The notes beneath the pieces are model-generated. The model was not told the DNA's origin. It was given only the letters and a program-made list of their open reading frames with translations, and searched no databases. A DNA stretch of 64,000 bases. Origin: Undibacterium sp. Jales W-56 (lineage in GTDB: Bacteria; Pseudomonadota; Gammaproteobacteria; Burkholderiales; Burkholderiaceae_D). This document shows, one piece after another, positions 1-64,000 of this stretch; the stretch's first letter is position 1; every line of letters starts with the position of its first letter. Both the position numbers and the translations under genes were made by a program. The stretch spans positions 310,001 to 374,000 of the forward strand of contig NZ_JAJLQW010000004.1 in the NCBI RefSeq assembly GCF_025548535.1, in the 5' to 3' direction.

Positions 1-1678
1 CCTCGGCCGATTCATTCGCAGAACGCGATACGTCGGTAATATCCTGTGCCATGGTCACAACGATCTGACCGGCGTCAGAGATTTCGCGCGATTGCTGTTG
101 CGACGCTTCCAGCAAATCGTTCGAAATACTTTGCGCCTGATTCGATGCAGAAGTAACCTGCGCTGCGGTTGAAGTTACGCGACCGACCAGACCGCGCAAT
201 TCTTCCACCGTGTAGTTAACCGAGTCGGCGATCGCGCCGGTGATGTCTTCGGACACCGTCGCCTGAATCGTCAAGTCACCATCCGCCACTTCCTGCAATT
301 CATTCATCAGCCGCAAAATCGCAGCCTGATTCTGATCGTTTGCCGCTTTCGCTTCCTCTTCCTGCTTTTGCGCTTGTAACATCTGGGCATCGGCCTCGAT
401 ACGACGTTCATTCGCTTCTTTAGCGCGGTTACGGCTATCTTGCAACAGAACCAGAGCGATACCTGCCGCGGAAACCAGCGCCAGAACAGCGCTCAACAAC
501 ATCAGCCAGAACGAGATGCTGATCGTATCTTGCTGCGCGGTATAAGTTTTTTGGAGCTTGGTAATTTTTTGCTTCAGATCTTCGTTTTCATTAAATACCA
601 ATTGCTCGGACTGTTTCGCTGCAATAAAGTTTTGCAGGTTGCCGAGAATGCTGGAAACGGAAGTCTGGTATTCAGCAAACGCTTTTTGCAATTCGAGTAA
701 TTTTTCACGGGTTGCCGCATCTTTAGTCGGCGTCAGACGCAATACATCGCTACCGTTCAGGAAGCCGTCAACCAGATCACGGAAGGTGTTGGTATCTTTG
801 CCCAGCAAGAACGCGGTTTCAGGATTGACACCCTCGGAAGTCAGGAATTCATTTGCGCTACGTGCCAGGCGTTGCGTCAACATGACCAACTGGCCAGATG
901 CCGAAATTTCGCGGGAATTACCGCCGCCCTGTACTTTTAAGGTGGAAATTTGTTCCGTGAGTTCCAGCAAGCCACCGGACAAGCCATTCAGTTTCTGTAG
1001 CGTCTGACCGAAACCAGTCAATTCTTTACGTAACTTCAAAATCGTCTCAGCGGCTTTGTCGGAGTTATTCCAGGCTTTTTTGGTGTCGGCCAATACGGGT
1101 TCAACCGAAGAGTCCGGTTTTTTCAGTTCACGGCCCTGGTAAGAAAGCCCGTTCAGCAGCACGTTCAGATCGCTGTTGATCTCACGACGACTTTCGTCCA
1201 GCTGTTTAAACGCTGCCGGATTACCCTGAATCGCATTCGGCGCCGCTTTACCGATACGCTGCGAGTGCATCAGCACCTCACCCGCGATCTGCGCCTGAGT
1301 GGAAATCAAGGTCGATTGCGCGGAGTTCAGATACACGAACAAAGCAACCGCCAACAGCGAGCCCACCATCAGGATCAGCAATACGCGGATTTGTCTCTGC
1401 AAAGGCAAATGACCGATCAAAGGGAGACGTATATCGCCGCCTTTTTCCAGTGCATCACCGATGAAAGTCGCGTCAGCACGCGGCACATGCGTACGCTCTG
1501 CGGCTACCTGTACGGATTCTGCTTTCTGCGCGCTGCCGGCATCTTCCGGGAGCATCTTCACATTACTCGCCTCTTCAATCGAATCGGCAGCATTATTGAA
1601 CTCCCGGACGCTTGATTCTGCTAAGTCAAGCTCTTGGTCTTGTTTTTTCTTGGACAAGGACGGTAGTTTAAATGCCAT
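1..1678 (-). CDS. pilJ: Type IV pilus chemosensory receptor PilJ (partial, 3' end off window)
   Basis: Methyl-accepting chemotaxis-type receptor of the Pil-Chp system that controls twitching motility. It begins at ATG 1678 and reads open to the left edge, so about 559 codons are visible and the C-terminal signalling tip is missing. A Lys-rich cytoplasmic N-terminus is followed by a first membrane segment near residues 98-118, a long periplasmic region with two PilJ-type sensor stretches, a second membrane segment near 385-408, a HAMP-like helix rich in Ala, Gln and Glu, and the start of the methyl-accepting coiled coil. It lies directly downstream of pilI, pilH and pilG on the same strand, which fixes the assignment to PilJ rather than a generic chemoreceptor. 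Family call is firm; the signalled ligand is not visible. Confidence 0.93.
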   Translation of the reverse strand, partial: MAFKLPSLSKKKQDQELDLAESSVREFNNAADSIEEASNVKMLPEDAGSAQKAESVQVAAERTHVPRADATFIGDALEKGGDIRLPLIGHLPLQRQIRVLLILMVGSLLAVALFVYLNSAQSTLISTQAQIAGEVLMHSQRIGKAAPNAIQGNPAAFKQLDESRREINSDLNVLLNGLSYQGRELKKPDSSVEPVLADTKKAWNNSDKAAETILKLRKELTGFGQTLQKLNGLSGGLLELTEQISTLKVQGGGNSREISASGQLVMLTQRLARSANEFLTSEGVNPETAFLLGKDTNTFRDLVDGFLNGSDVLRLTPTKDAATREKLLELQKAFAEYQTSVSSILGNLQNFIAAKQSEQLVFNENEDLKQKITKLQKTYTAQQDTISISFWLMLLSAVLALVSAAGIALVLLQDSRNRAKEANERRIEADAQMLQAQKQEEEAKAANDQNQAAILRLMNELQEVADGDLTIQATVSEDITGAIADSVNYTVEELRGLVGRVTSTAAQVTSASNQAQSISNDLLEASQQQSREISDAGQIVVTMAQDITDVSRSANESAE

Positions 1679-1738
1679 TACTAGGTCTCCTAAACGATTG
1701 AGAAGCTGTCAGCCAATCTAATGAAGATGGCTGACGAA

Positions 1739-2329
1739 TTACAAACCAATATGTAAAAAATCCTGATCTTGCACCAGCGCAGCCAAACTCAGTTGCGTCC
1801 AGATGTTTGCATCACGATCACGATATTTTTTGACGATCCAGGGTTTCTGACCGGGCCGGATGCCCCCGTCCGAACTCTCTTGTTCTTCCATTTCTGCCGC
1901 GTTCCTCAAACCCAACACCTGGCTGACCAGCAAGCCGCTGTTAAACGCCAGGCTCGGTGCGAATGCGACCACACGGCAGCTATGATCCAGATTGGTCACA
2001 TCGCGCCCTTCAAAGCGCGCGAGATCGACTACGCTGGTCAAGTTTCCCCGGATGTTGGATACGCCGACATACCAGTCTTTGGTCAGGGGGACTTTAGTCA
2101 TCGATCCGGCAGACACGATTTCGCCCGATTCCTGCAAATCCAGCAAATACCTTACCTGCCCAATCATCACGCCCAATTGACTGGCGCTAACACGCGCACC
2201 ACTTTGAGCAGCCTGCATACGCTCGACCAACTGCGCCTGAAATTCCCGCAAGCGGGTACGACGCAAACCGGCATCTGGCCTGGTTCTGTCCAGGCTTGTC
2301 GCTGGTTTATCGCGAGAAGTTTGGTCCAT
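1739..2329 (-). CDS. pilI: CheW-like adaptor PilI
   Basis: A 196-residue CheW-domain protein (domain roughly residues 40-190) that couples PilJ to the ChpA histidine kinase in the cytoplasm. The N-terminal 40 residues are polar and probably disordered; the core reads through the Val-Gly-Val-Ser-Asn-Ile-Arg-Gly-Asn segment typical of CheW. It starts at ATG 2329, 42 bp after the pilH stop, and is followed 60 bp later by pilJ. Position between pilH and pilJ is the classical pilGHIJ order. A ChpA kinase gene would be expected beyond the left edge. Confidence 0.93.
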   Translation of the reverse strand: MDQTSRDKPATSLDRTRPDAGLRRTRLREFQAQLVERMQAAQSGARVSASQLGVMIGQVRYLLDLQESGEIVSAGSMTKVPLTKDWYVGVSNIRGNLTSVVDLARFEGRDVTNLDHSCRVVAFAPSLAFNSGLLVSQVLGLRNAAEMEEQESSDGGIRPGQKPWIVKKYRDRDANIWTQLSLAALVQDQDFLHIGL

Positions 2330-2371
2330 AATGGTCCGGAAAAGTTATCGAATGTGATCGAATAAAAAGCT

Positions 2372-2737
2372 TTAGCCGAGTGCGGCTATCTTTGCCAATA
2401 ATTCTTGCGGGTCAATTGGCTTGACAAGGTAATCACGCGCACCTTGACGCAATCCCCAAATTCGGTCCGTTTCCTGATTCTTACTGGTGCAGATAATCAC
2501 GGGCACATCCTGCGTTTCAGGATCGCGGGCAATTGCGCGCGTGATCTGGAAACCATTCTGGCCCGGCATGACCACGTCCATCAAAATCAATTGCGGCTTA
2601 TCTGCCTTGATTTTTGTCAGCGCTTCTTCGCCATTTTCAGCGGTCGACACTGAAAAACCATTTTTAACCAGAATATCCGTTAAAAAGTAACGCTCGGTCG
2701 GGGAGTCATCCACTACCAAAATTTTCTGTATAGCCAT
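2372..2737 (-). CDS. pilH: Single-domain response regulator PilH
   Basis: A 121-residue stand-alone receiver domain. The acidic pair Asp10-Asp11, the phospho-acceptor Asp54 (in LILMDVVMPGQNG) and the late Lys-Pro of DYLVKPI are all present, with no output domain. In the Pil-Chp pathway PilH modulates the retraction side of twitching and acts as phosphate sink. The start ATG 2737 has a good Shine-Dalgarno (GAGGT, six bases upstream). It lies 28 bp after pilG and 42 bp before pilI in one transcription unit. Confidence 0.95.
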   Translation of the reverse strand: MAIQKILVVDDSPTERYFLTDILVKNGFSVSTAENGEEALTKIKADKPQLILMDVVMPGQNGFQITRAIARDPETQDVPVIICTSKNQETDRIWGLRQGARDYLVKPIDPQELLAKIAALG

Positions 2738-2765
2738 TTTTTACCTCAACATTAATACGTTTAAA

Positions 2766-3167
2766 TCATTTGGATGGCGTGCCGGATGTGTAATTACGCA
2801 CTGTTTTGAGCAAACTGTCTTTTGTAAATGGCTTGGTCAGGTATTCATCTGACCCTACCATTGCGCCACGCGCGCGATCAAACAGACCATCTTTTGAAGA
2901 CAACATGATGACCGGCGTATCACGAAATTTGGCACTTTTTTTGATCAGTGCACAAGTCTGATAGCCATCTAATCTTGGCATCAAAATATCGCAAAAAATC
3001 AAGTCGGGGTGAGAGTCGTTGATTTTAGCCAAAGCATCAAATCCATCTTCCGCTAAAACCACTTTATACCCCACCTGCCCTAAAAAAATCTCTGCTGAGC
3101 GACGAATCGTACTGCTGTCGTCGATCACCATAATTTTCAAGCTTTCATTGCCTGTCAATGTTGACAT
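2766..3167 (-). CDS. pilG: Single-domain response regulator PilG
   Basis: A 133-residue receiver-only protein with Asp16-Asp17, phospho-acceptor Asp60 (FCDILMPRLDGYQ) and the Lys-Pro of YLTKPFT; no effector domain. PilG is the first regulator of the Pil-Chp chemosensory array and promotes pilus extension. The reading frame is open upstream to 3287, but the extra 40 residues are Cys- and aromatic-rich and unlike the family; ATG 3167, with an AGAGAA sequence just upstream, gives the normal PilG N-terminus, so I chose it. First of the four pil genes; a rubredoxin gene lies 149 bp upstream. Confidence 0.94.
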   Translation of the reverse strand: MSTLTGNESLKIMVIDDSSTIRRSAEIFLGQVGYKVVLAEDGFDALAKINDSHPDLIFCDILMPRLDGYQTCALIKKSAKFRDTPVIMLSSKDGLFDRARGAMVGSDEYLTKPFTKDSLLKTVRNYTSGTPSK

Positions 3168-3315
3168 AAGATTATTCTCTAAGAAACCGGGGTTAAAAAT
3201 CATTTCACACTGTAACAAAAAATGCCACACTTGCGACGTTTTTTTCCCCGAACAAACATTCGAGTACAACACGCAACACCAAACCACTTTAAAAATTATT
3301 TTTTAAGCAACCAAA

Positions 3316-3510
3316 TCAAAAAGCAACCATCTCAAAATCTTCTTTGCGAGCGCCACATTCGGGACAAGTCCAATTCATCGGCACATCTTCCCAGCGGGTG
3401 CCTGGAGCAATCCCCTCGTCCGGCAAACCTTGTTGTTCATCATAGACCCAACCACAAATCAGGCACATCCATGTCTTAAATTCTGCAGTTGCTGATTCTT
3501 TATCACTCAC
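3316..3510 (-). CDS. Rubredoxin
   Basis: Small mononuclear-iron electron carrier, 64 residues. The four iron ligands are Cys16, Cys19, Cys49 and Cys52 in the usual CxxCG ... CPxCG pattern, and the core (WVYDEQQGLPDEGIAPGTRW) is diagnostic. The start is not certain: GTG 3510 has AAGGG about ten bases upstream; TTG 3516 is also in frame, and the N-terminal eight residues are poorly conserved in any case. It precedes the pil genes on the same strand and diverges from thiD. A redox partner is not visible in the window. Confidence 0.93.
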   Translation of the reverse strand: MSDKESATAEFKTWMCLICGWVYDEQQGLPDEGIAPGTRWEDVPMNWTCPECGARKEDFEMVAF

Positions 3511-3669
3511 GACCAAAACCCTTCAATCAAGTAAAATACCGAGATTGTCGCAAAACATTTCCGCAAGTCCTGTCCAAGCACTTTTAGCACCGGTCGCGCC
3601 GCAACTTGAAACACCATCGGAATATTGAGCAATAACCTCTACAAAGTCGACTATATTAATCTACCCAAC

Positions 3670-4500
3670 GTGCAAAACCAAATTTCTCCACTTATTTTGA
3701 CCTTTGGCGCTTCGGATCCGGTTGCCGCAATCGGCGTGCAGGCTGATCTTGCCTCGTTCGCCGCGATGGGCTGCCACGGCCTCCCTGTGATTACGGCCAT
3801 TCTGGTCGGCGACACTTCGCAAATAGACGATATCTATCCCATGGAAACCGACCTGGTCATCGATCAGGCCAGAACCATCCTGGAAGACATGCCCATTGTC
3901 ACCTTCAAGGTCGGACAAATCGCGAGTGTGGAAAATGTGACCGCAATCGCAGAAATCGTCTCGGACTATCCCGACATGCCCTTGATACTGGATCCGTTTA
4001 ATTCCGGCATGCCGGAAGTCCCGGAAGCCGAAGACCTGTTGCTGGCGATCCGGGAATTACTCATCCCGCAAGCGACTTTGCTGCTGATTTCAGCGGTTGA
4101 ATTATCCAGGCTGGCGGAAACCTGGCGCGAACCGGGAGCGCCAAGCAGCGCCAACAGCGACGACGACATGCTGGCCGATGTGATGGCCTTAATTGAATCC
4201 GGCTGCGAATATGTATTTGTGACGGGCACGCCGACCAGCACTACCGAAGTCGCCAATATTTTATTCAATGACGCCGGCGTAGTACGCAATGATCACTGGC
4301 CACGGGTAAGTGGCTTACATGCCGGTGGAGGCACTACTTTATCTGCCAGCATCGCCGCCCTGCTGGCGAATGGCCTGGAAATCCCGGAAGCAGTGCTGGA
4401 AGCACAGGAATTCACCGTCGCTGCCATCGGCCACGCACAACGTCTGGGCATGGGCAAACTGATACCCGATCGCTATTTCTGGGCGAAAGAGCCGGAATAA
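3670..4500 (+). CDS. thiD: Hydroxymethylpyrimidine/phosphomethylpyrimidine kinase
   Basis: PfkB-superfamily kinase of thiamine biosynthesis that phosphorylates HMP and HMP-phosphate. The N-terminus PLILTFGASDPVAAIGVQAD is the classical ThiD opening (substrate-binding), followed by GCHGLPVITAI. The C-terminal anion-hole region reads LHAGGGTTLSASIAALLA, where most ThiD proteins have HGTGCTLSAA-like sequence; the usual Cys is a Thr here. No ATG fits: GTG 3670 gives a normal-length 276-residue protein, while TTG 3625 would add 15 residues; neither has a clear ribosome-binding site. No TPP riboswitch is evident upstream. Next gene is hemL, 64 bp away. Confidence 0.85.
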   Translation: MQNQISPLILTFGASDPVAAIGVQADLASFAAMGCHGLPVITAILVGDTSQIDDIYPMETDLVIDQARTILEDMPIVTFKVGQIASVENVTAIAEIVSDYPDMPLILDPFNSGMPEVPEAEDLLLAIRELLIPQATLLLISAVELSRLAETWREPGAPSSANSDDDMLADVMALIESGCEYVFVTGTPTSTTEVANILFNDAGVVRNDHWPRVSGLHAGGGTTLSASIAALLANGLEIPEAVLEAQEFTVAAIGHAQRLGMGKLIPDRYFWAKEPE

Positions 4501-4564
4501 ATAATGACGCCCAATTTGATTGCCAAATAATTTTGGCCAACAATCTATATCCACCTGATCCTGC

Positions 4565-5854
4565 ATGACCATGACCAATAAAAACGACAGCTTGTTTTCC
4601 CGCGCGCAAAAAACCACGCCCGGCGGTGTTAACTCTCCCGTGCGCGCATTCCGCTCCGTAGGCGGCACGCCGCGTTTTATCACACGAGCTGAAGGCCCGT
4701 ATTTCTGGGATGCCGAAGGCCAGCGTTATATCGACTACATAGGCTCCTGGGGCCCAGCAATCGTCGGACATGCGCATCCGGCCGTGGTCAAGGCGGTGCA
4801 GGAAGCCGCCGCACGCGGCCTGAGCTTCGGCGCACCGACCGAAGCTGAAATCCTGATGGCAGAAGAAATCTGCCGCCTGGTTCCGTCGATCGAACAGGTG
4901 CGCCTGGTATCCAGCGGAACCGAAGCCACCATGAGCGCATTGCGCCTGGCACGCGGCGCAACCAAACGCGACAAGATTATTAAGTTTGAAGGCTGCTATC
5001 ACGGTCACGCCGACTCGCTGCTGGTGAAAGCCGGCAGCGGCTTGCTGACCTTTGGCAATCCGACTTCGGCAGGTGTGCCGGAGGATTTCACCAAGCATAC
5101 GCTGGTGCTCGACTATAACGACCCGCAGCAATTGGAAGACGCCTTCAAAGCCTACGGTACAGAGATCGCCTGCGTGATCGTCGAGCCGGTTGCCGGCAAC
5201 ATGAATCTGATCAAAGCCACGCCAGAGTTCCTGCAAACCATGCGCCGCCTATGTACTGACTACGGCAGCGTCCTGATTTTTGACGAAGTGATGTGCGGCT
5301 TCCGCGTTGGTCTCGGCGGTGCGCAAGCGCTGTACGGTATTCAGGCCGATATCACGGCGCTGGGCAAGGTGATAGGCGGCGGTCTGCCGGTCGCTGCATT
5401 CGGTGGCCGCGCCGACCTGATGCAGCATATGGCACCGCTGGGCGGCGTCTACCAGGCAGGCACCTTATCGGGTAATCCGGTCGCTGTGGCTGCCGGCCTG
5501 AGCACACTGAAACTGGTGCAGGAGCCCGGTTTCTATCAGCACTTATCTGCACAGACTACCAAGTTGGTGGAAGGATTAAGCGCCGCAGCCAAAGCCGCGA
5601 ATATCTCCTTTTGCGCTGACTCACAAGGCGGCATGTTTGGACTGTATTTTGCGCAAGAAATTCCAGGCAGTTATGCCAGCGTGATGGCCAGCGACAAGGA
5701 GAAATTCAATCGCTTCTTTCACCTGATGCTGGATGCCGGCGTGTATCTGGCGCCATCGGCATTTGAGGCGGGATTCGTCTCTGCACAACATGACGATGCG
5801 GTAATCGCAGCCACCATAGAAGCCGCCAAACAGGCTTTTGCGCAATTGCATTGA
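4565..5854 (+). CDS. hemL: Glutamate-1-semialdehyde 2,1-aminomutase
   Basis: Pyridoxal-phosphate enzyme converting glutamate-1-semialdehyde to 5-aminolevulinate, the C5 route to haem. At 429 residues it is full length. Seen: [12 protein letters not shown] at the N-terminus, the [13 protein letters not shown] segment, the FDEVMCGFR cofactor-binding Asp, and Lys268 in [16 protein letters not shown] as the Schiff-base lysine. A second ATG two codons downstream (4571) is an equally possible start. Follows thiD on the same strand; no terminator between them. Confidence 0.97.
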
Positions 5855-5980
5855 TGCTAGAGTAGGTGCGGGTTGCACTAAATTAAGCTTCTTAGGATTG
5901 GTGCAGCGTTCCTTTGTTTTGCATCTTGATGATGATACTTACGGACACTTCATTTGTCATCGCGCTTTCGTCAATTGCAC

Positions 5981-6640
5981 ATGCTGGCTAAGCTGACATT
6001 TTTTGTGTCGGCTTTGTGCATGCTATTGACTGTCGGCGCGTTCGACTTCCCGCGCTTACAAGCCAGCATCCGCGCGCTCGGCGGCAGTCAGCAAGCACTC
6101 AACGATTGGCAAAAACTGGTGCAAGCCAATAGCCATGCATCGATCGCCAGCCAGCTCAAGAACGTCAACGATTTCTTCAATCAAAAAATAGCTTACGCCG
6201 AAGACCAGGAAGTCTGGGGCGTCCCCGATTATTGGGCGACGCCGATGGAAACGCTCGCCAAAGGCAAAGGCGATTGCGAAGATTTCGTGATCGCCAAATA
6301 CTTTACTTTGCGCAGCATGAATGTCGCCGATAATCAGTTGCGTCTCATCTATGTCAAAGCGCGCATAGAAAATGCCGATGGCGCTGGCGGCAGCCTCCAG
6401 CAAGCACATATGATTCTGGCATATTACCCCTCGCTCGAGGGCGAACCGCTGGTATTGGATAATTTAAATACCGAGATACATCCAGCATCCCAGCGCAAAG
6501 ATTTAACACCAATATTCAGTTTCAATAGCCAAGGGATTTTCTCCGGCGCTGCCGCCAATGCCACGCTGGGTGCCGGCGGCACCAGCCGGCTCTCAAGGTG
6601 GCAGGATTTATTGGAACGTGCACGACGCGAAGGTTTTTAA
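5981..6640 (+). CDS. lapG: LapG-type periplasmic cysteine protease
   Basis: Bacterial transglutaminase-like cysteine protease (BTLCP family), 219 residues. A hydrophobic N-terminal segment (about residues 3-20) would export it to the periplasm. The catalytic triad is visible as Cys99 (KGDCEDF), His143 (QQAHMIL) and Asp160 (LVLDNLN), and the Trp-containing VWGVPDYWATP segment is typical. In characterised systems LapG cleaves the N-terminus of a large LapA-type adhesin and releases it from the outer membrane unless LapD sequesters it. lapD follows 12 bp downstream, which makes the assignment strong. Start: ATG 5981 chosen over TTG 5954; neither has a good ribosome-binding site. Confidence 0.9.
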   Translation: MLAKLTFFVSALCMLLTVGAFDFPRLQASIRALGGSQQALNDWQKLVQANSHASIASQLKNVNDFFNQKIAYAEDQEVWGVPDYWATPMETLAKGKGDCEDFVIAKYFTLRSMNVADNQLRLIYVKARIENADGAGGSLQQAHMILAYYPSLEGEPLVLDNLNTEIHPASQRKDLTPIFSFNSQGIFSGAAANATLGAGGTSRLSRWQDLLERARREGF

Positions 6641-6652
6641 AGGAAACGCATT

Positions 6653-8560
6653 ATGTCTATGTATCGTCAACTCTGGCTTGCCATTATCCTAAGCACCCTG
6701 CTCGCGTCGATGGGCAGTCTGCTGGCATCGACACTCAGTTCACGAGCGTATTTAAACGAACAATTAAGATTGAAAAACGCTGACAATGCCAGCGTTCTTG
6801 CGTTATCCCTCAGTCAAAAAAACGCCGACCCGGTAGCGCTTGAATTGATGGTCGCCGCGTTATTCGACCGGGGACATTATGAAAGCATCAGCATCGCGAA
6901 TCCCGTTGGTAAAAAAATGGTCGAACGTACGGCTGCGGCAGAAAGAAGCCCGGTGCCCCAATGGTTTATTCAGCTATTCCCGCTCAGCTCTCTCCCCGGT
7001 CAGGCCCAGATCAGCGATGGCTGGAAGCAAGTCGGAACGATTTCTGTAGTCTCGCAAAGCGGTTTCGCGTATCAGGCGCTATGGGATTCGACCTGCCGCA
7101 TGCTGGCAGCGATCGGTCTGGCGGGATTGATTGCCGGCTATCTCGGCACACGAGTGTTGCGCCGCCTGAAACAGCCTTTAGACAACGTCATAGCGCAGGC
7201 GCGCGCCTTGGCAGAACGCCGCTTTGTCACAACACCAGAGTCACTCGTTCCAGAGTTAAGACAACTGTCGATCGCCATGAATGCCTCGGTGAATTTATTA
7301 AAATCCATGTTTGCCGAAGAAGCCTCAAGGCTCGACAGCTTGCGACGCGAGGCCAATACCGATGCCATCACAGGCCTGGCAAACCGGTCGCATTTCATGG
7401 CGCAGCTGCAAGTCATGACAGAGCAGGAAAACGCAGCAGCCGGTTGTCTCGTGATGCTGCATCTGACCCATTTCGCGGAATTGAATCAGCAATGGGGGCG
7501 CGCAAAAACAGATGCCCTGCTCAAAGCGATCGGGCAAGTCTTGCATCAGCAGATAACGGCCTTGGAAGACGGTTTCGCGGCCCGCCTGAACGGTTCTGAT
7601 TTTGCGATTTTATGCCGTCATCCTGACGCAGAACCGTTGGCGCACGCCTTGCTGGAATCGCTCAAAACCACGCTCGATCAGACGGGCGAACAGCCGTGCC
7701 GGGTCTGCATAGGCTACAGTGAATTTGAGTACGGCATGACGGCAGGTAATCTCTTGTCTCAAGTCGACACAGCCATTGCCAGCGTAGAAATGAGCGGTCA
7801 CAGTGACATACGCCGCGCCGCGCCGCTGGGGATTGCGCAGGCACCAAAAAGCCAGGAGGAATGGGCCGGCCTGATACAGCAAGCGCTACAACAAAACAGG
7901 GTCAAGCTCGCCTTATTTCCGGTCGCTGATTTCAATCGCCACTTGCTGCATCAGGAGAGCGCATTGCGGCTGATGTTTGCAGATAACTGGTTCGCCGCAG
8001 CACGCTTTCTGCCGATCGCCGAACGCCTCGGTTTGTCGGCAAAACTCGATCTCAGCGCAGTCACGCTGGGCTTGACGACTCTGGGTCAGCAGCCAGAACT
8101 GCCTGGACTGGCGATCAACTTGTCAGGCTTATCCATACGCGACCCAGGCTTCAGGGAAGCGCTGCGCAAGCTCATGCAAGCCCACGCCGATTTATGTCAT
8201 CGCCTATGGCTGGAAATTCCTGAGCACGGGGTGCTTGCACATCTCGATGCTTTCAAAATATTTGAACAGATGGTACGTCCGTCCGGCTGCAAGATAGGCT
8301 TGAAACATGCCGGCCATCAACTGAGTAAATTACATTTAATCGATGACGTGAAGTTGGATTACTTCAAGATTGACGGTGCTTTTGTGCGCAGCATTGATAG
8401 CAATGAGCGCAATCAGTTATTCATCAAAGGCCTTACCAGCATCATGGGCCGCATAGGTACGCAAGTGATTGCCGAGGGCGTTGTATCCCGGGAAGAATTA
8501 GAGACGCTGGCCAGACTGGGACTGGCAGGCGCAACCGGAGCAGGCGTGAGGACAAGCTGA
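6653..8560 (+). CDS. lapD: LapD-type c-di-GMP receptor with degenerate GGDEF and EAL domains
   Basis: Inner-membrane protein of 635 residues. Order: membrane segment (about 5-27), periplasmic output domain with the GWKQ loop (residues 123-126) that in known LapD proteins grips LapG, second membrane segment (about 148-168), HAMP helix, GGDEF fold whose signature is LNGSDF instead of GGDEF, and an EAL fold whose signature is ESALRL. Both catalytic motifs are ruined, as expected for a receptor that binds c-di-GMP without making or degrading it. ATG 6653 follows an AAAGGA ribosome-binding site. Binding of c-di-GMP would lock LapG away and keep the adhesin on the surface. No adhesin gene lies in the window. 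Confidence 0.9.
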   Translation: MSMYRQLWLAIILSTLLASMGSLLASTLSSRAYLNEQLRLKNADNASVLALSLSQKNADPVALELMVAALFDRGHYESISIANPVGKKMVERTAAAERSPVPQWFIQLFPLSSLPGQAQISDGWKQVGTISVVSQSGFAYQALWDSTCRMLAAIGLAGLIAGYLGTRVLRRLKQPLDNVIAQARALAERRFVTTPESLVPELRQLSIAMNASVNLLKSMFAEEASRLDSLRREANTDAITGLANRSHFMAQLQVMTEQENAAAGCLVMLHLTHFAELNQQWGRAKTDALLKAIGQVLHQQITALEDGFAARLNGSDFAILCRHPDAEPLAHALLESLKTTLDQTGEQPCRVCIGYSEFEYGMTAGNLLSQVDTAIASVEMSGHSDIRRAAPLGIAQAPKSQEEWAGLIQQALQQNRVKLALFPVADFNRHLLHQESALRLMFADNWFAAARFLPIAERLGLSAKLDLSAVTLGLTTLGQQPELPGLAINLSGLSIRDPGFREALRKLMQAHADLCHRLWLEIPEHGVLAHLDAFKIFEQMVRPSGCKIGLKHAGHQLSKLHLIDDVKLDYFKIDGAFVRSIDSNERNQLFIKGLTSIMGRIGTQVIAEGVVSREELETLARLGLAGATGAGVRTS

Positions 8561-8608
8561 TGCCTGCCAGCCGTTTGCCTCAGTCGGTCAAGGCGAAGTA
8601 TGCCGACA

Positions 8609-9037
8609 TCAGCGAGTTTGCTTATTGATCAATTGCTCGCGTAAATCCGGCATGCCGTTCGCTTGACTTTCTGCGCTGGACGCGGGGACTTTGGGCGGTT
8701 CAAAGCCCTTGTTATCCATCAGCTTGATCGTGCGGGTTGTTGCATTCGTATCGAGACAATCGGTATTCGAAAAAACGACTTTCCCTTTGATGATACAACG
8801 ACGTACCTCAGAATCTGCGGTAATCGTCTGTCCTGCCGGATTGCGCAAATTCGCCGCCTCTTTGATCCCGCTGGAAATGGCGTTGCCGGATTTGCTCCAG
8901 CGTGTCAACGCATCGTGAAAAGGTAATTCGCCATAGCGCATGAAATAAAAAAACGCCAAAGCCGCAGCCGTCAGCAACATCATCACGATCGCTGTCATGA
9001 GCAGACTGATGGCACCTGATTGACGCTGCAGAGTCAT
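8609..9037 (-). CDS. Small membrane-anchored protein with a C-terminal Cys-containing domain (unknown)
   Basis: A 142-residue protein I do not recognise with confidence. It has one N-terminal membrane helix (about residues 13-35), then a soluble part with the segment VRRCIIKGKVVFSNTDC, resembling the Cys pair of DUF4124-like periplasmic domains, and a charged C-terminus. The start ATG 9037 overlaps the mtgA stop as ATGA, so translation is probably coupled to mtgA; an in-frame start five codons upstream (9052) is less likely. Last gene of the tonB-like/aroE/mtgA unit. It would sit in the inner membrane with the soluble part in the periplasm. Confidence 0.75.
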   Translation of the reverse strand: MTLQRQSGAISLLMTAIVMMLLTAAALAFFYFMRYGELPFHDALTRWSKSGNAISSGIKEAANLRNPAGQTITADSEVRRCIIKGKVVFSNTDCLDTNATTRTIKLMDNKGFEPPKVPASSAESQANGMPDLREQLINKQTR

Positions 9038-9720
9038 GGCAACTCCGCCCAATTCATACGTTTCAAAATCATTTCACTACGCCTTTGCAAATAAGCAGAT
9101 CCTGTATTTTTATCGAAATATCGCGGCTTGGGCAACATCACCGCGAGCCGCGCTGCCTGCGCCGGACTCAGGGCCGCCGCGCTGATACCGTAATAATGCT
9201 GGGCCGCGGCCTCGGCGCCAAATACGCCGACACCCCACTCGACGACATTCAGATAAATTTCCAGAATCCGTTCTTTGTCCATGCACAGTTCCAGCATGTA
9301 GGTCACGATTAATTCTTGCGCTTTGCGTAGATAGCTACGCTGTCCTGACAGGAACAGATTTTTCGCTAACTGCTGGGTGATCGTGGAACCGCCGGAAACG
9401 ACTTTGCCCTTCTTCTGGTTTTTTTCATAGGCCTTTTGCATGGCCTCCCAGTCGACTCCGTCATGATCGACAAAACTATCGTCCTCAGAAGCGATCACCG
9501 CACGCTTCAGATTGTTCGAGATTTTGCTATACGGCACCCATTTGTACTGAAGCCTGGCATCAGGATTTTTTTCTTGCAACACGCTGAGCTGTTGCCGCAT
9601 GAAACTGGTTGAAGACGGATTGAATTGTACCCACCAGCAAATTTGCAAAAGGAAATACGCCTGCAACAGCACGAACAATAAAATCGGCAACAAGATCAGC
9701 CACGAGAAAAAACGCCTCAT
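9034..9720 (-). CDS. mtgA: Monofunctional peptidoglycan glycosyltransferase
   Basis: Family GT51 enzyme that polymerises lipid II into glycan strands, anchored in the inner membrane by one N-terminal helix (residues 4-25). Motifs: ASEDDSFVDHDGVD (the catalytic Glu region), GGSTITQQLAKNLFL and the RKAQELIVTYMLE helix. 228 residues, normal for MtgA. ATG 9720 gives the typical MRRFF-like start; the reading frame is open further upstream but overlaps aroE. It begins just after the aroE stop and ends in an ATGA overlap with the next small gene. Confidence 0.96.
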   Translation of the reverse strand: MRRFFSWLILLPILLFVLLQAYFLLQICWWVQFNPSSTSFMRQQLSVLQEKNPDARLQYKWVPYSKISNNLKRAVIASEDDSFVDHDGVDWEAMQKAYEKNQKKGKVVSGGSTITQQLAKNLFLSGQRSYLRKAQELIVTYMLELCMDKERILEIYLNVVEWGVGVFGAEAAAQHYYGISAAALSPAQAARLAVMLPKPRYFDKNTGSAYLQRRSEMILKRMNWAELP

Positions 9721-9722
9721 AT

Positions 9723-10595
9723 TTAGCTCGCCGAGGTCGTCAGGGCGCTGCGCAATTCGGCCAGCACCGTCGCCGTTGCCGGCGCCACGCCGCGCCATAA
9801 TTCAAAAGCGACAGCGGCCTGTTCGACCAGCATCCCAAGCCCGTCACGTACCTGCGCGCCGTGTGCCGCAGCAAAGCGCAAGAACGCCGTCGGCTGCGCA
9901 CCGTACATCATGTCGTAGGCCAGGCTGGCGGTCGTAAAAACGGTGGACGGGACAGGCGGCACATCCTCATGCAGGCTGGCCGAAGTCGCATTAATCACCA
10001 CGTCGAACGCACCATCCAGCGCGCTAAAAGAACTGGTTTTGACGCGCGCCACCATCGCTGCATTCTGTGCCTGCTGATGCGCCAGAGCCATCAACTCCTG
10101 CGCTTTCGCGACAGTGCGATTGGCAATCACGAGTTCCTTTGGCTCCTGTTCAAGCAAAGGCAGCAAAGCGCCGCGTGCTGCACCGCCCGCACCCAGCAGC
10201 AATACCCGCTTGCCTTTGATCGCCACACCGGCATTGCGCACGATATCGGCGATCAGTCCCTGGCCATCGGTGTTGTCGCCAAGAATCGTATCGCCATCAA
10301 ATTTCAGCGTATTCACCGCACCGGCAGCCTGCGCACGCGGCGTCAATCGGGTGGCTAAGGCGAATGCGTCGAGTTTAAAAGGCACGGTGACATTCGCACC
10401 TTTTCCGCCAGCCTGGCGAAAAGACAGCACTGCCTCGGCAAAGCCATCCAAAGGCGCCAGCAAATGCCGGTAATCGATGTGCTGCGCGGTCTGAGCGGCA
10501 AAGCTGGCGTGGATCGCCGGCGACTTGCTATGCGCAACCGGATTGCCGATCACCACGTAACGATCGGGCGGCATGATGTCATTGAGTGCGTTCAA
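9723..10595 (-). CDS. aroE: Shikimate dehydrogenase (NADP+)
   Basis: Reduces 3-dehydroshikimate to shikimate in aromatic amino-acid synthesis. The substrate site reads NPVAHSKSPAIHASFA, the catalytic Lys is in GANVTVPFK, and the nucleotide fold has GAGGAARGALLPL. 290 residues. The start at ATG 10595 overlaps the stop of the upstream tonB-like gene as ATGA; an internal ATG seven codons in would give a slightly shorter protein. Pairing of aroE with mtgA is common in betaproteobacteria. Confidence 0.96.
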   Translation of the reverse strand: MNALNDIMPPDRYVVIGNPVAHSKSPAIHASFAAQTAQHIDYRHLLAPLDGFAEAVLSFRQAGGKGANVTVPFKLDAFALATRLTPRAQAAGAVNTLKFDGDTILGDNTDGQGLIADIVRNAGVAIKGKRVLLLGAGGAARGALLPLLEQEPKELVIANRTVAKAQELMALAHQQAQNAAMVARVKTSSFSALDGAFDVVINATSASLHEDVPPVPSTVFTTASLAYDMMYGAQPTAFLRFAAAHGAQVRDGLGMLVEQAAVAFELWRGVAPATATVLAELRSALTTSAS

Positions 10596-11488
10596 TTCGG
10601 ACCTCCGCGCAATTCTGTCTCTAGCTGCTGGTCGCGGGTAAATTTGAAGCGCGTGATGACCACCCAGAGATCGTCTTTGTCGTTCGAGCGCATATTCACT
10701 GGGAATTTCCCGAACGGTGCAGCGCGTCTTACGATGCGTAAGGCGGCGGCATCCAGGGAGCGGTTGCCGGAGGATTTTTCTACCCGCGGACCACCGTCTT
10801 TTTCATAGATGGTGCCGTCTTGAAAAATCGGGATATAGATAATCAATTCGCCGTAGAGCTTTTTGCCGTCTTTCTGCGGAAAATTCAGCGTACCGATATC
10901 TTCGATTTTTTTCTGCAAGGTTTTGTAATAGATGGCATAACCGACGGCCTGCGTACTCGGGGTGATAAAAGTCTTGCGCGGACGTTTATTCTGGTCTTCT
11001 ATGGTTTGCGAAATTTCAGCCGCCATTCTTGCCAGCGCCTGATTGCTATCCGCATTATCGCGCCCGTTACTGCTTTGTTTACTATCGTCCGTTTTGTTGC
11101 TATCGCTGGCTTTGCTCGAGTTGAACGGGGTTTTTAGATTGACCTGATCCATCAAATTTTTTTGCCGCTCCTCCAATTCTTCGACCTTGCGCTTGGCGGT
11201 CATGATGCTGTCGCCATTCTCGGTCTTGCGCATATCCGGTAGCGGGGATTTAGCACGCCCGGCATCGCTGGCGCCGCCACCGTCAAGATCTGCCTGCGCT
11301 AAGGCTTCTGCCTTCAGCGGTTTTTTATCATGCTTGGCATTGACCAGGATAACCTCGAGGCCAGGATCGGCGGCAACTGCCTCGGCGGGCCTGGGGGCGA
11401 CAAAATGCATCAGCAAGACCATCCCGTGGACTACCAGGGAGATCATGATGGCAGTGGACAGAATCAGATTATCAAAAATGGATTTCAC
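10592..11488 (-). CDS. TonB-family protein
   Basis: A 298-residue protein with a single N-terminal membrane helix (about residues 9-31), a long charged, Lys/Asp/Ser/Gln-rich periplasmic linker (about 45-190) and a C-terminal TonB-like domain (about 205-285: YGELIIYIPIFQDGTI ... RIVRRAAPFGKFP). It would span from the inner membrane through the periplasm. No exbB/exbD genes lie nearby and the gene is embedded in an aroE-mtgA unit, so it may be an accessory TonB rather than the main energy transducer. A 62-bp gap separates it from the upstream RNB gene. Linker lacks the Pro-Lys/Pro-Glu repeats of classical TonB. Confidence 0.88.
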   Translation of the reverse strand: MKSIFDNLILSTAIMISLVVHGMVLLMHFVAPRPAEAVAADPGLEVILVNAKHDKKPLKAEALAQADLDGGGASDAGRAKSPLPDMRKTENGDSIMTAKRKVEELEERQKNLMDQVNLKTPFNSSKASDSNKTDDSKQSSNGRDNADSNQALARMAAEISQTIEDQNKRPRKTFITPSTQAVGYAIYYKTLQKKIEDIGTLNFPQKDGKKLYGELIIYIPIFQDGTIYEKDGGPRVEKSSGNRSLDAAALRIVRRAAPFGKFPVNMRSNDKDDLWVVITRFKFTRDQQLETELRGGPN

Positions 11489-11550
11489 AAATAGTTTCGT
11501 CGTTTTTTAATGGGGCTGCGGCACTCGGACTCAATCGCCTTCAGGTTCCG

Positions 11551-13698
11551 CTAATCTTCTGCTTTGGCGGGATTGATATGATGCTCGGCTTGCTGTGACA
11601 CAGGTAGCGATTCGATATTGCCGTTTTCTTCTGCCATTGTAGCGCCGTTGGTTTCATCCGCATTCGCCAATGCGGCCTGACCGGCACTGCGATCGAGCGC
11701 CTCGCCGGCAAACTCATCGGCAACAGCGTCAATCACCTCGGCGATGACGCCGTCCGCCGCATCATCGTCGACATCGCCCAAGCCTTCATCGGTGACGCTG
11801 GCCAGCATTTCCAGGATGCGCGCTTCGACGCTCAGATCGACTTCATCCCAGCGCAGGATATCCAGTTTCACCTGTGCGCCACGCGCCATCTGCGGCATGC
11901 CGGGCAAACGGATAATCAGCGGGATATCGACCAGGCGCAGCACTTCATCCTTCAACACCACGGCGTCGACCTGACGTGCCTCTTCTTGCTGCAACCAGCG
12001 CAGGCACCAATATCTTTCCATGCTGGACTGGAAATCGCCGTACGCAGAATAGGCCGCATCGAAACCGGAGACGATGGCGAACAGGTCGGCATCTTTGGGT
12101 TTAAACGGCGCAACCAGCGGCGCCGTCACGCCACTCTGCACACAGGCGATGATTTGCCATTGATTGACCAGATCGGTATACCGGCGCAGCGGTGAAGTGC
12201 TCCAGGCATATTGATCGACGCCCAGACCCTGATGCGGCGCGGCGTGCGTGACCATGCGCACCTGCATCTTGGCAGCCCAGCCGCCGGAACCGCCGCCCTG
12301 CGCACGGTAGATGCCGGGGATGCCGTGATCGGCCATGAATTTACCCCAGGTGCTATTCGCGAAAATCATCAGCTCGGCAACCATCTTGTCGAGCGGCGCG
12401 CCGCGCTTGCGACGCACGATAGAGACGACATCGTCTTCGACGTAGAAATTGAAATCGACGCGATTGGTTTGTTCCGGCTTCAGGCCGAAACTTTCGCGCT
12501 TGGCCATACGCGCCTGTTCAAGCACCAGCGCCCATTGCCAGATTCTGGCGATCTCGGCTTTGTGCGGATACTCGCCAGCGCCATTCGCGAGATTGTCCTC
12601 GGTCACCAGCGCATCGAGGTTGTTGTGACGCAGATTCGATGCCATCGGTATCGCTTCGATCTTGGTCACCGTGTTGACGACAGACCAGTCCGTTGTATTC
12701 AGCGTCACATATAGAGACAAGGCCGGACGCGTCTGCCCTTCGCCGAGGGTGTAAGTTTCGACCAGAGCATCCGGCAGCATGGTGATCTTGTCGCCCGGCA
12801 TATACACGGTGGACATGCGGGAACGCGCAATCGCATCGAGCGCATCGCCGCGCTGTATGCCGAGTGCCGGCGCAGCGATATGGATGCCGACCCGGATCTG
12901 ATCGCCACCCAATTCGACCACGGAAAATGCATCGTCGATCTCGGTCGTGGTGACGTCATCAATCGAAAAAGCCTGCACATCGGCCACCGGTAAATCGTTG
13001 GGCAGAGCTGGAATAGGCGCAGCCGGAAAACCGACGCCTTTAGGAAAATTCTCAAACAAGAATTTAGAAAAATGCAGATCCTTGGCGCTCTTCAAGCCGC
13101 CGCACGCCAGCATCAAGCGGGCGGGCGAACTTTGCAAGGCGTCGCAAGCCTCTGCCATGGCTTTGTATTCGATACTGTTTTTATCCGGTTTGAATAGCAA
13201 TTGCAGCGCCAGCGATTTAAACGCGTCGGGCAGGCGATGCTGTTTCAGTTCTTCGACGTACGCGGCCTGCACGATCAATTGCTGCTTCTTCTTTTCTATG
13301 CCGGCCAAGGCCGCTTTGAGCGACGCCTCCGGCGCTTTTTTATAGCGGCCGCGACCTTTTTTGTAGAAGTAAACCGGTGAGCTATGCAATGCCAGGATCA
13401 GGCCGGCCGCTTCCTCAGGGGTCGGCGCGTGACCAAAGTATTCGGCACCCAATTCGGCGAAACCGAATTCGTCTTCGCCCGCGACTTCCCACAAAAACGC
13501 CAGGTCCATCTCAGCCGCCAGCGCCTTGGCCTGGGCGATCAGGCTCGCCGGATCCGGCGAGCTGAATTGCAACAGCACGTCCTTGGCCTTGACCTTGCTG
13601 CGCTTGCCGCTCGCCAGTTCTACCTGATACGCCTCACCTGCCTGCGACAACACGCTACCTGCCTTGAAATCACCGGATTCTTCAAAAAATAAATTCAT
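11551..13698 (-). CDS. RNB-domain exoribonuclease (RNase II family)
   Basis: 3'-to-5' exoribonuclease-type protein, 715 residues. The N-terminal ~200 residues are a divergent RNA-binding region; the RNB catalytic core begins near residue 245 with VTTTEIDDAFSV (metal-binding acidic residues) and continues through MLPDALVETYTLGEGQTRPALSLYV-type sequence to the SPLRRYTDLVNQWQI motif, which closes the active site. A weak S1-like stretch follows and the last ~70 residues are an acidic, Ala-rich tail. It is shorter and more divergent than RNase R; RNase II-like is the best description. First gene of a minus-strand group with tonB-like, aroE and mtgA. Confidence 0.9.
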   Translation of the reverse strand: MNLFFEESGDFKAGSVLSQAGEAYQVELASGKRSKVKAKDVLLQFSSPDPASLIAQAKALAAEMDLAFLWEVAGEDEFGFAELGAEYFGHAPTPEEAAGLILALHSSPVYFYKKGRGRYKKAPEASLKAALAGIEKKKQQLIVQAAYVEELKQHRLPDAFKSLALQLLFKPDKNSIEYKAMAEACDALQSSPARLMLACGGLKSAKDLHFSKFLFENFPKGVGFPAAPIPALPNDLPVADVQAFSIDDVTTTEIDDAFSVVELGGDQIRVGIHIAAPALGIQRGDALDAIARSRMSTVYMPGDKITMLPDALVETYTLGEGQTRPALSLYVTLNTTDWSVVNTVTKIEAIPMASNLRHNNLDALVTEDNLANGAGEYPHKAEIARIWQWALVLEQARMAKRESFGLKPEQTNRVDFNFYVEDDVVSIVRRKRGAPLDKMVAELMIFANSTWGKFMADHGIPGIYRAQGGGSGGWAAKMQVRMVTHAAPHQGLGVDQYAWSTSPLRRYTDLVNQWQIIACVQSGVTAPLVAPFKPKDADLFAIVSGFDAAYSAYGDFQSSMERYWCLRWLQQEEARQVDAVVLKDEVLRLVDIPLIIRLPGMPQMARGAQVKLDILRWDEVDLSVEARILEMLASVTDEGLGDVDDDAADGVIAEVIDAVADEFAGEALDRSAGQAALANADETNGATMAEENGNIESLPVSQQAEHHINPAKAED

Positions 13699-13760
13699 GC
13701 AATACTTCTTCGATGCGCCGGTCGCCCGGCTATTGTTTATCTAATATTTATTTAGCTTTA

Positions 13761-13838
13761 GAGGGAGTATCGTCAAATTTAAGCTCAATCCGCATAGAAT
13801 ACGGCGCGACTTAAATATGCTCCCTAGTAGTATGTATT
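13761..13838. repeat. Small inverted-repeat element, family 2 copy 1
   Basis: About 78 bp bounded by GAGGGAGTAT (13761-13770) and TGCTCCCTAGTAGTATG (13818 onwards). Its reverse complement aligns with the copies at 38768 and 50275 through GCGGATTGAGC and the AAATTT run. The interior folds: ATTTAAG/CTTAAAT arms enclose a CCG/CGG hairpin. The right 28 bp are the 3' end of ubiC. Confidence 0.72.
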
Positions 13839-14455
13839 AACTTCAATTCTGTAATTGCCGGCAAAAACACCTCCGTCACCAGCAAGCTGCTGCCTTTGCG
13901 GCGGAACACGGATCGCCTGGCCAGCAGGCTGAATACGCCCTGCGTCACCGCTGCCAATTCGTCGATTGCCAAGATTCTACGCATCAAGGGATGGGATGGC
14001 CGCAAGCGTGCGTACATCAGATCGCCACGCTCGACCAGAGGATCATTAAACAGCGTCGTGCCCAAAGAACGCTCCCCGAGCGAACGGAACAAAGGCCACT
14101 GGCTCGCACTCGCGGTCAAAGGCACCACCGTGTGCGCATACACCATCGCGCGTCCATCGCAACGCAAAATCACTTCGCGCTCATGCACTTTACTGACCGC
14201 CGGCAAACCGATCTGGCTCGCCTCATCGGCCAAACACATGGCGCGGCGCTGATGCAGGCGCTGCACGCGGAATTGCTCGCATCGCGCCACCAGCCGCGCT
14301 GTCAGCGAACCGCGATTGGATAGCCAGTCCGCCATGATAGCCGATGCCTGCACCCCATTCACATGGGCAAACCAGTGCGCCCAGGCCGGCGATGCGCTCA
14401 AGGGCATGCGATGCAGTTCATCATTTGTATGATTATCCTGCATCACGTTTTGCAT
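13811..14455 (-). CDS. ubiC: Chorismate lyase
   Basis: Converts chorismate to 4-hydroxybenzoate and pyruvate, the first step of ubiquinone synthesis. Seen: GSLTARL, the REVIL strand, AHTVVPLTA, LGERSLGTTLFNDPLVERG and the final LLVTEVFLPAI strand. 214 residues, slightly long: the N-terminus may begin at ATG 14443 or 14407 instead of 14455 (the first overlaps the upstream esterase gene by 23 bp). The last ten or so codons and the stop lie inside a dispersed repeat copy (13761-13838), so the C-terminal tail HTTREHI is probably repeat-derived. Confidence 0.93.
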   Translation of the reverse strand: MQNVMQDNHTNDELHRMPLSASPAWAHWFAHVNGVQASAIMADWLSNRGSLTARLVARCEQFRVQRLHQRRAMCLADEASQIGLPAVSKVHEREVILRCDGRAMVYAHTVVPLTASASQWPLFRSLGERSLGTTLFNDPLVERGDLMYARLRPSHPLMRRILAIDELAAVTQGVFSLLARRSVFRRKGSSLLVTEVFLPAITELKLIHTTREHI

Positions 14456-15014
14456 CGCAAAATGCCAGTACCTGATCCATATATCCGGCGAAATCCGCCA
14501 TGCCGTGATCGCTGCCCTGGATCACCAGTTGTTTCGCGCCGGGATAATGCGCGACCATCTCGCGCCAATCCAATACTTCGTCACCGGTTGCCGCCAGCAA
14601 AAAATAACGCTCGGGCCGGGTAATTGCAGCAACTTCGTAAGCACGCAATTCCGCCACGTAGCCGGCTTTGAATTCAAACACCTCGTCGCTGTGATACGCC
14701 GTCGTCACACCGACATATTTTTCCAGATCGCGCGGCGGCTTGACGGCGGGATTCAGCAGCACCGCCTGATAACCGTAGCGTTCCGCCAGCCAGGTCGCAT
14801 AGAAACCGCCGAGCGAAGAACCGATCAGCGTCACTTCATGTGCCGGACAGGCGGCGAGAATTTGCTCGGCCTGCCGTATCGCCAGCAAAGGCGAGGCCGG
14901 GAGTTGCGGACAAACGTATTCGCCGGCACGGCCGAGACGCTGCATGTAGTCTGCCATCATGCGGGCTTTAAACGACTGCGGCGACGAGCGAAAACCGTGT
15001 AAATACACAATCAT
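14433..15014 (-). CDS. YqiA-type alpha/beta-hydrolase (esterase)
   Basis: A 193-residue cytoplasmic esterase of the YqiA/UPF0227 type. The opening MIVYLHGFRSSPQSFKA, the nucleophile elbow GSSLGG (Ser67), the acid in AATGDEVLDW and the His in QGSDHGM form the catalytic triad. Physiological substrate is not evident. Its start ATG 15014 overlaps the mpl stop as ATGA and its end overlaps ubiC, so mpl, this gene and ubiC are probably one transcript. Confidence 0.92.
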   Translation of the reverse strand: MIVYLHGFRSSPQSFKARMMADYMQRLGRAGEYVCPQLPASPLLAIRQAEQILAACPAHEVTLIGSSLGGFYATWLAERYGYQAVLLNPAVKPPRDLEKYVGVTTAYHSDEVFEFKAGYVAELRAYEVAAITRPERYFLLAATGDEVLDWREMVAHYPGAKQLVIQGSDHGMADFAGYMDQVLAFCDAKRDAG

Positions 15015-16411
15015 GCTTGCGCAGCCTTGGTCAGCGCATCCAGCAATTTTTGATGAACGCCACCAAAACCGCCATTGCTCATCACCAGAATATGGTCGCC
15101 AGGCCGCGCCTTGCCGACAATATCAGCAATCAGTTCGGCCAGATCATGATGCGCCCGCGCCTTGTCGCCCAGAGGGTGTAAAGTTTCGGCCAGATCCCAC
15201 CCCATGACGGTGTTGCCTGTTGCCGGCGCACCGTAGGCGAAAACCAAATCCGCCTGCGCCAGGCTGGCCGGCAGCGCTTGTTTCATGGTGCCGAGCTTCA
15301 TGGTGTTAGAGCGCGGCTCCAGTACGGCCAGAATACGCGCCGCGCCGACTTTACGGCGCAAACCCGCAATCGTCGTCGTGATCGCGGTCGGATGATGGGC
15401 AAAATCATCGACTACCGTGATGCCGTTCGCAATGCCGCGCACTTCCATGCGGCGCTTGACGTTGACAAACTGTCCCAAGGCGTCAATTGCAATCGCCGGC
15501 GTGACGCCGACATGACGCGCAGCGGCGATTGCCGCCAGCGCATTCATGCGGTTATGCGCCCCATTCAATTGCCAGCGCACCGTGCCTTGCCGCTCACCAT
15601 TGAATAGCACGTCGAAATCTTCGCCGTCTTTTAATACGAATGACCAGCCCGGCTGATCCGCCGCATTTGCGGTAACGCCGAAGCATTCTTTTTCACTCCA
15701 GCACCCGCGTTCAAGCACTCTTTGCAGTGACGCTTCTTGCCCGTTCACAATCAGGCGACCGACGCCCGGCACCGTGCGCACCAGATGATGGAACTGCGTT
15801 TCTATCGCGCCGATATCCGGAAAAATATCGGCATGATCGTATTCGAGATTGTTCAGAATCGCCGTCTTGGTGCGGTAGTGGACAAACTTGCTGCGCTTAT
15901 CAAAGAAGGCGGTATCGTATTCATCGGCTTCAATTACAAAAAAGTCCGAGGCTTGCTGACCGGACAAGCGCGCAGAAATACCGAAATTCAGCGGCACGCC
16001 GCCGATCAGGAAGCCCGGCGCATAGCCAGCCGACTCCAATATCCAGGCCAGCATCGCCGAGGTCGTGGTCTTGCCATGCGTGCCCGCCACTGCCAGCACC
16101 CATTTATCGCGCAGGATATGCTCGCCCATCCATTGCGGCCCCGAGATATACGGTAAACCGCGATTCAAGATTGCTTCCATCAAGGGATTGCCGCGGGTAA
16201 CGACATTGCCGATCACATACAAATCCGGCGCAATCGCGATCTGCTCTGCGCCAAAACCTTCGGTCAAACTAATGCCCTGCGCTTCCAGTTGGGTACTCAT
16301 CGGCGGATAGACATTGGCGTCACAGCCGGTCACCTGATGCCCCGCCTGTTTCGCCAGCACGGCCAGGCCGCCCATGAAAGTACCGCAAATACCTAATATA
16401 TGAATATGCAT
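15011..16411 (-). CDS. mpl: UDP-N-acetylmuramate:L-alanyl-gamma-D-glutamyl-meso-diaminopimelate ligase
   Basis: Mur-ligase-family enzyme that re-attaches the recycled murein tripeptide to UDP-MurNAc in the cytoplasm. At 466 residues it is full length. The N-terminal IHILGICGTFMGGLAVLAKQ distinguishes Mpl from MurC; the P-loop is AGTHGKTTTSAM; the third domain reads VDDFAHHPTAI and LEPRSNTMKLG. The window also carries anmK (58319-59461), another wall-recycling gene. Diverges from the unknown gene at 16594 across a 182-bp gap. Confidence 0.96.
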   Translation of the reverse strand: MHIHILGICGTFMGGLAVLAKQAGHQVTGCDANVYPPMSTQLEAQGISLTEGFGAEQIAIAPDLYVIGNVVTRGNPLMEAILNRGLPYISGPQWMGEHILRDKWVLAVAGTHGKTTTSAMLAWILESAGYAPGFLIGGVPLNFGISARLSGQQASDFFVIEADEYDTAFFDKRSKFVHYRTKTAILNNLEYDHADIFPDIGAIETQFHHLVRTVPGVGRLIVNGQEASLQRVLERGCWSEKECFGVTANAADQPGWSFVLKDGEDFDVLFNGERQGTVRWQLNGAHNRMNALAAIAAARHVGVTPAIAIDALGQFVNVKRRMEVRGIANGITVVDDFAHHPTAITTTIAGLRRKVGAARILAVLEPRSNTMKLGTMKQALPASLAQADLVFAYGAPATGNTVMGWDLAETLHPLGDKARAHHDLAELIADIVGKARPGDHILVMSNGGFGGVHQKLLDALTKAAQA

Positions 16412-16593
16412 AATTGTTTAACTAGACCTGCAGGCCTGCGCGCAAATTTCAGAATCCCGCAATTCTACCCGACAGACGACATCAACAGTCTGCGATTGTG
16501 GCTTGGGAAATTGTCCGGCTTGGGAAATCGCGAAACGACATAAAATGCCACTGCCTGGAAACGGCAACGAGTCTTTTAGTTTATGATGCCGCA

Positions 16594-17187
16594 ATGATGA
16601 TAAGTACTCCTAATCAAGCCGAATCCCTGCGCGCCGAGATCGCTGCGCTGGCGGCTCGCATGATCGCTGAAGACGGTGCCGATTACGGTTCCGCCAAACG
16701 CCGCGCTGCCAAACAATTACTAGGCAACCAGAAAATTCGTGGCGATGTCATGCCAGACAATCAACAAATCGAGCAAGAAGTGCGCGAATACAACGCCATT
16801 TTTTTGGGCGACAGCCAGCCGCAGCGCCTGCGCGACTTGCGTGCGATTGCGCTCGATGTCATGCAATTATTAGAGCGCTTCAATCCCTACCTGGTCGGTG
16901 CAGTTCTAAATGGCACGGCAGGCGAGCATTCGGATATCTATTTGCATTTATTTACCGACAATGGCAAAGACGTCGCGATTTTTCTGTTGAATCAAGATAT
17001 TCGTTTTGAAGTCACAGAAAATAACTCGAGCAAACGTCATGAACCCGTCGAGACCCTGAGTTTTATGTATCAGCAAGAAGGTGTGCATCTCGCCCTGTAT
17101 AACCAGGATGATCTGCGCGCAGGGGGCCGCAATGAGCGCGCCAATCTGGCCGCAGTGACTGCGCTAATTTCAGAAAGTCAGGAATGA
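16594..17187 (+). CDS. Conserved protein of unknown function, nucleotidyltransferase-like core
   Basis: A 197-residue protein I cannot name. The N-terminal third is helical and charged (IAALAARMIAEDGADYGSAK), and the middle has YLVGAVLNGTAGEHSDIYLHLF, which resembles the Gly-containing turn plus acidic strand of minimal nucleotidyltransferase folds; a second Asp of the catalytic pair is not obvious. The start is one of two adjacent ATGs (16594, 16597); the frame is open to 16498, but those extra residues look non-coding. It ends in an ATGA overlap with the thioredoxin gene, so the two are probably translated together. Divergent from mpl. Some homologues seem to be labelled as ligases by proximity to mpl, which the sequence does not support. 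Confidence 0.8.
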   Translation: MMISTPNQAESLRAEIAALAARMIAEDGADYGSAKRRAAKQLLGNQKIRGDVMPDNQQIEQEVREYNAIFLGDSQPQRLRDLRAIALDVMQLLERFNPYLVGAVLNGTAGEHSDIYLHLFTDNGKDVAIFLLNQDIRFEVTENNSSKRHEPVETLSFMYQQEGVHLALYNQDDLRAGGRNERANLAAVTALISESQE

Positions 17188-17723
17188 ATCCACGTTTTTT
17201 ATTCGCCGCCGTACTGGTTGCCCTTGCCTCGCTCACGTTCGGTGTGGTTGCTGCCAACCGGCAGTTAGCACCCACTACGCCTAAAAATACCAGCGTGGCG
17301 CAATTACTTGCCCTGTCCTTGCCCGATAGCCAAGGACAAACCCAAAAACTGGCGCAATGGCAGGGGAAATTTCTGGTGGTGAATTTTTGGGCTACCTGGT
17401 GCGGCCCTTGCGTGCAGGAAATGCCTGAATTGTCTGCGCTGCAAAAAGATTTGGCGGGCCGTAATGTACAACTGCTGGGCTTGGGCATCGACAGTCCGAC
17501 CAATATCGCCGATTTTGCTAAAAAATATCAGATTACTTATCCTTTGTTTGCCGCTGGCATGGAAGGTACCGAGTTATCCCGTCAGTTGGGCAACCAGGCA
17601 GGCGGATTACCGTTTACCGTGCTGATCGCACCGGACGGCACCATCGCAAAACAGTATCTGGGGCGCCTGAAAATGGATGAATTGCGTGCCGATATAAGTA
17701 AACTGACTAAAGCCGTCAAATAG
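17184..17723 (+). CDS. TlpA-like thiol-disulphide oxidoreductase
   Basis: A 179-residue thioredoxin-fold protein exported or anchored by an N-terminal hydrophobic segment (residues 4-24). The redox centre is WATWCGPC with Cys73 and Cys76, and the cis-Pro region is GGLPFTVLI. The family (TlpA/ResA/AhpC-TSA) reduces or protects thiols in the periplasm, for example in cytochrome c maturation, but no such genes adjoin. Start ATG 17184 overlaps the stop of the preceding gene. Confidence 0.92.
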   Translation: MNPRFLFAAVLVALASLTFGVVAANRQLAPTTPKNTSVAQLLALSLPDSQGQTQKLAQWQGKFLVVNFWATWCGPCVQEMPELSALQKDLAGRNVQLLGLGIDSPTNIADFAKKYQITYPLFAAGMEGTELSRQLGNQAGGLPFTVLIAPDGTIAKQYLGRLKMDELRADISKLTKAVK

Positions 17724-17790
17724 TTTTCCTTGCCAATCCACCACAAATAGCGGCAAAATGCGCCTATCTTCGTGAAACAGAATTGATAAT

Positions 17791-18228
17791 ATGGCAAGCA
17801 ACCTGCTGCTGCTGAATGGTCCGAATCTGAATTTGCTAGGCACCCGCGAGCCGCAGGTGTATGGCGCGACGACGCTAGCTGAGTTGGAAAATGCGGCAAA
17901 AATCCAGGCGCAACAGGCTGGCGCAAACCTGACAAGCTTCCAAAGTAATCACGAAGGTGCCTTGATTGACCGTATCCATGCTGCGCGTCTGGAACACATT
18001 GACGCCATCATCATCAATCCGGGCGGTTTGACGCATACCAGCGTTGCTTTACGCGATGCACTTGCCGGAGTCGCCATCCCTTTTATTGAGGTACATATTT
18101 CCAATGTGCATCAAAGAGAGCGCTTCCGGCATCATTCTTTTCTTTCTGAAATTGCCAAAGGCGTGATTTGCGGCCTTGGTACCGAAGGCTATCGATTAGC
18201 GATTGACTTTAGTTTAAAAAATCTTTAA
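17791..18228 (+). CDS. aroQ: Type II 3-dehydroquinate dehydratase
   Basis: Third step of the shikimate pathway. The small (145 residue) dodecameric type II enzyme is recognised by [17 protein letters not shown] (catalytic Arg and Tyr), [16 protein letters not shown] (catalytic His) and [17 protein letters not shown]. Normal length. Together with aroE at 9723 it gives two steps of the pathway in this window. The next gene, accB, has its own promoter. Confidence 0.97.
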
Positions 18229-18252
18229 ATTCTTGCATCTTCACGCAATTTA

Positions 18253-18281
18253 CTCACATTGGCTTTTATATAGCATATAAT
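18253..18281 (+). promoter_or_regulatory. Predicted sigma70 promoter for accB-accC
   Basis: A perfect -10 hexamer TATAAT (18276-18281) lies 17 bp downstream of a weaker -35 CTCACA (18253-18258), in the 123-bp gap between aroQ and accB. It would give a leader of about 65 nt. The -10 is convincing; the -35 is a 4/6 match. Confidence 0.6.
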
Positions 18282-18351
18282 TGCGTGCATTCCAATAACG
18301 CATGCTGAGACAATTTTCAAGCTCAGACGCATCTTCACTAGGGGATTTCAC

Positions 18352-18807
18352 ATGGATTTAAGAAAACTCAAGACTTTAATTGATCTCGTTGCCGAGTCCG
18401 ACATTGCAGAACTTGAAGTCACTGAAGGCGAAGGTAAGGTCCGGATTGTCAAAACTTCTGCCGTTCCGCAAAATCAAGTCGTGATGATGCAGCCTCAGCA
18501 CATGCAACAAGCGCCCATGCCGGCGGCAGCAGCCCCCATAGCCAGCGCGCCAATAGCGCCTGTAGTACCGGAAGGTAATGTCGTCAAGTCTCCGATGGTA
18601 GGCACGTTCTACCGCTCCTCCGCGCCAGGTTCCGCCCCCTTCGTCGATATCGGCAAAAATGTCAATGTCGGCGACACCCTGTGCATTATTGAAGCGATGA
18701 AGCTTTTAAATGAAATCGAGAGTGATTTCAGCGGCACCATCAAACAGATTCTAGTAGAAAACGGCCAGCCGGTTGAATACGGCCAACCTTTGTTTATCGT
18801 CGGCTAA
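18352..18807 (+). CDS. accB: Biotin carboxyl carrier protein of acetyl-CoA carboxylase
   Basis: Carries the carboxyl group for malonyl-CoA formation in fatty-acid synthesis. 151 residues: an N-terminal assembly helix region, an Ala/Pro/Gln-rich flexible linker (about residues 45-75) and a biotinyl domain with the target Lys117 in EAMKLLNEI. Starts at ATG 18352 behind AGGGGA. accC follows after 154 bp, the usual accBC pair. Confidence 0.97.
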
Positions 18808-18961
18808 GTTCAAGATAACTAGCCTGGACTTCGTTTTAAGACAGGCCAAGATATCAGAACGGCTAAACTCAGTATTCCACGTTGTGTACGCTGTGAGTTT
18901 TGTACCCAAGTGACGATACTGCCTGCAACGCTGCAAGCACTGCTACTGCAAAATTTATATC

Positions 18962-20332
18962 ATGTTTGAAAAAATTCTAATCGCCAACCGGGGGGAAATC
19001 GCGCTACGCATCCAGCGCGCCTGCCGTGAAATGGGCATCAAAACCGTGGTCGTTCACTCCGAAGCTGATCGCGAAGCAAAATACGTAAAACTGGCGGACG
19101 AATCTGTCTGCATCGGCCCGGCGCCATCCAATTTAAGCTACCTCAGCATGCCAGCGATTATCAGCGCGGCGGAAGTCACCGATGCGCAGGCGATTCATCC
19201 GGGCTATGGTTTTTTATCTGAAAATGCCGATTTTGCTGAACGCGTAGAACAATCCGGTTTTATTTTCATCGGCCCACGCGCTGAGTCGATCCGCTTGATG
19301 GGCGACAAAGTGTCCGCCAAGCACGCGATGATCAAAGCCGGCGTGCCTTGCGTGCCGGGTTCGGAAGGGGCTTTGCCAGACGATCCTAAAGCGATCGTCC
19401 AGACCGCGCGTAAAGTCGGCTATCCGGTCATCATCAAAGCCGCTGGCGGTGGCGGTGGCCGCGGCATGCGTGTGGTGCATACCGAAGCCGCGCTGCTGAA
19501 TGCGGTCACCATGACCAAAACCGAAGCCGGCGCCGCTTTCGGCAATCCGGAAGTGTATATGGAAAAATTTCTGGAAAATCCACGCCATGTGGAAATCCAG
19601 ATCCTGGCCGATCAGCACGGCAATGCGGTCTGGTTAGGCGAGCGCGATTGCTCGATGCAACGTCGCCATCAAAAAGTCATCGAAGAAGCGCCGGCACCAG
19701 GGATTCCACGCAAGATTATTGAAAAAATCGGCGACCGTTGCGCCGCAGCCTGCCGCAAGATCGGCTATCGCGGTGCAGGTACCTTTGAATTCCTGTACGA
19801 AAACGGCGAGTTCTATTTCATCGAAATGAACACCCGTGTACAGGTTGAGCATCCCGTGACTGAAATGATCACCGGCATCGACATCGTGCAGGAACAAATC
19901 CGTATTGCTTTTGGCGAAAAACTCCAGGTACGACAAAGCGATATCGAGTTGAAAGGTCATTCCATCGAATGCCGTATCAATGCGGAAGACCCGTTCAAAT
20001 TCATACCGTCACCAGGTCGCATCACATCATGGCATGCGCCGGGCGGACCTGGCATTCGCGTTGATTCACATGCGTATGCGGGTTACTTCGTGCCGCCGAA
20101 CTATGATTCCATGATCGGCAAGGTCATCTCTTACGGCACGACACGCGAACAAGCCATTCGCCGTATGCAGATTGCGCTGTCCGAGATGGTTGTCGAGGGT
20201 ATCCAAACCAATATCCCTTTGCATCGTGAGTTGATGGTCGACGCAAGATTCATCGAAGGCGGTACCAATATTCACTATCTGGAACACAAGCTGGCGGAAA
20301 TGCCGGATCTGGCAAAGAAAAATAAGTCGTAA
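18962..20332 (+). CDS. accC: Biotin carboxylase subunit of acetyl-CoA carboxylase
   Basis: ATP-dependent carboxylation of biotin on AccB. 456 residues; ATP-grasp fold with the Gly-rich [11 protein letters not shown] loop, the [14 protein letters not shown] segment, [33 protein letters not shown] and the biotin-carboxylase C-terminal domain with [13 protein letters not shown]. Complete and typical. The 154-bp gap after accB contains nothing I can identify. Confidence 0.98.
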
Positions 20333-20433
20333 GTCGGTTTTTCAGACTTTTAGGACTAAAAAAGTAATTCAGGACGCACTGATCCATCGATCCCTTGCGT
20401 CCTGATGCAGGGTCTGTTAACAAGGATATGAAA

Positions 20434-21345
20434 ATGGGTTGGATAGAAATCGTTATCGAGGTCGCGCGCGATCATGCAGAAAGCCTGTCAGATGCGCTGA
20501 TGGAGGCTGGCGCCTTATCGGTTTCTGTTGAAGATGCCGACGAAGGTACCGATGCGGAAAAGCCCTTGTTCGGCGAACCGGGCATGGAGCCGGAAGAAGC
20601 CGCATGGGACCGCAGCCGCGTCGTCGCTTTGATCGCAGAAGATGCCGATCCTGTCGCCATTTTGAGCGCAGCGTCGAATGAAATTGGCCTGCCAGCGGTC
20701 CCTGGCTACACCACCCGTAGAGTGGAAGAACAAGATTGGGTGCGACTGACCCAATCTCAGTTTGATCCTATCCATATCGGCAAGAATATCTGGGTAGTTC
20801 CGAGCTGGCATGAAATTCCCGATCCCCATGCGCTGGTGCTCGAATTGGATCCCGGCCTGGCGTTCGGCACCGGTAGCCATCCGACTACCCGTCTCTGCAT
20901 GGAATGGCTGGAAGCCCATGCCCCCAAAGATTTGTCGGTGTTAGATTACGGTTGCGGCTCAGGCATTCTCGCCATGGTCGCGAAAAAACTCGGCGCACAC
21001 TCTGTGGTCGGCGTGGATATCGATCCGCAAGCCATCGAGTCCGCGCAGTTCAACGCACAACGCAATCACTGCGACATCACGTATGCATTGCCTGAAGCTT
21101 TTGCACTCTCGCATCCGATCGGCCAGCAGTTCGATGTGGTCGTCGCGAATATTCTATCCAGTCCGCTGAAAGTCATGGCACCGATGCTGGCAGGTCGCGT
21201 CGCGGCTGGCGGCGCTCTGATTTTGTCCGGCGTCTTAGCGCGTCAGGCCGACGAAGTCGCCGCAGCCTATGCACCGTTTATTCAACTTACGGTCTGGGCA
21301 GAGCATGAGGGCTGGGTTGCCTTGTCCGGTCGTCGTTCTGCCTGA
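20434..21345 (+). CDS. prmA: Ribosomal protein L11 methyltransferase
   Basis: SAM-dependent trimethylation of ribosomal protein L11. 303 residues. The N-terminal substrate-recognition domain is followed by [19 protein letters not shown] and the SAM motif [19 protein letters not shown], then NILSSPL (the NPPY-like position). Three starts are possible: TTG 20395, ATG 20428 and ATG 20434. An AAGGA sequence sits two bases before 20428 but eight before 20434, which favours 20434 and the family-typical start MGWIEI. Confidence 0.95.
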
Positions 21346-21358
21346 GGACTAGCGAAAC

Positions 21359-22705
21359 ATGGCACTCGCCACCCAATGCCCCCACTGCAATACAACCTTC
21401 CGGGTTGCCAATGATCAGTTGAAGTTGCATGGTGGCCTGGTGCGTTGCGGCTCCTGCCAGCAGACTTTTAACGGCATCGAACATTTGCTGGCACCGACGG
21501 CAACGGCAGCATCGCGGCCATCCTCCACGGCAACACCATCCCCTTCCACAGTGCCGTTTGAAGAAGCGCCGGCCAGCGTCGCAACAAGCACGGCGCTCGC
21601 AGAGCCTCAAGCCACGCCGGAAGAAACGTCTGCCGGTGAACCCGTTCACACTGCGCACGACAATGCGACAGAAATATCTGCCGCGGAAAACCATATTGAC
21701 AGTGCCGAGCCGACAGTCGCGGTCATACCCGATGCAGGTATCGCACACGAAATAAGCGCTGACGATCTTGATTTCGATATGGGCATCGATGAGCCTGCGA
21801 TGGATAGCAGTGCGCTCACCCCATCAACGACGCCACTCGATGACGAACAGATCAACAAGGTAGAACTGGAAACACGGATTGCCTTGATGGATGATCCCTC
21901 ATGGTCGGCAGCCGAAGCGGACACGTCCAGCGCAGATGCCATATCGGCGCATGAGTCGGACTCCGCTAACTGGCCGGAGCCGCATTTAGACGATGCCGGC
22001 AACAGTTTGGATAACGACGCCGCAGCAGTTGCCCACGAACCGGTTCAAGATGCAAATAGCGATGATGCAATCTATTCCGGCGAGCCGGAGCAGCATTTAC
22101 ATGACGGTTTGGAATTCGACGCCAGCGGCAAATCCGACTCGATTACGGACGACTTGTCGCAGCCGGAACATCAGGCAGAATTACCGGGATTCATCATCGC
22201 CGCGGAAAAAAACAAAGGCCGCAGTCGCTGGATCCGTGTTGCGATGATCGTTTTTTCTTTGCTTATGCTATGCACGCTGCTAGGCCAGATCAGCTACAGT
22301 GCCCGCAATCAAATCGCCGCCTGGTTGCCGCAAACCAAACCGGCATTGAGCGACGCCTGCAAATTATTGAAATGCCAGATCAGCCTGCCCGCGCAAATTG
22401 ATCAGCTCTCCATCGAATCGAATGAACTGCAAGCCCTGTCTACCGCCAGAAGCGTATTTTCACTCGCAGTGCAATTGCAGAATAAAGGTTCATTGACGCA
22501 GGAATGGCCGATGCTGGAATTGGTCTTGAACGATGCAAAAGACAAGCCGGTCCTGCGTAAAGTCTTCACCCCGGCCGATTATCTGAACAATAAAACCGAT
22601 CTGCCTAAAGGCTTCCCCGCCTCCAGCGAACAAACGGTCAAATTGTATTTTGAGTTATCCGACCTCAAGGCTGCCGGATACCATGTGAGTATTTTTTATC
22701 CCTGA
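21359..22705 (+). CDS. Zinc-ribbon and DUF3426-domain membrane protein
   Basis: A 448-residue protein. The N-terminus is an MJ0042-type zinc finger (Cys7, Cys10, Cys30, Cys33: CPHC ... CGSC). Residues 45-280 are a low-complexity acidic stretch rich in Ala, Ser, Asp and Glu. One membrane helix lies near 288-310, and the C-terminal ~140 residues are the periplasmic DUF3426 domain (WPMLELVLNDAKDKPVLRKVF). Function is not established; it regularly follows prmA in related genomes as I remember them. Separated from prmA by 13 bp. Confidence 0.88.
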   Translation: MALATQCPHCNTTFRVANDQLKLHGGLVRCGSCQQTFNGIEHLLAPTATAASRPSSTATPSPSTVPFEEAPASVATSTALAEPQATPEETSAGEPVHTAHDNATEISAAENHIDSAEPTVAVIPDAGIAHEISADDLDFDMGIDEPAMDSSALTPSTTPLDDEQINKVELETRIALMDDPSWSAAEADTSSADAISAHESDSANWPEPHLDDAGNSLDNDAAAVAHEPVQDANSDDAIYSGEPEQHLHDGLEFDASGKSDSITDDLSQPEHQAELPGFIIAAEKNKGRSRWIRVAMIVFSLLMLCTLLGQISYSARNQIAAWLPQTKPALSDACKLLKCQISLPAQIDQLSIESNELQALSTARSVFSLAVQLQNKGSLTQEWPMLELVLNDAKDKPVLRKVFTPADYLNNKTDLPKGFPASSEQTVKLYFELSDLKAAGYHVSIFYP

Positions 22706-22750
22706 TGGCTGACCTGAATGTATTGTTCCCGCCTGCCAAGCTGATTTATT

Positions 22751-22963
22751 AAGGCTTACGCAAAACGACAAGCTGTTTCTCACAATGCAGATTGAACCCG
22801 CAGGCTGGATGCGGCTTGCAGAGGTATTTCGTGCCAACAGGCGCATCCGGCTTGCGGGTTCATTTGAATATCATCACCCCATGAATGAAGTCTTTCCTCT
22901 CCTGTTTTTTCTCTGTGTCTGCGTGTCTCTGTGGTGCGAGGTTTTGGTTTTTGCGTAAATCCT
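22751..22963. repeat. MITE-like element, family 1 copy A
   Basis: A ~213-bp intergenic element in the 312-bp gap between the DUF3426 gene and psuG. Its ends are imperfect inverted repeats: AGGCTTACGCAAAA at the left, and the complement of GGATTTACGCAAAA at the right. Inside is a strong hairpin with 20-base arms at 22794-22813 and 22842-22861 (18 of 20 paired), then a stretch with CTGTGTC and GTGTCTC. It is flanked by the direct repeat ATTTATT (22744-22750 and 22964-22970), a possible 7-bp target duplication, although the region is AT-rich. No coding potential, so non-autonomous. Copies B and C lie at 36838-37042 and 63551-63670. Confidence 0.82.
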
Positions 22964-23017
22964 ATTTATTCAACGTATTTATTTAGCTTACTTATTCAGC
23001 TCAATTACTCAATTCAC

Positions 23018-23941
23018 TTACCCGGCTTGATTCAGTGAATTCAATGCCACGGCCAGGCGTGCACCCGCCACCGCATTATTCTTTACCAGAGCGATATTGG
23101 TGATCAGGCTACGCCCTTCGGTCAACTGCTTAATCCTGTGCAGTAAAAATGGTGTTACCGCCTTGCCGCTGACGCCTTGTGCCGCAGCTTCTTGCAAAGC
23201 CTGTTCTGTGATCTGATCGATCTCGGCCTTGGGCATCGCCTCGCCCTGCGGCACTGGATTGGCAATCACCACGCCGCCTCGCAAACCCAGGCTCCATTTG
23301 CAACGGACGAACTCGGCCTGCTCCGGTGCGCTATCCAGGCGGAAATCAGCTTTAAAGCCGCTATCGCGGGTGAAAAAAGCCGGGAACTCTATTTGCCCTA
23401 CGCTCACCACAGGCACCCCGTGGGTTTCCAGATATTCCAGCGTCAATCCCAGATCCAGTATCGATTTCGCTCCTGCGCACACGACTGCAACCGAGGTCTG
23501 CGCGAGTTCCTGCAAATCGGCCGAGATATCGAAACTGGTTTCGGCACCGCGATGCACGCCGCCAATACCGCCGGTGACGAATACCTGTATTCCCGCCAGT
23601 TCCGCGCAGATCATGGTTGCCGCAACGGTCGTGGCGCCCAGCTTGCCGCTGGTAAGCACATACGGTAAATCACGACGACTGACCTTCATCGCTTCCGGTG
23701 CGCTGGCCAGGTGTTCCAGTTCGGCATCCGATAAGCCTATCCGTATCTTGCCGTCGATAATCGCGATCGTCGCCGGCACCGCCCCCGATGCGCGGATCAG
23801 CTGCTCGACTTCGCGCGCCGTCTGGACGTTTTGTGGATAAGGCATGCCATGCGAAATGATGGTCGACTCCAAAGCGACGATGGCTTTGCCTTGCGCTTTG
23901 GCGTGAGCGACTTCTTCTGAAAAAACGAGATGGTTTTGCAT
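23018..23941 (-). CDS. psuG: Pseudouridine-5'-phosphate glycosidase
   Basis: Splits the C-glycosidic bond of pseudouridine 5'-phosphate to uracil and ribose 5-phosphate. 307 residues from ATG 23941 (a TTG nine bases upstream is unlikely). The three residues known to be essential in the E. coli enzyme are present with matching spacing: Glu25 ([13 protein letters not shown]), Lys86 (KVSRRDLP) and Lys159 ([11 protein letters not shown]). Gly-rich [14 protein letters not shown] is also typical. It follows psuK by 12 bp on the same strand, so the kinase supplies its substrate. Confidence 0.96.
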
Positions 23942-23953
23942 GGCGATCAATTT

Positions 23954-25045
23954 CTATTCAGTTAGGTGAGTCAAAGTATCGGGGGTCAGGTCGGGACAAA
24001 CGGTGGCCGCGCTCTGTAAGGTCAGCGCAGCCAAATGCAGGCCGCGCTGTGCGGCCGTCAACATGTCGGCGTTATCCTGGCACAGCGACCAGCAGACTGC
24101 CGCGGCAAAGGCATCGCCGGCACCGGTAACGTCCTGCACCGCAACGACCGGCGCAGCTAGCTGATGCCAGGCAGGGCCATCGGTCAGCATCACGCCAGCT
24201 GCGCCGAGAGTCACCATCACATCTTGCGCACCTTGGGCCTGTAACAGCCGGCACGCATGCCTGATCTCATCTTCGGTGATCAAAGCCTGTACGGTACGCG
24301 TTTCCAGTTCGGCACGATTCAACATCAACAGGCGCACGCCTTGCAAATTGGCGGGCAAGCGATTCATCTTCGGTTGCGACACGGCGACCAGTATCAGGGC
24401 ATGCTCGCAGCGTATCGCTTCGGCCTGCAAATACTCGATACTGGATTTGGGTAAATTCAAATCTGCCACCGTCATGAGTGCCGCCGACCTCTGGGTTTGA
24501 CGACTCGATAAAAAAGCGACGTCGAGCTGCTCGCATAATTGCATGTGCGCCAGCGCCAGTAGCATGTCGCCATCGGCATCGAGAACCGCGGTATAACTGC
24601 CGCTCCCCTGCCCTGCCAGCGTCAGGCAGGCACTGGTGTCTATCCCGGCAGCACGTGCTTGCCGCAGCAAATCCGCACCTGCGGCATCGTCGCCGGTGGC
24701 GCAGATCAGGCTCGACGGCAAACCCAAGCGCGCCAGGTTCTCGGCGATATTGCGTGCCACGCCGCCAAAACTTTCATGCTGGCTGACCGGATTCGAGGTG
24801 CCCATTTGCAAAGCACCCAAGGTGCGCACTTTGCGATCGATATTGGCACCGCCTATGCACACCACAGGCCGACTCTGAGGAAACACATAGGCACGGCCCA
24901 GCAGACGTTTTTCGCGGATCAGGCTGGCGATATGGCCGGCGACTGCAGAACGCGACAATTGCAGGCGCTCTGCCAACTCCTGCTGCGAGACGAAAGGTTG
25001 CGCGTGGATAATCTGATATACCTGCTCTTTTTTTGATTCGGTCAC
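23954..25045 (-). CDS. psuK: Pseudouridine kinase with N-terminal winged-helix domain
   Basis: PfkB-family kinase fused to a DNA-binding domain. With the GTG start at 25045 it has 363 residues: a winged HTH (about 1-55: ISQQELAERLQLSRSAVAGHIASL-like) followed by the kinase with CIGGANIDRK near its start, VARNIAENLARLG in the lid and the catalytic DVTGAGDAFAAA near residue 300. It phosphorylates pseudouridine for PsuG. The frame is open to 25129 with ATGs at 25087 and 25078, but the predicted transcription start (about 25090) and a GGA six bases before GTG 25045 favour the GTG. The HTH makes autoregulation through the palindrome at 25084-25111 likely. Confidence 0.92.
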   Translation of the reverse strand: MTESKKEQVYQIIHAQPFVSQQELAERLQLSRSAVAGHIASLIREKRLLGRAYVFPQSRPVVCIGGANIDRKVRTLGALQMGTSNPVSQHESFGGVARNIAENLARLGLPSSLICATGDDAAGADLLRQARAAGIDTSACLTLAGQGSGSYTAVLDADGDMLLALAHMQLCEQLDVAFLSSRQTQRSAALMTVADLNLPKSSIEYLQAEAIRCEHALILVAVSQPKMNRLPANLQGVRLLMLNRAELETRTVQALITEDEIRHACRLLQAQGAQDVMVTLGAAGVMLTDGPAWHQLAAPVVAVQDVTGAGDAFAAAVCWSLCQDNADMLTAAQRGLHLAALTLQSAATVCPDLTPDTLTHLTE

Positions 25046-25083
25046 GAGACGTCCAAAAGAGTAATTCAATGAGAACATAACAA

Positions 25084-25111
25084 ACATTTGTTTACAACAA
25101 TAAACAAATGT
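25084..25111. promoter_or_regulatory. Perfect operator palindrome over the psuK promoter
   Basis: Arms ACATTTGTTTA and TAAACAAATGT are perfect complements (11 bp each) around a 6-bp spacer. The palindrome covers the end of the spacer, the -10 hexamer and the start region of the psuK promoter, the position expected for a repressor site. The likeliest binder is the winged-helix domain of PsuK itself; that is inference. Confidence 0.8.
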
Positions 25112-25125
25112 CTTTTTATTGTCAA
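25097..25125 (-). promoter_or_regulatory. Predicted sigma70 promoter for psuK-psuG
   Basis: Reading the minus strand, a perfect -35 TTGACA (25125-25120) and a -10 TATTGT (25102-25097) are separated by exactly 17 bp. Transcription would start near 25090 and leave a leader of about 45 nt before the GTG at 25045. Confidence 0.78.
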
Positions 25126-25273
25126 TCAAACTTGAATTTTTGACGTATTTTTTGCAAGATGTGAATATGGAAGAACGCTATCGACATCTTGATTTGACAC
25201 CACCAGCCATCCCGTGCAAAATCGGCAACATTTTGGATTTGAAGCAAAATTTCAACGCTTTGCAGATTAGTTC

Positions 25274-25303
25274 TTGACTTGCATAAGCCCACCATAGTTA
25301 AAT
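25274..25303 (+). promoter_or_regulatory. Predicted sigma70 promoter for rbsK and the nucleoside genes
   Basis: TTGACT (25274-25279) and TTAAAT (25298-25303) with an 18-bp spacer lie 58 bp upstream of the rbsK start, in the 315-bp divergent gap between psuK and rbsK. The rest of this gap (about 25126-25273) is AT-rich and shows nothing else I can name. Confidence 0.6.
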
Positions 25304-25315
25304 GGGAAATCGATT

Positions 25316-25331
25316 GCGCAAACGATTGCGC
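25316..25331. promoter_or_regulatory. LacI/PurR-like operator upstream of rbsK
   Basis: GCGCAAACGATTGCGC is a 16-bp near-palindrome with the central CG and flanking GCAA/TTGC half-sites typical of LacI-family operators (compare the PurR consensus ACGCAAACGTTTGCGT, 13 of 16 positions). It sits just downstream of the predicted -10 element, where a repressor would block initiation. A partial second copy (CGATTGCGCA) overlaps it on the left at 25311-25320. No LacI-family gene is in the window. Confidence 0.7.
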
Positions 25332-25360
25332 ACTCATTTTTTTAGCCAAGAGATCGTCAA

Positions 25361-26290
25361 ATGAAGCCACGCATCGCCGTAGTTGGTAGCGTCAATATGG
25401 ACCTGGTGTTTCGCACCCCTCGCATGCCCGCCGTTGGCGAAACCATGCATGGTCATGAATTTCGTCAAATTCCCGGCGGCAAGGGTGCCAATCAAGCCGT
25501 TGCGGCCGCACGCCAGGGAGCGGATGTCAGCTTTATCGGCGCAATTGGCAAAGACGGGTTTGGTGAATTTTCTCAGGCCTGCCTGGCAAAAGAAGGCATA
25601 GAACTCAGCCATCTGGCAAGCATCGATGGCGTCGCCACTGGCGTTGCCGGTATCCTGGTCGAAGACAGCGGCAACAATAGTATCGTTCTGGCCGCAGGCG
25701 CCAATGCCCGCGTGTCGGTTGCGCAAGTAGACCAAGCCACTGCCGCTATCAGTACCGCCAGGCTGTTGTTATGCCAACTGGAAACACCGCTGGCCAGCGT
25801 CGAACGGGCGATCCAGATTGCGCATCAACACCAAGTCGGCGTCATCCTGAACCCGGCTCCTGCGCAAGATTTACGCGACGATTTATTGCAACTGGTCGAC
25901 TACCTGGTAGTCAATGAAACTGAAGCGTCCCAGCTCAGCAACATCGCCGTCACCGATCAGGACAGCGCCAAATCAGCTTCGCAGGCTTTGCTCAAGCGCG
26001 GTGTCGGCACAGTGCTGCTGACCATGGGCGAACATGGCGTGATCATCACGGATAACACGGGCAGCCAATTTATTGCGGCGATCAAGGTCGATGTAGTTGA
26101 CACCACAGCCGCCGGCGATACCTTTGTCGGCGCTCTGGCGGTCGGCCTGGCGAATGGATTGAGCGTGCTGGATGCCAGCGGAGAAGCGCAATACACAGCG
26201 GCGCTGACCGTGACGAAACTGGGTGCGCAAACCTCCATCCCGCATCGGCAGGATGTGCTGGAATTCATGCAGCGCCGCAAGGCTGCATGA
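25361..26290 (+). CDS. rbsK: Ribokinase
   Basis: PfkB-family sugar kinase, 309 residues. Substrate region GSVNMDLVFRTPRMPAVGET and GGKGANQAVAAARQGADV match ribokinase closely; the catalytic Asp is in DTTAAGDTFVGAL. It would phosphorylate ribose released by the nucleoside hydrolase downstream. Starts at ATG 25361 behind AAGAGA. Begins the plus-strand run that leads into the ABC importer; a nucleoside kinase of the same family cannot be excluded. Confidence 0.9.
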   Translation: MKPRIAVVGSVNMDLVFRTPRMPAVGETMHGHEFRQIPGGKGANQAVAAARQGADVSFIGAIGKDGFGEFSQACLAKEGIELSHLASIDGVATGVAGILVEDSGNNSIVLAAGANARVSVAQVDQATAAISTARLLLCQLETPLASVERAIQIAHQHQVGVILNPAPAQDLRDDLLQLVDYLVVNETEASQLSNIAVTDQDSAKSASQALLKRGVGTVLLTMGEHGVIITDNTGSQFIAAIKVDVVDTTAAGDTFVGALAVGLANGLSVLDASGEAQYTAALTVTKLGAQTSIPHRQDVLEFMQRRKAA

Positions 26291-26500
26291 ATATCTTGGG
26301 AACAAATACGCCGGATGCGGTCGCTGCGCCCATCACCTCAGCACTGCGGCAACAGAATTTGAAATAAAATCGGCGCTGCCAGACCGGAATAGAAAGACCA
26401 TGTTAGGCTTGCTAGCTGCTGCTAAGAATACCCTTGAAATGATTTGAATCTGCCTGGCCACCAAACATCTCCAACGAATACGACCGACGAGGATATACCG

Positions 26501-27502
26501 ATGAAACTGAAGCATCTTTGCCTGACCATGACCGCTGTATCGAGCCTGTTCGCTGCCAATGTGCGCGCCGCCGATCCTAAGCTGGCCGTGATTTATGACG
26601 CAGGTGGCAAGTTCGACAAATCCTTCAATCAATCGGCCTCGGAAGGCGCAGAGCGCTTCAAAAAAGAAACCAAGATCGCCTACCTCGAAGTGCAGGTCGC
26701 CAGCGACACCCAGACCGAACAGGTGTTGCGTAACCTGGCACGCAAGAACGTCGACCTGATCGCTGCCATCGGTTTTGCCCAAAGCCAGGCGGTACAAAAT
26801 ATCGCAAAAGAATTTCCAAAAACCAAGTTCGTTCTGATCGATGGCGTCGCCGCCGGCGACAACGTCAGTTCCGTCCTGTTCAAGGAGCAAGAAGGTTCGT
26901 ATCTGGTCGGCGTAGCGGCCGCGATGGCCAGCAAATCCAAGAAAATCGGCTTCGTCGGCGGCATGGATATTCCACTGATCCGCACCTTTTCCTGCGGCTA
27001 TACGCAAGGCGCCAAAGCAGTAGACGCCAAAGTCGATGTCACCAGCAATATGGTCGGCACCACAACGTCCGCATGGAACGATCCGGCCAAAGGCGGCGAA
27101 CTGGCACGCGCCCAGTTTGAGCGTGGCGTCGACGTAGTCTTCGCCGCCGCCGGTGGCAGCGGCATGGGCACACTGCAAACCGCCAAAGAAAAAGGCAAGC
27201 TGGCCATCGGCGTCGATTCAAATCAAAACTACCTGTATCCGGGTACCATGCTGACTTCGATGGTCAAGCGCGTTGACCAGGCCATCTACGACAGCTTCAT
27301 GCAAATCAAAAATGGCAACTGGAAAGCCGGCGTCATCAATAAAGGCCTGAAAGAAGGCGGCGTTGACTGGGCCCTGGACAAAGACAATCGCAGTCTGATT
27401 ACACCGGAAATCGAAAAACGCGTGAACGCGGCCAAGCAAGACATCATCAATGGCAAGGTCAAGGTCATCGATTTCCGCGAGGGTAGTAAGTGCCCGGTTT
27501 GA
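26501..27502 (+). CDS. BMP-family nucleoside-binding protein of an ABC importer
   Basis: Periplasmic substrate-binding protein, 333 residues, with a Sec signal peptide (residues 1-23, cleavage likely after VRA). The PnrA/BMP fold shows AVIYDAGGKFDKSFNQSASEGAERF, the GFVGGMDIPLI segment and GVDSNQNYLYPG, as in purine- and nucleoside-binding family members. No lipobox Cys, so it is probably soluble rather than a lipoprotein. Start ATG 26501 has a GAGGAT ribosome-binding site; the open frame further upstream (26444) is not needed. Followed by the ATPase and two permeases. Confidence 0.94.
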   Translation: MKLKHLCLTMTAVSSLFAANVRAADPKLAVIYDAGGKFDKSFNQSASEGAERFKKETKIAYLEVQVASDTQTEQVLRNLARKNVDLIAAIGFAQSQAVQNIAKEFPKTKFVLIDGVAAGDNVSSVLFKEQEGSYLVGVAAAMASKSKKIGFVGGMDIPLIRTFSCGYTQGAKAVDAKVDVTSNMVGTTTSAWNDPAKGGELARAQFERGVDVVFAAAGGSGMGTLQTAKEKGKLAIGVDSNQNYLYPGTMLTSMVKRVDQAIYDSFMQIKNGNWKAGVINKGLKEGGVDWALDKDNRSLITPEIEKRVNAAKQDIINGKVKVIDFREGSKCPV

Positions 27503-27625
27503 TAGTGATTGAGCGCCGCTGCCCACATCTGTGTAAAAGGTGATGGGCAGAATAAATTTTCCGATGACAGTCATTCATCTATCACCGTAGCCATCCTCAT
27601 TCAGTCCATTTTTCACCATCCCTGT

Positions 27626-29185
27626 ATGCACGCAGCCGTAGAATTCCAACAAATCTCGAAACGCTTTGGCGCAGTCCACGCCAATCGCGACGTGAGCTTT
27701 TCTATTGCGCCGGGCAGTATTCATGGCGTCATCGGTGAAAACGGCGCAGGTAAATCGACCCTGATGAGCATCCTGTACGGCTACTATCGCGCCGACAGCG
27801 GCAGGCTGCAGATCAATGGCCAGGCCCAACAGATCCGCAACAGCCAGGAAGCCATCAAGCTTGGTATCGGCATGGTGCACCAGCACTTTATGCTGGTAGA
27901 GAATATGACCGTGCTGGATAACGTGATGCTCGGCTCCGAAGGAGGATTCCGCCTCGCTGCACATCGTACCGAGATCGAAAAAAAGCTGCGTGAGATTTGC
28001 CAGCGCTACGCACTCGAGGTTGATCCATTGAGCAAAATCCAGGATCTCTCAGTCGGCCTGCAACAACGGGTTGAAATCCTCAAGCAGATCTACCGCAGCG
28101 CCAATATCCTGATCCTCGATGAACCGACTGCGGTCCTGACCGTACAAGAAACCGCCTCGCTATTCGATGTGCTGCGCCTGTTTAAAGAGCAGGGCAAGAC
28201 CATCATCCTGATCACGCATAAGCTACAAGAAATTCTCGACATCACGGATCAGGTCACCGTGATGCGCGCAGGCACCGTGGTCGGCTCGGTCGCCACCGCA
28301 ACTACGAATAAAGAAGAACTCGCGAACCTGATGGTGGGCCGTCCTATCCAGACGCAATTGCCGCGTGCGCCGTACGCGCCAGGCCAGACCGTGCTGGAAG
28401 TCAAGCACCTGAATTTACGCAGCAAGCAATCGGTGGCACTCTTAAAAGACATCAACTTCACACTCCGTGCAGGTGAAATTGTCGCCATTGCCGGGGTCTC
28501 AGGCAACGGTCAAAGCGAATTACTGGAAATCCTCTCGGGCATGCGTTTGCCGAGCAGCGGCGAACTGCTAATGCAGGGCAAGGCGCTGCCTATCGCCAGA
28601 CGCAAAGATGCCGACGGTTTGCCGGCACGCTTCCGCGAACTCGGGATTGCCCATGTGCCGGAAGATCGCTTGCGGGACGCGGTCGTAAAGAATTTTTCGG
28701 TGATGATGAATAGCTTTCTCGGCTACCAAAAACAAGTCAAAAAGCGCTTCGGTCTGCTGGACCTGAAAAGCACCCTCAGCCACTGCACCGACCTGCTGAA
28801 AAAATTCGACGTGCGTCCTTCCGATCCGGCATTGCGCATCGCCTTGCTGTCGGGCGGCAACCAGCAAAAGGTGGTGATTGCACGCGAGATCGCTGCCGCC
28901 CCTAAACTGATGCTGGTCGGTCAACCGACCCGCGGCGTCGATATCGGCACCATAGAAAACATCCACGCCCAAATCCTGGCAATGCGCGATGCCGGCGTCG
29001 CGATCTTGCTGGTCTCGGTAGAACTGGAAGAAGTCCGTGCGCTGGCCGACCGCATCCTGGTCATGTCCGACGGCTGCATCACGGGTGAATTGAAGGCGGA
29101 AGAATTCGACGCAACGCGCATCGGCCTGCTGATGGGCGGCTCCTCTGCACACCCGGTCAAGCATAGTCATGAGTTACAGCGATGA
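27626..29185 (+). CDS. ABC importer ATPase with two nucleotide-binding domains (nucleoside/sugar type)
   Basis: 519 residues in two tandem ABC cassettes. The first has an intact Walker A (GENGAGKST, residues 38-46), Q-loop, and LILDEPTAVL Walker B; the second has a degenerate P-loop (GVSGNGQSELLE), but intact LSGGNQQKV signature and GQPTRGVDIG. This asymmetric arrangement is that of the simple-sugar/nucleoside (YufO/NupA-like) ATPases. It energises the two permeases that follow. ATG 27626 chosen because the upstream open frame (from 27509) has no family similarity. Its stop overlaps a decoy ATGA that precedes the next gene. Confidence 0.94.
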   Translation: MHAAVEFQQISKRFGAVHANRDVSFSIAPGSIHGVIGENGAGKSTLMSILYGYYRADSGRLQINGQAQQIRNSQEAIKLGIGMVHQHFMLVENMTVLDNVMLGSEGGFRLAAHRTEIEKKLREICQRYALEVDPLSKIQDLSVGLQQRVEILKQIYRSANILILDEPTAVLTVQETASLFDVLRLFKEQGKTIILITHKLQEILDITDQVTVMRAGTVVGSVATATTNKEELANLMVGRPIQTQLPRAPYAPGQTVLEVKHLNLRSKQSVALLKDINFTLRAGEIVAIAGVSGNGQSELLEILSGMRLPSSGELLMQGKALPIARRKDADGLPARFRELGIAHVPEDRLRDAVVKNFSVMMNSFLGYQKQVKKRFGLLDLKSTLSHCTDLLKKFDVRPSDPALRIALLSGGNQQKVVIAREIAAAPKLMLVGQPTRGVDIGTIENIHAQILAMRDAGVAILLVSVELEEVRALADRILVMSDGCITGELKAEEFDATRIGLLMGGSSAHPVKHSHELQR

Positions 29186-29213
29186 ATCACAGCAATGAAT
29201 CACAGCAATGAAT
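29182..29213 (+). repeat. 13-bp tandem duplication at the ATPase/permease junction
   Basis: The unit ATGAATCACAGCA occurs twice in tandem (29182-29194, 29195-29207) and is followed by a third partial copy, ATGAAT (29208-29213). Because 13 is not a multiple of three, the three ATGs are in different frames: the first overlaps the ATPase stop (ATGA) and stops after 9 codons, the second after 6, and only the third opens the permease. Confidence 0.9.
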
Positions 29214-30284
29214 AATACCGAACTGCCGCGCTGGGCCACAGCGATCGCCCTGCCTTTACTCAACTTGCTGTCCGCATTGCTGGTGGCGGCGTTGGTGATC
29301 TACCTATTGGGTGAGAGTCCGATTGAATCATTAGGTATTTTGCTCAATGCCGCCGTGCTGAATCCCGAAGGCCTGGGCTATACCCTGTTTTACGCCTCGA
29401 CTTTTATTTTTACCGGCTTGTCCGTCTCTATCGCGATGCAGGCGGGCCTGTTCAATATCGGCAGCGAAGGCCAGATGTATATCGGTGGTCTTGGCCTGAC
29501 GCTGGTGTTGCTGGCACTCGATGCCAGTCTGCCTGGCTGGCTGCTGATTCCTTTAGCGATTATCGGCAGCGCGGTGTTCGGCGCGGCCTGGGCCTATCTG
29601 CCCGGCTATCTGCAAGCCAGGCGCGGCAGTCATATCGTGGTGACGACCATCATGTTCAACTTCATTGCGGCGAGCCTGATGAATTTTGCGATCGTGACTT
29701 ACCTGATCCCGACAGGCCAGCAAAACCCCGCCAGCCGCGTCTTCGCCGAAACCGCATGGCTGCCGAAGTTGAATGCGATCTTGCCCGTGCTCGGCGAAAC
29801 CCCGCTGAACATCAGCTTCATCCTGGCGCTGGTGGCGCTGGCGATTTACGGCATTGCAGTGTGGCGCTCTGCCTGGGGCTACCAGTTGCGCGCCACCGGC
29901 ATGAACCAGCATGCCGCCCACTATGCGGGTATCTCGATCACAAAAACCATCTTGCTTGCGATGCTGATTTCCGGCGGGCTGGCCGGTCTGGCGTCGGTGA
30001 ATTCCCTGATGGGTTCCACCCATTACCTGAATCTGAATTTCCCGGCAGGCGCAGGGTTTATCGGTATTGCAATTGCACTGATGGGACGTCAGCATCCGCT
30101 CGGCATTTTGCTGTCATCGATCCTGTTCGGCGCCCTGATTCAGGGCGGCTTCGATCTGTCGCTGGAAAAACCGAATATTCCGACCGAAACGTTTATCTTT
30201 ATCCAGGGCCTGATCATCTTGTTTTGCGGCGCCATGGAAAACCTGTATGCGCCGGTGTTGGCACGCGCACTGAAGCGGAGTTAA
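29208..30284 (+). CDS. ABC importer permease, nucleoside/simple-sugar family (first)
   Basis: Inner-membrane permease of 358 residues with about nine or ten hydrophobic segments, of the BPD_transp_2 type. It contains GLFNIGSEGQMYIGGLG and GYQLRATGMNQHAAHYAG, the conserved cytoplasmic loop motif that contacts the ATPase. Start ATG 29208 is imposed by the 13-bp duplication upstream; there is no good ribosome-binding site, so reinitiation from the preceding gene is likely. Its stop overlaps the second permease start (TAATG). Confidence 0.93.
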   Translation: MNNTELPRWATAIALPLLNLLSALLVAALVIYLLGESPIESLGILLNAAVLNPEGLGYTLFYASTFIFTGLSVSIAMQAGLFNIGSEGQMYIGGLGLTLVLLALDASLPGWLLIPLAIIGSAVFGAAWAYLPGYLQARRGSHIVVTTIMFNFIAASLMNFAIVTYLIPTGQQNPASRVFAETAWLPKLNAILPVLGETPLNISFILALVALAIYGIAVWRSAWGYQLRATGMNQHAAHYAGISITKTILLAMLISGGLAGLASVNSLMGSTHYLNLNFPAGAGFIGIAIALMGRQHPLGILLSSILFGALIQGGFDLSLEKPNIPTETFIFIQGLIILFCGAMENLYAPVLARALKRS

Positions 30285-31255
30285 TGATGTTTGATGATTT
30301 TCATTTCGCCAGCATACTGGTCTCTACCATCCGCAATGCGCCGGTCCTGATTTTCGCCGCGATGGCAGGTCTGTTTGCCGAACGCAGCGGCGTGGTTGAT
30401 CTGGCGCTCGAAGGCAAGATGCTGGCCTCCGCCTTCGCCTCGGCTGCAGTGGCCTACACCACGCAAAATCCGTGGCTAGGCATACTGGCGGGACTCGGCG
30501 TTTCTGTCGCAATCGCTTTGCTGCAAGGCTTCGTCAGCATCACGCAAAAAGGCAATCAGTTGGTCGCCGGTATTGCGATCAATATCGCGATGAGCGGCCT
30601 GACCTTCGTACTCGCCCAGTTCTTCTTTTCGCAAGGCGGCCGCACACCCGATCTCGCTCAGGCGCGCTTGTTCGACATCGCCTTGCCGGGTACCGCCGCC
30701 CTGGAAAACATGCCATTGATAGGCTGGCTCTATGGCCAATTAATCGGTGGTCACAGCGTGCTGGTGTACCTGGCGTTCGCCCTGATCCCGCTGGTGCACT
30801 GGGTGATTTATCACAGCCGCTTCGGCTTACGCTTGCGCGCCGTCGGCGAGAATCCGCATGCGGCCGATGCAGCAGGGATCAACGTCGAACGCACCCGTTT
30901 CATGGCGATGCTATGCGCCGGCGTCCTGTGCTCGTTTTCCGGCGCGTATCTGTCTATCATACAAAGCGGCTTCTTCCTGCGCGACATGTCGGCCGGTAAC
31001 GGTTACCTGGCCTTGACTGCACTGGTGTTCGGCAACTGGCGCCCTTTGCAAACGGCATTGGGCTGCCTGATGTTCGGCTTTTTCACGGCGCTGCAAGTAC
31101 AGATCGAAGGGGTAGAATTCCCCGGTATCGGCAAAGTCCCAGGCTCATTGATACAGATGATTCCGTATGTCGTCACGGTGATCGTATTGGCAGGCCTGAT
31201 GGCGAAATCCGTCGCGCCAAAAGCGATTGGCGTGCCGTTTGTGAAATCGCGTTAA
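30284..31255 (+). CDS. ABC importer permease, nucleoside/simple-sugar family (second)
   Basis: Partner permease of 323 residues, about eight to ten membrane segments. Conserved loop: GLRLRAVGENPHAADAAGINV; also AERSGVVDLALEGKMLASAF near the N-terminus. The start ATG 30284 shares a base with the TAA stop of the first permease and lies behind a GGAG; the much longer open frame from 29756 overlaps the first permease and is not real. With the BMP protein and double ATPase it completes the importer. Confidence 0.94.
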   Translation: MMFDDFHFASILVSTIRNAPVLIFAAMAGLFAERSGVVDLALEGKMLASAFASAAVAYTTQNPWLGILAGLGVSVAIALLQGFVSITQKGNQLVAGIAINIAMSGLTFVLAQFFFSQGGRTPDLAQARLFDIALPGTAALENMPLIGWLYGQLIGGHSVLVYLAFALIPLVHWVIYHSRFGLRLRAVGENPHAADAAGINVERTRFMAMLCAGVLCSFSGAYLSIIQSGFFLRDMSAGNGYLALTALVFGNWRPLQTALGCLMFGFFTALQVQIEGVEFPGIGKVPGSLIQMIPYVVTVIVLAGLMAKSVAPKAIGVPFVKSR

Positions 31256-31263
31256 AAATTAAA

Positions 31264-31312
31264 TCCCCCTAATCCCCTCTCCCGCCAGCGGGAAAGGGCT
31301 AGGGTAAGGGTG
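31264..31312. repeat. GC-rich interspersed palindrome
   Basis: A 49-bp sequence whose core is the hairpin CCCTCTCCCGC / GCGGGAAAGGG (31275-31298, ten of eleven pairs, CA loop), flanked by further C-rich and G-rich runs. It matches the general form of the CCCTCTCCC-type intergenic palindromes found in many proteobacteria. It lies nine bases after the second permease gene and may attenuate or protect the transcript. The rest of the gap to 31519 has an inverted repeat TCGGGCG/CGCCCGA (31340-31386) of unclear meaning. Confidence 0.7.
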
Positions 31313-31519
31313 CTGGCAAACGACGTGCTGAACACAATATCGGGCGCTACATTATGCGGCGCTTGCCATTGAATTGCATCGCCCGACACCGTAACGGATA
31401 CACAACGAACAGCAATGTTCGGCAAGGTTTTCGACCTCCTTGAACCGGGTCAACCGCAACAAGTCATTTCGCGTCTGGGTTCTGTTAATGGCCAGCCGGA
31501 GTAATTTTGGAGAACATCC

Positions 31520-32512
31520 ATGCAAGCAAAACACAAAGTCATTTTTGATACGGACCCAGGTGTGGACGATGCAATGGCGCTGTACTTTGCACTCGCCCAT
31601 CAAGACATCGACGTGGTCGGCATCACCACCACTTTCGGTAACGTGTATGTAGAACAGGCGACGATCAATGCCTTGTATCTGACCCGTATCGCAGGTCGCA
31701 GCATCCCGGTAGCACAGGGCGTCAACGTACCATTCGCCAAAGCAGCCGGTACCCCGCCGGATTTTATCCACGGTGCCGACGGTCTCGGTAACTTGACCAA
31801 CCGCATCGAGGTCGGCGGTAAAGCCGAAGTCGAGAGCGCGGCGGAATTCATCGTCAAAATGGCACGCCAGCATCCGGGTGAAATCACCCTGGTTGCAGTC
31901 GGTCCGCTGGGCAACCTGGCTTTGGCGCTGAAGATGGAGCCGCAACTGCCTAAGCTGCTGAAAAAAGTCGTGTTGATGGCCGGTGCCGTCGATGAGCCTG
32001 GCAATGTATCGCCGGTCGCCGAAGCCAATGTCTGGAACGATCCTGATGCAGCGGACCTGGTGTTTACCGCAGGCTGGGATCTGACCATGGTCGGCCTGGA
32101 CGTCACCCATCGCGTGGTATTGCCATCGAGCTTCTTCGCCCGTCTGGCAGTGCAGCACCAGCACGTCGCGATGGATACCCTGTCGCACGCGGTGAATTTC
32201 TATGCGAACTTCTACCAGAGCATCCGCCCCGACCTCGGTCATGCCTGCTATGGCCATGATGTACTGGCGTTTGTGTGGCTGGTCGCGCCGGAGATGTTCG
32301 AAACGCAAAATGGTCGTGTGCGCGTCGCCAAAGAGGGTATCGGCAACGGTCAGACCATGATGGCAAAACTCGCCATCCCTTACCCGCAAGCGGGCTGGGA
32401 AATCAGCAAGCCGGAGACCCGCGTTTGCATGAAAATCGATGCCGATGCCTGCGTCAAATTGATCGATGCGACCTTGTCCGGCAACTGGTTACAGCCAGCG
32501 CTGAACCAGTAA
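31520..32512 (+). CDS. Inosine-uridine-preferring nucleoside hydrolase family protein
   Basis: Hydrolyses the N-glycosidic bond of ribonucleosides to base and ribose. 330 residues. The calcium-site signature is FDTDPGVDDAMAL (Asp10, Asp12, Asp16, Asp17), and the distal active-site pair lies in CYGHDVLAFVWL. The FGNVYVEQAT and MAGAVDEPGNVSPVAEANVWNDPDAA stretches are typical. Good ribosome-binding site (GGAGAA) before ATG 31520. Being downstream of the importer suggests it acts on incoming nucleosides in the cytoplasm; it has no signal peptide. Confidence 0.95.
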   Translation: MQAKHKVIFDTDPGVDDAMALYFALAHQDIDVVGITTTFGNVYVEQATINALYLTRIAGRSIPVAQGVNVPFAKAAGTPPDFIHGADGLGNLTNRIEVGGKAEVESAAEFIVKMARQHPGEITLVAVGPLGNLALALKMEPQLPKLLKKVVLMAGAVDEPGNVSPVAEANVWNDPDAADLVFTAGWDLTMVGLDVTHRVVLPSSFFARLAVQHQHVAMDTLSHAVNFYANFYQSIRPDLGHACYGHDVLAFVWLVAPEMFETQNGRVRVAKEGIGNGQTMMAKLAIPYPQAGWEISKPETRVCMKIDADACVKLIDATLSGNWLQPALNQ

Positions 32513-32531
32513 CAGCAAAAGAGGAGAGATC

Positions 32532-33374
32532 ATGTTTATCGAACCAGTTGATTACCGCAGTCCGGATGCGGCCAAAAAATTCACCGAAAGCCTGCACCAC
32601 ACCGGCTTTGGCGTCCTGACCAATCATCCCTTGTCGCAAGATTTGCTCAACACCATTTACAAGGAATGGTATGACTTCTTCCAGACCGACGCGAAGAACA
32701 AATACGACTTCGATGCCGAAAAAATGGACGGCTATTTTTCGCCAAAAATTTCTGAAACCGCCAAGGGCAATACCAAGCGCGACCTGAAAGAGTTTTACCA
32801 TATCTACCCCGAAGGCCGCTATCCCGCCGAGGTATCGGATGCGGCGCGTCAGTACTACGATCAGGGCAACCAGCTCGCGACCGAATTGCTGCAATGGGTG
32901 GAGGATCACACGCCGGCCGACATCAAAGCCAAATACTCGATGCCGCTATCCGACATGATCACCGACAGCGACCTGACCTTGCTGCGGGTATTGCATTATC
33001 CGCCGTTGCGTGGCGATGAAGAGCCGGATGCGGTGCGCGCGGCAGCGCATGGCGACATCAATCTGCTGACCGTATTGCCGGCGGCGACGCAGGCAGGTTT
33101 GCAGGTGTTGGGCAAAGACGATACCTGGCATGATGTGCCCTGCGACTTCGGCATGCTGATCGTGAATATCGGCGACATGCTCGATGAAGCGTCGCAAGGT
33201 TACTACCCGTCGACCATCCATCGCGTCTTGAATCCGACCGGCGAAGAAGCGAAAAAATCGCGTATTTCCTTGCCGCTGTTCCTGCATCCGCGTCCTGACG
33301 TGGTGCTGTCGGAGCGTCATACTTCCGGCAGTTATCTGCAAGAACGTTTGAAAGAACTCGGCGTCAAGAAATAA
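32532..33374 (+). CDS. 2-oxoglutarate/Fe(II)-dependent oxygenase, isopenicillin-N-synthase-like
   Basis: 280 residues of the IPNS-like oxygenase fold. The iron facial triad is His173, Asp175 (AAHGDINLL) and His230 (PSTIHRVLNP); the 2-oxoglutarate anchor is Arg244-x-Ser246 (KSRISLP). N-terminal DIOX_N-like part present. Ribosome-binding site GAGGAGAG precedes ATG 32532. It sits 19 bp after the nucleoside hydrolase and before cytidine deaminase, so a substrate among nucleosides, bases or their breakdown products is the natural inference. Characterised relatives of the fold include thymine 7-hydroxylase and pyrimidine deoxynucleoside hydroxylases, but this protein could equally do something else. 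Confidence 0.9.
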   Translation: MFIEPVDYRSPDAAKKFTESLHHTGFGVLTNHPLSQDLLNTIYKEWYDFFQTDAKNKYDFDAEKMDGYFSPKISETAKGNTKRDLKEFYHIYPEGRYPAEVSDAARQYYDQGNQLATELLQWVEDHTPADIKAKYSMPLSDMITDSDLTLLRVLHYPPLRGDEEPDAVRAAAHGDINLLTVLPAATQAGLQVLGKDDTWHDVPCDFGMLIVNIGDMLDEASQGYYPSTIHRVLNPTGEEAKKSRISLPLFLHPRPDVVLSERHTSGSYLQERLKELGVKK

Positions 33375-33384
33375 AGTTTCAAAA

Positions 33385-33513
33385 GGGAGCTTCTAAAAAC
33401 CTAATCGAGATGCAGCGCTAGGCAGGGTTATCAAATCGACGCAGCAATACGTCGGTATTGCGAGGCTTTGCAACGACACGATGCGTTCGAGTATGGAGTT
33501 TTTAGAAATTCCC
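33385..33513. repeat. MITE-like element with TTCTAAAAAC ends
   Basis: A 129-bp intergenic element bounded by GGGAGCTTCTAAAAAC (33385-33400) and its near-complement GTTTTTAGAAATTCCC (33498-33513), 14 of 16 positions pairing. Inside is a perfect 7-bp hairpin GCAATAC/GTATTGC (33444-33461). No coding capacity. Only one copy is in the window. It occupies part of the 307-bp gap between the oxygenase and cdd. Confidence 0.78.
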
Positions 33514-33623
33514 AAAAACGCTCCCGCTTTATTCATAAGCCTTTCCAGCCATTTTCAGCCTGAAAGCCGCACCGGATAAGCGGGATTGATTTTGAAATGA
33601 TGGCGAATCGATCTGCCTAGTCC

Positions 33624-33650
33624 GACTATTCTGACTATTCTGACTATTCT
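33624..33650. repeat. 9-bp tandem repeat, three units
   Basis: GACTATTCT three times in perfect tandem, 32 bp upstream of the cdd start. A short slippage-prone array; close enough to the start to alter spacing of a promoter if the copy number varies. Confidence 0.9.
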
Positions 33651-33681
33651 GCCAACCCCTTCACACCCAAAGAGAATCCGC

Positions 33682-34098
33682 ATGACCACCCAAGACCTCA
33701 CGCAACATTTGATCGCCGAAGCCCAGCAAGCCCGCGAACGCGCCTACGCGCCCTACTCCAGGTTTAAAGTCGGTGCCGCGGTTCAGACCAAGGACGGCAC
33801 CATCTTCCGCGGCTGCAATATCGAGAACGCCTCCTACGGCCTGTGCAATTGCGCCGAGCGCACCGCCTTGTTCAGCGCGATTGCAGCCGGCTATCGTCCG
33901 GGCGATTTCGCTGCAATCGCCGTCACCGGCGACACCGACGGCCCGATCGCGCCCTGCGGCGCCTGCCGCCAGGTCATCATCGAACTCGGCGGACCGGCAT
34001 TGCCTGTGGTGCTGAGCAATTTAAAAGGCGAAATCAAACACACCACGGCCGGCGCGCAATTGCCGGATGCGTTTTATCTGGCGCCGGACGCCAATTAA
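33682..34098 (+). CDS. cdd: Cytidine deaminase
   Basis: Converts cytidine and deoxycytidine to uridine and deoxyuridine. 138 residues, tetrameric class. Zinc and catalytic residues: Cys57-Ala-Glu59 (LCNCAERTAL) and Cys92-x-x-Cys95 (PCGACRQVI); FKVGAAV near the N-terminus. Ribosome-binding AAAGAGAA before ATG 33682. Closes the nucleoside salvage island; the 307-bp gap before it, with a repeat element, means it may have its own promoter. Confidence 0.97.
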   Translation: MTTQDLTQHLIAEAQQARERAYAPYSRFKVGAAVQTKDGTIFRGCNIENASYGLCNCAERTALFSAIAAGYRPGDFAAIAVTGDTDGPIAPCGACRQVIIELGGPALPVVLSNLKGEIKHTTAGAQLPDAFYLAPDAN

Positions 34099-34493
34099 AA
34101 ACCGATAAACTGATTGCCTAAACGCAATTACCCTGTCGATTGTAATCGGACAAGATAGATTCTTGTCCTCCCCCTCCTTGCTTAGCGTAAGCGACTTGCT
34201 ATTCTAGGCACGAACAAGTGCCGCCCTAATGCTACTATCGTGTGTGCGATCTGCGTCATTAGGTTTTCTGCCGTCATCCTATTGCAACCCATAAATGTGC
34301 TGGAACTTGGTGCTGCGATGATACAAATAAAAACTACACCTGCCGGACCCGCACTTATCCAGAAAACTTAAGCAAATTCGTCCAGGTAAAGCGATCTGCG
34401 AAATCGGCGAAGACAGCAGGCATGAATACAGTCGCCTGCTTGAGTATGTTTTGCAGCAACGTCTACCCTAACCAACATCAACGGCAACACACC
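34099..34493. other. Intergenic region between cdd and the Crp/Fnr gene
   Basis: 395 bp without a gene. It holds a perfect 8-bp hairpin GGACAAGA/TCTTGTCC at 34148-34168 that is followed by a C-rich rather than T-rich run, so it is not a standard terminator, and a weaker hairpin GGCAC/GTGCC near 34207-34222. No promoter stands out. Confidence 0.6.
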
Positions 34494-35225
34494 ATGTCCA
34501 CATCAGAAACCAAGCCAGAACCCGATCCGCGGCAAAACCGCATACTGGCGGCTCTTCCCAAATCAGAATATGAAAGACTATTGCCGAACCTGAAGTTTGT
34601 AGAAATGCCGCTAGGATGGACGGTGTCTGAATCCGGCGACCATGTTGATTTTGTCCATTTCCCTATCAGCGGAATCGTCTCTTTGATTTACGCTCTCGAG
34701 GACGGCTCCACCAGCGAAACCGCACTGGTCGGCAATGAGGGAATGGTGGGCATCTCTATTTTTATGGGCGGCGAGAGCATGCCAACCAGCACCGAGGTGC
34801 AAAGTGCCGGGGGCGCATTCAAATTAAGTCGCAAACTCATGAAACAGGAGTTTGAATTAGCCGGCGAGCTACAGCGGCTGGCGCTGCTATATACCCAGGC
34901 GCTCATTTGCCAGACCTCGCAAACGGCGGTCTGTAACCAACACCACGCCCTCGATCAACAGCTCTGTCGCTGGTTATTGATGAGCATGGACAGGCTGCAG
35001 GATAATCAAATTATCATTACTCAAGAAATGGTGGCTAATTTATTGGGTGTGCGGCGAGAAAGCATCACTGAAGCGGTTGGGCAACTGCAAAAAGACGGCA
35101 TAGTTGAACGTGCGCGTGGCCGTATTACGGTGAGCGATAGAAAAAAGCTAGAGAAACGTGTTTGCGAATGTTATTCAGTCGTCAAAGAAGAATACGAACG
35201 GCTGCTTCCTTTCGAAAAAAAATAA
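34494..35225 (+). CDS. Crp/Fnr-family transcriptional regulator
   Basis: 243 residues: an N-terminal cyclic-nucleotide-binding-type beta barrel (about 20-140, with LVGNEGMVGISIFMGG) and a C-terminal winged helix (ITQEMVANLLGVRRESITEAVGQLQKDGIV). There is no N-terminal Cys cluster, so it is not an oxygen-sensing Fnr, and the barrel lacks the canonical cAMP-binding Arg-Ser motif. ATG 34494 preferred over an upstream ATG at 34422, whose extra residues look non-coding. No adjacent co-directional operon shows an obvious target. Confidence 0.9.
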   Translation: MSTSETKPEPDPRQNRILAALPKSEYERLLPNLKFVEMPLGWTVSESGDHVDFVHFPISGIVSLIYALEDGSTSETALVGNEGMVGISIFMGGESMPTSTEVQSAGGAFKLSRKLMKQEFELAGELQRLALLYTQALICQTSQTAVCNQHHALDQQLCRWLLMSMDRLQDNQIIITQEMVANLLGVRRESITEAVGQLQKDGIVERARGRITVSDRKKLEKRVCECYSVVKEEYERLLPFEKK

Positions 35226-35383
35226 ACCTATTTTTATCCCTGCTGTCTGGGCATCGCCCACTCATGAATCTTGCCTGAAAGCAGGTCATTTATTCGATAG
35301 ATCACTGATCAATACGATAGTTGATTTTGCGGTATGCTTTAGCTGCTTTTTTAACAGCGACACTCATTCCCACAGGAGTAATC

Positions 35384-36265
35384 ATGCAAAACCAACAGGA
35401 TTTCGATAGTCTGGTAGGCAGATCAAAATTAAACGACGGTATCGACCGTCGCACTTTTATCCAGACCGCGGTGGGCGTCGGCTTTGCCGCAGCCGCCTTG
35501 CCCGTGATGGCGCAAACCATGATCAAGACCGACACCCATGGCCTGACCGCCGGTGTCGTCATGTTGGAAATCGCCGGCCAGAAAGTACCGGTGTACCGCG
35601 CGCAGCCTGAAGGCAAAACCAATCTGCCGGTCGTGCTGGTGGTTTCCGAAATTTTTGGGGTGCATGAACATATCGCCGATGTCGCCCGCCGCTTCGCCAA
35701 GCTCGGTTACCTCGCCCTGGCACCGGAATTATTTGTACGTCAGGGCGACGCCAGCAAGTATCCGAACATCGGCGAACTGATTAAAGAAGTCGTCTCCAAA
35801 GTGCCCGATGCGCAAGTCATGTCCGATCTCGATGCCGTGGTCGCCTGGGCCAGCGCCAACGGCGGCAATACCGGCAAGCTGGCAATCACGGGTTTCTGCT
35901 GGGGCGGCCGCATTACCTGGATGTACGCTGCCCACAACCCCGGCGTCAAAGCCGGCGTGGCCTGGTACGGCCGTCTGATAGGCGAACCCAATCCGCTGTC
36001 GCCAAGCAACCCGATTGATATCGCTGCGAATTTAAAAACACCTATCCTGGGCCTGTACGGTTTGAAAGACACAGGCATCAGCCAGGAGTCGATCAGCCAA
36101 ATGACGGCGGCCTTGAGCAAAGGGCATAGCAAATCGACCTTTAAAGTCTATGAAAATTCAGGCCATGCCTTCCACGCCGACTATCGTCCCAGCTATGTCG
36201 AAGCCGACGCCAAGGATGGCTGGAGCAGTTGCGTTGCCTGGTTTAAAGAACACGGCGTGGCGTAA
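35384..36265 (+). CDS. Tat-exported dienelactone hydrolase family protein
   Basis: Alpha/beta hydrolase of 293 residues. A twin-arginine signal is visible at residues 22-45 (DRRTFIQTAVGVGFAAA ... VMAQ), so it should be exported folded to the periplasm. The dienelactone-hydrolase nucleophile is Cys172 in GFCWGGR; the Asp follows in LKDTGIS and the His in GHAFHADY. Start ATG 35384 has an excellent AGGAG six bases upstream; the longer frame from 35321 does not. DLH enzymes are mostly cytoplasmic, so a Tat-exported version is unusual though known. Substrate unknown. Confidence 0.92.
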   Translation: MQNQQDFDSLVGRSKLNDGIDRRTFIQTAVGVGFAAAALPVMAQTMIKTDTHGLTAGVVMLEIAGQKVPVYRAQPEGKTNLPVVLVVSEIFGVHEHIADVARRFAKLGYLALAPELFVRQGDASKYPNIGELIKEVVSKVPDAQVMSDLDAVVAWASANGGNTGKLAITGFCWGGRITWMYAAHNPGVKAGVAWYGRLIGEPNPLSPSNPIDIAANLKTPILGLYGLKDTGISQESISQMTAALSKGHSKSTFKVYENSGHAFHADYRPSYVEADAKDGWSSCVAWFKEHGVA

Positions 36266-36345
36266 CCATCGCAACAAGCTGAATCTCAAAATACGCAATC
36301 CAACGATCAGTAGCCATCACGTTCAACCTGACGAAAGCGATCATC

Positions 36346-36807
36346 ATGCAATCACTGGAACTGAAAATTCCGCCACCGCTGCTGGCGCTACTGATCGGAG
36401 TCGCGATGTACCTGCTGGCACAAATGCCGCCAGCAATCGAGCTGCCCAGATTGTTCCGGCTCACGCTAAGCATAGCGATAGCAGTGCTCGGCTTCGGATA
36501 CAGTGTCGCGGGAGCAATCGCCTTCCACCAGGCAAAGACCACCGTCAATCCGATGTCGCCAGAAAAAGCCTCGTCACTGGTACAAAGCGGCATCTACAAA
36601 ATCACCAGAAATCCGATGTACGTCGGACTGTTCTTGGTGCTGTGCGGCTGGACCGTATTCCTGATGTCTCCCTTCGCGGCAATCGGACCGCTGGGTTTTA
36701 TGTTTTACATCAACCGCTTCCAAATCGCGCCCGAAGAACGGGCTTTGACCAAGTTGTTTGGCGAAGAATATATGAAATATAAGGCCAGGGTGCGGGCCTG
36801 GTTTTAA
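36346..36807 (+). CDS. Isoprenylcysteine carboxyl methyltransferase-like membrane protein
   Basis: 153 residues with four hydrophobic segments and the ICMT/PEMT-type SAM-binding C-terminus: GIYKITRNPMYVGLFLVL (the conserved R-N-P-x-Y/M-x-G motif), RFQIAPEERALTKLFGEEY (E-E) and YKARVRAWF. Bacterial members methylate unknown, probably lipid or small-molecule, substrates at the membrane. Lies 80 bp after the hydrolase on the same strand, possibly co-transcribed. Confidence 0.9.
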   Translation: MQSLELKIPPPLLALLIGVAMYLLAQMPPAIELPRLFRLTLSIAIAVLGFGYSVAGAIAFHQAKTTVNPMSPEKASSLVQSGIYKITRNPMYVGLFLVLCGWTVFLMSPFAAIGPLGFMFYINRFQIAPEERALTKLFGEEYMKYKARVRAWF

Positions 36808-36837
36808 ATATCCTCGTGGTCAATATTATTAAAAATT

Positions 36838-37042
36838 GGACTGACGCAAAAAACAAAACCTCTCACCACCGAGACACCGAGACACAGGGAAAAGGCAAGA
36901 GTAAACAATTCATGGAATGGAAATATTAAAACTAACTCGCAGTCTGGGTGCGCCTGCTGGCACGAAATGCTTCTGAAAGCGGCATCTAGCCTGCGGGCTC
37001 AATATAAGTTGAGATAAACAGTTTTCCGTTTTGCGTAAGCCC
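36838..37042. repeat. MITE-like element, family 1 copy B (inverted relative to A)
   Basis: A 205-bp element bounded by GGACTGACGCAAAA (36838-36851) and the complement of GGGCTTACGCAAAA (37029-37042). Its reverse complement aligns with copy A over the whole length, including the ATTTCGTGCCA and GTGTCTC stretches, but the internal hairpin is more degraded. It fills most of the 345-bp gap between the methyltransferase and the ZIP gene; AT-rich runs (AAAAATT left, AAAAAAATT right) flank it and could be a target duplication. Confidence 0.82.
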
Positions 37043-37152
37043 TAAAAAAATTCTCTTTGCTCGCTGGTCAGTATTTCAAGCTAAGCTCGGACCCATTCCA
37101 ATTTGCAGAAACCCTCACTCTGTGTTTTAATTTGCAACCCAGTTGCAAGCGC

Positions 37153-37959
37153 ATGGCTGGCATTGACGATCCGAGGTTCAAAATTCATTCCACGTTGTTA
37201 TCCATACTTTTCGCCACCACGATTGCTGGCGTACTAAGCATTACCGCTGCGGCGATTTTTTCTTTTTCGCTGTTGTCGAAAATGGTCGAGCGCATGGTGA
37301 GCCTGTCGGTCGGCATTATGCTGTCGACTTCACTGTTGCATGCGCTGCCAGAGGCGTTTGAATCCGGGGCCGATCCGCGCACTTTGTTTGCGTGTTTGCT
37401 GGGCGGTTTGCTGGCGTTTTTTTTACTCGAAAAATTTGCAATCCTGCGGCACTCGCATCATCACGAGGGCGACGGTCATCATCACGCACATGGTCATGAT
37501 GCGGATGAGGCGGGCAAAGCGGGTTGGATGATTCTGGTCGGTGACGGCTTGCATAATTTTACCGATGGCATCCTGATTGCGGCGGCGTTCTTGGCAGATC
37601 CGAAGCTGGGCCTGGTGACGGGGCTGGCGATTATTGCGCATGAGATTCCGCAAGAGATTGGCGACTTTATCGTATTGCTGAATGCCGGTTTTTCGCGCAC
37701 GCGTGCCTATCTGTACAACCTGATTTGCAGCCTGATGGCGGTGATCGGCGGCGTGCTGGGTTTTTACATGCTGGAAGGCGCGAACAATCTGCTGCCGTAT
37801 GTGCTGGTGTTTGCCTCATCCGGTTTTATCTACATTGCGGTCAGCGACCTGATGCCGCAAATGCAGCGCCGGGCGACGCTGCGCGAAACTATTCCGCAAA
37901 TAATATTAATCGCACTGGGCGTCGCTCTGGTGCTGCTGGTGACAAGTCACAGAGGCTGA
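37153..37959 (+). CDS. ZIP-family metal transporter
   Basis: Inner-membrane transporter, 268 residues from ATG 37153, about eight membrane helices. The metal path shows HNFTDG (134-139) and HEIPQE (163-168), the hallmark ZIP motifs, and a His-rich cytoplasmic loop near 100-117 (many HH and HGH). Probably imports zinc or another divalent metal. The frame is open to TTG 37057, but that extension adds no family-like sequence. The gene after it starts one base past its stop. Confidence 0.93.
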   Translation: MAGIDDPRFKIHSTLLSILFATTIAGVLSITAAAIFSFSLLSKMVERMVSLSVGIMLSTSLLHALPEAFESGADPRTLFACLLGGLLAFFLLEKFAILRHSHHHEGDGHHHAHGHDADEAGKAGWMILVGDGLHNFTDGILIAAAFLADPKLGLVTGLAIIAHEIPQEIGDFIVLLNAGFSRTRAYLYNLICSLMAVIGGVLGFYMLEGANNLLPYVLVFASSGFIYIAVSDLMPQMQRRATLRETIPQIILIALGVALVLLVTSHRG

Positions 37960-37960
37960 T

Positions 37961-38731
37961 ATGGGCAAAAAAATCGCGGGTTATGGATGGTTGCCGGACT
38001 TGCCTGATCATCGCGATCATCGCTTCGATCCGCCGCCGGACTATTTACAGCATCTGCCCGCCAGGATCGATCTGCGCCCGCACTGCCCGAGCGTGTTTGA
38101 TCAGGGCGACCGCATCGGCAGTTGCACGGCGAATGCGGTATGCAATGCGTTTCGCTTCAACCTGATGAAGCAAGGCATGCAGCGTGCGTTTATGCCGTCG
38201 CGCCTGTTCTTGCATTACAACGCGCGCGTGATGATCGGTACTGAGCGGCAAAATCACGGTGCGCAGATTCGCGATGCGATCAAGAGCGTTGCCAAACAAG
38301 GGATTTGCCGCGAAAGCAGCTGGCCGTATATCGCTAAAAATTACGCGACCAAACCACCGCGCGCCGCTTATAACGAAGCCCTGGCGCATCAGGCGATCGG
38401 CTATCAACGACTGCAGCAAAAATCCGATCACCTGAAAGCCTGTCTGGCGACCGGTCATCCGTTTGTGTTCGGCCTGACCTTATACGAGGGATTTGAATCC
38501 GACAAAATGGCGGCATCCGGCGTACTGCACATGCCGAAAAAAGATGAAGGCCTGGTCGGCGGGCATTCGGTGCTGGCGGTCGGCTATGACGACAAGAGCG
38601 AACGTTTTATCGTGATGAATTCCTGGGGTGCCAAATGGGGCAAGCAGGGATTTTTTACCGTGCCTTATGCCTATTTACTCGAAGCGAATCTGGCCGCAGA
38701 TTTCTGGACGATACGCGCAGTCGAAGGCTGA
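37961..38731 (+). CDS. Papain-like (C1 family) cysteine peptidase
   Basis: 256 residues without a signal peptide. The papain catalytic set is complete: Gln48 (DQGD), Cys55 (GSCTANAV), His202 (GGHSVLAVGYD) and Asn220 (MNSWGAKWG). A short N-terminal part (YGWLPDLPDHRDHRF) matches the prodomain-less bacterial C1 group. It starts one base after the ZIP transporter stop and is probably co-transcribed with it. Substrate and location are unknown. Confidence 0.92.
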   Translation: MGKKIAGYGWLPDLPDHRDHRFDPPPDYLQHLPARIDLRPHCPSVFDQGDRIGSCTANAVCNAFRFNLMKQGMQRAFMPSRLFLHYNARVMIGTERQNHGAQIRDAIKSVAKQGICRESSWPYIAKNYATKPPRAAYNEALAHQAIGYQRLQQKSDHLKACLATGHPFVFGLTLYEGFESDKMAASGVLHMPKKDEGLVGGHSVLAVGYDDKSERFIVMNSWGAKWGKQGFFTVPYAYLLEANLAADFWTIRAVEG

Positions 38732-38767
38732 AAAGGGACAAGAACGGGTTTCACGGCTTTCTCGCAA

Positions 38768-38859
38768 AAATAGATACTCCCTCTATGTATATTTTAATAC
38801 CGCTTATAGAACCTGCGGAATAAGGGCTATTTAAGAGGCAAATTGGGGAGTATCTATTT
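38768..38859. repeat. Small inverted-repeat element, family 2 copy 2
   Basis: A 92-bp element with perfect 14-bp terminal inverted repeats AAATAGATACTCCC (38768-38781) and GGGAGTATCTATTT (38846-38859). The interior has TATATTTTAAT, a CCGC/GCGG hairpin and ATTTAAG, shared with copies at 13761-13838 and 50275-50368. It sits between two convergent genes and could serve as a bidirectional terminator. Confidence 0.82.
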
Positions 38860-38867
38860 CTATCGGC

Positions 38868-39725
38868 TTATTCCTCAGCGCCGGTCATATAGGGGCGCGC
38901 CGGTTCCGAGCACCATTCGCTCCACGATCCGGGGTACAAGGCGGCGCCCGGCAAACCCGCAACTTCCAAGGCCAGCAGATTATGGCAAGCCGTCACCCCC
39001 GAGCCGCATTGCATGATGGCTTTGCTGGCGTCCGGCACAAGCGCGGCCCATTCAGCATGCAATGCTTGCGCCGGTTTAAAACGGCCGTCGGCTTGCAGGT
39101 TGTCTTTGAAGAAGCGGTTTTTAGCGCCGGGAATGTGACCGCCAATCGGGTCGATAGTCTCGTTCTCGCCGCGAAAACGATCGGCGGAGCGGGCATCGAC
39201 CAGGGTGCGTGCCGAGGTCGCGAGATTGGCCAGCACATCGCCGACGCTGACTTTATGCACCAGACTGACCGACGCACTGATATTGCCGCGTCCGCTTTCG
39301 GTGATTTTATCGGTCAATGGCAACCCCGCCGACTGCCAGGCTGGCACACCGCCATCCAGCACGGCGACGGCCTGGTGACCGACCCAGCGCAGCATCCACC
39401 ACAAGCGCGCTGCAAACATGCCGCCGTGCGCATCGTAAGCAATCACCTGACTCGAATTATCGATGCCCCATGAGCGTAAGGCACGGATGAAATCTTCTTT
39501 TTCCGGCAAAGGATGACGGCCGAGAAAAGCGCCGTTCGACGATGTTTTGGCGCCCGATAACTGGCTGTCGAGATGCGCGAATTGCGCGCGCGGCAAATGA
39601 CCTAGTTCATAGGCTTTTTTTCCCGCAGCGCTATCCATCAAATCATGGCGGCAATCGAGGATGATCCAGCGCTGGTCATCGATGTTGGCAGCTAAATCCT
39701 TTGCAGAGATCAGGGTCGTGTACAT
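38868..39725 (-). CDS. 3-mercaptopyruvate/thiosulphate sulphurtransferase
   Basis: 285 residues, two rhodanese domains. The active Cys240 sits in CGSGVTAC, the loop form associated with 3-mercaptopyruvate sulphurtransferases; the inactive N-terminal domain carries ILDCRHDLMD and DAHGGMFAARLWWMLR. Transfers sulphur to cyanide or thiol acceptors. It lies on the minus strand between the peptidase (convergent) and the EamA gene, 11 bp after the latter's stop, possibly co-transcribed. Confidence 0.93.
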   Translation of the reverse strand: MYTTLISAKDLAANIDDQRWIILDCRHDLMDSAAGKKAYELGHLPRAQFAHLDSQLSGAKTSSNGAFLGRHPLPEKEDFIRALRSWGIDNSSQVIAYDAHGGMFAARLWWMLRWVGHQAVAVLDGGVPAWQSAGLPLTDKITESGRGNISASVSLVHKVSVGDVLANLATSARTLVDARSADRFRGENETIDPIGGHIPGAKNRFFKDNLQADGRFKPAQALHAEWAALVPDASKAIMQCGSGVTACHNLLALEVAGLPGAALYPGSWSEWCSEPARPYMTGAEE

Positions 39726-39736
39726 AGTGTCCTTGT

Positions 39737-40684
39737 CTATTCAGAAGCAATCGGGTCGTTTGGGAGCGCAGGTTTATTGCGACTATTATAAAACGTAGCC
39801 ATCAACCCGCTACTCAAAATAACGGCGATACCACACCAGCTTAACCAGCCCAGATGATCATGCCACAGCAGCACATCCCAGACGCTGGAAAACACGATGC
39901 CGACATATTGCAGGTTCGCGACCACCAGCGTATTGCCCAGGCGGTAAGCCCGGGTCATTGCCATTTGCGCCGATGCCGCAGTCAAGCCGATCACCAACAA
40001 TAGCAGCAATCCTTTGAATTGGTGCGGATGCCAGCCGGAGGCCAGCGCATGACCGGACAAACCACCCGTCAGCCAAGCGCCGAACACGCCCGCCACCGCG
40101 CAAGTCGCAGAAAAATAGAATACGACGCGATATTCCGGCTCACCCATCAAGCCCATCTGCCGCACCTGCATATACGCGAGCGCCGCCAGCATGCCGGACA
40201 CCAGCGCCACCATACCGCCGAACATCTGATCGGCATGCATATCAGGACGCAGCAACAGGATCACGCCGATGAAGCCCAGACTCACGGCGCCGATCAAACC
40301 CCATTCGACGCGACGCTTGCCGTTAGCGTCCTGACGGCTTTTAAACCAGGCCGCGCCGAACAAAAACACCGCGATCCACACTGGCGACATGTAATTCAAG
40401 GTGACCGCCATCGCCAGCGACAGGCGGCTGATCGAATAAAACCATAACCACAAGGCCAGCACCCCAATCGCACCGCGCCACAGATGATGGCCCGGCATGC
40501 GCGTGCGCAGCGTACCGCCCTGCACGCGGATCAGGATAAAAATCATCAGCATACCGATCGCACCCCGATAGGCGACGATCTCCGAAGTCGAATACGTATC
40601 CGAGGCGAGCTTGACGCAGACGCCCATAATCGAAAACAAGAAGCTGGCAACCAGCATCCAAAGTGACTGCATCGTTTTTCTCAA
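39737..40684 (-). CDS. EamA/DMT-superfamily transporter
   Basis: Inner-membrane exporter-type protein, 315 residues, ten hydrophobic helices in two EamA repeats (about 10-140 and 155-300). The repeat ends show AVTLNYMSPVWIAVF and RAYRLGNTLVVANLQYVGIVFSS. Substrate not predictable; family members export amino acids, sugars or metabolites. Upstream of the sulphurtransferase on the same strand. Confidence 0.93.
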   Translation of the reverse strand: MRKTMQSLWMLVASFLFSIMGVCVKLASDTYSTSEIVAYRGAIGMLMIFILIRVQGGTLRTRMPGHHLWRGAIGVLALWLWFYSISRLSLAMAVTLNYMSPVWIAVFLFGAAWFKSRQDANGKRRVEWGLIGAVSLGFIGVILLLRPDMHADQMFGGMVALVSGMLAALAYMQVRQMGLMGEPEYRVVFYFSATCAVAGVFGAWLTGGLSGHALASGWHPHQFKGLLLLLVIGLTAASAQMAMTRAYRLGNTLVVANLQYVGIVFSSVWDVLLWHDHLGWLSWCGIAVILSSGLMATFYNSRNKPALPNDPIASE

Positions 40685-40728
40685 AAAAATAAGGGGAGCC
40701 GTTCCGCTCCCCTGCTATGTCGACAATA

Positions 40729-41838
40729 CTAGAACGTCATCCTGCGCCGATACCACTCGTGGAAATGCTGCATGCCGTCTTCCATCGGCGACTGATACGG
40801 GCCGACTTCGCTGACGCCGCGCGCCATCAGGATCTGACGTCCGGCATCCATGCGCAAAGCGATCTCATCGTCCTCGATGCAGGTTTCCATATACGCAGCA
40901 CGTTCGGCCTCGATGAATTCGCGCTCGAACAGGACGATCTCTTCCGGATAATAGAACTCGACCACATTCCGCGTCTTGCCCGTCGCGCTGGGCCACAGGG
41001 TCGAGACCACCAGCACATGCGGATACCATTCGACCATGATGTTCGGATACAGCGTCAGCCAGATCGCGCCGTATTTCGGCGTTTCGCCGTTGCGGAATTT
41101 CAGCACCTGCTCTTGCCAGGCCTGGTATTTGGCCGAGCCGGATTTCAACAAACCGTTATTCACGCCGACCGTCTGCACGCTGTAGTCTTCGCCGAATTCC
41201 CAGCGCAGGTCATCGCAGGTCACGAAACTGCCCAGGCCGGGATGGAAAGGCTCCACGTGATAGTCCTCGAGATAGACCTCGATAAAGGTCTTCCAGTTGT
41301 AATCACATTCGTGCACTTCAACATGGTCCAGCATGTAATCGCTGAAATCGAGATCCCTGGCGACGCTGAGCTGCCCCATTTTTTCCATCACGTTGTAACC
41401 GTTTTGCTCGAACAGTAAGCCGTTCCAGTTTTGCAAAGGGGTCCGTGACAAATTCAAACAAGGCGTGTCGTCGAAGTGCGGCGCGCCGATCAGCCCGCCT
41501 TTTAAATCATAGGTCCAGCGATGCAGCGGACAGACGATATTATGCGCATTGCCGCGCCCATTGAACATCAGGGCCTGGCGATGACGGCAGACGTTGGACA
41601 TGAGTTCGATACCGGCGGCGCCTTCGGCATTGCGCACCAGCATGCGGCCTTCGTTCTCGGCAGCGAGCGTGGCAAAGTCGCCGACATTGGGCACCATCAG
41701 TTCATGACCGACATAGCGTGGGCCAGACTGGAAAAGTTGTTTGATCTCGCGCTGTAACAGGGCTTGATCAAAATACACATGAACAGGAAGTTGCGCGTCA
41801 GAGCGCGCGAGTTTGGAAAAAGAAGCCAGATCGGACAT
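40729..41838 (-). CDS. Rieske non-haem iron oxygenase, alpha subunit
   Basis: 369 residues from ATG 41838. The Rieske cluster ligands are Cys84-x-His86 (CRHRQAL) and Cys103-x-x-His106 (CPLHRWTYD). The mononuclear iron site is in EDYHVEPFHPG (His194, His199). Such enzymes hydroxylate aromatic or quaternary-amine substrates and need a reductase; no ferredoxin or reductase gene is adjacent. The frame is open to 41889, but GGGGTAGGG-like purine-rich sequence precedes the chosen ATG. Substrate is not predictable from this sequence. Confidence 0.9.
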   Translation of the reverse strand: MSDLASFSKLARSDAQLPVHVYFDQALLQREIKQLFQSGPRYVGHELMVPNVGDFATLAAENEGRMLVRNAEGAAGIELMSNVCRHRQALMFNGRGNAHNIVCPLHRWTYDLKGGLIGAPHFDDTPCLNLSRTPLQNWNGLLFEQNGYNVMEKMGQLSVARDLDFSDYMLDHVEVHECDYNWKTFIEVYLEDYHVEPFHPGLGSFVTCDDLRWEFGEDYSVQTVGVNNGLLKSGSAKYQAWQEQVLKFRNGETPKYGAIWLTLYPNIMVEWYPHVLVVSTLWPSATGKTRNVVEFYYPEEIVLFEREFIEAERAAYMETCIEDDEIALRMDAGRQILMARGVSEVGPYQSPMEDGMQHFHEWYRRRMTF

Positions 41839-43367
<1,529 letters not shown>

Positions 43368-43407
43368 TCCCAGGTAGTCGATCACGATCCTTTTCTTAAA
43401 GCATCTC

Positions 43408-44373
43408 ATGACCATCAAAAAACGTTCTGCCTTCTTTGCGGTAACTGCAGCGGTACTGGTTACCGCTGCTTTTTTTATCTTACGCCCACCCCAAAACAAT
43501 GAGATCGCTGCGGATCAAAATGGAGACAAAGATCCTTTCGCTTTCGTGCGTTCGATGGAGGGCACATTGCCCGATGGGCAGGTACAACAGACCGATGCAG
43601 ACACACTCATAGTCGACAATGCCCTGCGGCGTTTGTTTGATTATTACCTTGCCGCCATAGGTGAAAAATCCTTAAACGAGATACGTACAGAAATAGAAAA
43701 AGAACTCGATGGCAAGCTCAGCAAGAATGCGGCCATTCAGGCAAAGAATTTATTGGGCCGTTATCTCGATTACAAACGGGAACTGGCAGAGATAGAAAAA
43801 AAACCGCTGCCATCAAGCGGCGCTCAAGAACAGAATCCGGCCACCGCAGCCATCAAAGCGCGACTGACGATCATGCAACAAACGCGTCAGCGCTACTTTA
43901 GCGAAAAAGAAAATCAGGCATTTTTCGCTTTCGACGACGCCTATGATTCGGATGCTATTGCACGCCTTGAGATCAGTGACGACAAGCGTCTGAACGAGGC
44001 ACAAAAACAGCAGCGGCTACAGGCGCTGGATGCCGCCATGCCAGCGGGTTTGCGCGCAGAGAAAGAAGCGCCATACCAAGTCTTACGCCTGGAAGAAAAT
44101 GTCGCAAAAATGCGCGCACAGGGTGCCAGCGACGACCAGATTTACAGAATGAGAGCCGCCGCCACGACACCCGAAGCAGCGGCCAGATTAGCCGATCTGG
44201 ACAGAGAAGACGCGCAGTGGAAAACCCGCATTGCGAATTACCTGACTCAACGCAGCCGGGTATTGAGCGACACCGCAAACAGATCGACAGCCGAGCAAAT
44301 CGCAGCGCTACAGCAGATCAGAAATCAGATGTTCGACGCGAATGAACAGAAGCGCCTGGCGGCGTATGAGTGA
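43408..44373 (+). CDS. lifO: Lipase-specific foldase (lipase chaperone)
   Basis: Steric chaperone for the preceding lipase, 321 residues. One N-terminal membrane anchor (about 8-25), then a periplasmic, mostly helical domain. The family signature RxxFDY is present as Arg74-Arg-Leu-Phe-Asp-Tyr79. The C-terminal helices are Glu/Gln/Arg-rich as usual. Starts at ATG 43408; the pair lipase-foldase is probably one transcript. Confidence 0.94.
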   Translation: MTIKKRSAFFAVTAAVLVTAAFFILRPPQNNEIAADQNGDKDPFAFVRSMEGTLPDGQVQQTDADTLIVDNALRRLFDYYLAAIGEKSLNEIRTEIEKELDGKLSKNAAIQAKNLLGRYLDYKRELAEIEKKPLPSSGAQEQNPATAAIKARLTIMQQTRQRYFSEKENQAFFAFDDAYDSDAIARLEISDDKRLNEAQKQQRLQALDAAMPAGLRAEKEAPYQVLRLEENVAKMRAQGASDDQIYRMRAAATTPEAAARLADLDREDAQWKTRIANYLTQRSRVLSDTANRSTAEQIAALQQIRNQMFDANEQKRLAAYE

Positions 44374-44437
44374 ATGACTCAAGCCGAATTCAGATCATTC
44401 AACGGTGAGGCAAAAAAACCGGATACGGCTAAATTAG

Positions 44438-46723
44438 CTAACTGACTTCTGTCTCTGACTCGGCAGTTTCTTCGATTGCCTCCATAAGGGCGCGGTCGAC
44501 AACTTTGTCCAGCATCAGAATTTGTGCGCGCTGCTCGCGGAAGGCTTGTTCCAGATCCGAAGCGGAGACTGAGAACGATTTTTCTTTTTCACTGGTAGTG
44601 AAGATAAACAAACTGCGCATAGGGCTGGCCCAGGCGAGTCTGACCCGGTTAACGCTGCCATCTTTTTTGGTGAACTGCAACCAGATACCTCTATCGAGGT
44701 TAGCGACAACCTCGGCAAAATCATCCTCGCCTGGCGCTACATTCGGTATGCCATCGGCTTCAGCGGCTTCTGCCTCCGCTTGCGCCTGCGCTTCTGCCTG
44801 GGCACGTTTTTCGAGGCGACGTTCGGCAGCTAATTGTGCTGCTTCTACAGCGATTTCAACTTGGCGTTGTGGCGACAATTCTAGCGGCGCCCTGACAATC
44901 GATGCGTGGCACTCCGCCAATTCAGCAAAAAATTGCGCGCGGTCGGCATCCTCCCATTTGATCAGGCTCAGCCATTTATTCAGTCTCGCCAAAATCGCCG
45001 GCAGGCGGTTCAACAATTCCTGACGCTGCGGCAGCGTGATCTTGGGTTGGCAACTCCAGATCAGGTCATCCATGGTCTTGATCGCATCGGTCACGGCATG
45101 CGGTTTTTGCTCTTGCACGCTGTAGGCCAGGGTCAGGACTTTGGTCCAGCGATTTTCCAGGAAGGTTTCGACAAAGGCGACGACTTCGCCGCTGCCTATG
45201 CGCAACGCCACCTCATTGGTGGCGGCGAGATTCGCCTGCTTGATTCTTTCTGTCTGCAGCGCACGCTGGATAGGTTCTTGCAGAGCCTTGGTGCTTGCCT
45301 CTTCCTCTTGCGCGACAAAGCTTTCGAGGTCGGTAACGACTTCGTCGAACAAGCTCATTTGCTGATCGAATTCGTTTTGCACACGGCGGACATTGCGCTG
45401 CATAGTCTGGAACAAAGGATCTTCCCGGCCTTTGCTGTCGTCTACCGCAACGCTATATCGAGTCAGCAAATCAATCAGGCGGCGCGCTGGATGGGTTTCC
45501 TGAAAGAAGAACTCTTTATCCATCAAAGCGGCTTTTAATACCGGGATTTGCAGCACGCCGATCAGTTCTTTGATCTGTGACGGAATGGTTTGATTATGAA
45601 ATACCGTATCGAATATTTTTGACAGCAAGTCGAGCGTGGTTTTTTCCACGCTGCTGTTCGCTAATTCAGGCATCTGCTCGCGCATTTGCGACAAGCGCAT
45701 CACATCTTGCGCCCCTGCGACAAACTGGCGTAGCGCCATGCCTTTTTGCAGGTCGGCCAGATATTGGAATAAGCGGGTATCGGTTACCCGCGATGCGGAT
45801 GCATCGGCATGTTCCGGCTGGTAGTGCTGATCGTGTTGAGTCTGCTGGTTGTACCGGGAATACTGAGGCGAATTGAATTGGCCGGACTGCCGCTCGCCCT
45901 CTTGCCGTGCCTCAGACGCGTCGTTGGCCGCGCGTCCCGGCGCGGAACCGGACGAGCTCTTTCGGGAAAAAATATCGTTCAGCTTTTGCTTGACGTCGGA
46001 CTTATCGACTTGATTGCCGTCGGTATTTTGCGTCTTCTTGATCCGATACGATTCATGCAGATCGGGCAACACGCCCTGGCGAACCAGGAATTCATTCAGC
46101 GACTGCAGGATCGGCGACAGGTCAAATAAAATCTCGGCGCGCAACAAAGGCAGTATCAGGGCATGCGCGTCCGCATCCGGATTAAATTCACACCAGGCGG
46201 CATGCAGGGTCCGCAGGAAAATCTCCGGTCTGAAGGGATTTTGCGCGGTACTCAGGCTATCAATATCCAGCACACTGGCAAGTCGCATATTCAGCGCAGC
46301 CAGTTGCTCGGCACTGGCTAATTCCAAACTGCGGCTGGCGCGACCGAAAGCCAGTTTGTTATCCATCTCTTCATACGAAACCAGCGTTAAGGCCACATCC
46401 TGCGCTTGCGGCTGCGGCTTGCCAGTCATTTGCAGCGCTTGTATTTCTTTACGAAACGCCGCCTCGATCCCGGCCGAACTCAGGTAGTAGAAGGCGTAAC
46501 CATTATTTTTTAGCAGTTGTGCCGAGTTAAAACTCAGGCTTGCTTCGCGCGCATCGCTGACTTGCTCCGACATGGCAAAAAAAGCATTCGCCAGACGCGC
46601 AGCAAAAGCATCGAGCTGCGCTACCACCAAATGCGTCGCCTGCGGGATCAGGGCGCGCAACATCTCCGCACGCGCCTGGGGTGCTTTTGGAGTGGGGCGA
46701 TGATCGGGCGACGGTGAAGACAT
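44438..46723 (-). CDS. DUF1631-family protein
   Basis: A large cytoplasmic protein, 761 residues, mainly helical. Features: FAMSEQVSDAREASLSFNSAQLL near residues 49-72, MRLASVLDIDSLSTAQNPFRPE in the first third, an unstructured Gln/Ser/Asp-rich region (about 230-310), LIDLLTRYSVAVDD near 425, and a C-terminal domain (about 670-750) with WLQFTKKDGSVNRVRLAWASP, PilZ-like in appearance. Family function is not established. Convergent with lifO; 406 bp separate its start from xseB. Confidence 0.88.
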   Translation of the reverse strand: MSSPSPDHRPTPKAPQARAEMLRALIPQATHLVVAQLDAFAARLANAFFAMSEQVSDAREASLSFNSAQLLKNNGYAFYYLSSAGIEAAFRKEIQALQMTGKPQPQAQDVALTLVSYEEMDNKLAFGRASRSLELASAEQLAALNMRLASVLDIDSLSTAQNPFRPEIFLRTLHAAWCEFNPDADAHALILPLLRAEILFDLSPILQSLNEFLVRQGVLPDLHESYRIKKTQNTDGNQVDKSDVKQKLNDIFSRKSSSGSAPGRAANDASEARQEGERQSGQFNSPQYSRYNQQTQHDQHYQPEHADASASRVTDTRLFQYLADLQKGMALRQFVAGAQDVMRLSQMREQMPELANSSVEKTTLDLLSKIFDTVFHNQTIPSQIKELIGVLQIPVLKAALMDKEFFFQETHPARRLIDLLTRYSVAVDDSKGREDPLFQTMQRNVRRVQNEFDQQMSLFDEVVTDLESFVAQEEEASTKALQEPIQRALQTERIKQANLAATNEVALRIGSGEVVAFVETFLENRWTKVLTLAYSVQEQKPHAVTDAIKTMDDLIWSCQPKITLPQRQELLNRLPAILARLNKWLSLIKWEDADRAQFFAELAECHASIVRAPLELSPQRQVEIAVEAAQLAAERRLEKRAQAEAQAQAEAEAAEADGIPNVAPGEDDFAEVVANLDRGIWLQFTKKDGSVNRVRLAWASPMRSLFIFTTSEKEKSFSVSASDLEQAFREQRAQILMLDKVVDRALMEAIEETAESETEVS

Positions 46724-47129
46724 AGATAGCTCAGGTCAGGTTGCGTTGTTTATTTCTATTTATTTTCGTTGCTTATTTGCGCTACCCTGATGAACACTAA
46801 CTAGTATTCGATGAATAGTGCTTAAAATAAAGCTTACCGAGTTTAATACTTTATTAAATTGTAACCAACAAAAATGCGCGAAAGAAACCGAACTGCTAGC
46901 ACTATAGGCGATTAATTTCCATGTGGAAATGTTTGAAACGCAATTTTCGTCAATTCTTGCGCAATTTTTGTTACCAGATGCGACAAAAAATGAGGTTTAT
47001 CAAGCCGGATGACCTTCTTCTACTACCAGCATATTGTCAAAATCCTTGGCAAAAAATCAGTAATCCTTATTTATCGGCAGGCTTTGCTCTAAAATGCAGG
47101 GTTAATCTTAATTTGCATCCGTTATTTCT
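46724..47129. other. Divergent intergenic region upstream of xseB
   Basis: 406 bp, markedly AT-rich, between the divergent DUF1631 and xseB genes. A possible -10 TAAAAT (47090-47095) precedes xseB by about 35 bp without a convincing -35. Near-direct repeats GATGAACACTA and GATGAATAGTG lie around 46789-46820. The open frame 46921-47235 is not coding. Confidence 0.55.
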
Positions 47130-47384
47130 ATGCCCAAAAAATCGCCAAGCGCCAGTCAACCCGAGTCATTTGAAGCGGCCATGTCAGAACTTTCCGAACT
47201 GGTTGCGCAAATGGAAGCTGGCGAACTGCCATTAGAAGCTTCTGTGAGTGCTTACCAACGTGGTTCGGAACTGATCAAATACTGCGCCAGCCAGCTGGAT
47301 AAGGTCGAACAGCAAGTCAAGGTATTGGAGGCCGGTATGCTGAAGCCTTTTTCTGGCGACGGCAGCGACGAGGCCGAATCATGA
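47130..47384 (+). CDS. xseB: Exodeoxyribonuclease VII small subunit
   Basis: 84 residues, typical for XseB: SFEAAMSELSELVAQMEAGELPLEASVSAYQRG then a helical LDKVEQQVKVLE. Pairs with XseA (not in window) to degrade single-stranded DNA. Its stop overlaps ispA as ATGA, so translation is coupled. Confidence 0.97.
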   Translation: MPKKSPSASQPESFEAAMSELSELVAQMEAGELPLEASVSAYQRGSELIKYCASQLDKVEQQVKVLEAGMLKPFSGDGSDEAES

Positions 47385-48283
47385 GCCACACGGACCTGAG
47401 CCAGAATTTTCGCCAGTGGATGGCATCTGCCCAGCAACAATTTGAAGCATTATTCCCCTCCTTCTTGCCAGGAACCGATATCGTCCCCGGCAGACTGCAT
47501 GAGGCAATGCGCTATGCGGCACTCGACGGCGGCAAACGCGTGCGGCCATTACTGGTATTCGCAGCAGGCCTGTTATTCGATGCGCCTGCCGACTTATTAG
47601 CAAGAGCGGCAAGCGCAGTAGAAATGATCCATGCCTACTCGCTGGTGCACGATGACATGCCTTGCATGGACGACGATGCCTTGCGCCGCGGCAAACCCAC
47701 TGTTCATGTCAAGTACGACGAAGCGACGGCCCTGCTGGTTGGCGATGCGCTGCAAGCCCAGGCTTTCCTGGTCTTATCGGAAGGCCTGGGCGATCCGGCA
47801 ACGCGCCTGGCGATGCTGCGTTTGCTGGCGCAAGCCGCAGGTTCAGTGGGCATGTGCGGCGGGCAGGCGATTGATCTGGCCAGCGTCGGGCTGGCGTTGA
47901 ACATACAACAGCTGGAGCAAATGCATCGCCTGAAAACAGGTGCATTGCTGCGCGCTTCGGTCTTGCTGGGCGCAATGAGCGGCAAAACTTTATCCACCAG
48001 CGAAGTCGCTGCGCTGGATGTCTACGCAAGCGCGATTGGCCTGGCGTTCCAGGTGGTCGATGATGTGCTGGACGCGACCGCCGATTCTGCTACCCTAGGC
48101 AAAACTGCGGGCAAGGATGCGGCCGACAACAAGCCGACTTATGTATCGCTGTTAGGCTTGCAAGCATCGCAAGAACTCGCACAAAAATTATGCAAGGATG
48201 CCCACGCAGCATTGTTGCCCTTTGGTGAAAAAGCTCACATGCTGCGCAGCCTCGCAGATCTGATTGTGCAGCGGAAAGCATAA
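47381..48283 (+). CDS. ispA: Farnesyl diphosphate synthase
   Basis: Condenses IPP with DMAPP and GPP to farnesyl diphosphate. 300 residues. First Asp-rich motif [17 protein letters not shown] (from Asp91), GGKRVRPLL (diphosphate binding), second motif [11 protein letters not shown]. Sits between xseB and dxs, the usual isoprenoid cluster of proteobacteria. Confidence 0.97.
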
Positions 48284-48284
48284 T

Positions 48285-50153
48285 ATGAATTTACTCAACA
48301 GCATTAATTCCCCCGACGATTTACGCAAACTCGCGCGCAGCCAGCTCAAACCGCTGGCCGATGAATTGCGGCACTTCGTGATTGATTCCGTCTCCAAAAC
48401 CGGCGGTCACTTGTCGTCGAATCTGGGCACGGTCGAGCTCACGATCGCGCTGCATTATGTGTTTCAGACGCCGGAAGATCGCCTGGTCTGGGACGTCGGC
48501 CATCAAACTTATCCGCACAAGATTCTGACCGGCCGTCGCGACCGCATGCATACCCTGCGTCAACTCAACGGCATCTCCGGTTTTCCGCGCCGCGTTGAAA
48601 GTGAATACGATACCTTTGGCACGGCGCATTCCTCGACCTCGATCTCTGCGGCCCTAGGCATGGCTTTGGCGGCCAGGACCAAGGGCGAAGATCGTCACTC
48701 GGTCGCGATTATCGGCGATGGCTCGATGACTGCCGGGATGGCGTTTGAGGCCCTGAATAATGCGGGCGTGTATGACGACATTAATTTACTGGTGATCCTG
48801 AACGACAATGACATGTCGATCTCGCCACCGGTCGGCGCCCTGAATCGTTACCTGGCACGGCTGATGTCCGGCAAATTCTACGCGGCAGCGCGGAATGTCG
48901 GCAAATCGGTCTTGCCGCCCCCGATGCTGGAACTGGCGAAACGTTTTGAAGAGCACGCCAAAGGCATGATCGTACCGGCCACCATGTTTGAAGAATTCGG
49001 CTTCAATTACATCGGTCCTATCGATGGACATGATCTCGATTCGCTAGTGCCGACTTTGCAGAATCTGAAGAAACTCAAAGGCCCGCAATTCCTGCACGTC
49101 GTGACCAAAAAAGGCCAGGGTTACAAACTCGCCGAAGCCGATCCTATCCTGTATCACGGGCCTGGCAAATTCAATCCGGCCGAAGGCATCAAGCCTGCGG
49201 CGACACCTGCCAAGCAAACTTACACCCAGGTATTCGGCCAGTGGTTATGCGATATGGCGGCAGCCGATCAACGCCTGATCGGCATCACACCGGCGATGCG
49301 TGAAGGCTCAGGCATGGTCGAGTTCGAGCAAAAATTCCCGGCGCGCTATTACGATGTCGGCATCGCAGAACAACACTCGGTGACCTTCGCCGCGGGCATG
49401 GCCTGCGAGGGTTTGAAGCCGGTGGTCGCGATTTATTCCACCTTCTTGCAACGCGCCTACGATCAGTTGATCCACGACGTCGCCTTGCAGAATCTCGACG
49501 TCACCTTCGCACTGGATCGCGCCGGCCTGGTCGGTGCCGACGGTGCGACCCACGCCGGCAATTACGATCTGGCCTACTTGCGCTGCATACCAAATATGGT
49601 GGTGATGGCCGCATCCGACGAAAACGAATGCCGCCAGATGCTCTCGACCGGCTTCCATTATCCCGGCCCGGCAGCAATCCGCTATCCGCGTGGCGCAGGT
49701 ATCGGTGCCGCGATTGCACCAGATCTGACCACGCTGACTATCGGCAAAGCCGAGCTGCGCCGCCAGGGTCAGCGCATCGCGATTCTGGCATTTGGCTCTA
49801 TGCTGCAAGCGAGCCTGAAAGCTGCCGAGAATCTCGATGCCACCGTGGTCAATATGCGCTTTGTCAAACCATTGGATAGCGCAATGCTGGTCAGCATCGC
49901 GGCCAGTCACGACGTGCTGGTGACGGTGGAAGAAGGCACGGTGATGGGCGGCGCCGGTTCCGCAGTGGCAGAGGCGATGGCGGATGCAGGCATCAGCAAA
50001 CCTTTGTTAATTCTTGGCTTGCCTGACCAATTTGTCGATCATGGCGACCCCGCCATTTTGCTGGCGCAATGCGGGTTGGATGCGCCGGGCATCGAAGCGG
50101 CCATCCGCAAAAAATTTGGCTCAGATGCACCGAAACTGGTAGTCAATAATTAA
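48285..50153 (+). CDS. dxs: 1-Deoxy-D-xylulose-5-phosphate synthase
   Basis: First enzyme of the MEP isoprenoid pathway: pyruvate plus glyceraldehyde 3-phosphate. 622 residues. Thiamine-diphosphate motif [18 protein letters not shown] near 144, catalytic Glu in [15 protein letters not shown] near 361, [18 protein letters not shown] 48285 (one base after the ispA stop, GGAAA upstream) gives the family start MNLLNSI; the longer frame from 48264 overlaps ispA. A strong terminator follows. Confidence 0.98.
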
Positions 50154-50176
50154 AGTCTGTTCGATTTAAACAAACA

Positions 50177-50213
50177 AGCCACGTCTGCGAACCCGCAACG
50201 TGGCTTTTTATTT
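50177..50213 (+). terminator. Rho-independent terminator after dxs
   Basis: Arms AAGCCACGT (50177-50185) and ACGTGGCTT (50199-50207) pair perfectly around a 13-nt loop and are followed by a T-rich run. It lies 24 bp past the dxs stop. Confidence 0.9.
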
Positions 50214-50274
50214 GGTTTTAGAACAGGTATCAGATCTGCTTCACTTTTGATTCGCGCAAAAGATAGTCGACAAA

Positions 50275-50368
50275 TTAAATATACTACCTACCAGTATATT
50301 TTTTAATCACCAATCTGGATAAGCGGATTAAGCACAATTTAAGACAAAATTATGGGGAGTATATTATC
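50275..50368. repeat. Small inverted-repeat element, family 2 copy 3
   Basis: About 94 bp between the dxs terminator and the 3' end of the adenosyltransferase gene (convergent genes). Left end TTAAATATACTACC, right end GGGGAGTATATTATCT. A perfect 9-bp hairpin AAATATACT/AGTATATTT lies at the left end. Interior words AGCGGATTAAGC and ATTTAAG are shared with copies 1 and 2. Confidence 0.75.
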
Positions 50369-50427
50369 TCCCATCGTGCTTAATGAAGCGCCATGCGTCA
50401 AACAGTGCGCCCGGCTTGCCGAAACAG

Positions 50428-50979
50428 TCAACGCTCGCGCTCTTTTTCCCACAACACATCGCTACCGCCTGCATAACGGTTCAGCACGCGCGACAAGACG
50501 AATAAGAGGTCGGATAAACGATTCATGTATTGACGCGGATGCGCATTGATTTGCTCGGCCTTGCCGACGCTGACGATCGCCCGCTCGGCGCGGCGGCAGA
50601 CCGTCCGGCAGACATGCGCAATCGCCGCTGCACGCGAACCGCCGGGCAAGATGAAATCCTTGAGCGGCTCCAGATCGGCGTTGTAAAACGCCAGCAGGGC
50701 ATCCAGACGCTCGACCTGCGTTTCGGTGATCATGGTGTAGCCCGGAATGCACAGCTCGCCGCCCATATCGAATAAGTCATGCTGGATCGAGATCAGCGCA
50801 TGTCGCATTTGTTCTGGCAAATCCTCGCACAGCAACACGCCGATCTGCGAATTCAGTTCATCCACGTCGCCCATCGCATGCACCCGCAAAGCGTCTTTGT
50901 CGATGCGGCTGCCATCCCCCAGGCCGGTGGTACCGGCGTCGCCGGTGCGGGTGGCAATTTTAGAAAGTCGATTACCCAT
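50428..50979 (-). CDS. Cob(I)yrinic acid a,c-diamide adenosyltransferase (PduO type)
   Basis: Transfers the adenosyl group of ATP to cob(I)alamin. 183 residues. The N-terminal ATP-binding loop IATRTGDAGTTGLGDGSR, the VDELNSQIG helix, LPGGSRAAAIAH and VCRRAERAIV are diagnostic for PduO-type enzymes. Start ATG 50979. No cobalamin riboswitch fits in the 95 bp upstream. Diverges from the FAD oxidase gene. Confidence 0.96.
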   Translation of the reverse strand: MGNRLSKIATRTGDAGTTGLGDGSRIDKDALRVHAMGDVDELNSQIGVLLCEDLPEQMRHALISIQHDLFDMGGELCIPGYTMITETQVERLDALLAFYNADLEPLKDFILPGGSRAAAIAHVCRTVCRRAERAIVSVGKAEQINAHPRQYMNRLSDLLFVLSRVLNRYAGGSDVLWEKERER

Positions 50980-51074
50980 AGCAAGAAATTTATTAGTTGA
51001 ATGATGTCGGCAGGATACGGCATTTTTTTGAGGAACGCATCATAATGGAACACTGAAATCAATTCGGGGTCATC

Positions 51075-52496
51075 ATGAACCAGCCCGCCAGGCTCGCATC
51101 GATCAAAAAACCGCTGCCAGATGAGCTATTGCAAGCGCTCAAGAATCTGCTTGAGGATCGCTACAGCACCGCATTGGCCGTGCGCGAGCATCATGGCCGG
51201 GATGAGTCGTCCTATGACGCTATGCCGCCGGATGTCGTGGTATATGCGCACACCACCGGCGAAGTCGCGGCAATTGCCAGACTCTGCCACCACTATCAGG
51301 TACCGATGATTCCGTACGGCGCCGGCTCATCGCTGGAAGGACATATTCTGGCGCTGCGCGGCGGCGTCACGATTGACCTGTCGCAAATGAACCAGATGGT
51401 CGCAGTCCACGCAGAAGACTTGACCGCAACAGTGCAGGCCGGCGTGACCCGCAAACAATTGAATCTCGAGATCAAGGACAGCGGTTTATTTTTTCCGATT
51501 GATCCCGGCGCCGATGCCTCGATCGGCGGGATGGCAGCGACGCGCGCTTCCGGCACCAATGCAGTCCGCTACGGCACCATGCGCGACAACGTATTGGCGC
51601 TGACGGTGGTCAGCGCCGACGGCCGCATTATCCAGACCGGTTCGCGCGCCAAAAAATCGGCGGCGGGCTACGACCTGACCAGGCTCTTTGTCGGCAGCGA
51701 GGGCACGCTGGGCATCATCACCGAAGTAACCGTCAAGCTGTATCCTTTGCCGGAAGCGATTTCAGCCGCGGTATGCAGCTTTCCCAGCGCGGTCGATGCC
51801 GTCAATGCCGTGATCCAGACCATACAGATGGGTGTGCCGGTGGCACGCGTGGAATTTCTCGATGAGAACGGGGTACGTGCCATCAATGCCTATGACAAAC
51901 TTAGCCTGCCGGAAAAACCCTTATTACTTTTTGAGTTCCACGGCAGCCAGCACAGCGTGCAGGAACAAGCCGGGCTGGTGCAACAGATCGCCGCCGATCA
52001 CGGTGCCGACGATTTTGAGTGGGCCATGCAGCCCGAAGACCGCTCGCGCTTATGGGCGGCGCGGCACAATGCGTATTTCGCCCTGCTGCAATTACGGCCC
52101 GGAGCACGCGCCATCTCGACCGATTGCTGCGTACCGATTTCGCGGCTGGCAGAATGCATACTCGATACCCAAATCGATTGCGAACGTCACCAGCTCATTT
52201 ACTCTATTATCGGTCACGTCGGCGACGGCAATTTCCACGTCTTGATGATGATTGATCCGCATGACCCTGACGAAGTCGCCACAGCAGAAGGAGTGAACAG
52301 CCGCATGGTGACACGCGCCCTGGCCATGGATGGCACTTGCACCGGCGAGCACGGCGTTGGCATGCACAAAATGGCGTTCCTGATACAAGAGCATGGCAGC
52401 GACGCGATCCAGCTGATGCGCAGCGTAAAACATGCTTTCGATCCCGACAATCTCATGAATCCCGGCAAGATTATCGCCTGGGAAGCCGATGCCTGA
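51075..52496 (+). CDS. FAD-linked oxidase, GlcD / D-lactate dehydrogenase-like
   Basis: 473 residues. FAD_binding_4 domain (about 40-215) with PYGAGSSLEGHILALRGG and DPGADASIGGMAATRASG, then a C-terminal FAD-oxidase domain with HVGDGNFHVLMM and GTCTGEHGVGMHK. The family oxidises 2-hydroxy acids (glycolate, D-lactate) and passes electrons to quinone or cytochrome. No glcE/glcF partner genes adjoin, which favours a single-subunit D-lactate dehydrogenase. A LysR gene follows on the same strand. Confidence 0.93.
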   Translation: MNQPARLASIKKPLPDELLQALKNLLEDRYSTALAVREHHGRDESSYDAMPPDVVVYAHTTGEVAAIARLCHHYQVPMIPYGAGSSLEGHILALRGGVTIDLSQMNQMVAVHAEDLTATVQAGVTRKQLNLEIKDSGLFFPIDPGADASIGGMAATRASGTNAVRYGTMRDNVLALTVVSADGRIIQTGSRAKKSAAGYDLTRLFVGSEGTLGIITEVTVKLYPLPEAISAAVCSFPSAVDAVNAVIQTIQMGVPVARVEFLDENGVRAINAYDKLSLPEKPLLLFEFHGSQHSVQEQAGLVQQIAADHGADDFEWAMQPEDRSRLWAARHNAYFALLQLRPGARAISTDCCVPISRLAECILDTQIDCERHQLIYSIIGHVGDGNFHVLMMIDPHDPDEVATAEGVNSRMVTRALAMDGTCTGEHGVGMHKMAFLIQEHGSDAIQLMRSVKHAFDPDNLMNPGKIIAWEADA

Positions 52497-52615
52497 TACG
52501 CACTGGAGCGCATTGGAGATCGATGAATTGCCAAGAAATTACCAGCGAATTGAAACTGCATTACCACTGACTTACTGAAGAATACTGCCCATCTAACGAC
52601 TCACGGATCCCCATA

Positions 52616-53506
52616 ATGGCAACACGCTTACCACCAGTACACGCCTTATCCGCATTTGAAGCCGCCGCCCGCCATGCCTCGTTCGCGGTGGCAGCAGAAG
52701 AACTATGCATCACACCCTCGGCCTTATCCCATCGCATCCGTCTGCTGGAAGAACATCTGTGCGAACGCGTATTTGTGCGCGAAGGCCGCAGCGTCACCCT
52801 GACGGAATTCGGACGCCGCTATCTCGATGTGGTGCGCAGCGCCTTGCGCACTTTGTCCGATTTTCCGCTGCCGCATAAGGCCACGCAAAAACAATTGCGC
52901 GTCAAGGTGACTTTGCCGCCGACCTTTGCGCGCTATATGTTCATGCCGCGCCTGGCCAGCTTTACAACACTCCATCCCGAGATTGAAATCGAGATTTTCT
53001 TATTCGTGCCGCTGTACGATCTGAGTCTGTCCGAGAGCGATGTCGAGATTCGTTTCGGCGCCGGGGAATATCCGAATCTGGTGACCGAAAAACTCTTTGT
53101 CGAACCGTCTTTTGCAGTCGCCAGCCCGGCCTACCTGAAAACGATTCCAGCGCTTCAAAAGCCATCCGACTTGCAGCATGCAAAACTGCTGCGCTCCGCG
53201 CTGGAGCCGTGGCAACCCTGGTTTGAAGTAGCCGGACTGGAATGGCCGGAACCCGCGACAGGTCTGCGTATCGACGATCTGGGATTACTTCTGGAAGCAG
53301 TCAAACATGGTCACGGCATCGGCCTGACGCGCCAGCATTTTGCACAAGAACTGATAGAGCGCGGTGAGGTAGTCCGTCTATTCGATACCCAACTCGCCAC
53401 CCCGCCGCATGCGTATTATCTGGTGCATGAAGCACAGGCGATAATCCGCCCTGAGGTCCAGTCGTTCATTAACTGGATGCGCCAGACCTATCAATATACG
53501 ACTTAG
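52616..53506 (+). CDS. LysR-family transcriptional regulator (GcvA-like)
   Basis: 296 residues: N-terminal HTH (PPVHALSAFEAAARHASFAVAAEELCITPSALSHRIRLLEE) and a C-terminal LysR substrate domain. The HTH layout is that of GcvA/AmpR-type regulators. It lies 119 bp after the oxidase on the same strand, not divergent from an obvious target, so its regulon is unclear. Confidence 0.94.
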   Translation: MATRLPPVHALSAFEAAARHASFAVAAEELCITPSALSHRIRLLEEHLCERVFVREGRSVTLTEFGRRYLDVVRSALRTLSDFPLPHKATQKQLRVKVTLPPTFARYMFMPRLASFTTLHPEIEIEIFLFVPLYDLSLSESDVEIRFGAGEYPNLVTEKLFVEPSFAVASPAYLKTIPALQKPSDLQHAKLLRSALEPWQPWFEVAGLEWPEPATGLRIDDLGLLLEAVKHGHGIGLTRQHFAQELIERGEVVRLFDTQLATPPHAYYLVHEAQAIIRPEVQSFINWMRQTYQYTT

Positions 53507-53516
53507 GATGACAGAA

Positions 53517-55868
53517 TTAAGATTGCAAAACAAGGGCAGGATTTTTTTCTAGCCAGACATCGATAGGCGTAGGTCTGCAATACAAATACCCTTGCAGGCA
53601 AGCGCAACCGCTGGCGATCAAAAAATCCGCCTGCTGCTGCGTCTCTACTCCCTCGGCAACTACGCGCAATCCCAGGTGACTCGCCATCGATAAAATCGAT
53701 TGGACAATCGCTGTATCGTTCGGATCGGCTGGCGTGTCGTCGACGAAACTCTTGTCAATTTTAAGTTCGTAGATAGGCAGTTTTTTTAAGTAGGCAAGAC
53801 TGGAATAGCCGGTTCCAAAATCATCAATAGAAAAGCGTACGCCCAATCTGGCCAGGGTATGCATACGCTCAATAGTCTCTTGCAGATTATTGATCAACAG
53901 TCCCTCGGTCACTTCCAGCACCAGCCTGGATGCCGGCGCACCGGTCTCATGCAATACCGCAATGACCTTATCGACAAAATCGGTCTGCCTGAATTGCTTA
54001 GGACTGACATTGATCGACAAGGTCAGCGGCCAGCCTGCGCGCTCAAGGCGTAGCAAGGCCAGGCATCCCTGCAGCAAGGCCCAATCACCTAATTGCACGA
54101 TCATGCCGGACTCTTCCGCAATCGGTATGAATAAAGCGGGCGAGATGGCGCCGCGCTCAGGATGCATCCAGCGCATCAGCAATTCTGCGCCTTCCGGTAT
54201 TCCTTCATGATTGACCTGCGCCTGCATTACCATTTGCAGTTGATCGCCATTCAGTGCCTTGGCCAAATCCCGGGTCAGGGTCAGGCGTTGTTCTACTTCA
54301 GCCTGCATATTCGCTTCAAAAAAAGCGATTTGATTGCGCCCGGCAGCCTTGGCCCGGTTCATCGCAGTATCCGCTTCCCGCAATAAATCATCGATATTTT
54401 GCTCTGCCTTAGGGAGCAAGGTCACGCCTATGCTGCAGCCGGAGTTATAGGTCTGCCCGTCAATCTCAAACGGTTCTGCAAGCGCCGCATGAATTTTTTC
54501 GGCGACTGCTAATGCGCCTAAAGCGCCGGCGCCGATATCGCTGGCCACATTAGAGATAATCACCACAAACTCGTCGCCGCCGATACGCGCTACGGAGTCA
54601 ACTTCGCGCAACAAGGTTTTGAGTCTTTGCGTCACATGCACCAGCAGGGAATCGCCTACCGCGTGGCCAAGTGCATCATTGATGTATTTGAAGTGATCCA
54701 GATCAATGCATAAGACCGCGCTGATCAAACCAGTACGGCGCGCCGTCGCCAACAAGATATCAAGCCGATCCATCATCAGGCGACGATTCGGCAAGCCTGT
54801 CAAGACATCAAAATATTCGAGTTGATATAGCTGCTGCTCAGCTTGTTTTCGTTCGGTGATGTCTCTCTCAACAGCCACCCAATGACTGGCTTGCCCTTGC
54901 TCATCGGCCAGAGGAATAATATCGGTCTCAACCCAGAACTGCTCTCCCGATTTACTGTATTTGATCAGTTCTGCATGCACCGTATCGCCTTCCTGCAAGG
55001 CAATCGTGATGCGCTTCACCTCTTGTTGCTGGGTATTCGGTCCATACAATAAGGCGACCGTTTTTCCAGAAACCTCTTCCAGCGAATACCCTGTGCGCCT
55101 CTCAAAAGCATCATTGACGAACACGATCTGATGCTCGCCCTGCTGATGCGAGCCCACATCCATGATGATGACGATATCATTCAAACGCGATAAGGCGGCG
55201 GCATTCAATCGTAGAGCGGCATTGGCCGCGCGCAAGTTTGACTGGCCGGCTTTAAGCGAGTCCGAGATGGCCAGTTGCGCATCCAGCGAACGTTCCAGCC
55301 GCTGCAGCAATACACCGCAGGAGATGGTGATCACAGAACTAATGAAGGTAAAATTCAAAGTGATCACCACCCACTGAACCAAAGGCTGGTCGCTGAGATG
55401 ATCAATGTGCAGATTCGCTTGGGCAAGATAGCCGATACCAAGCATGGAAATGGCGTTGATCAACAGACCAAAGATGGCCGGACGAAAACCGATCAGCAAG
55501 GCCGTCATGACCGGGAAAGCCATCAGATAGATCTGACTGACCGGTCCCACTTTGATCAAAAACCAGATGCCGAGAATGTATAAGAGGATAAGCAAATTCC
55601 AGGCGCGGAACTTGAACGACCATTGCGGCATGCACCACAAGCATGCCACCCAGATCAATGCAACCAGATCAATCGCGACGACCGACCAGAATCCCTGTCG
55701 GATTGCTAGAGTAATGCTTGGAATTGCCGTGAGAAAGCCCAGTACCAGCGCCGTCAGCAAAATAGCGGACAAAACTTGCGCCCGCCACTGTTGCATATCG
55801 GCTTGCCCTGATCCAGGCGTCAGTACATACCGGCGAAATCGTTGCGTCAAAGTCGTCAAGCGGCCCAT
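53517..55868 (-). CDS. Membrane PAS-GGDEF-EAL protein (c-di-GMP turnover)
   Basis: 783 residues. The N-terminal ~215 residues hold five or six membrane helices; a PAS domain follows (about 225-345, IVFVNDAFERRTGYSLEEV), then GGDEF (signature RIGGDEF near 429, intact) and EAL (about 540-775) with ELL in place of EAL near 561, but conserved DDFGTGYSS (near 681) and KIDKSFV (near 702). Both synthesis and hydrolysis of c-di-GMP look possible. The lapD receptor in this window is a potential downstream reader. Convergent with the LysR gene (10-bp gap). Confidence 0.93.
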   Translation of the reverse strand: MGRLTTLTQRFRRYVLTPGSGQADMQQWRAQVLSAILLTALVLGFLTAIPSITLAIRQGFWSVVAIDLVALIWVACLWCMPQWSFKFRAWNLLILLYILGIWFLIKVGPVSQIYLMAFPVMTALLIGFRPAIFGLLINAISMLGIGYLAQANLHIDHLSDQPLVQWVVITLNFTFISSVITISCGVLLQRLERSLDAQLAISDSLKAGQSNLRAANAALRLNAAALSRLNDIVIIMDVGSHQQGEHQIVFVNDAFERRTGYSLEEVSGKTVALLYGPNTQQQEVKRITIALQEGDTVHAELIKYSKSGEQFWVETDIIPLADEQGQASHWVAVERDITERKQAEQQLYQLEYFDVLTGLPNRRLMMDRLDILLATARRTGLISAVLCIDLDHFKYINDALGHAVGDSLLVHVTQRLKTLLREVDSVARIGGDEFVVIISNVASDIGAGALGALAVAEKIHAALAEPFEIDGQTYNSGCSIGVTLLPKAEQNIDDLLREADTAMNRAKAAGRNQIAFFEANMQAEVEQRLTLTRDLAKALNGDQLQMVMQAQVNHEGIPEGAELLMRWMHPERGAISPALFIPIAEESGMIVQLGDWALLQGCLALLRLERAGWPLTLSINVSPKQFRQTDFVDKVIAVLHETGAPASRLVLEVTEGLLINNLQETIERMHTLARLGVRFSIDDFGTGYSSLAYLKKLPIYELKIDKSFVDDTPADPNDTAIVQSILSMASHLGLRVVAEGVETQQQADFLIASGCACLQGYLYCRPTPIDVWLEKNPALVLQS

Positions 55869-56039
55869 CCAGATAAAAAAGGAGTGAAGACACTAAGCGA
55901 GAAATCTATTGCCAAGTTGCCATTTATACTCTGAATTTCGCTTCGTTGCCATCACTTCACGTAATTTACCGCCAAGCAATGGAGTAAACCGGTTTTATCT
56001 CCCTGAAATTGTTAACCGGTCAGGTCCGCGGACACCGGT

Positions 56040-56936
56040 TCAATCAACGTTTTTACCTGCCGAGGCACACCACAGAGTGAACCACTGCTCACGTGTCAGA
56101 TGGACCTGGGTGGCTTGCGCCGCTTCCCTGATCGCAGCAATCCGTCCGGAGCCAGTCAGCACCACCGGTCTGGCAGGATGCTGCAATATCCAGGCGATCG
56201 CCACCGTTGATGGCGATACATGCAGTTGACCGGCAACCGTCTGCAGCGCCTGACGCACCCGCAGGCCGCGCTCGCTCTCATCCGCAAACAAACGCCCACC
56301 TGCCAGAGCGGACCAGATCATCGGCGCAATGCCCAGGCGCTGGCATTGGTCCAGCGTGCCATCATGCAAAGGCGGCAAATGCATTAACGACAGCTCAACT
56401 TGATTGGTCACGATGGGAAAGCGCGACGCCAGTAATTCAAATTGCGACGGCGTGAAGTTCGAGACGCCAAAATGCCTGACCTTGCCGCTGTTTTGCAAAT
56501 GCTGGAATGCCTCCGCCATCTCATCGGCATGCATCAAGGGATCGGGGCGATGTATCAGCAATAAATCGAGGGTATCGATCTGCATCTGGCGCAACGAATT
56601 TTCCGCCGAGGCGATGATATGCGCACGGCTGGTATCGTAATGCTGGATCCAGTGCGCCGGTCGTTGATCAGACACGAGTTTGATACCGCATTTGCTGACG
56701 ATTTCAATTTTGTTGCGCAGATGCGGTGCGATCGCCAGCGCTTCGCCAAACAGGCGTTCGCACTGGTAATTGCCATAGATATCCGCATGATCGGTGGTGG
56801 TAATACCCAGTTCCAGCGCCTGCTCGATCAAGGTGACGCGTTGTTGCGGCGTCATATTCCAATCGGCAAGACGCCACAAGCCGAGCGCGATGCGGGAGAA
56901 CTGCGAGCCTTCAAAGGAAATATTGATGCGTTGCAT
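56040..56936 (-). CDS. Aldo/keto reductase (YdhF-like)
   Basis: NADPH-dependent oxidoreductase-type protein, 298 residues. Seen: IALGLWRLADW, the catalytic Asp and Tyr in TDHADIYGNYQCE, Lys in IEIVSKCG, His in LLLIHRPDPLM, and VLTGSGRIAAIREA for the cofactor. Most like the YdhF group. ATG 56936 chosen over GTG 56945; neither has a clear ribosome-binding site. Substrate unknown. Confidence 0.93.
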   Translation of the reverse strand: MQRINISFEGSQFSRIALGLWRLADWNMTPQQRVTLIEQALELGITTTDHADIYGNYQCERLFGEALAIAPHLRNKIEIVSKCGIKLVSDQRPAHWIQHYDTSRAHIIASAENSLRQMQIDTLDLLLIHRPDPLMHADEMAEAFQHLQNSGKVRHFGVSNFTPSQFELLASRFPIVTNQVELSLMHLPPLHDGTLDQCQRLGIAPMIWSALAGGRLFADESERGLRVRQALQTVAGQLHVSPSTVAIAWILQHPARPVVLTGSGRIAAIREAAQATQVHLTREQWFTLWCASAGKNVD

Positions 56937-57003
56937 AGGTTTCACAAGAAAAGATTAAAAAATCCAGACGACATCCCGCCGCCTGGAATGAGCTACGACA
57001 TGA

Positions 57004-58227
57004 TCAGGCGATCAAATTATCTTCGGCAAACATCTTCTTCAGGCCGCGTAATGCCTGGCGTATCCGCGCCTCGTTCTCGATCAGCGCAAAACGTACATAC
57101 TCGTCACCGTACTCACCGAATCCTATCCCCGGCGACACGCAGAGCCGGGCTTTTTCCAATACCTGCCTGGCAAATTCCAGTGAACCGAGCTGCCGATAAT
57201 GCTCAGGAATATGCGCCCAAATATACATCGATGCCTTTGGCGTATCGACCATCCAGCCGAGTTCGTGCAAACCCTTGACCAGCACATCGCGACGACGCTG
57301 ATACTTGTCCCGGATGTCGTTCACGCAAGCCTGATCGCCCTCCAGCGCAGCAATCGCCGCCACCTGCACCGGCGTAAAACTGCCATAGTCATGATAGCTC
57401 TTAATGCGCGCCAGAGCAGCGACCAGTTCTTTATTGCCGACCATAAAACCGATGCGCCAGCCTGCCATGTTATAGCTTTTAGACAGCGTAAAAAATTCAA
57501 CCGCGACATCGCGTGCGCCTGGCACCTGCATGATAGACGGCGCTCTCCAGCCGTCAAACACGATGTCGGCATAGGCGAGATCGTGGACGACTAAAATTTG
57601 GTGCTCTTTCGCCAGTTTCACGACCCGTTCGAAGAATTCCAGCTCCACGCACTGGGCGGTCGGATTCGACGGGAAGCCGAAGATCATCATCTTCGGCTTA
57701 GGATAACTTTCACGTATCGCCCGCTCCAGTTCGGCGAAAAAATCGACGCCGGGGCTCATGCGTATTGAACGTATATCGGCCCCCGCAATCACGGCGCCGT
57801 AGATATGAATCGGATAGCTGGGATTCGGCACCAATACCGTGTCGCCTTTATCCAGCGTCGCCAGCATCAGGTGCGCCAGGCCTTCTTTGGAACCGATGGT
57901 CACAATCGCTTCTGAGTCAGGATTCAAATCCACGTCGTAGCGCGTCTTGTACCAGTGCGCAATCGCGCGTCGTAAGCGCGGTATGCCTTTGGACGCCGAA
58001 TAGCCGTGCGTATCGGGACGCTGTGCCACCTCGACCAGCTTGGCGACGATATGCGGCGGCGTGGCGCCATCCGGATTGCCCATCGACATATCGATGATAT
58101 CTTCGCCGCGACGGCGCGCCGCCATCTTGAGCTCGGCAGTGATATTGAAAACGTAAGGAGGAAGGCGATTGATACGGGAGAAGGAATAACCCCGTCCCGG
58201 CGGAGTAGGTATAGTTGTCATCATCAT
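57004..58227 (-). CDS. alaC: Alanine-synthesising aminotransferase AlaC
   Basis: Class I/II PLP aminotransferase, 407 residues. [36 protein letters not shown] is characteristic of the AlaC/YfdZ group; the PLP Lys is near residue 248 in [14 protein letters not shown]. Makes alanine from pyruvate and glutamate. Start is one of three consecutive ATGs (58227, 58224, 58221); the open frame further upstream overlaps anmK and is not used. Confidence 0.93.
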
Positions 58228-58318
58228 TTGTACGTAAGCGCCCGGATCCGTCCGAGCGACGTTGAAGCGATTGCTTCTGGAATGATCATAACCAGCGGCG
58301 TCAATTCCTGCAATGATT

Positions 58319-59461
58319 TTATGCCGGATACAAGGCACCCAGCATGCGATGCGCTTTGGCACCGGTCACTTCCGGCAAATTACCCGGCAAACCCAGCACA
58401 AATTGCTGCGCCAACCAGGCAAATGCAAGCGCTTCGACATGCTGCGGCGAAACCCCTAAATCCTCTGTCGTAGCCAGGGTAGCCGATGACTGATGGCGGC
58501 TTAATTGCGCTGCAATGCGCTGCATTAAATGCCGGTTATATGCACCGCCGCCGCAGACATACACGCTGCTCACATCCGGCGCATATGCAATGATCGCATC
58601 GACCAGAGTCTGAGCCGTGAACTCACATAAAGTCGCCTGCACATCGACCGCCGGCACGGCAGAAAACCCAGGCAATTTTGCCGCCATCCATTCAGGCCGG
58701 AACAGATCCCGTCCGGTGCTTTTCGGCGGTATCTGACGCAAGAAAGACTCATCGCATAAGGCTGCCAGCAGCGCCGTATGTACTTGCCCCTGGCGCGCCC
58801 AAGCACCGTTCCCGTCATACGTTTTCGCCTGATGTTGGGCGATCCAGGCATCCATCAGCACATTACCGGGTCCGGTGTCGAAACCGGTAGTTGCCCCGTC
58901 CGCATGCAAGATGCTGATATTGCTGATGCCGCCGATATTAGCAACCACCCGGCACTGTCCTGCCTGACCAAAAATCGCACGATGGAACGCCGGCACCAGA
59001 GGCGCACCCTGCCCGCCCGCTGCCACATCGCGGCTGCGGAAATCCGCGATCACATCGATGCCGGTCAACTCGGCCAGCAAGGCCGGATTATTGGTCTGGC
59101 GGGTATAGCCCAGCTCCGGGCGATGTCGTATGGTTTGCCCATGAACGCCAATTGCACGTATCTTTATCGGCTCAACCGGAAGCTGGCGTTGCAAGTCCGC
59201 GACACATTCCGCGTAGCGCTCAACAAGGGCATGGGCAAGCAACGACTCCCGCTGAATTTCGTTTTCACCCGATTGCTGCAAGGCCAGCACATCGGCACGC
59301 AACCCGGCGGAAAACGGCACATAGGAACTGGCGAGTAAACGCATCGCTGAATGCTGTCCATTTTCTGGCAAAACGACCGCAACGCCATCCACACCATCCA
59401 GGCTAGTACCGGACATCAAGCCGATGTATATATTGTTTGCTAGGTGATCTTTGTTAGTCAT
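58319..59461 (-). CDS. anmK: Anhydro-N-acetylmuramic acid kinase
   Basis: Phosphorylates and opens 1,6-anhydroMurNAc in murein recycling. 380 residues from ATG 59461. ATP-binding [12 protein letters not shown] (residues 14-25), GHDGQT-like [33 protein letters not shown], and [11 protein letters not shown]. Complements mpl at 15011-16411. A longer open frame (to 59533) runs through the terminator hairpin and is not used. Confidence 0.96.
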
Positions 59462-59480
59462 GTCTGGTGTCGTGTCGGAA

Positions 59481-59514
59481 AAAGAAAAAGGCCGAACGTG
59501 GGGTGTTCGGCCTT
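59481..59514 (-). terminator. Rho-independent terminator after the M23 peptidase gene
   Basis: On the minus strand the hairpin AAGGCCGAAC ... GTTCGGCCTT (59514-59488, ten perfect pairs) is followed by a T-rich tract. It lies 20 bp past the peptidase stop and 26 bp before the anmK start. Confidence 0.9.
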
Positions 59515-59534
59515 GTATTGTAATCGCAGACAAA

Positions 59535-60902
59535 CTATCTGGATGCCAGCTTCATGGTCTCTGCCATGCGTTCTGGACGTAAGAGCGCAAAGCGATGCGA
59601 CATTTCATCCGCAATATTTTTAAATCGCGGCAGATCGGCGCCCGCCAGCGGCGGCGCACTTGGTACGCTGATCGACATAGGGTCGCGCGCCTCGTTATTC
59701 ACGCGGAACTCATAATGCAGATGCGGTCCGGTTGACCAACCTGTCGTGCCGACATAACCAATGACTTCGCCCTGCACCACTTTGCTGCCCTTGTGGATGC
59801 CCGGTGCAAAGCGGCTCATGTGTGCGTATGCCGTGCTGTAGTTATTCCAATGCTTGATGACCACCATATTGCCGTATCCACCGCTTGGCCCGGCGGTATC
59901 CACCACGCCGTCACCGGAAGCGCGGATGGGGGTGCCTGTGACAGCCGCAAAATCGACGCCTTTATGCGCTTTCCACTGACCGGAAATCGGATGCACCCGC
60001 ATCGAGAAGCCGGACGATACCCGGGTAAATTCTAAAGGCGATTTCAGGAAGGCTTTTTTCAGGGATTTACCGTCAAAGCTATAGTAGCCGCCGCTATTCG
60101 GCGACTCGTCAAACCAGACCGACTGGAATAATTTGCCGGCATTGCTGAATTCGCCGGCCAGCACGCGGCCGGTTTTAACGAACTCGCCGTTTTGCCAGAA
60201 AGTCTCATACACGACGTTGAAATGATCGCCGCGTTGCAGGTAGCGGAAATCGACATTCGTCTCAAACATGCTGACGATCTGGGTCGCAATATTGTCCGGG
60301 ATCTGCGCATCGTCGGTCGCCGCAAACAAAGAAGAGCGGATGTCGCCTGAGCGCATTTCCACGCGTTTTTCCAATTTCGCATTGGTGTCGGTAGCGATCA
60401 ATTTGCCATTGGCATCGCGTGCCACTGTGATGCTGCGGGCCGGCTTGTCGTTGTTGTCCAGCAGAGTCGCCTGCAACCATTCGAGCTCGCCTTCGTCATT
60501 GGTCTGGGCGCGGACGGATTTACCGGCCCGTAATTGCATCAGGCTACGCGCCGTCGCATCGGATTTCATGAAATCGCTGGCTTCGCTGTCATCCACGCCG
60601 AGGCGCAATAACAGGGCGCTCAGGGTATCGCCGCGCAATACTTTCTCTTCGCGGATGAAATGCTGTTCGTGCTCTTCCAGGGCGGCGATTTGTTCGTCAA
60701 GCTTGGGCAAATCGAGTTGTTGAGTGATTTTCTTGACTGGCAGGTCAGACGCATCGGGGGCCAGAGGTGCCACACCGACTGCACCAAAAGCGCACACCGC
60801 CAAAAATAATCCGCACACCGAAACGATACGCGAGGTGCGCGTGGTGCCGAACAACAGCCTGCTGCCAGAAGTTAAATGATGGAATTTATCTGATAGACGC
60901 AT
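59535..60902 (-). CDS. M23-family murein endopeptidase
   Basis: 455 residues, exported or anchored by an N-terminal hydrophobic segment (about 24-48). An OapA/LysM-like part with LRGDTLSALLLRLGVDDSEA is followed by a Csd3-like middle region and the LytM/M23 domain, with zinc ligands in HKGVDF (near 312) and HLHYEF (near 392). Cleaves peptidoglycan cross-links in the periplasm. Divergent from tyrS; its terminator separates it from anmK. Confidence 0.94.
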   Translation of the reverse strand: MRLSDKFHHLTSGSRLLFGTTRTSRIVSVCGLFLAVCAFGAVGVAPLAPDASDLPVKKITQQLDLPKLDEQIAALEEHEQHFIREEKVLRGDTLSALLLRLGVDDSEASDFMKSDATARSLMQLRAGKSVRAQTNDEGELEWLQATLLDNNDKPARSITVARDANGKLIATDTNAKLEKRVEMRSGDIRSSLFAATDDAQIPDNIATQIVSMFETNVDFRYLQRGDHFNVVYETFWQNGEFVKTGRVLAGEFSNAGKLFQSVWFDESPNSGGYYSFDGKSLKKAFLKSPLEFTRVSSGFSMRVHPISGQWKAHKGVDFAAVTGTPIRASGDGVVDTAGPSGGYGNMVVIKHWNNYSTAYAHMSRFAPGIHKGSKVVQGEVIGYVGTTGWSTGPHLHYEFRVNNEARDPMSISVPSAPPLAGADLPRFKNIADEMSHRFALLRPERMAETMKLASR

Positions 60903-61168
60903 GCAATAAGTTAAAATTCACTGTTTTTACCGACATGATTCAGCTCATTCAGATGAAAAGAATGTTGTCGATGTGATTGATCATTAAATAATTGATCCCA
61001 CATTTTCGTGAAAAACAATTACTTATTATTTCTTTACTACCGAATTCTGTCGCAATTAAAAAGTTCGCGTGATTATAGCAAAGCCTTTTTCAAGCAATCG
61101 CTGATTATGGATGCGCAGCCCTCATTCAACCAGCAGTGTTACAAAAAATTGATGTATAAAAAATCAAC

Positions 61169-62431
61169 ATGACTTCTACCCAGACTAACGCCAACACTCT
61201 CAAATCCACCACTGCCGTCTTGCCTTTGTCCGACGCCGTGCAGCATGCGCTGGCCGTGACCAAACGCGGTGTCGATGAACTCCTGATCGAATCCGAATTT
61301 GCCCAGAAACTCGCCCGCAGTGAGCAATCCGGCAAGCCATTGCGCATCAAGCTCGGCCTCGATCCGACTGCACCGGATTTGCACCTGGGTCACACGGTGG
61401 TGCTGAACAAGATGCGTCAGTTGCAAGATTTAGGCCATAACGTGATTTTCCTGATCGGCGACTTTACCTCGATGATCGGCGACCCGTCGGGACGCAATGC
61501 CACACGTCCGCCGCTGACCCGCGAACAGATAGAAGAGAACGCGCAAACTTACTTCAAGCAAGCCAGTCTGGTCTTGGACCCGGCGAAAACCGAGATCCGC
61601 TACAACTCAGAATGGTGCGATCCGCTCGGTGCGCGCGGCATGATTCAGTTGTCTTCCAAATACACGGTGGCACGCATGATGGAACGCGATGATTTCACCA
61701 AGCGCTTTAAAGCGGGCACGCCGATCTCTATCCATGAATTCTTGTATCCCTTAATGCAAGGCTATGATTCGGTCGCCCTGCATTCGGATCTGGAACTCGG
61801 TGGAACCGATCAAAAATTCAATCTCTTGGTTGGCCGTGAATTGCAAAAAGATTACGGGCAAGAGCCGCAATGCATCTTGACCATGCCTTTGCTCGAAGGT
61901 CTGGACGGCGTTGAAAAAATGTCCAAGTCCAAGAACAACTACATTGCGATTACCGAACCTGCCAACACCATGTTCGCCAAGGTCATGAGCATCTCCGACA
62001 GCATGATGTGGCGTTACTACGAGCTGTTGTCGTTCTGCTCGCTGGAGCAAATCGCCTCGTATAAAAAAGCGGTCGCGGAAGGCCAGAATCCGCGTGACAT
62101 CAAGGTCGCGATTGCACAAGAGATCGTGACGCGCTTCCACTCCAGACAGGCGGCGGAAGATGCGCTGGCCGATTTCGTGAATCGTTCCAAAGGCGGGATT
62201 CCGGATGATGTAGCGGAACTTAGCCTGAGCGGTGCGCCGGTTGCCGTCGCCCAGCTACTGAAGCAAGCCAATCTCTGTCCATCGACCTCCGATGCGATGC
62301 GCATGATCGATCAAGGCGGCGTGCGTCTGGATGGCGCCGTCATCAGCGATAAGGCGCTGAAGATTGAAGCGGGCACCTTCGTGCTGCAAGTCGGCAAACG
62401 CAAATTCGCCAAAATCACTTTGTCTGCATGA
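61169..62431 (+). CDS. tyrS: Tyrosyl-tRNA synthetase
   Basis: 420 residues, class I synthetase. HLGH (72-75) is the HIGH motif, KMSKSKNN (from about 249) is the KMSKS motif, and a C-terminal S4 domain ([20 protein letters not shown]) binds tRNA. The long [15 protein letters not shown] and KMSKSK form places it in the TyrZ-like bacterial group. Ends in an ATGA overlap with dtd. Confidence 0.98.
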
Positions 62432-62877
62432 TCGCCTTACTGCAACGTGTGACCGAAGCCAAAGTCGTGGTCGATGGCACTATCGTCGGTGCGATCGAGG
62501 CCGGTCTGCTGGTCTTGCTGTGCGCAGAGCGCGGCGACAGCGAAGCGCAGGCCGATGCCTTGCTCAAAAAATTGCTGGCGTATCGCGTATTCTCCGATGA
62601 GGCCGGCAAGATGAACCGCAGTCTGACCGACACCAAAGGCGGCTTGCTGCTGGTGCCGCAATTCACCCTGGCGGCAGACACGAATTCCGGCACGCGCCCT
62701 TCGTTCACGCCCGCCGCAGCACCGGAGACAGGCAAGCGCCTCTTCGATTATGTGGTACAGCAAGCGAGCTTGAAACATGCGCCAGTCGCCACCGGTCAAT
62801 TCGGCGCCGACATGCAAGTCTCGCTGAACAATGACGGCCCGGTCACCTTCTGGCTCACCAGCAAGCCAACATCCTAG
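62428..62877 (+). CDS. dtd: D-aminoacyl-tRNA deacylase
   Basis: Removes D-amino acids (and glycine) mis-attached to tRNA. 149 residues. Active-site SQFT-like segment [17 protein letters not shown], and the cross-subunit Gly-cisPro motif NDGPVTFWL. Start overlaps the tyrS stop, so the pair is translated together. Confidence 0.97.
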
Positions 62878-62884
62878 AAATCCC

Positions 62885-63550
62885 ATGACAGAAATCCTCC
62901 TGATACGCCACGGCGAAACCGCCTGGAACGCAGTGCGCCGCCTGCAAGGTCATCTCGACATTCCACTGAATGCCGAAGGTACCCGCCAGGCCAAAGCGCT
63001 GGCGTGGGCTTTGCAGAATGAAAAGCTCGATGCCATCGTCTCCAGCGACTTGCAACGCGCAGTCCAGACCGCCGGTGAAATCGCCCGGCTGCAAGGCCTC
63101 AGCACCCGCATTGATGTCGGTTTGCGCGAACGTTGCTTCGGCGGATTTGAAGGCCTGCTATATAGCGAGATTCCCTATCAGTTTCCGGCAGCGTATGCAG
63201 CCTGGCAATCGCGCGACCCCGATGCGCCGTTTCCGCCGGGCGAGAATCAAGGCGAAACCATACGCCAGTTCCACCAGCGCGTGATCACGCATATCCTGCA
63301 TTACGGCAAACAATTCGAAGGTAAAAAAATCGCCCTGGTCGCGCACGGCGGCGTACTCGAATGCGCATATCGCGCCGCCAAAAATTTGCCGCTGAATGCG
63401 CCGCGCGATGTCACCATCTACAACGCCAGCATCAATCGTTTCCGCTACGATGCCACATTGCCGAATGGCCTGGAATTATTGTCCTGGGGCGACATTGCGC
63501 ATCTCGATGCCGATGCGATCGATGAAATCAATCAAAGCAATCGCAACTAG
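62885..63550 (+). CDS. Histidine phosphatase family protein (GpmB-like)
   Basis: 221 residues of the phosphoglycerate-mutase-like superfamily. The catalytic His is in LIRHGETAWNAVRRLQGH, the acid in RERCFGGFEGL, and the second His in VAHGGVLECAYR. Likely a broad phosphatase rather than a true mutase. ATG 62885 is seven bases after the dtd stop; the longer open frame overlaps dtd. Confidence 0.93.
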   Translation: MTEILLIRHGETAWNAVRRLQGHLDIPLNAEGTRQAKALAWALQNEKLDAIVSSDLQRAVQTAGEIARLQGLSTRIDVGLRERCFGGFEGLLYSEIPYQFPAAYAAWQSRDPDAPFPPGENQGETIRQFHQRVITHILHYGKQFEGKKIALVAHGGVLECAYRAAKNLPLNAPRDVTIYNASINRFRYDATLPNGLELLSWGDIAHLDADAIDEINQSNRN

Positions 63551-63670
63551 GTTCCGCAGTATCCATGCGGCTTGCAGGACCAAATCGCGCCAGCAGGCGC
63601 ATCCAGTCTGCGGCTTCAATCTAGGGAACCTCTACATGATGGTAAGCAGCTTGCTGTTTTGCGTAAGTCC
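63551..63670. repeat. MITE-like element, family 1 copy C (truncated)
   Basis: About 120 bp directly after the phosphatase stop. The right end TTTTGCGTAAGTCC (63657-63670) is the family terminal repeat; the hairpin core with CAGCAGGCGCATCCAG is recognisable, but the half containing CTGTGTC/GTGTCTC and the opposite terminal repeat are missing. Same orientation as copy B. Confidence 0.75.
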
Positions 63671-63677
63671 AAACAAT

Positions 63678-63708
63678 AAAAAAAGCAGAACCCGGTGTCG
63701 GGTTCTGC
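63678..63708 (-). terminator. Rho-independent terminator of the M16 peptidase gene
   Basis: On the minus strand the perfect 9-bp hairpin GCAGAACCC/GGGTTCTGC (63708-63685) is followed by seven T. It lies 51 bp past the peptidase stop; the plus-strand side lacks a T run, so it serves the minus strand. Confidence 0.92.
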
Positions 63709-63759
63709 CTTGTTGCATGCGACATGATTGACAGCATGTCGGCATCGACTCACTAGCGC

Positions 63760-64000
63760 TTATTTCGCAGCAGCGTCTTTCTCTGTTTTGGCAAAATCGC
63801 CTGCGCTGATCACAGAGACATTGGCCGGTTTCAGGTTTTGACGTAAAGCCTCGTTGACTTGTGCCAGTGTCAATGCGGCGACTTTGGCTTCCAGGTCTTT
63901 ATCGAACGCCATGGTGCGGTCAATGGTCAGGTAGCTTGCCAGGCGGCGGGCCAGTGAAGCATCTTGGGTACGCACGACTTCGGCCGACTGCTTCCAGCCT
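63760..64000 (-). CDS. M16-family (insulinase-like) peptidase, C-terminal fragment
   Basis: The last 80 or so residues of a minus-strand gene that continues past the right edge. LARRLASYLTIDRTMAFDKDLEAKVAALTLAQVNEALRQNLKP and VSVISAGDFAK match the C-terminal domain of M16 zinc-peptidase-like proteins. The catalytic domain is outside the window, so it cannot be said whether the enzyme is active or an inactive partner subunit. Confidence 0.85.
   Translation of the reverse strand, partial: GWKQSAEVVRTQDASLARRLASYLTIDRTMAFDKDLEAKVAALTLAQVNEALRQNLKPANVSVISAGDFAKTEKDAAAK

What the first reader, a model, noticed from the sequence alone, without database searches (positions are those of the whole stretch)
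32532..33374. 2-oxoglutarate oxygenase inside a nucleoside import and salvage island
A complete HxD...H and RxS active site lies between a nucleoside hydrolase and cytidine deaminase, downstream of a nucleoside ABC importer. Fungal relatives of this fold hydroxylate thymine or pyrimidine deoxynucleosides; a bacterial equivalent for modified nucleosides or bases would be new.
Basis: inference. Interest (0 to 1): 0.68.

Follow-up and report, generated by a model that had tools for sequence, protein, structure and literature searches.

The report
Oxygenase wired into bacterial nucleoside salvage
An iron- and 2-oxoglutarate-dependent oxygenase of unknown reaction sits, again and again in distantly related bacteria, inside gene sets that import and use nucleosides (the building blocks of DNA and RNA), which suggests that it makes otherwise unusable nucleosides usable, perhaps by turning DNA-type nucleosides into RNA-type ones.

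Summary
The ORF at 32532-33374 is real and intact: a 280-aa Fe(II)/2-oxoglutarate oxygenase (DIOX_N + 2OG-FeII_Oxy) with complete HxD...H and RxS motifs. Closest solved structure: 3ON7 (Shewanella, function undefined). Among characterised structures, fungal thymine-7-hydroxylase (T7H) ranks first, nearly tied with others.

The neighbourhood is confirmed and conserved: the gene lies directly after the nucleoside hydrolase in 14 of 14 carriers among 145 family genomes. Over 102 neighbourhoods examined it is linked to nucleoside genes in 55, in several differently built arrangements: ABC importer/hydrolase operons in beta- and alphaproteobacterial types, uridine kinase-NupC, NupC alone, and a purine cluster. 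The other 47 show no adjacent nucleoside-salvage gene.

The reaction is not shown. T7H's capping Tyr217 is Ile in 57 of 57 orthologs, so a plain T7H is unlikely. I favour 2'-hydroxylation of deoxyribonucleosides to ribonucleosides, mainly because of a partner swap in one gammaproteobacterial family: NupC sits beside deoC where deo genes exist, but beside uridine kinase and this gene where deoC and deoA were not found. The main rival is 2'-O-demethylation, a reaction published in 2025 for another oxygenase family. Against my favourite: 11 of 37 Undibacterium carriers also have deoC.

The parts
32532..33374 (+). 2OG/Fe(II) oxygenase (DIOX_N + 2OG-FeII_Oxy), 280 aa; H173/D175/H230, R244-I-S246, R152, Y156
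31520..32512 (+). nucleoside hydrolase (IU_nuc_hydro; best NCBIfam match RihC, below its cut-off), 19 bp upstream of the oxygenase
30284..31255 (+). ABC permease 2 (BPD_transp_2)
   Evidence: start taken at 30284, the mechanical ORF is longer
29208..30284 (+). ABC permease 1 (BPD_transp_2)
27626..29185 (+). double ABC ATPase of the importer (Pfam scan was run from 27629)
26504..27502 (+). BMP/PnrA-like substrate-binding protein
25361..26290 (+). ribokinase (passes TIGR02152)
33682..34098 (+). cytidine deaminase (passes TIGR01354), 307 bp downstream, so possibly a separate transcript

Best explanation
The protein is an Fe(II)/2-oxoglutarate oxygenase that works in nucleoside salvage: it oxidises an imported nucleoside that the ribonucleoside enzymes beside it cannot handle, so that nucleoside hydrolase plus ribokinase (here) or uridine kinase (other lineages) can take it on. 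The single reaction I think most likely is 2'-hydroxylation of 2'-deoxyribonucleosides: deoxyribonucleoside + 2OG + O2 -> ribonucleoside + succinate + CO2; then hydrolase -> base + ribose; then ribokinase -> ribose-5-phosphate. This would bypass the deo pathway. Shown here: the gene, its family and catalytic motifs, the linkage and its recurrence, the partner swap. Inferred: that it acts on nucleosides (my odds about 0.8) and that the reaction is 2'-hydroxylation (about 0.33; the confidence below is for the full statement with this reaction).
For: (1) Linkage recurs with different nucleoside genes: RBK-BMP-ATP-perm-perm-NH-OXY in Undibacterium and Oxalobacteraceae; an operon with a much more distant ABC/NH set in L118 (NH 38%, ATPase 34% identical to the window's, against NH 70-77% in the six other non-genus family genomes); RBK-NH-OXY-BMP-ATP-perm-perm(-CDD) in alphaproteobacterial types; Udk-NupC-OXY in 7 genomes (L145 Udk and NupC pass TIGR00235 and TIGR00804); NupC-OXY with a 5-bp gap in L205, its NupC only 32% identical to L145's; ADA-PRT-OXY-NH beside guanine deaminase and urate oxidase in L043. 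The label needs 7 changes on a 76-row tree. (2) Partner swap: in 5 of 5 unlinked genomes of family f13 NupC lies 42-151 bp from deoC on the same strand; over all gammaproteobacterial deoC-positive carriers with NupC searched, 16 of 17 have it within about 2.2 kb; in the 7 linked f13 genomes the NupC relative is beside Udk and OXY, and deoC (0 of 7 over cut-off) and DeoA-type PYNP_C (0 of 7 over cut-off) were not found. (3) Linked carriers have deoC in 12 of 63 genomes, unlinked carriers in 28 of 47. (4) Precedents: the fungal thymidine pathway contains a hydroxylase turning thymidine into thymine ribonucleoside (title of ref. 19 in PMC4787775), and the related dGMP C2'-halogenase CtNTH gives trace GMP by hydroxylation (PMC11186838); the halogenase AdaV/7w5s is in this enzyme's fold and sequence hit lists. 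(5) Hydrolase, uridine kinase and ribokinase use ribose-type compounds (general knowledge).
Against: No substrate or activity data. 11 of 37 Undibacterium carriers tested also have deoC, and most deo-positive gammaproteobacterial carriers keep the oxygenase elsewhere, so it is not simply a substitute for deo. The deoC contrast is phylogenetically confounded: only 4 independent pairs, in which differing pairs all go the predicted way but the test cannot reach significance (median p 0.25); 20 carrier-free Oxalobacteraceae also mostly lack deoC (14 of 20); unlinked f103, f25 and f20 carriers lack deoC too (0 of 10). 47 of 102 neighbourhoods show no nucleoside-salvage neighbour. G121 and G133 keep ribokinase and hydrolase without the oxygenase. 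2'-O-demethylation explains the ribonucleoside enzymes equally well.
Confidence: 0.33

Rival explanations
1. 2'-O-demethylase of free ribose-methylated nucleosides (from rRNA and tRNA turnover): hydroxylates the 2'-O-methyl group, formaldehyde leaves, and the ribonucleoside goes to hydrolase or uridine kinase.
For: Same logic of feeding ribonucleoside enzymes. A bacterial PhyH-family enzyme (FJS) does this reaction on free nucleosides (PMC12709175; abstract, passages and Discussion read). It would be useful with or without deo genes, which fits carriers of both kinds.
Against: Different Pfam family (no PF05721 match at E<=1e-3). Does not predict the NupC partner swap between deoC and the oxygenase. 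The same paper cites nucleoside hydrolases that cleave 2'-O-methylnucleosides directly.
Confidence: 0.22
2. Nucleobase or base-moiety oxygenase (thymine-7-hydroxylase-like, or an N-/C-methyl demethylase of modified bases or nucleosides), acting after or before the hydrolase.
For: T7H is the top-ranked characterised fold; R152, Y156, F250 and E87 align with T7H Arg190, Tyr194, Phe292 and Glu122. Purine-degradation neighbours in L043.
Against: Tyr217 equivalent is Ile in 57 of 57, Asn294 equivalent is His in 56 of 57; the Asn87-aligned position is Gln in most unlinked orthologs and Met/Tyr/Phe/Leu in Undibacterium and Oxalobacteraceae. In Udk-NupC lineages the partner acts on nucleosides, not bases. 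No isoorotate decarboxylase was noticed in the conserved gene sets, but none was searched for genome-wide. Fold rank is a near tie (SpoC Z 29.0).
Confidence: 0.2
3. The linkage marks co-regulation only, or a substrate outside nucleosides (for instance an amino acid or small acid, as for ethylene-forming-enzyme relatives), with the oxygenase recruited into nucleoside operons by chance or for stress reasons.
For: 47 of 102 neighbourhoods are unlinked: flanked by MetG/Mrp/Dcd, MnmA, CysE/RNase G, DUF2238/DnaJ, MsrAB, GGDEF/EAL, patatin, M3 peptidase, Hsp70/ferredoxin and others. An ancestral ethylene-forming enzyme is among the nearest PDB sequences (9OVH, E 1.1e-24).
Against: Several differently built nucleoside contexts, including two with NupCs only 32% identical to each other, are hard to get by chance; catalytic and most pocket-aligned positions are the same in linked and unlinked orthologs.
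Confidence: 0.2

Closest known systems
PDB 3ON7 (SO_2589, Shewanella oneidensis putative oxygenase)
   Same: Orthologous: phmmer E 5.8e-115 over residues 2-278; 58% identity, VIA Z 37.0 to the AlphaFold model.
   Different: Structure only; listed among enzymes with undefined functions in PMC10467617 (passage read). It was not itself examined here for neighbours.
Neurospora crassa thymine-7-hydroxylase (5C3O-5C3S)
   Same: Same IPNS-like fold (Z about 30, 27% identity); facial triad, 2OG-binding Arg/Ser/Tyr, Arg190 and Phe292 equivalents conserved.
   Different: Capping Tyr217 is Ile, Asn294 is His, Asn87 is Gln/Met/Tyr/His; the conserved neighbours act on nucleosides.
FJS / PHYHD1 2'-O-methylnucleoside demethylases (PF05721)
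   Same: 2OG oxygenases of free modified nucleosides, bacterial members exist.
   Different: Different Pfam family; the window protein matches only PF03171 and PF14226.
Nucleotide C2'-halogenases AdaV / CtNTH (7W5S and others)
   Same: Related oxygenase fold (Z 26.4); C2' chemistry on deoxynucleotides, with GMP as hydroxylation by-product from dGMP.
   Different: Act on nucleotides and chlorinate; the window enzyme keeps the Asp of HxD, which halogenases of this type lack (recalled).
Fungal pyrimidine deoxyribonucleoside 2'-hydroxylase (EC 1.14.11.3; number recalled)
   Same: The proposed reaction; the fungal pathway next hydrolyses thymine ribonucleoside to thymine and ribose.
   Different: I found no gene or sequence for it in the papers searched, so homology could not be tested.

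Membership tests
IPNS-like Fe(II)/2OG oxygenases (DIOX_N + 2OG-FeII_Oxy) | both Pfam domains over cut-off, HxD...H and RxS | tested here: met
   (63.9 and 41.9 bits, cut-offs 23 and 27.3); motif columns, with S246 Thr in one of 57 rows
IPNS-like Fe(II)/2OG oxygenases (DIOX_N + 2OG-FeII_Oxy) | 2OG- and Fe(II)-dependent activity | not testable with these tools
   no biochemistry available
Thymine-7-hydroxylase | Phe292 and Arg190 equivalents | tested here: met
   F250 and R152 invariant in 57 of 57; but such residues are common in the wider fold family (recalled)
Thymine-7-hydroxylase | aromatic cap at Tyr217 (Tyr, Phe or Trp in T7Hs, PMC4787775 passage) | tested here: not met
   Ile176 in 57 of 57
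Thymine-7-hydroxylase | oxidises thymine | not testable with these tools
   needs an assay
PHYHD1/FJS 2'-O-methylnucleoside demethylases | phytanoyl-CoA dioxygenase domain PF05721 | tested here: not met
   one search lists no PF05721 at E<=1e-3
Nucleotide C2'-halogenases (AdaV/CtNTH) | HxD carboxylate replaced so that chloride can bind iron (recalled) | tested here: not met
   Asp175 invariant in 57 of 57
Pyrimidine deoxyribonucleoside 2'-hydroxylase | turns deoxyuridine or thymidine into the ribonucleoside | not testable with these tools
   no reference sequence found; needs an assay
BMP-type nucleoside ABC importer operon | BMP/PnrA-like binding protein, double ATPase and two permeases in one run | tested here: met
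   the NCBIfam 'putative B6' models match far below their cut-offs, so vitamin B6 is not indicated

The most novel reading that the evidence does not exclude
This is a bacterial gene family for 2'-hydroxylation of deoxyribonucleosides: an oxygen-dependent bypass of the deo pathway that turns DNA-derived nucleosides into ribonucleosides for hydrolase/ribokinase or uridine kinase, a reaction known from fungal extracts and, as far as my searches show, without an assigned gene.
Probability: 0.3. Interest if true: 0.78.

Novelty: new variant of a known kind. Interest (0 to 1): 0.58.

Why it matters
A family with a structure since 2010 but no function gets a pathway, and with it a short list of testable substrates. 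If the 2'-hydroxylase reading is right, bacteria have an oxidative route from DNA nucleosides to RNA nucleosides that avoids ribonucleotide reductase chemistry in reverse and the deo pathway, and a reaction known from fungal extracts would get a gene. If the demethylase reading is right, a second, unrelated oxygenase family recycles 2'-O-methylnucleosides. Either way, many genomes (32 of 398 sampled across the phylum at E<=1e-40) carry an enzyme that could now be named.

Tried and rejected
Rejected or unresolved: a plain thymine-7-hydroxylase (cap residue not conserved). A vitamin B6 importer (NCBIfam scores far below cut-off). A PhyH-type demethylase by family. An interpretation as strict deo replacement: weakened by deoC in 11 of 37 Undibacterium carriers. 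Independent-pairs test of linkage against deoC and deoA: only 4 pairs, not significant. Literature on SO_2589 gave only unrelated text matches; 3ON7 appears as undefined. Searches for a gene or paper on the 2'-hydroxylase gave nothing usable; the terms isopenicillin N synthase + nucleoside hydrolase + bacteria + dioxygenase gave 0 papers; one search found PMC12709175. Plasmid collection: 13 records, of which only Tistrella pTM2 was opened; it has no nucleoside neighbour. Promoter and terminator scans gave no more sites than shuffles.

Rows dropped or changed: L164 (32% identical) and G044 (36%) are not counted as orthologs. L035 was left out of alignment A1. In one search the starts of L115, L119, L121, L124, L125 and L156 were moved downstream to the homologous Met-region of the mechanical ORF. 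L129 was dropped from the 76-row tree (near-identical to L131). In one search DeoA counted only at 50 bits or more; over Pfam's cut-off the linked genomes have 2 of 22 (G032 at 53 bits, G060 at 27) and the unlinked 26 of 37 (five f103 rows at 38-40 bits). L034 has a called 65-aa ORF between hydrolase and oxygenase and is counted as linked; L209 runs off its contig before the hydrolase and is counted on BMP. Unlinked loci were judged by blastp against labelled nucleoside proteins, plus Pfam for representative neighbours only. G1171 was not fetched; it is counted unlinked because its coordinates match Tistrella pTM2.

Full report
What is there. The ORF at 32532-33374 (+) is a 280-aa protein with DIOX_N and 2OG-FeII_Oxy domains, both over Pfam's cut-offs, and no NCBIfam family. 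It has H173-G-D175, H230 and R244-I-S246. Its closest solved relative is 3ON7 of Shewanella oneidensis (E 5.8e-115; 58% identity and Z 37.0 on the AlphaFold model of mean pLDDT 91.3), which a review lists among enzymes of undefined function (passage in PMC10467617). Next come 3OOX (undefined) and Neurospora thymine-7-hydroxylase (Z 30.4 and 30.3), almost tied with SpoC at 29.0; Foldseek gives the same first three.

The island. Ribokinase, a BMP-type binding protein, a double ABC ATPase, two permeases and a nucleoside hydrolase precede the oxygenase on the same strand; the hydrolase ends 19 bp before it; a cytidine deaminase follows at 307 bp. The window is from Undibacterium (relatives at 90-93% identity; record titles). 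In the genus 41 of 43 genomes hold the gene with no internal stop. In the family 14 of 145 genomes do, in each case with the hydrolase directly upstream; hydrolase orthologs of 69% identity or more occur in 15 genomes, two of which (G121, G133) lack the oxygenase and show ribokinase-hydrolase followed by unrelated genes.

Recurrence. I examined 102 neighbourhoods: window plus 27 genome-contig loci of Undibacterium and kin (28 of 28 linked), 7 further Oxalobacteraceae (7 of 7), 16 from other families of the order (0 of 16), 28 from other orders of the class (7 of 28), 22 of the class of G348 including Tistrella pTM2 (12 of 22), and L043 (linked): 55 of 102. I take the class of G348 to be Alphaproteobacteria because G1171's match coordinates equal those of the Tistrella mobilis plasmid; that is inference. 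The arrangements differ: the Oxalobacteraceae operon; an operon with a distant ABC/hydrolase set in L118; RBK-NH-OXY-BMP-ATP-perm-perm(-CDD) in 11 alphaproteobacterial-type loci (L172 and L175 incomplete as called, L209 cut by the contig end); Udk-NupC-OXY in 7 genomes of family f13; NupC-OXY, 5 bp apart, in L205; and ADA-PRT-OXY-NH in L043, with a second, 27%-identical oxygenase, urate oxidase, guanine deaminase, OHCU decarboxylase and XdhC next to it. In L112 an adenosine deaminase follows the oxygenase by 21 bp. On a 76-row tree the linked state needs 7 changes, and supported branches force at least 3 for the ABC/hydrolase type and 2 for the NupC type; which of these are gains and which losses the tree cannot say.

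The 47 unlinked neighbourhoods. They include MetG<OXY>Mrp>Dcd (f103), MnmA-OXY (f120), Maf-RNase G-CysE-OXY (f107), DUF2238/DnaJ (f21), MsrAB (f31), GGDEF-EAL (f13), MOSC/EamA, ROK/LysR, AlgH/DsbA, arginase, succinyl-CoA ligase, GNAT, Lon, RapA, MscS, patatin/M3 peptidase, Hsp70/ferredoxin, lipase/ValRS, LysE. The tests were blastp against labelled nucleoside proteins for the called neighbours and Pfam for representatives, so a divergent nucleoside gene could have been missed.

Why 2'-hydroxylation first. Hydrolase, uridine kinase and ribokinase all take ribose-type compounds (general knowledge), so an enzyme that recurs beside one or other of them plausibly makes ribonucleosides. In family f13 the contrast is sharp. 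Five unlinked genomes have NupC 42-151 bp from deoC, and both deoC and DeoA. The seven linked genomes have the related NupC between Udk and the oxygenase, with no deoC over cut-off (one 21-bit fragment) and no DeoA over cut-off (one 21-bit fragment). Over the 17 gammaproteobacterial deoC-positive carriers in families f13, f21, f31 and f34, 16 have NupC within about 2.2 kb of deoC; the other, G483, has them on different contigs. So the transporter's partner changes from the deo pathway to uridine kinase plus this oxygenase. The linked clade is one lineage, so this is essentially one event. Over all carriers tested deoC occurs in 12 of 63 linked and 28 of 47 unlinked genomes, but independent pairs are too few to test. 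In Undibacterium 11 of 37 carriers also have deoC, which argues against a strict substitute. In fungi thymidine is turned into thymine ribonucleoside by a hydroxylase and then hydrolysed to ribose and thymine (PMC4787775, introduction passage and title of reference 19). The related C2'-halogenase CtNTH makes trace GMP from dGMP by hydroxylation (PMC11186838 passages).

Why not decided. PMC12709175 (abstract, passages and Discussion read) shows that a bacterial PhyH-family oxygenase demethylates free 2'-O-methylnucleosides. That reaction would feed the same ribonucleoside enzymes and would be useful with or without deo genes. The window protein is not of that Pfam family, but the reaction could have arisen twice. 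A T7H-like base hydroxylase is less likely: Ile replaces the capping Tyr217 in 57 of 57, although Arg190, Phe292 and Glu122 equivalents are kept (E87 in 56 of 57). At position 65, aligned with T7H Asn87, unlinked orthologs have Gln in most rows (33 of 35 'rest', 7 of 9 alpha, 2 of 2 f9) and so do 7 of 7 NupC-linked f13 rows, while Undibacterium has Met or Tyr (0 Gln of 28), other Oxalobacteraceae 0 of 6, L118, L205 and L043 His, and linked alpha rows Gln in 3 of 11. This may mean an altered base contact in the hydrolase-linked forms; the alignment to T7H there is approximate.

Verdict. Observation confirmed; the pathway assignment is well supported by comparative evidence; the chemistry is a ranked guess. 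Nothing on this family's function turned up in the searches made, which cover open-licence PMC papers only.

Noticed in passing
window 33385-33513: A 129-bp stretch between oxygenase and cytidine deaminase bounded by 16-nt inverted repeats (GGGAGCTTCTAAAAAC / GTTTTTAGAAATTCCC, 88% complementary, 97 nt apart), like a small non-coding insertion element; only this copy in the window; genome not searched.
   Followed up: partly
L043 11792-12706 (-): A second DIOX_N/2OG-FeII_Oxy protein, 27% identical to the window's, lies directly beside urate oxidase and guanine deaminase: possibly another oxygenase of purine breakdown.
   Followed up: no
L198 8884-9222 (+); similar-sized ORFs in L195 and L200: A 2Fe-2S ferredoxin-like gene directly after the oxygenase in L198 (Fer2); ORFs of 111 aa follow it in L195 and L200 but were not scanned.
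   Followed up: no
L130, L133, L134: Oxygenase 10-32 bp after MnmA (tRNA 2-thiouridine synthesis; Pfam on L130) in the three f120 genomes; in L130 the next ORF starts at once. A modified-nucleoside link or housekeeping neighbour, undecided.
   Followed up: no
window 23954-25129 (-): Divergent HTH-pfkB sugar/pseudouridine-kinase-like gene beside the operon (PRK09954-like, far below cut-off); relatives lie in the same place in at least 11 of the 27 Undibacterium-type loci printed.
   Followed up: partly
L035-L037, L039-L041: A Udk-like kinase (28-31% identical to L145's Udk; L035's scores below the udk cut-offs) precedes ribokinase in this Undibacterium subgroup's operon.
   Followed up: partly
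G489:C33:261322-262527 (L155): The NupC match in this Udk-NupC-oxygenase genome reads through one TAA; frame or assembly not checked.
   Followed up: no
L118 5639-10304 (+): After hydrolase and oxygenase follow a TonB-dependent receptor, an alpha/beta hydrolase and a second, divergent nucleoside hydrolase.
   Followed up: no
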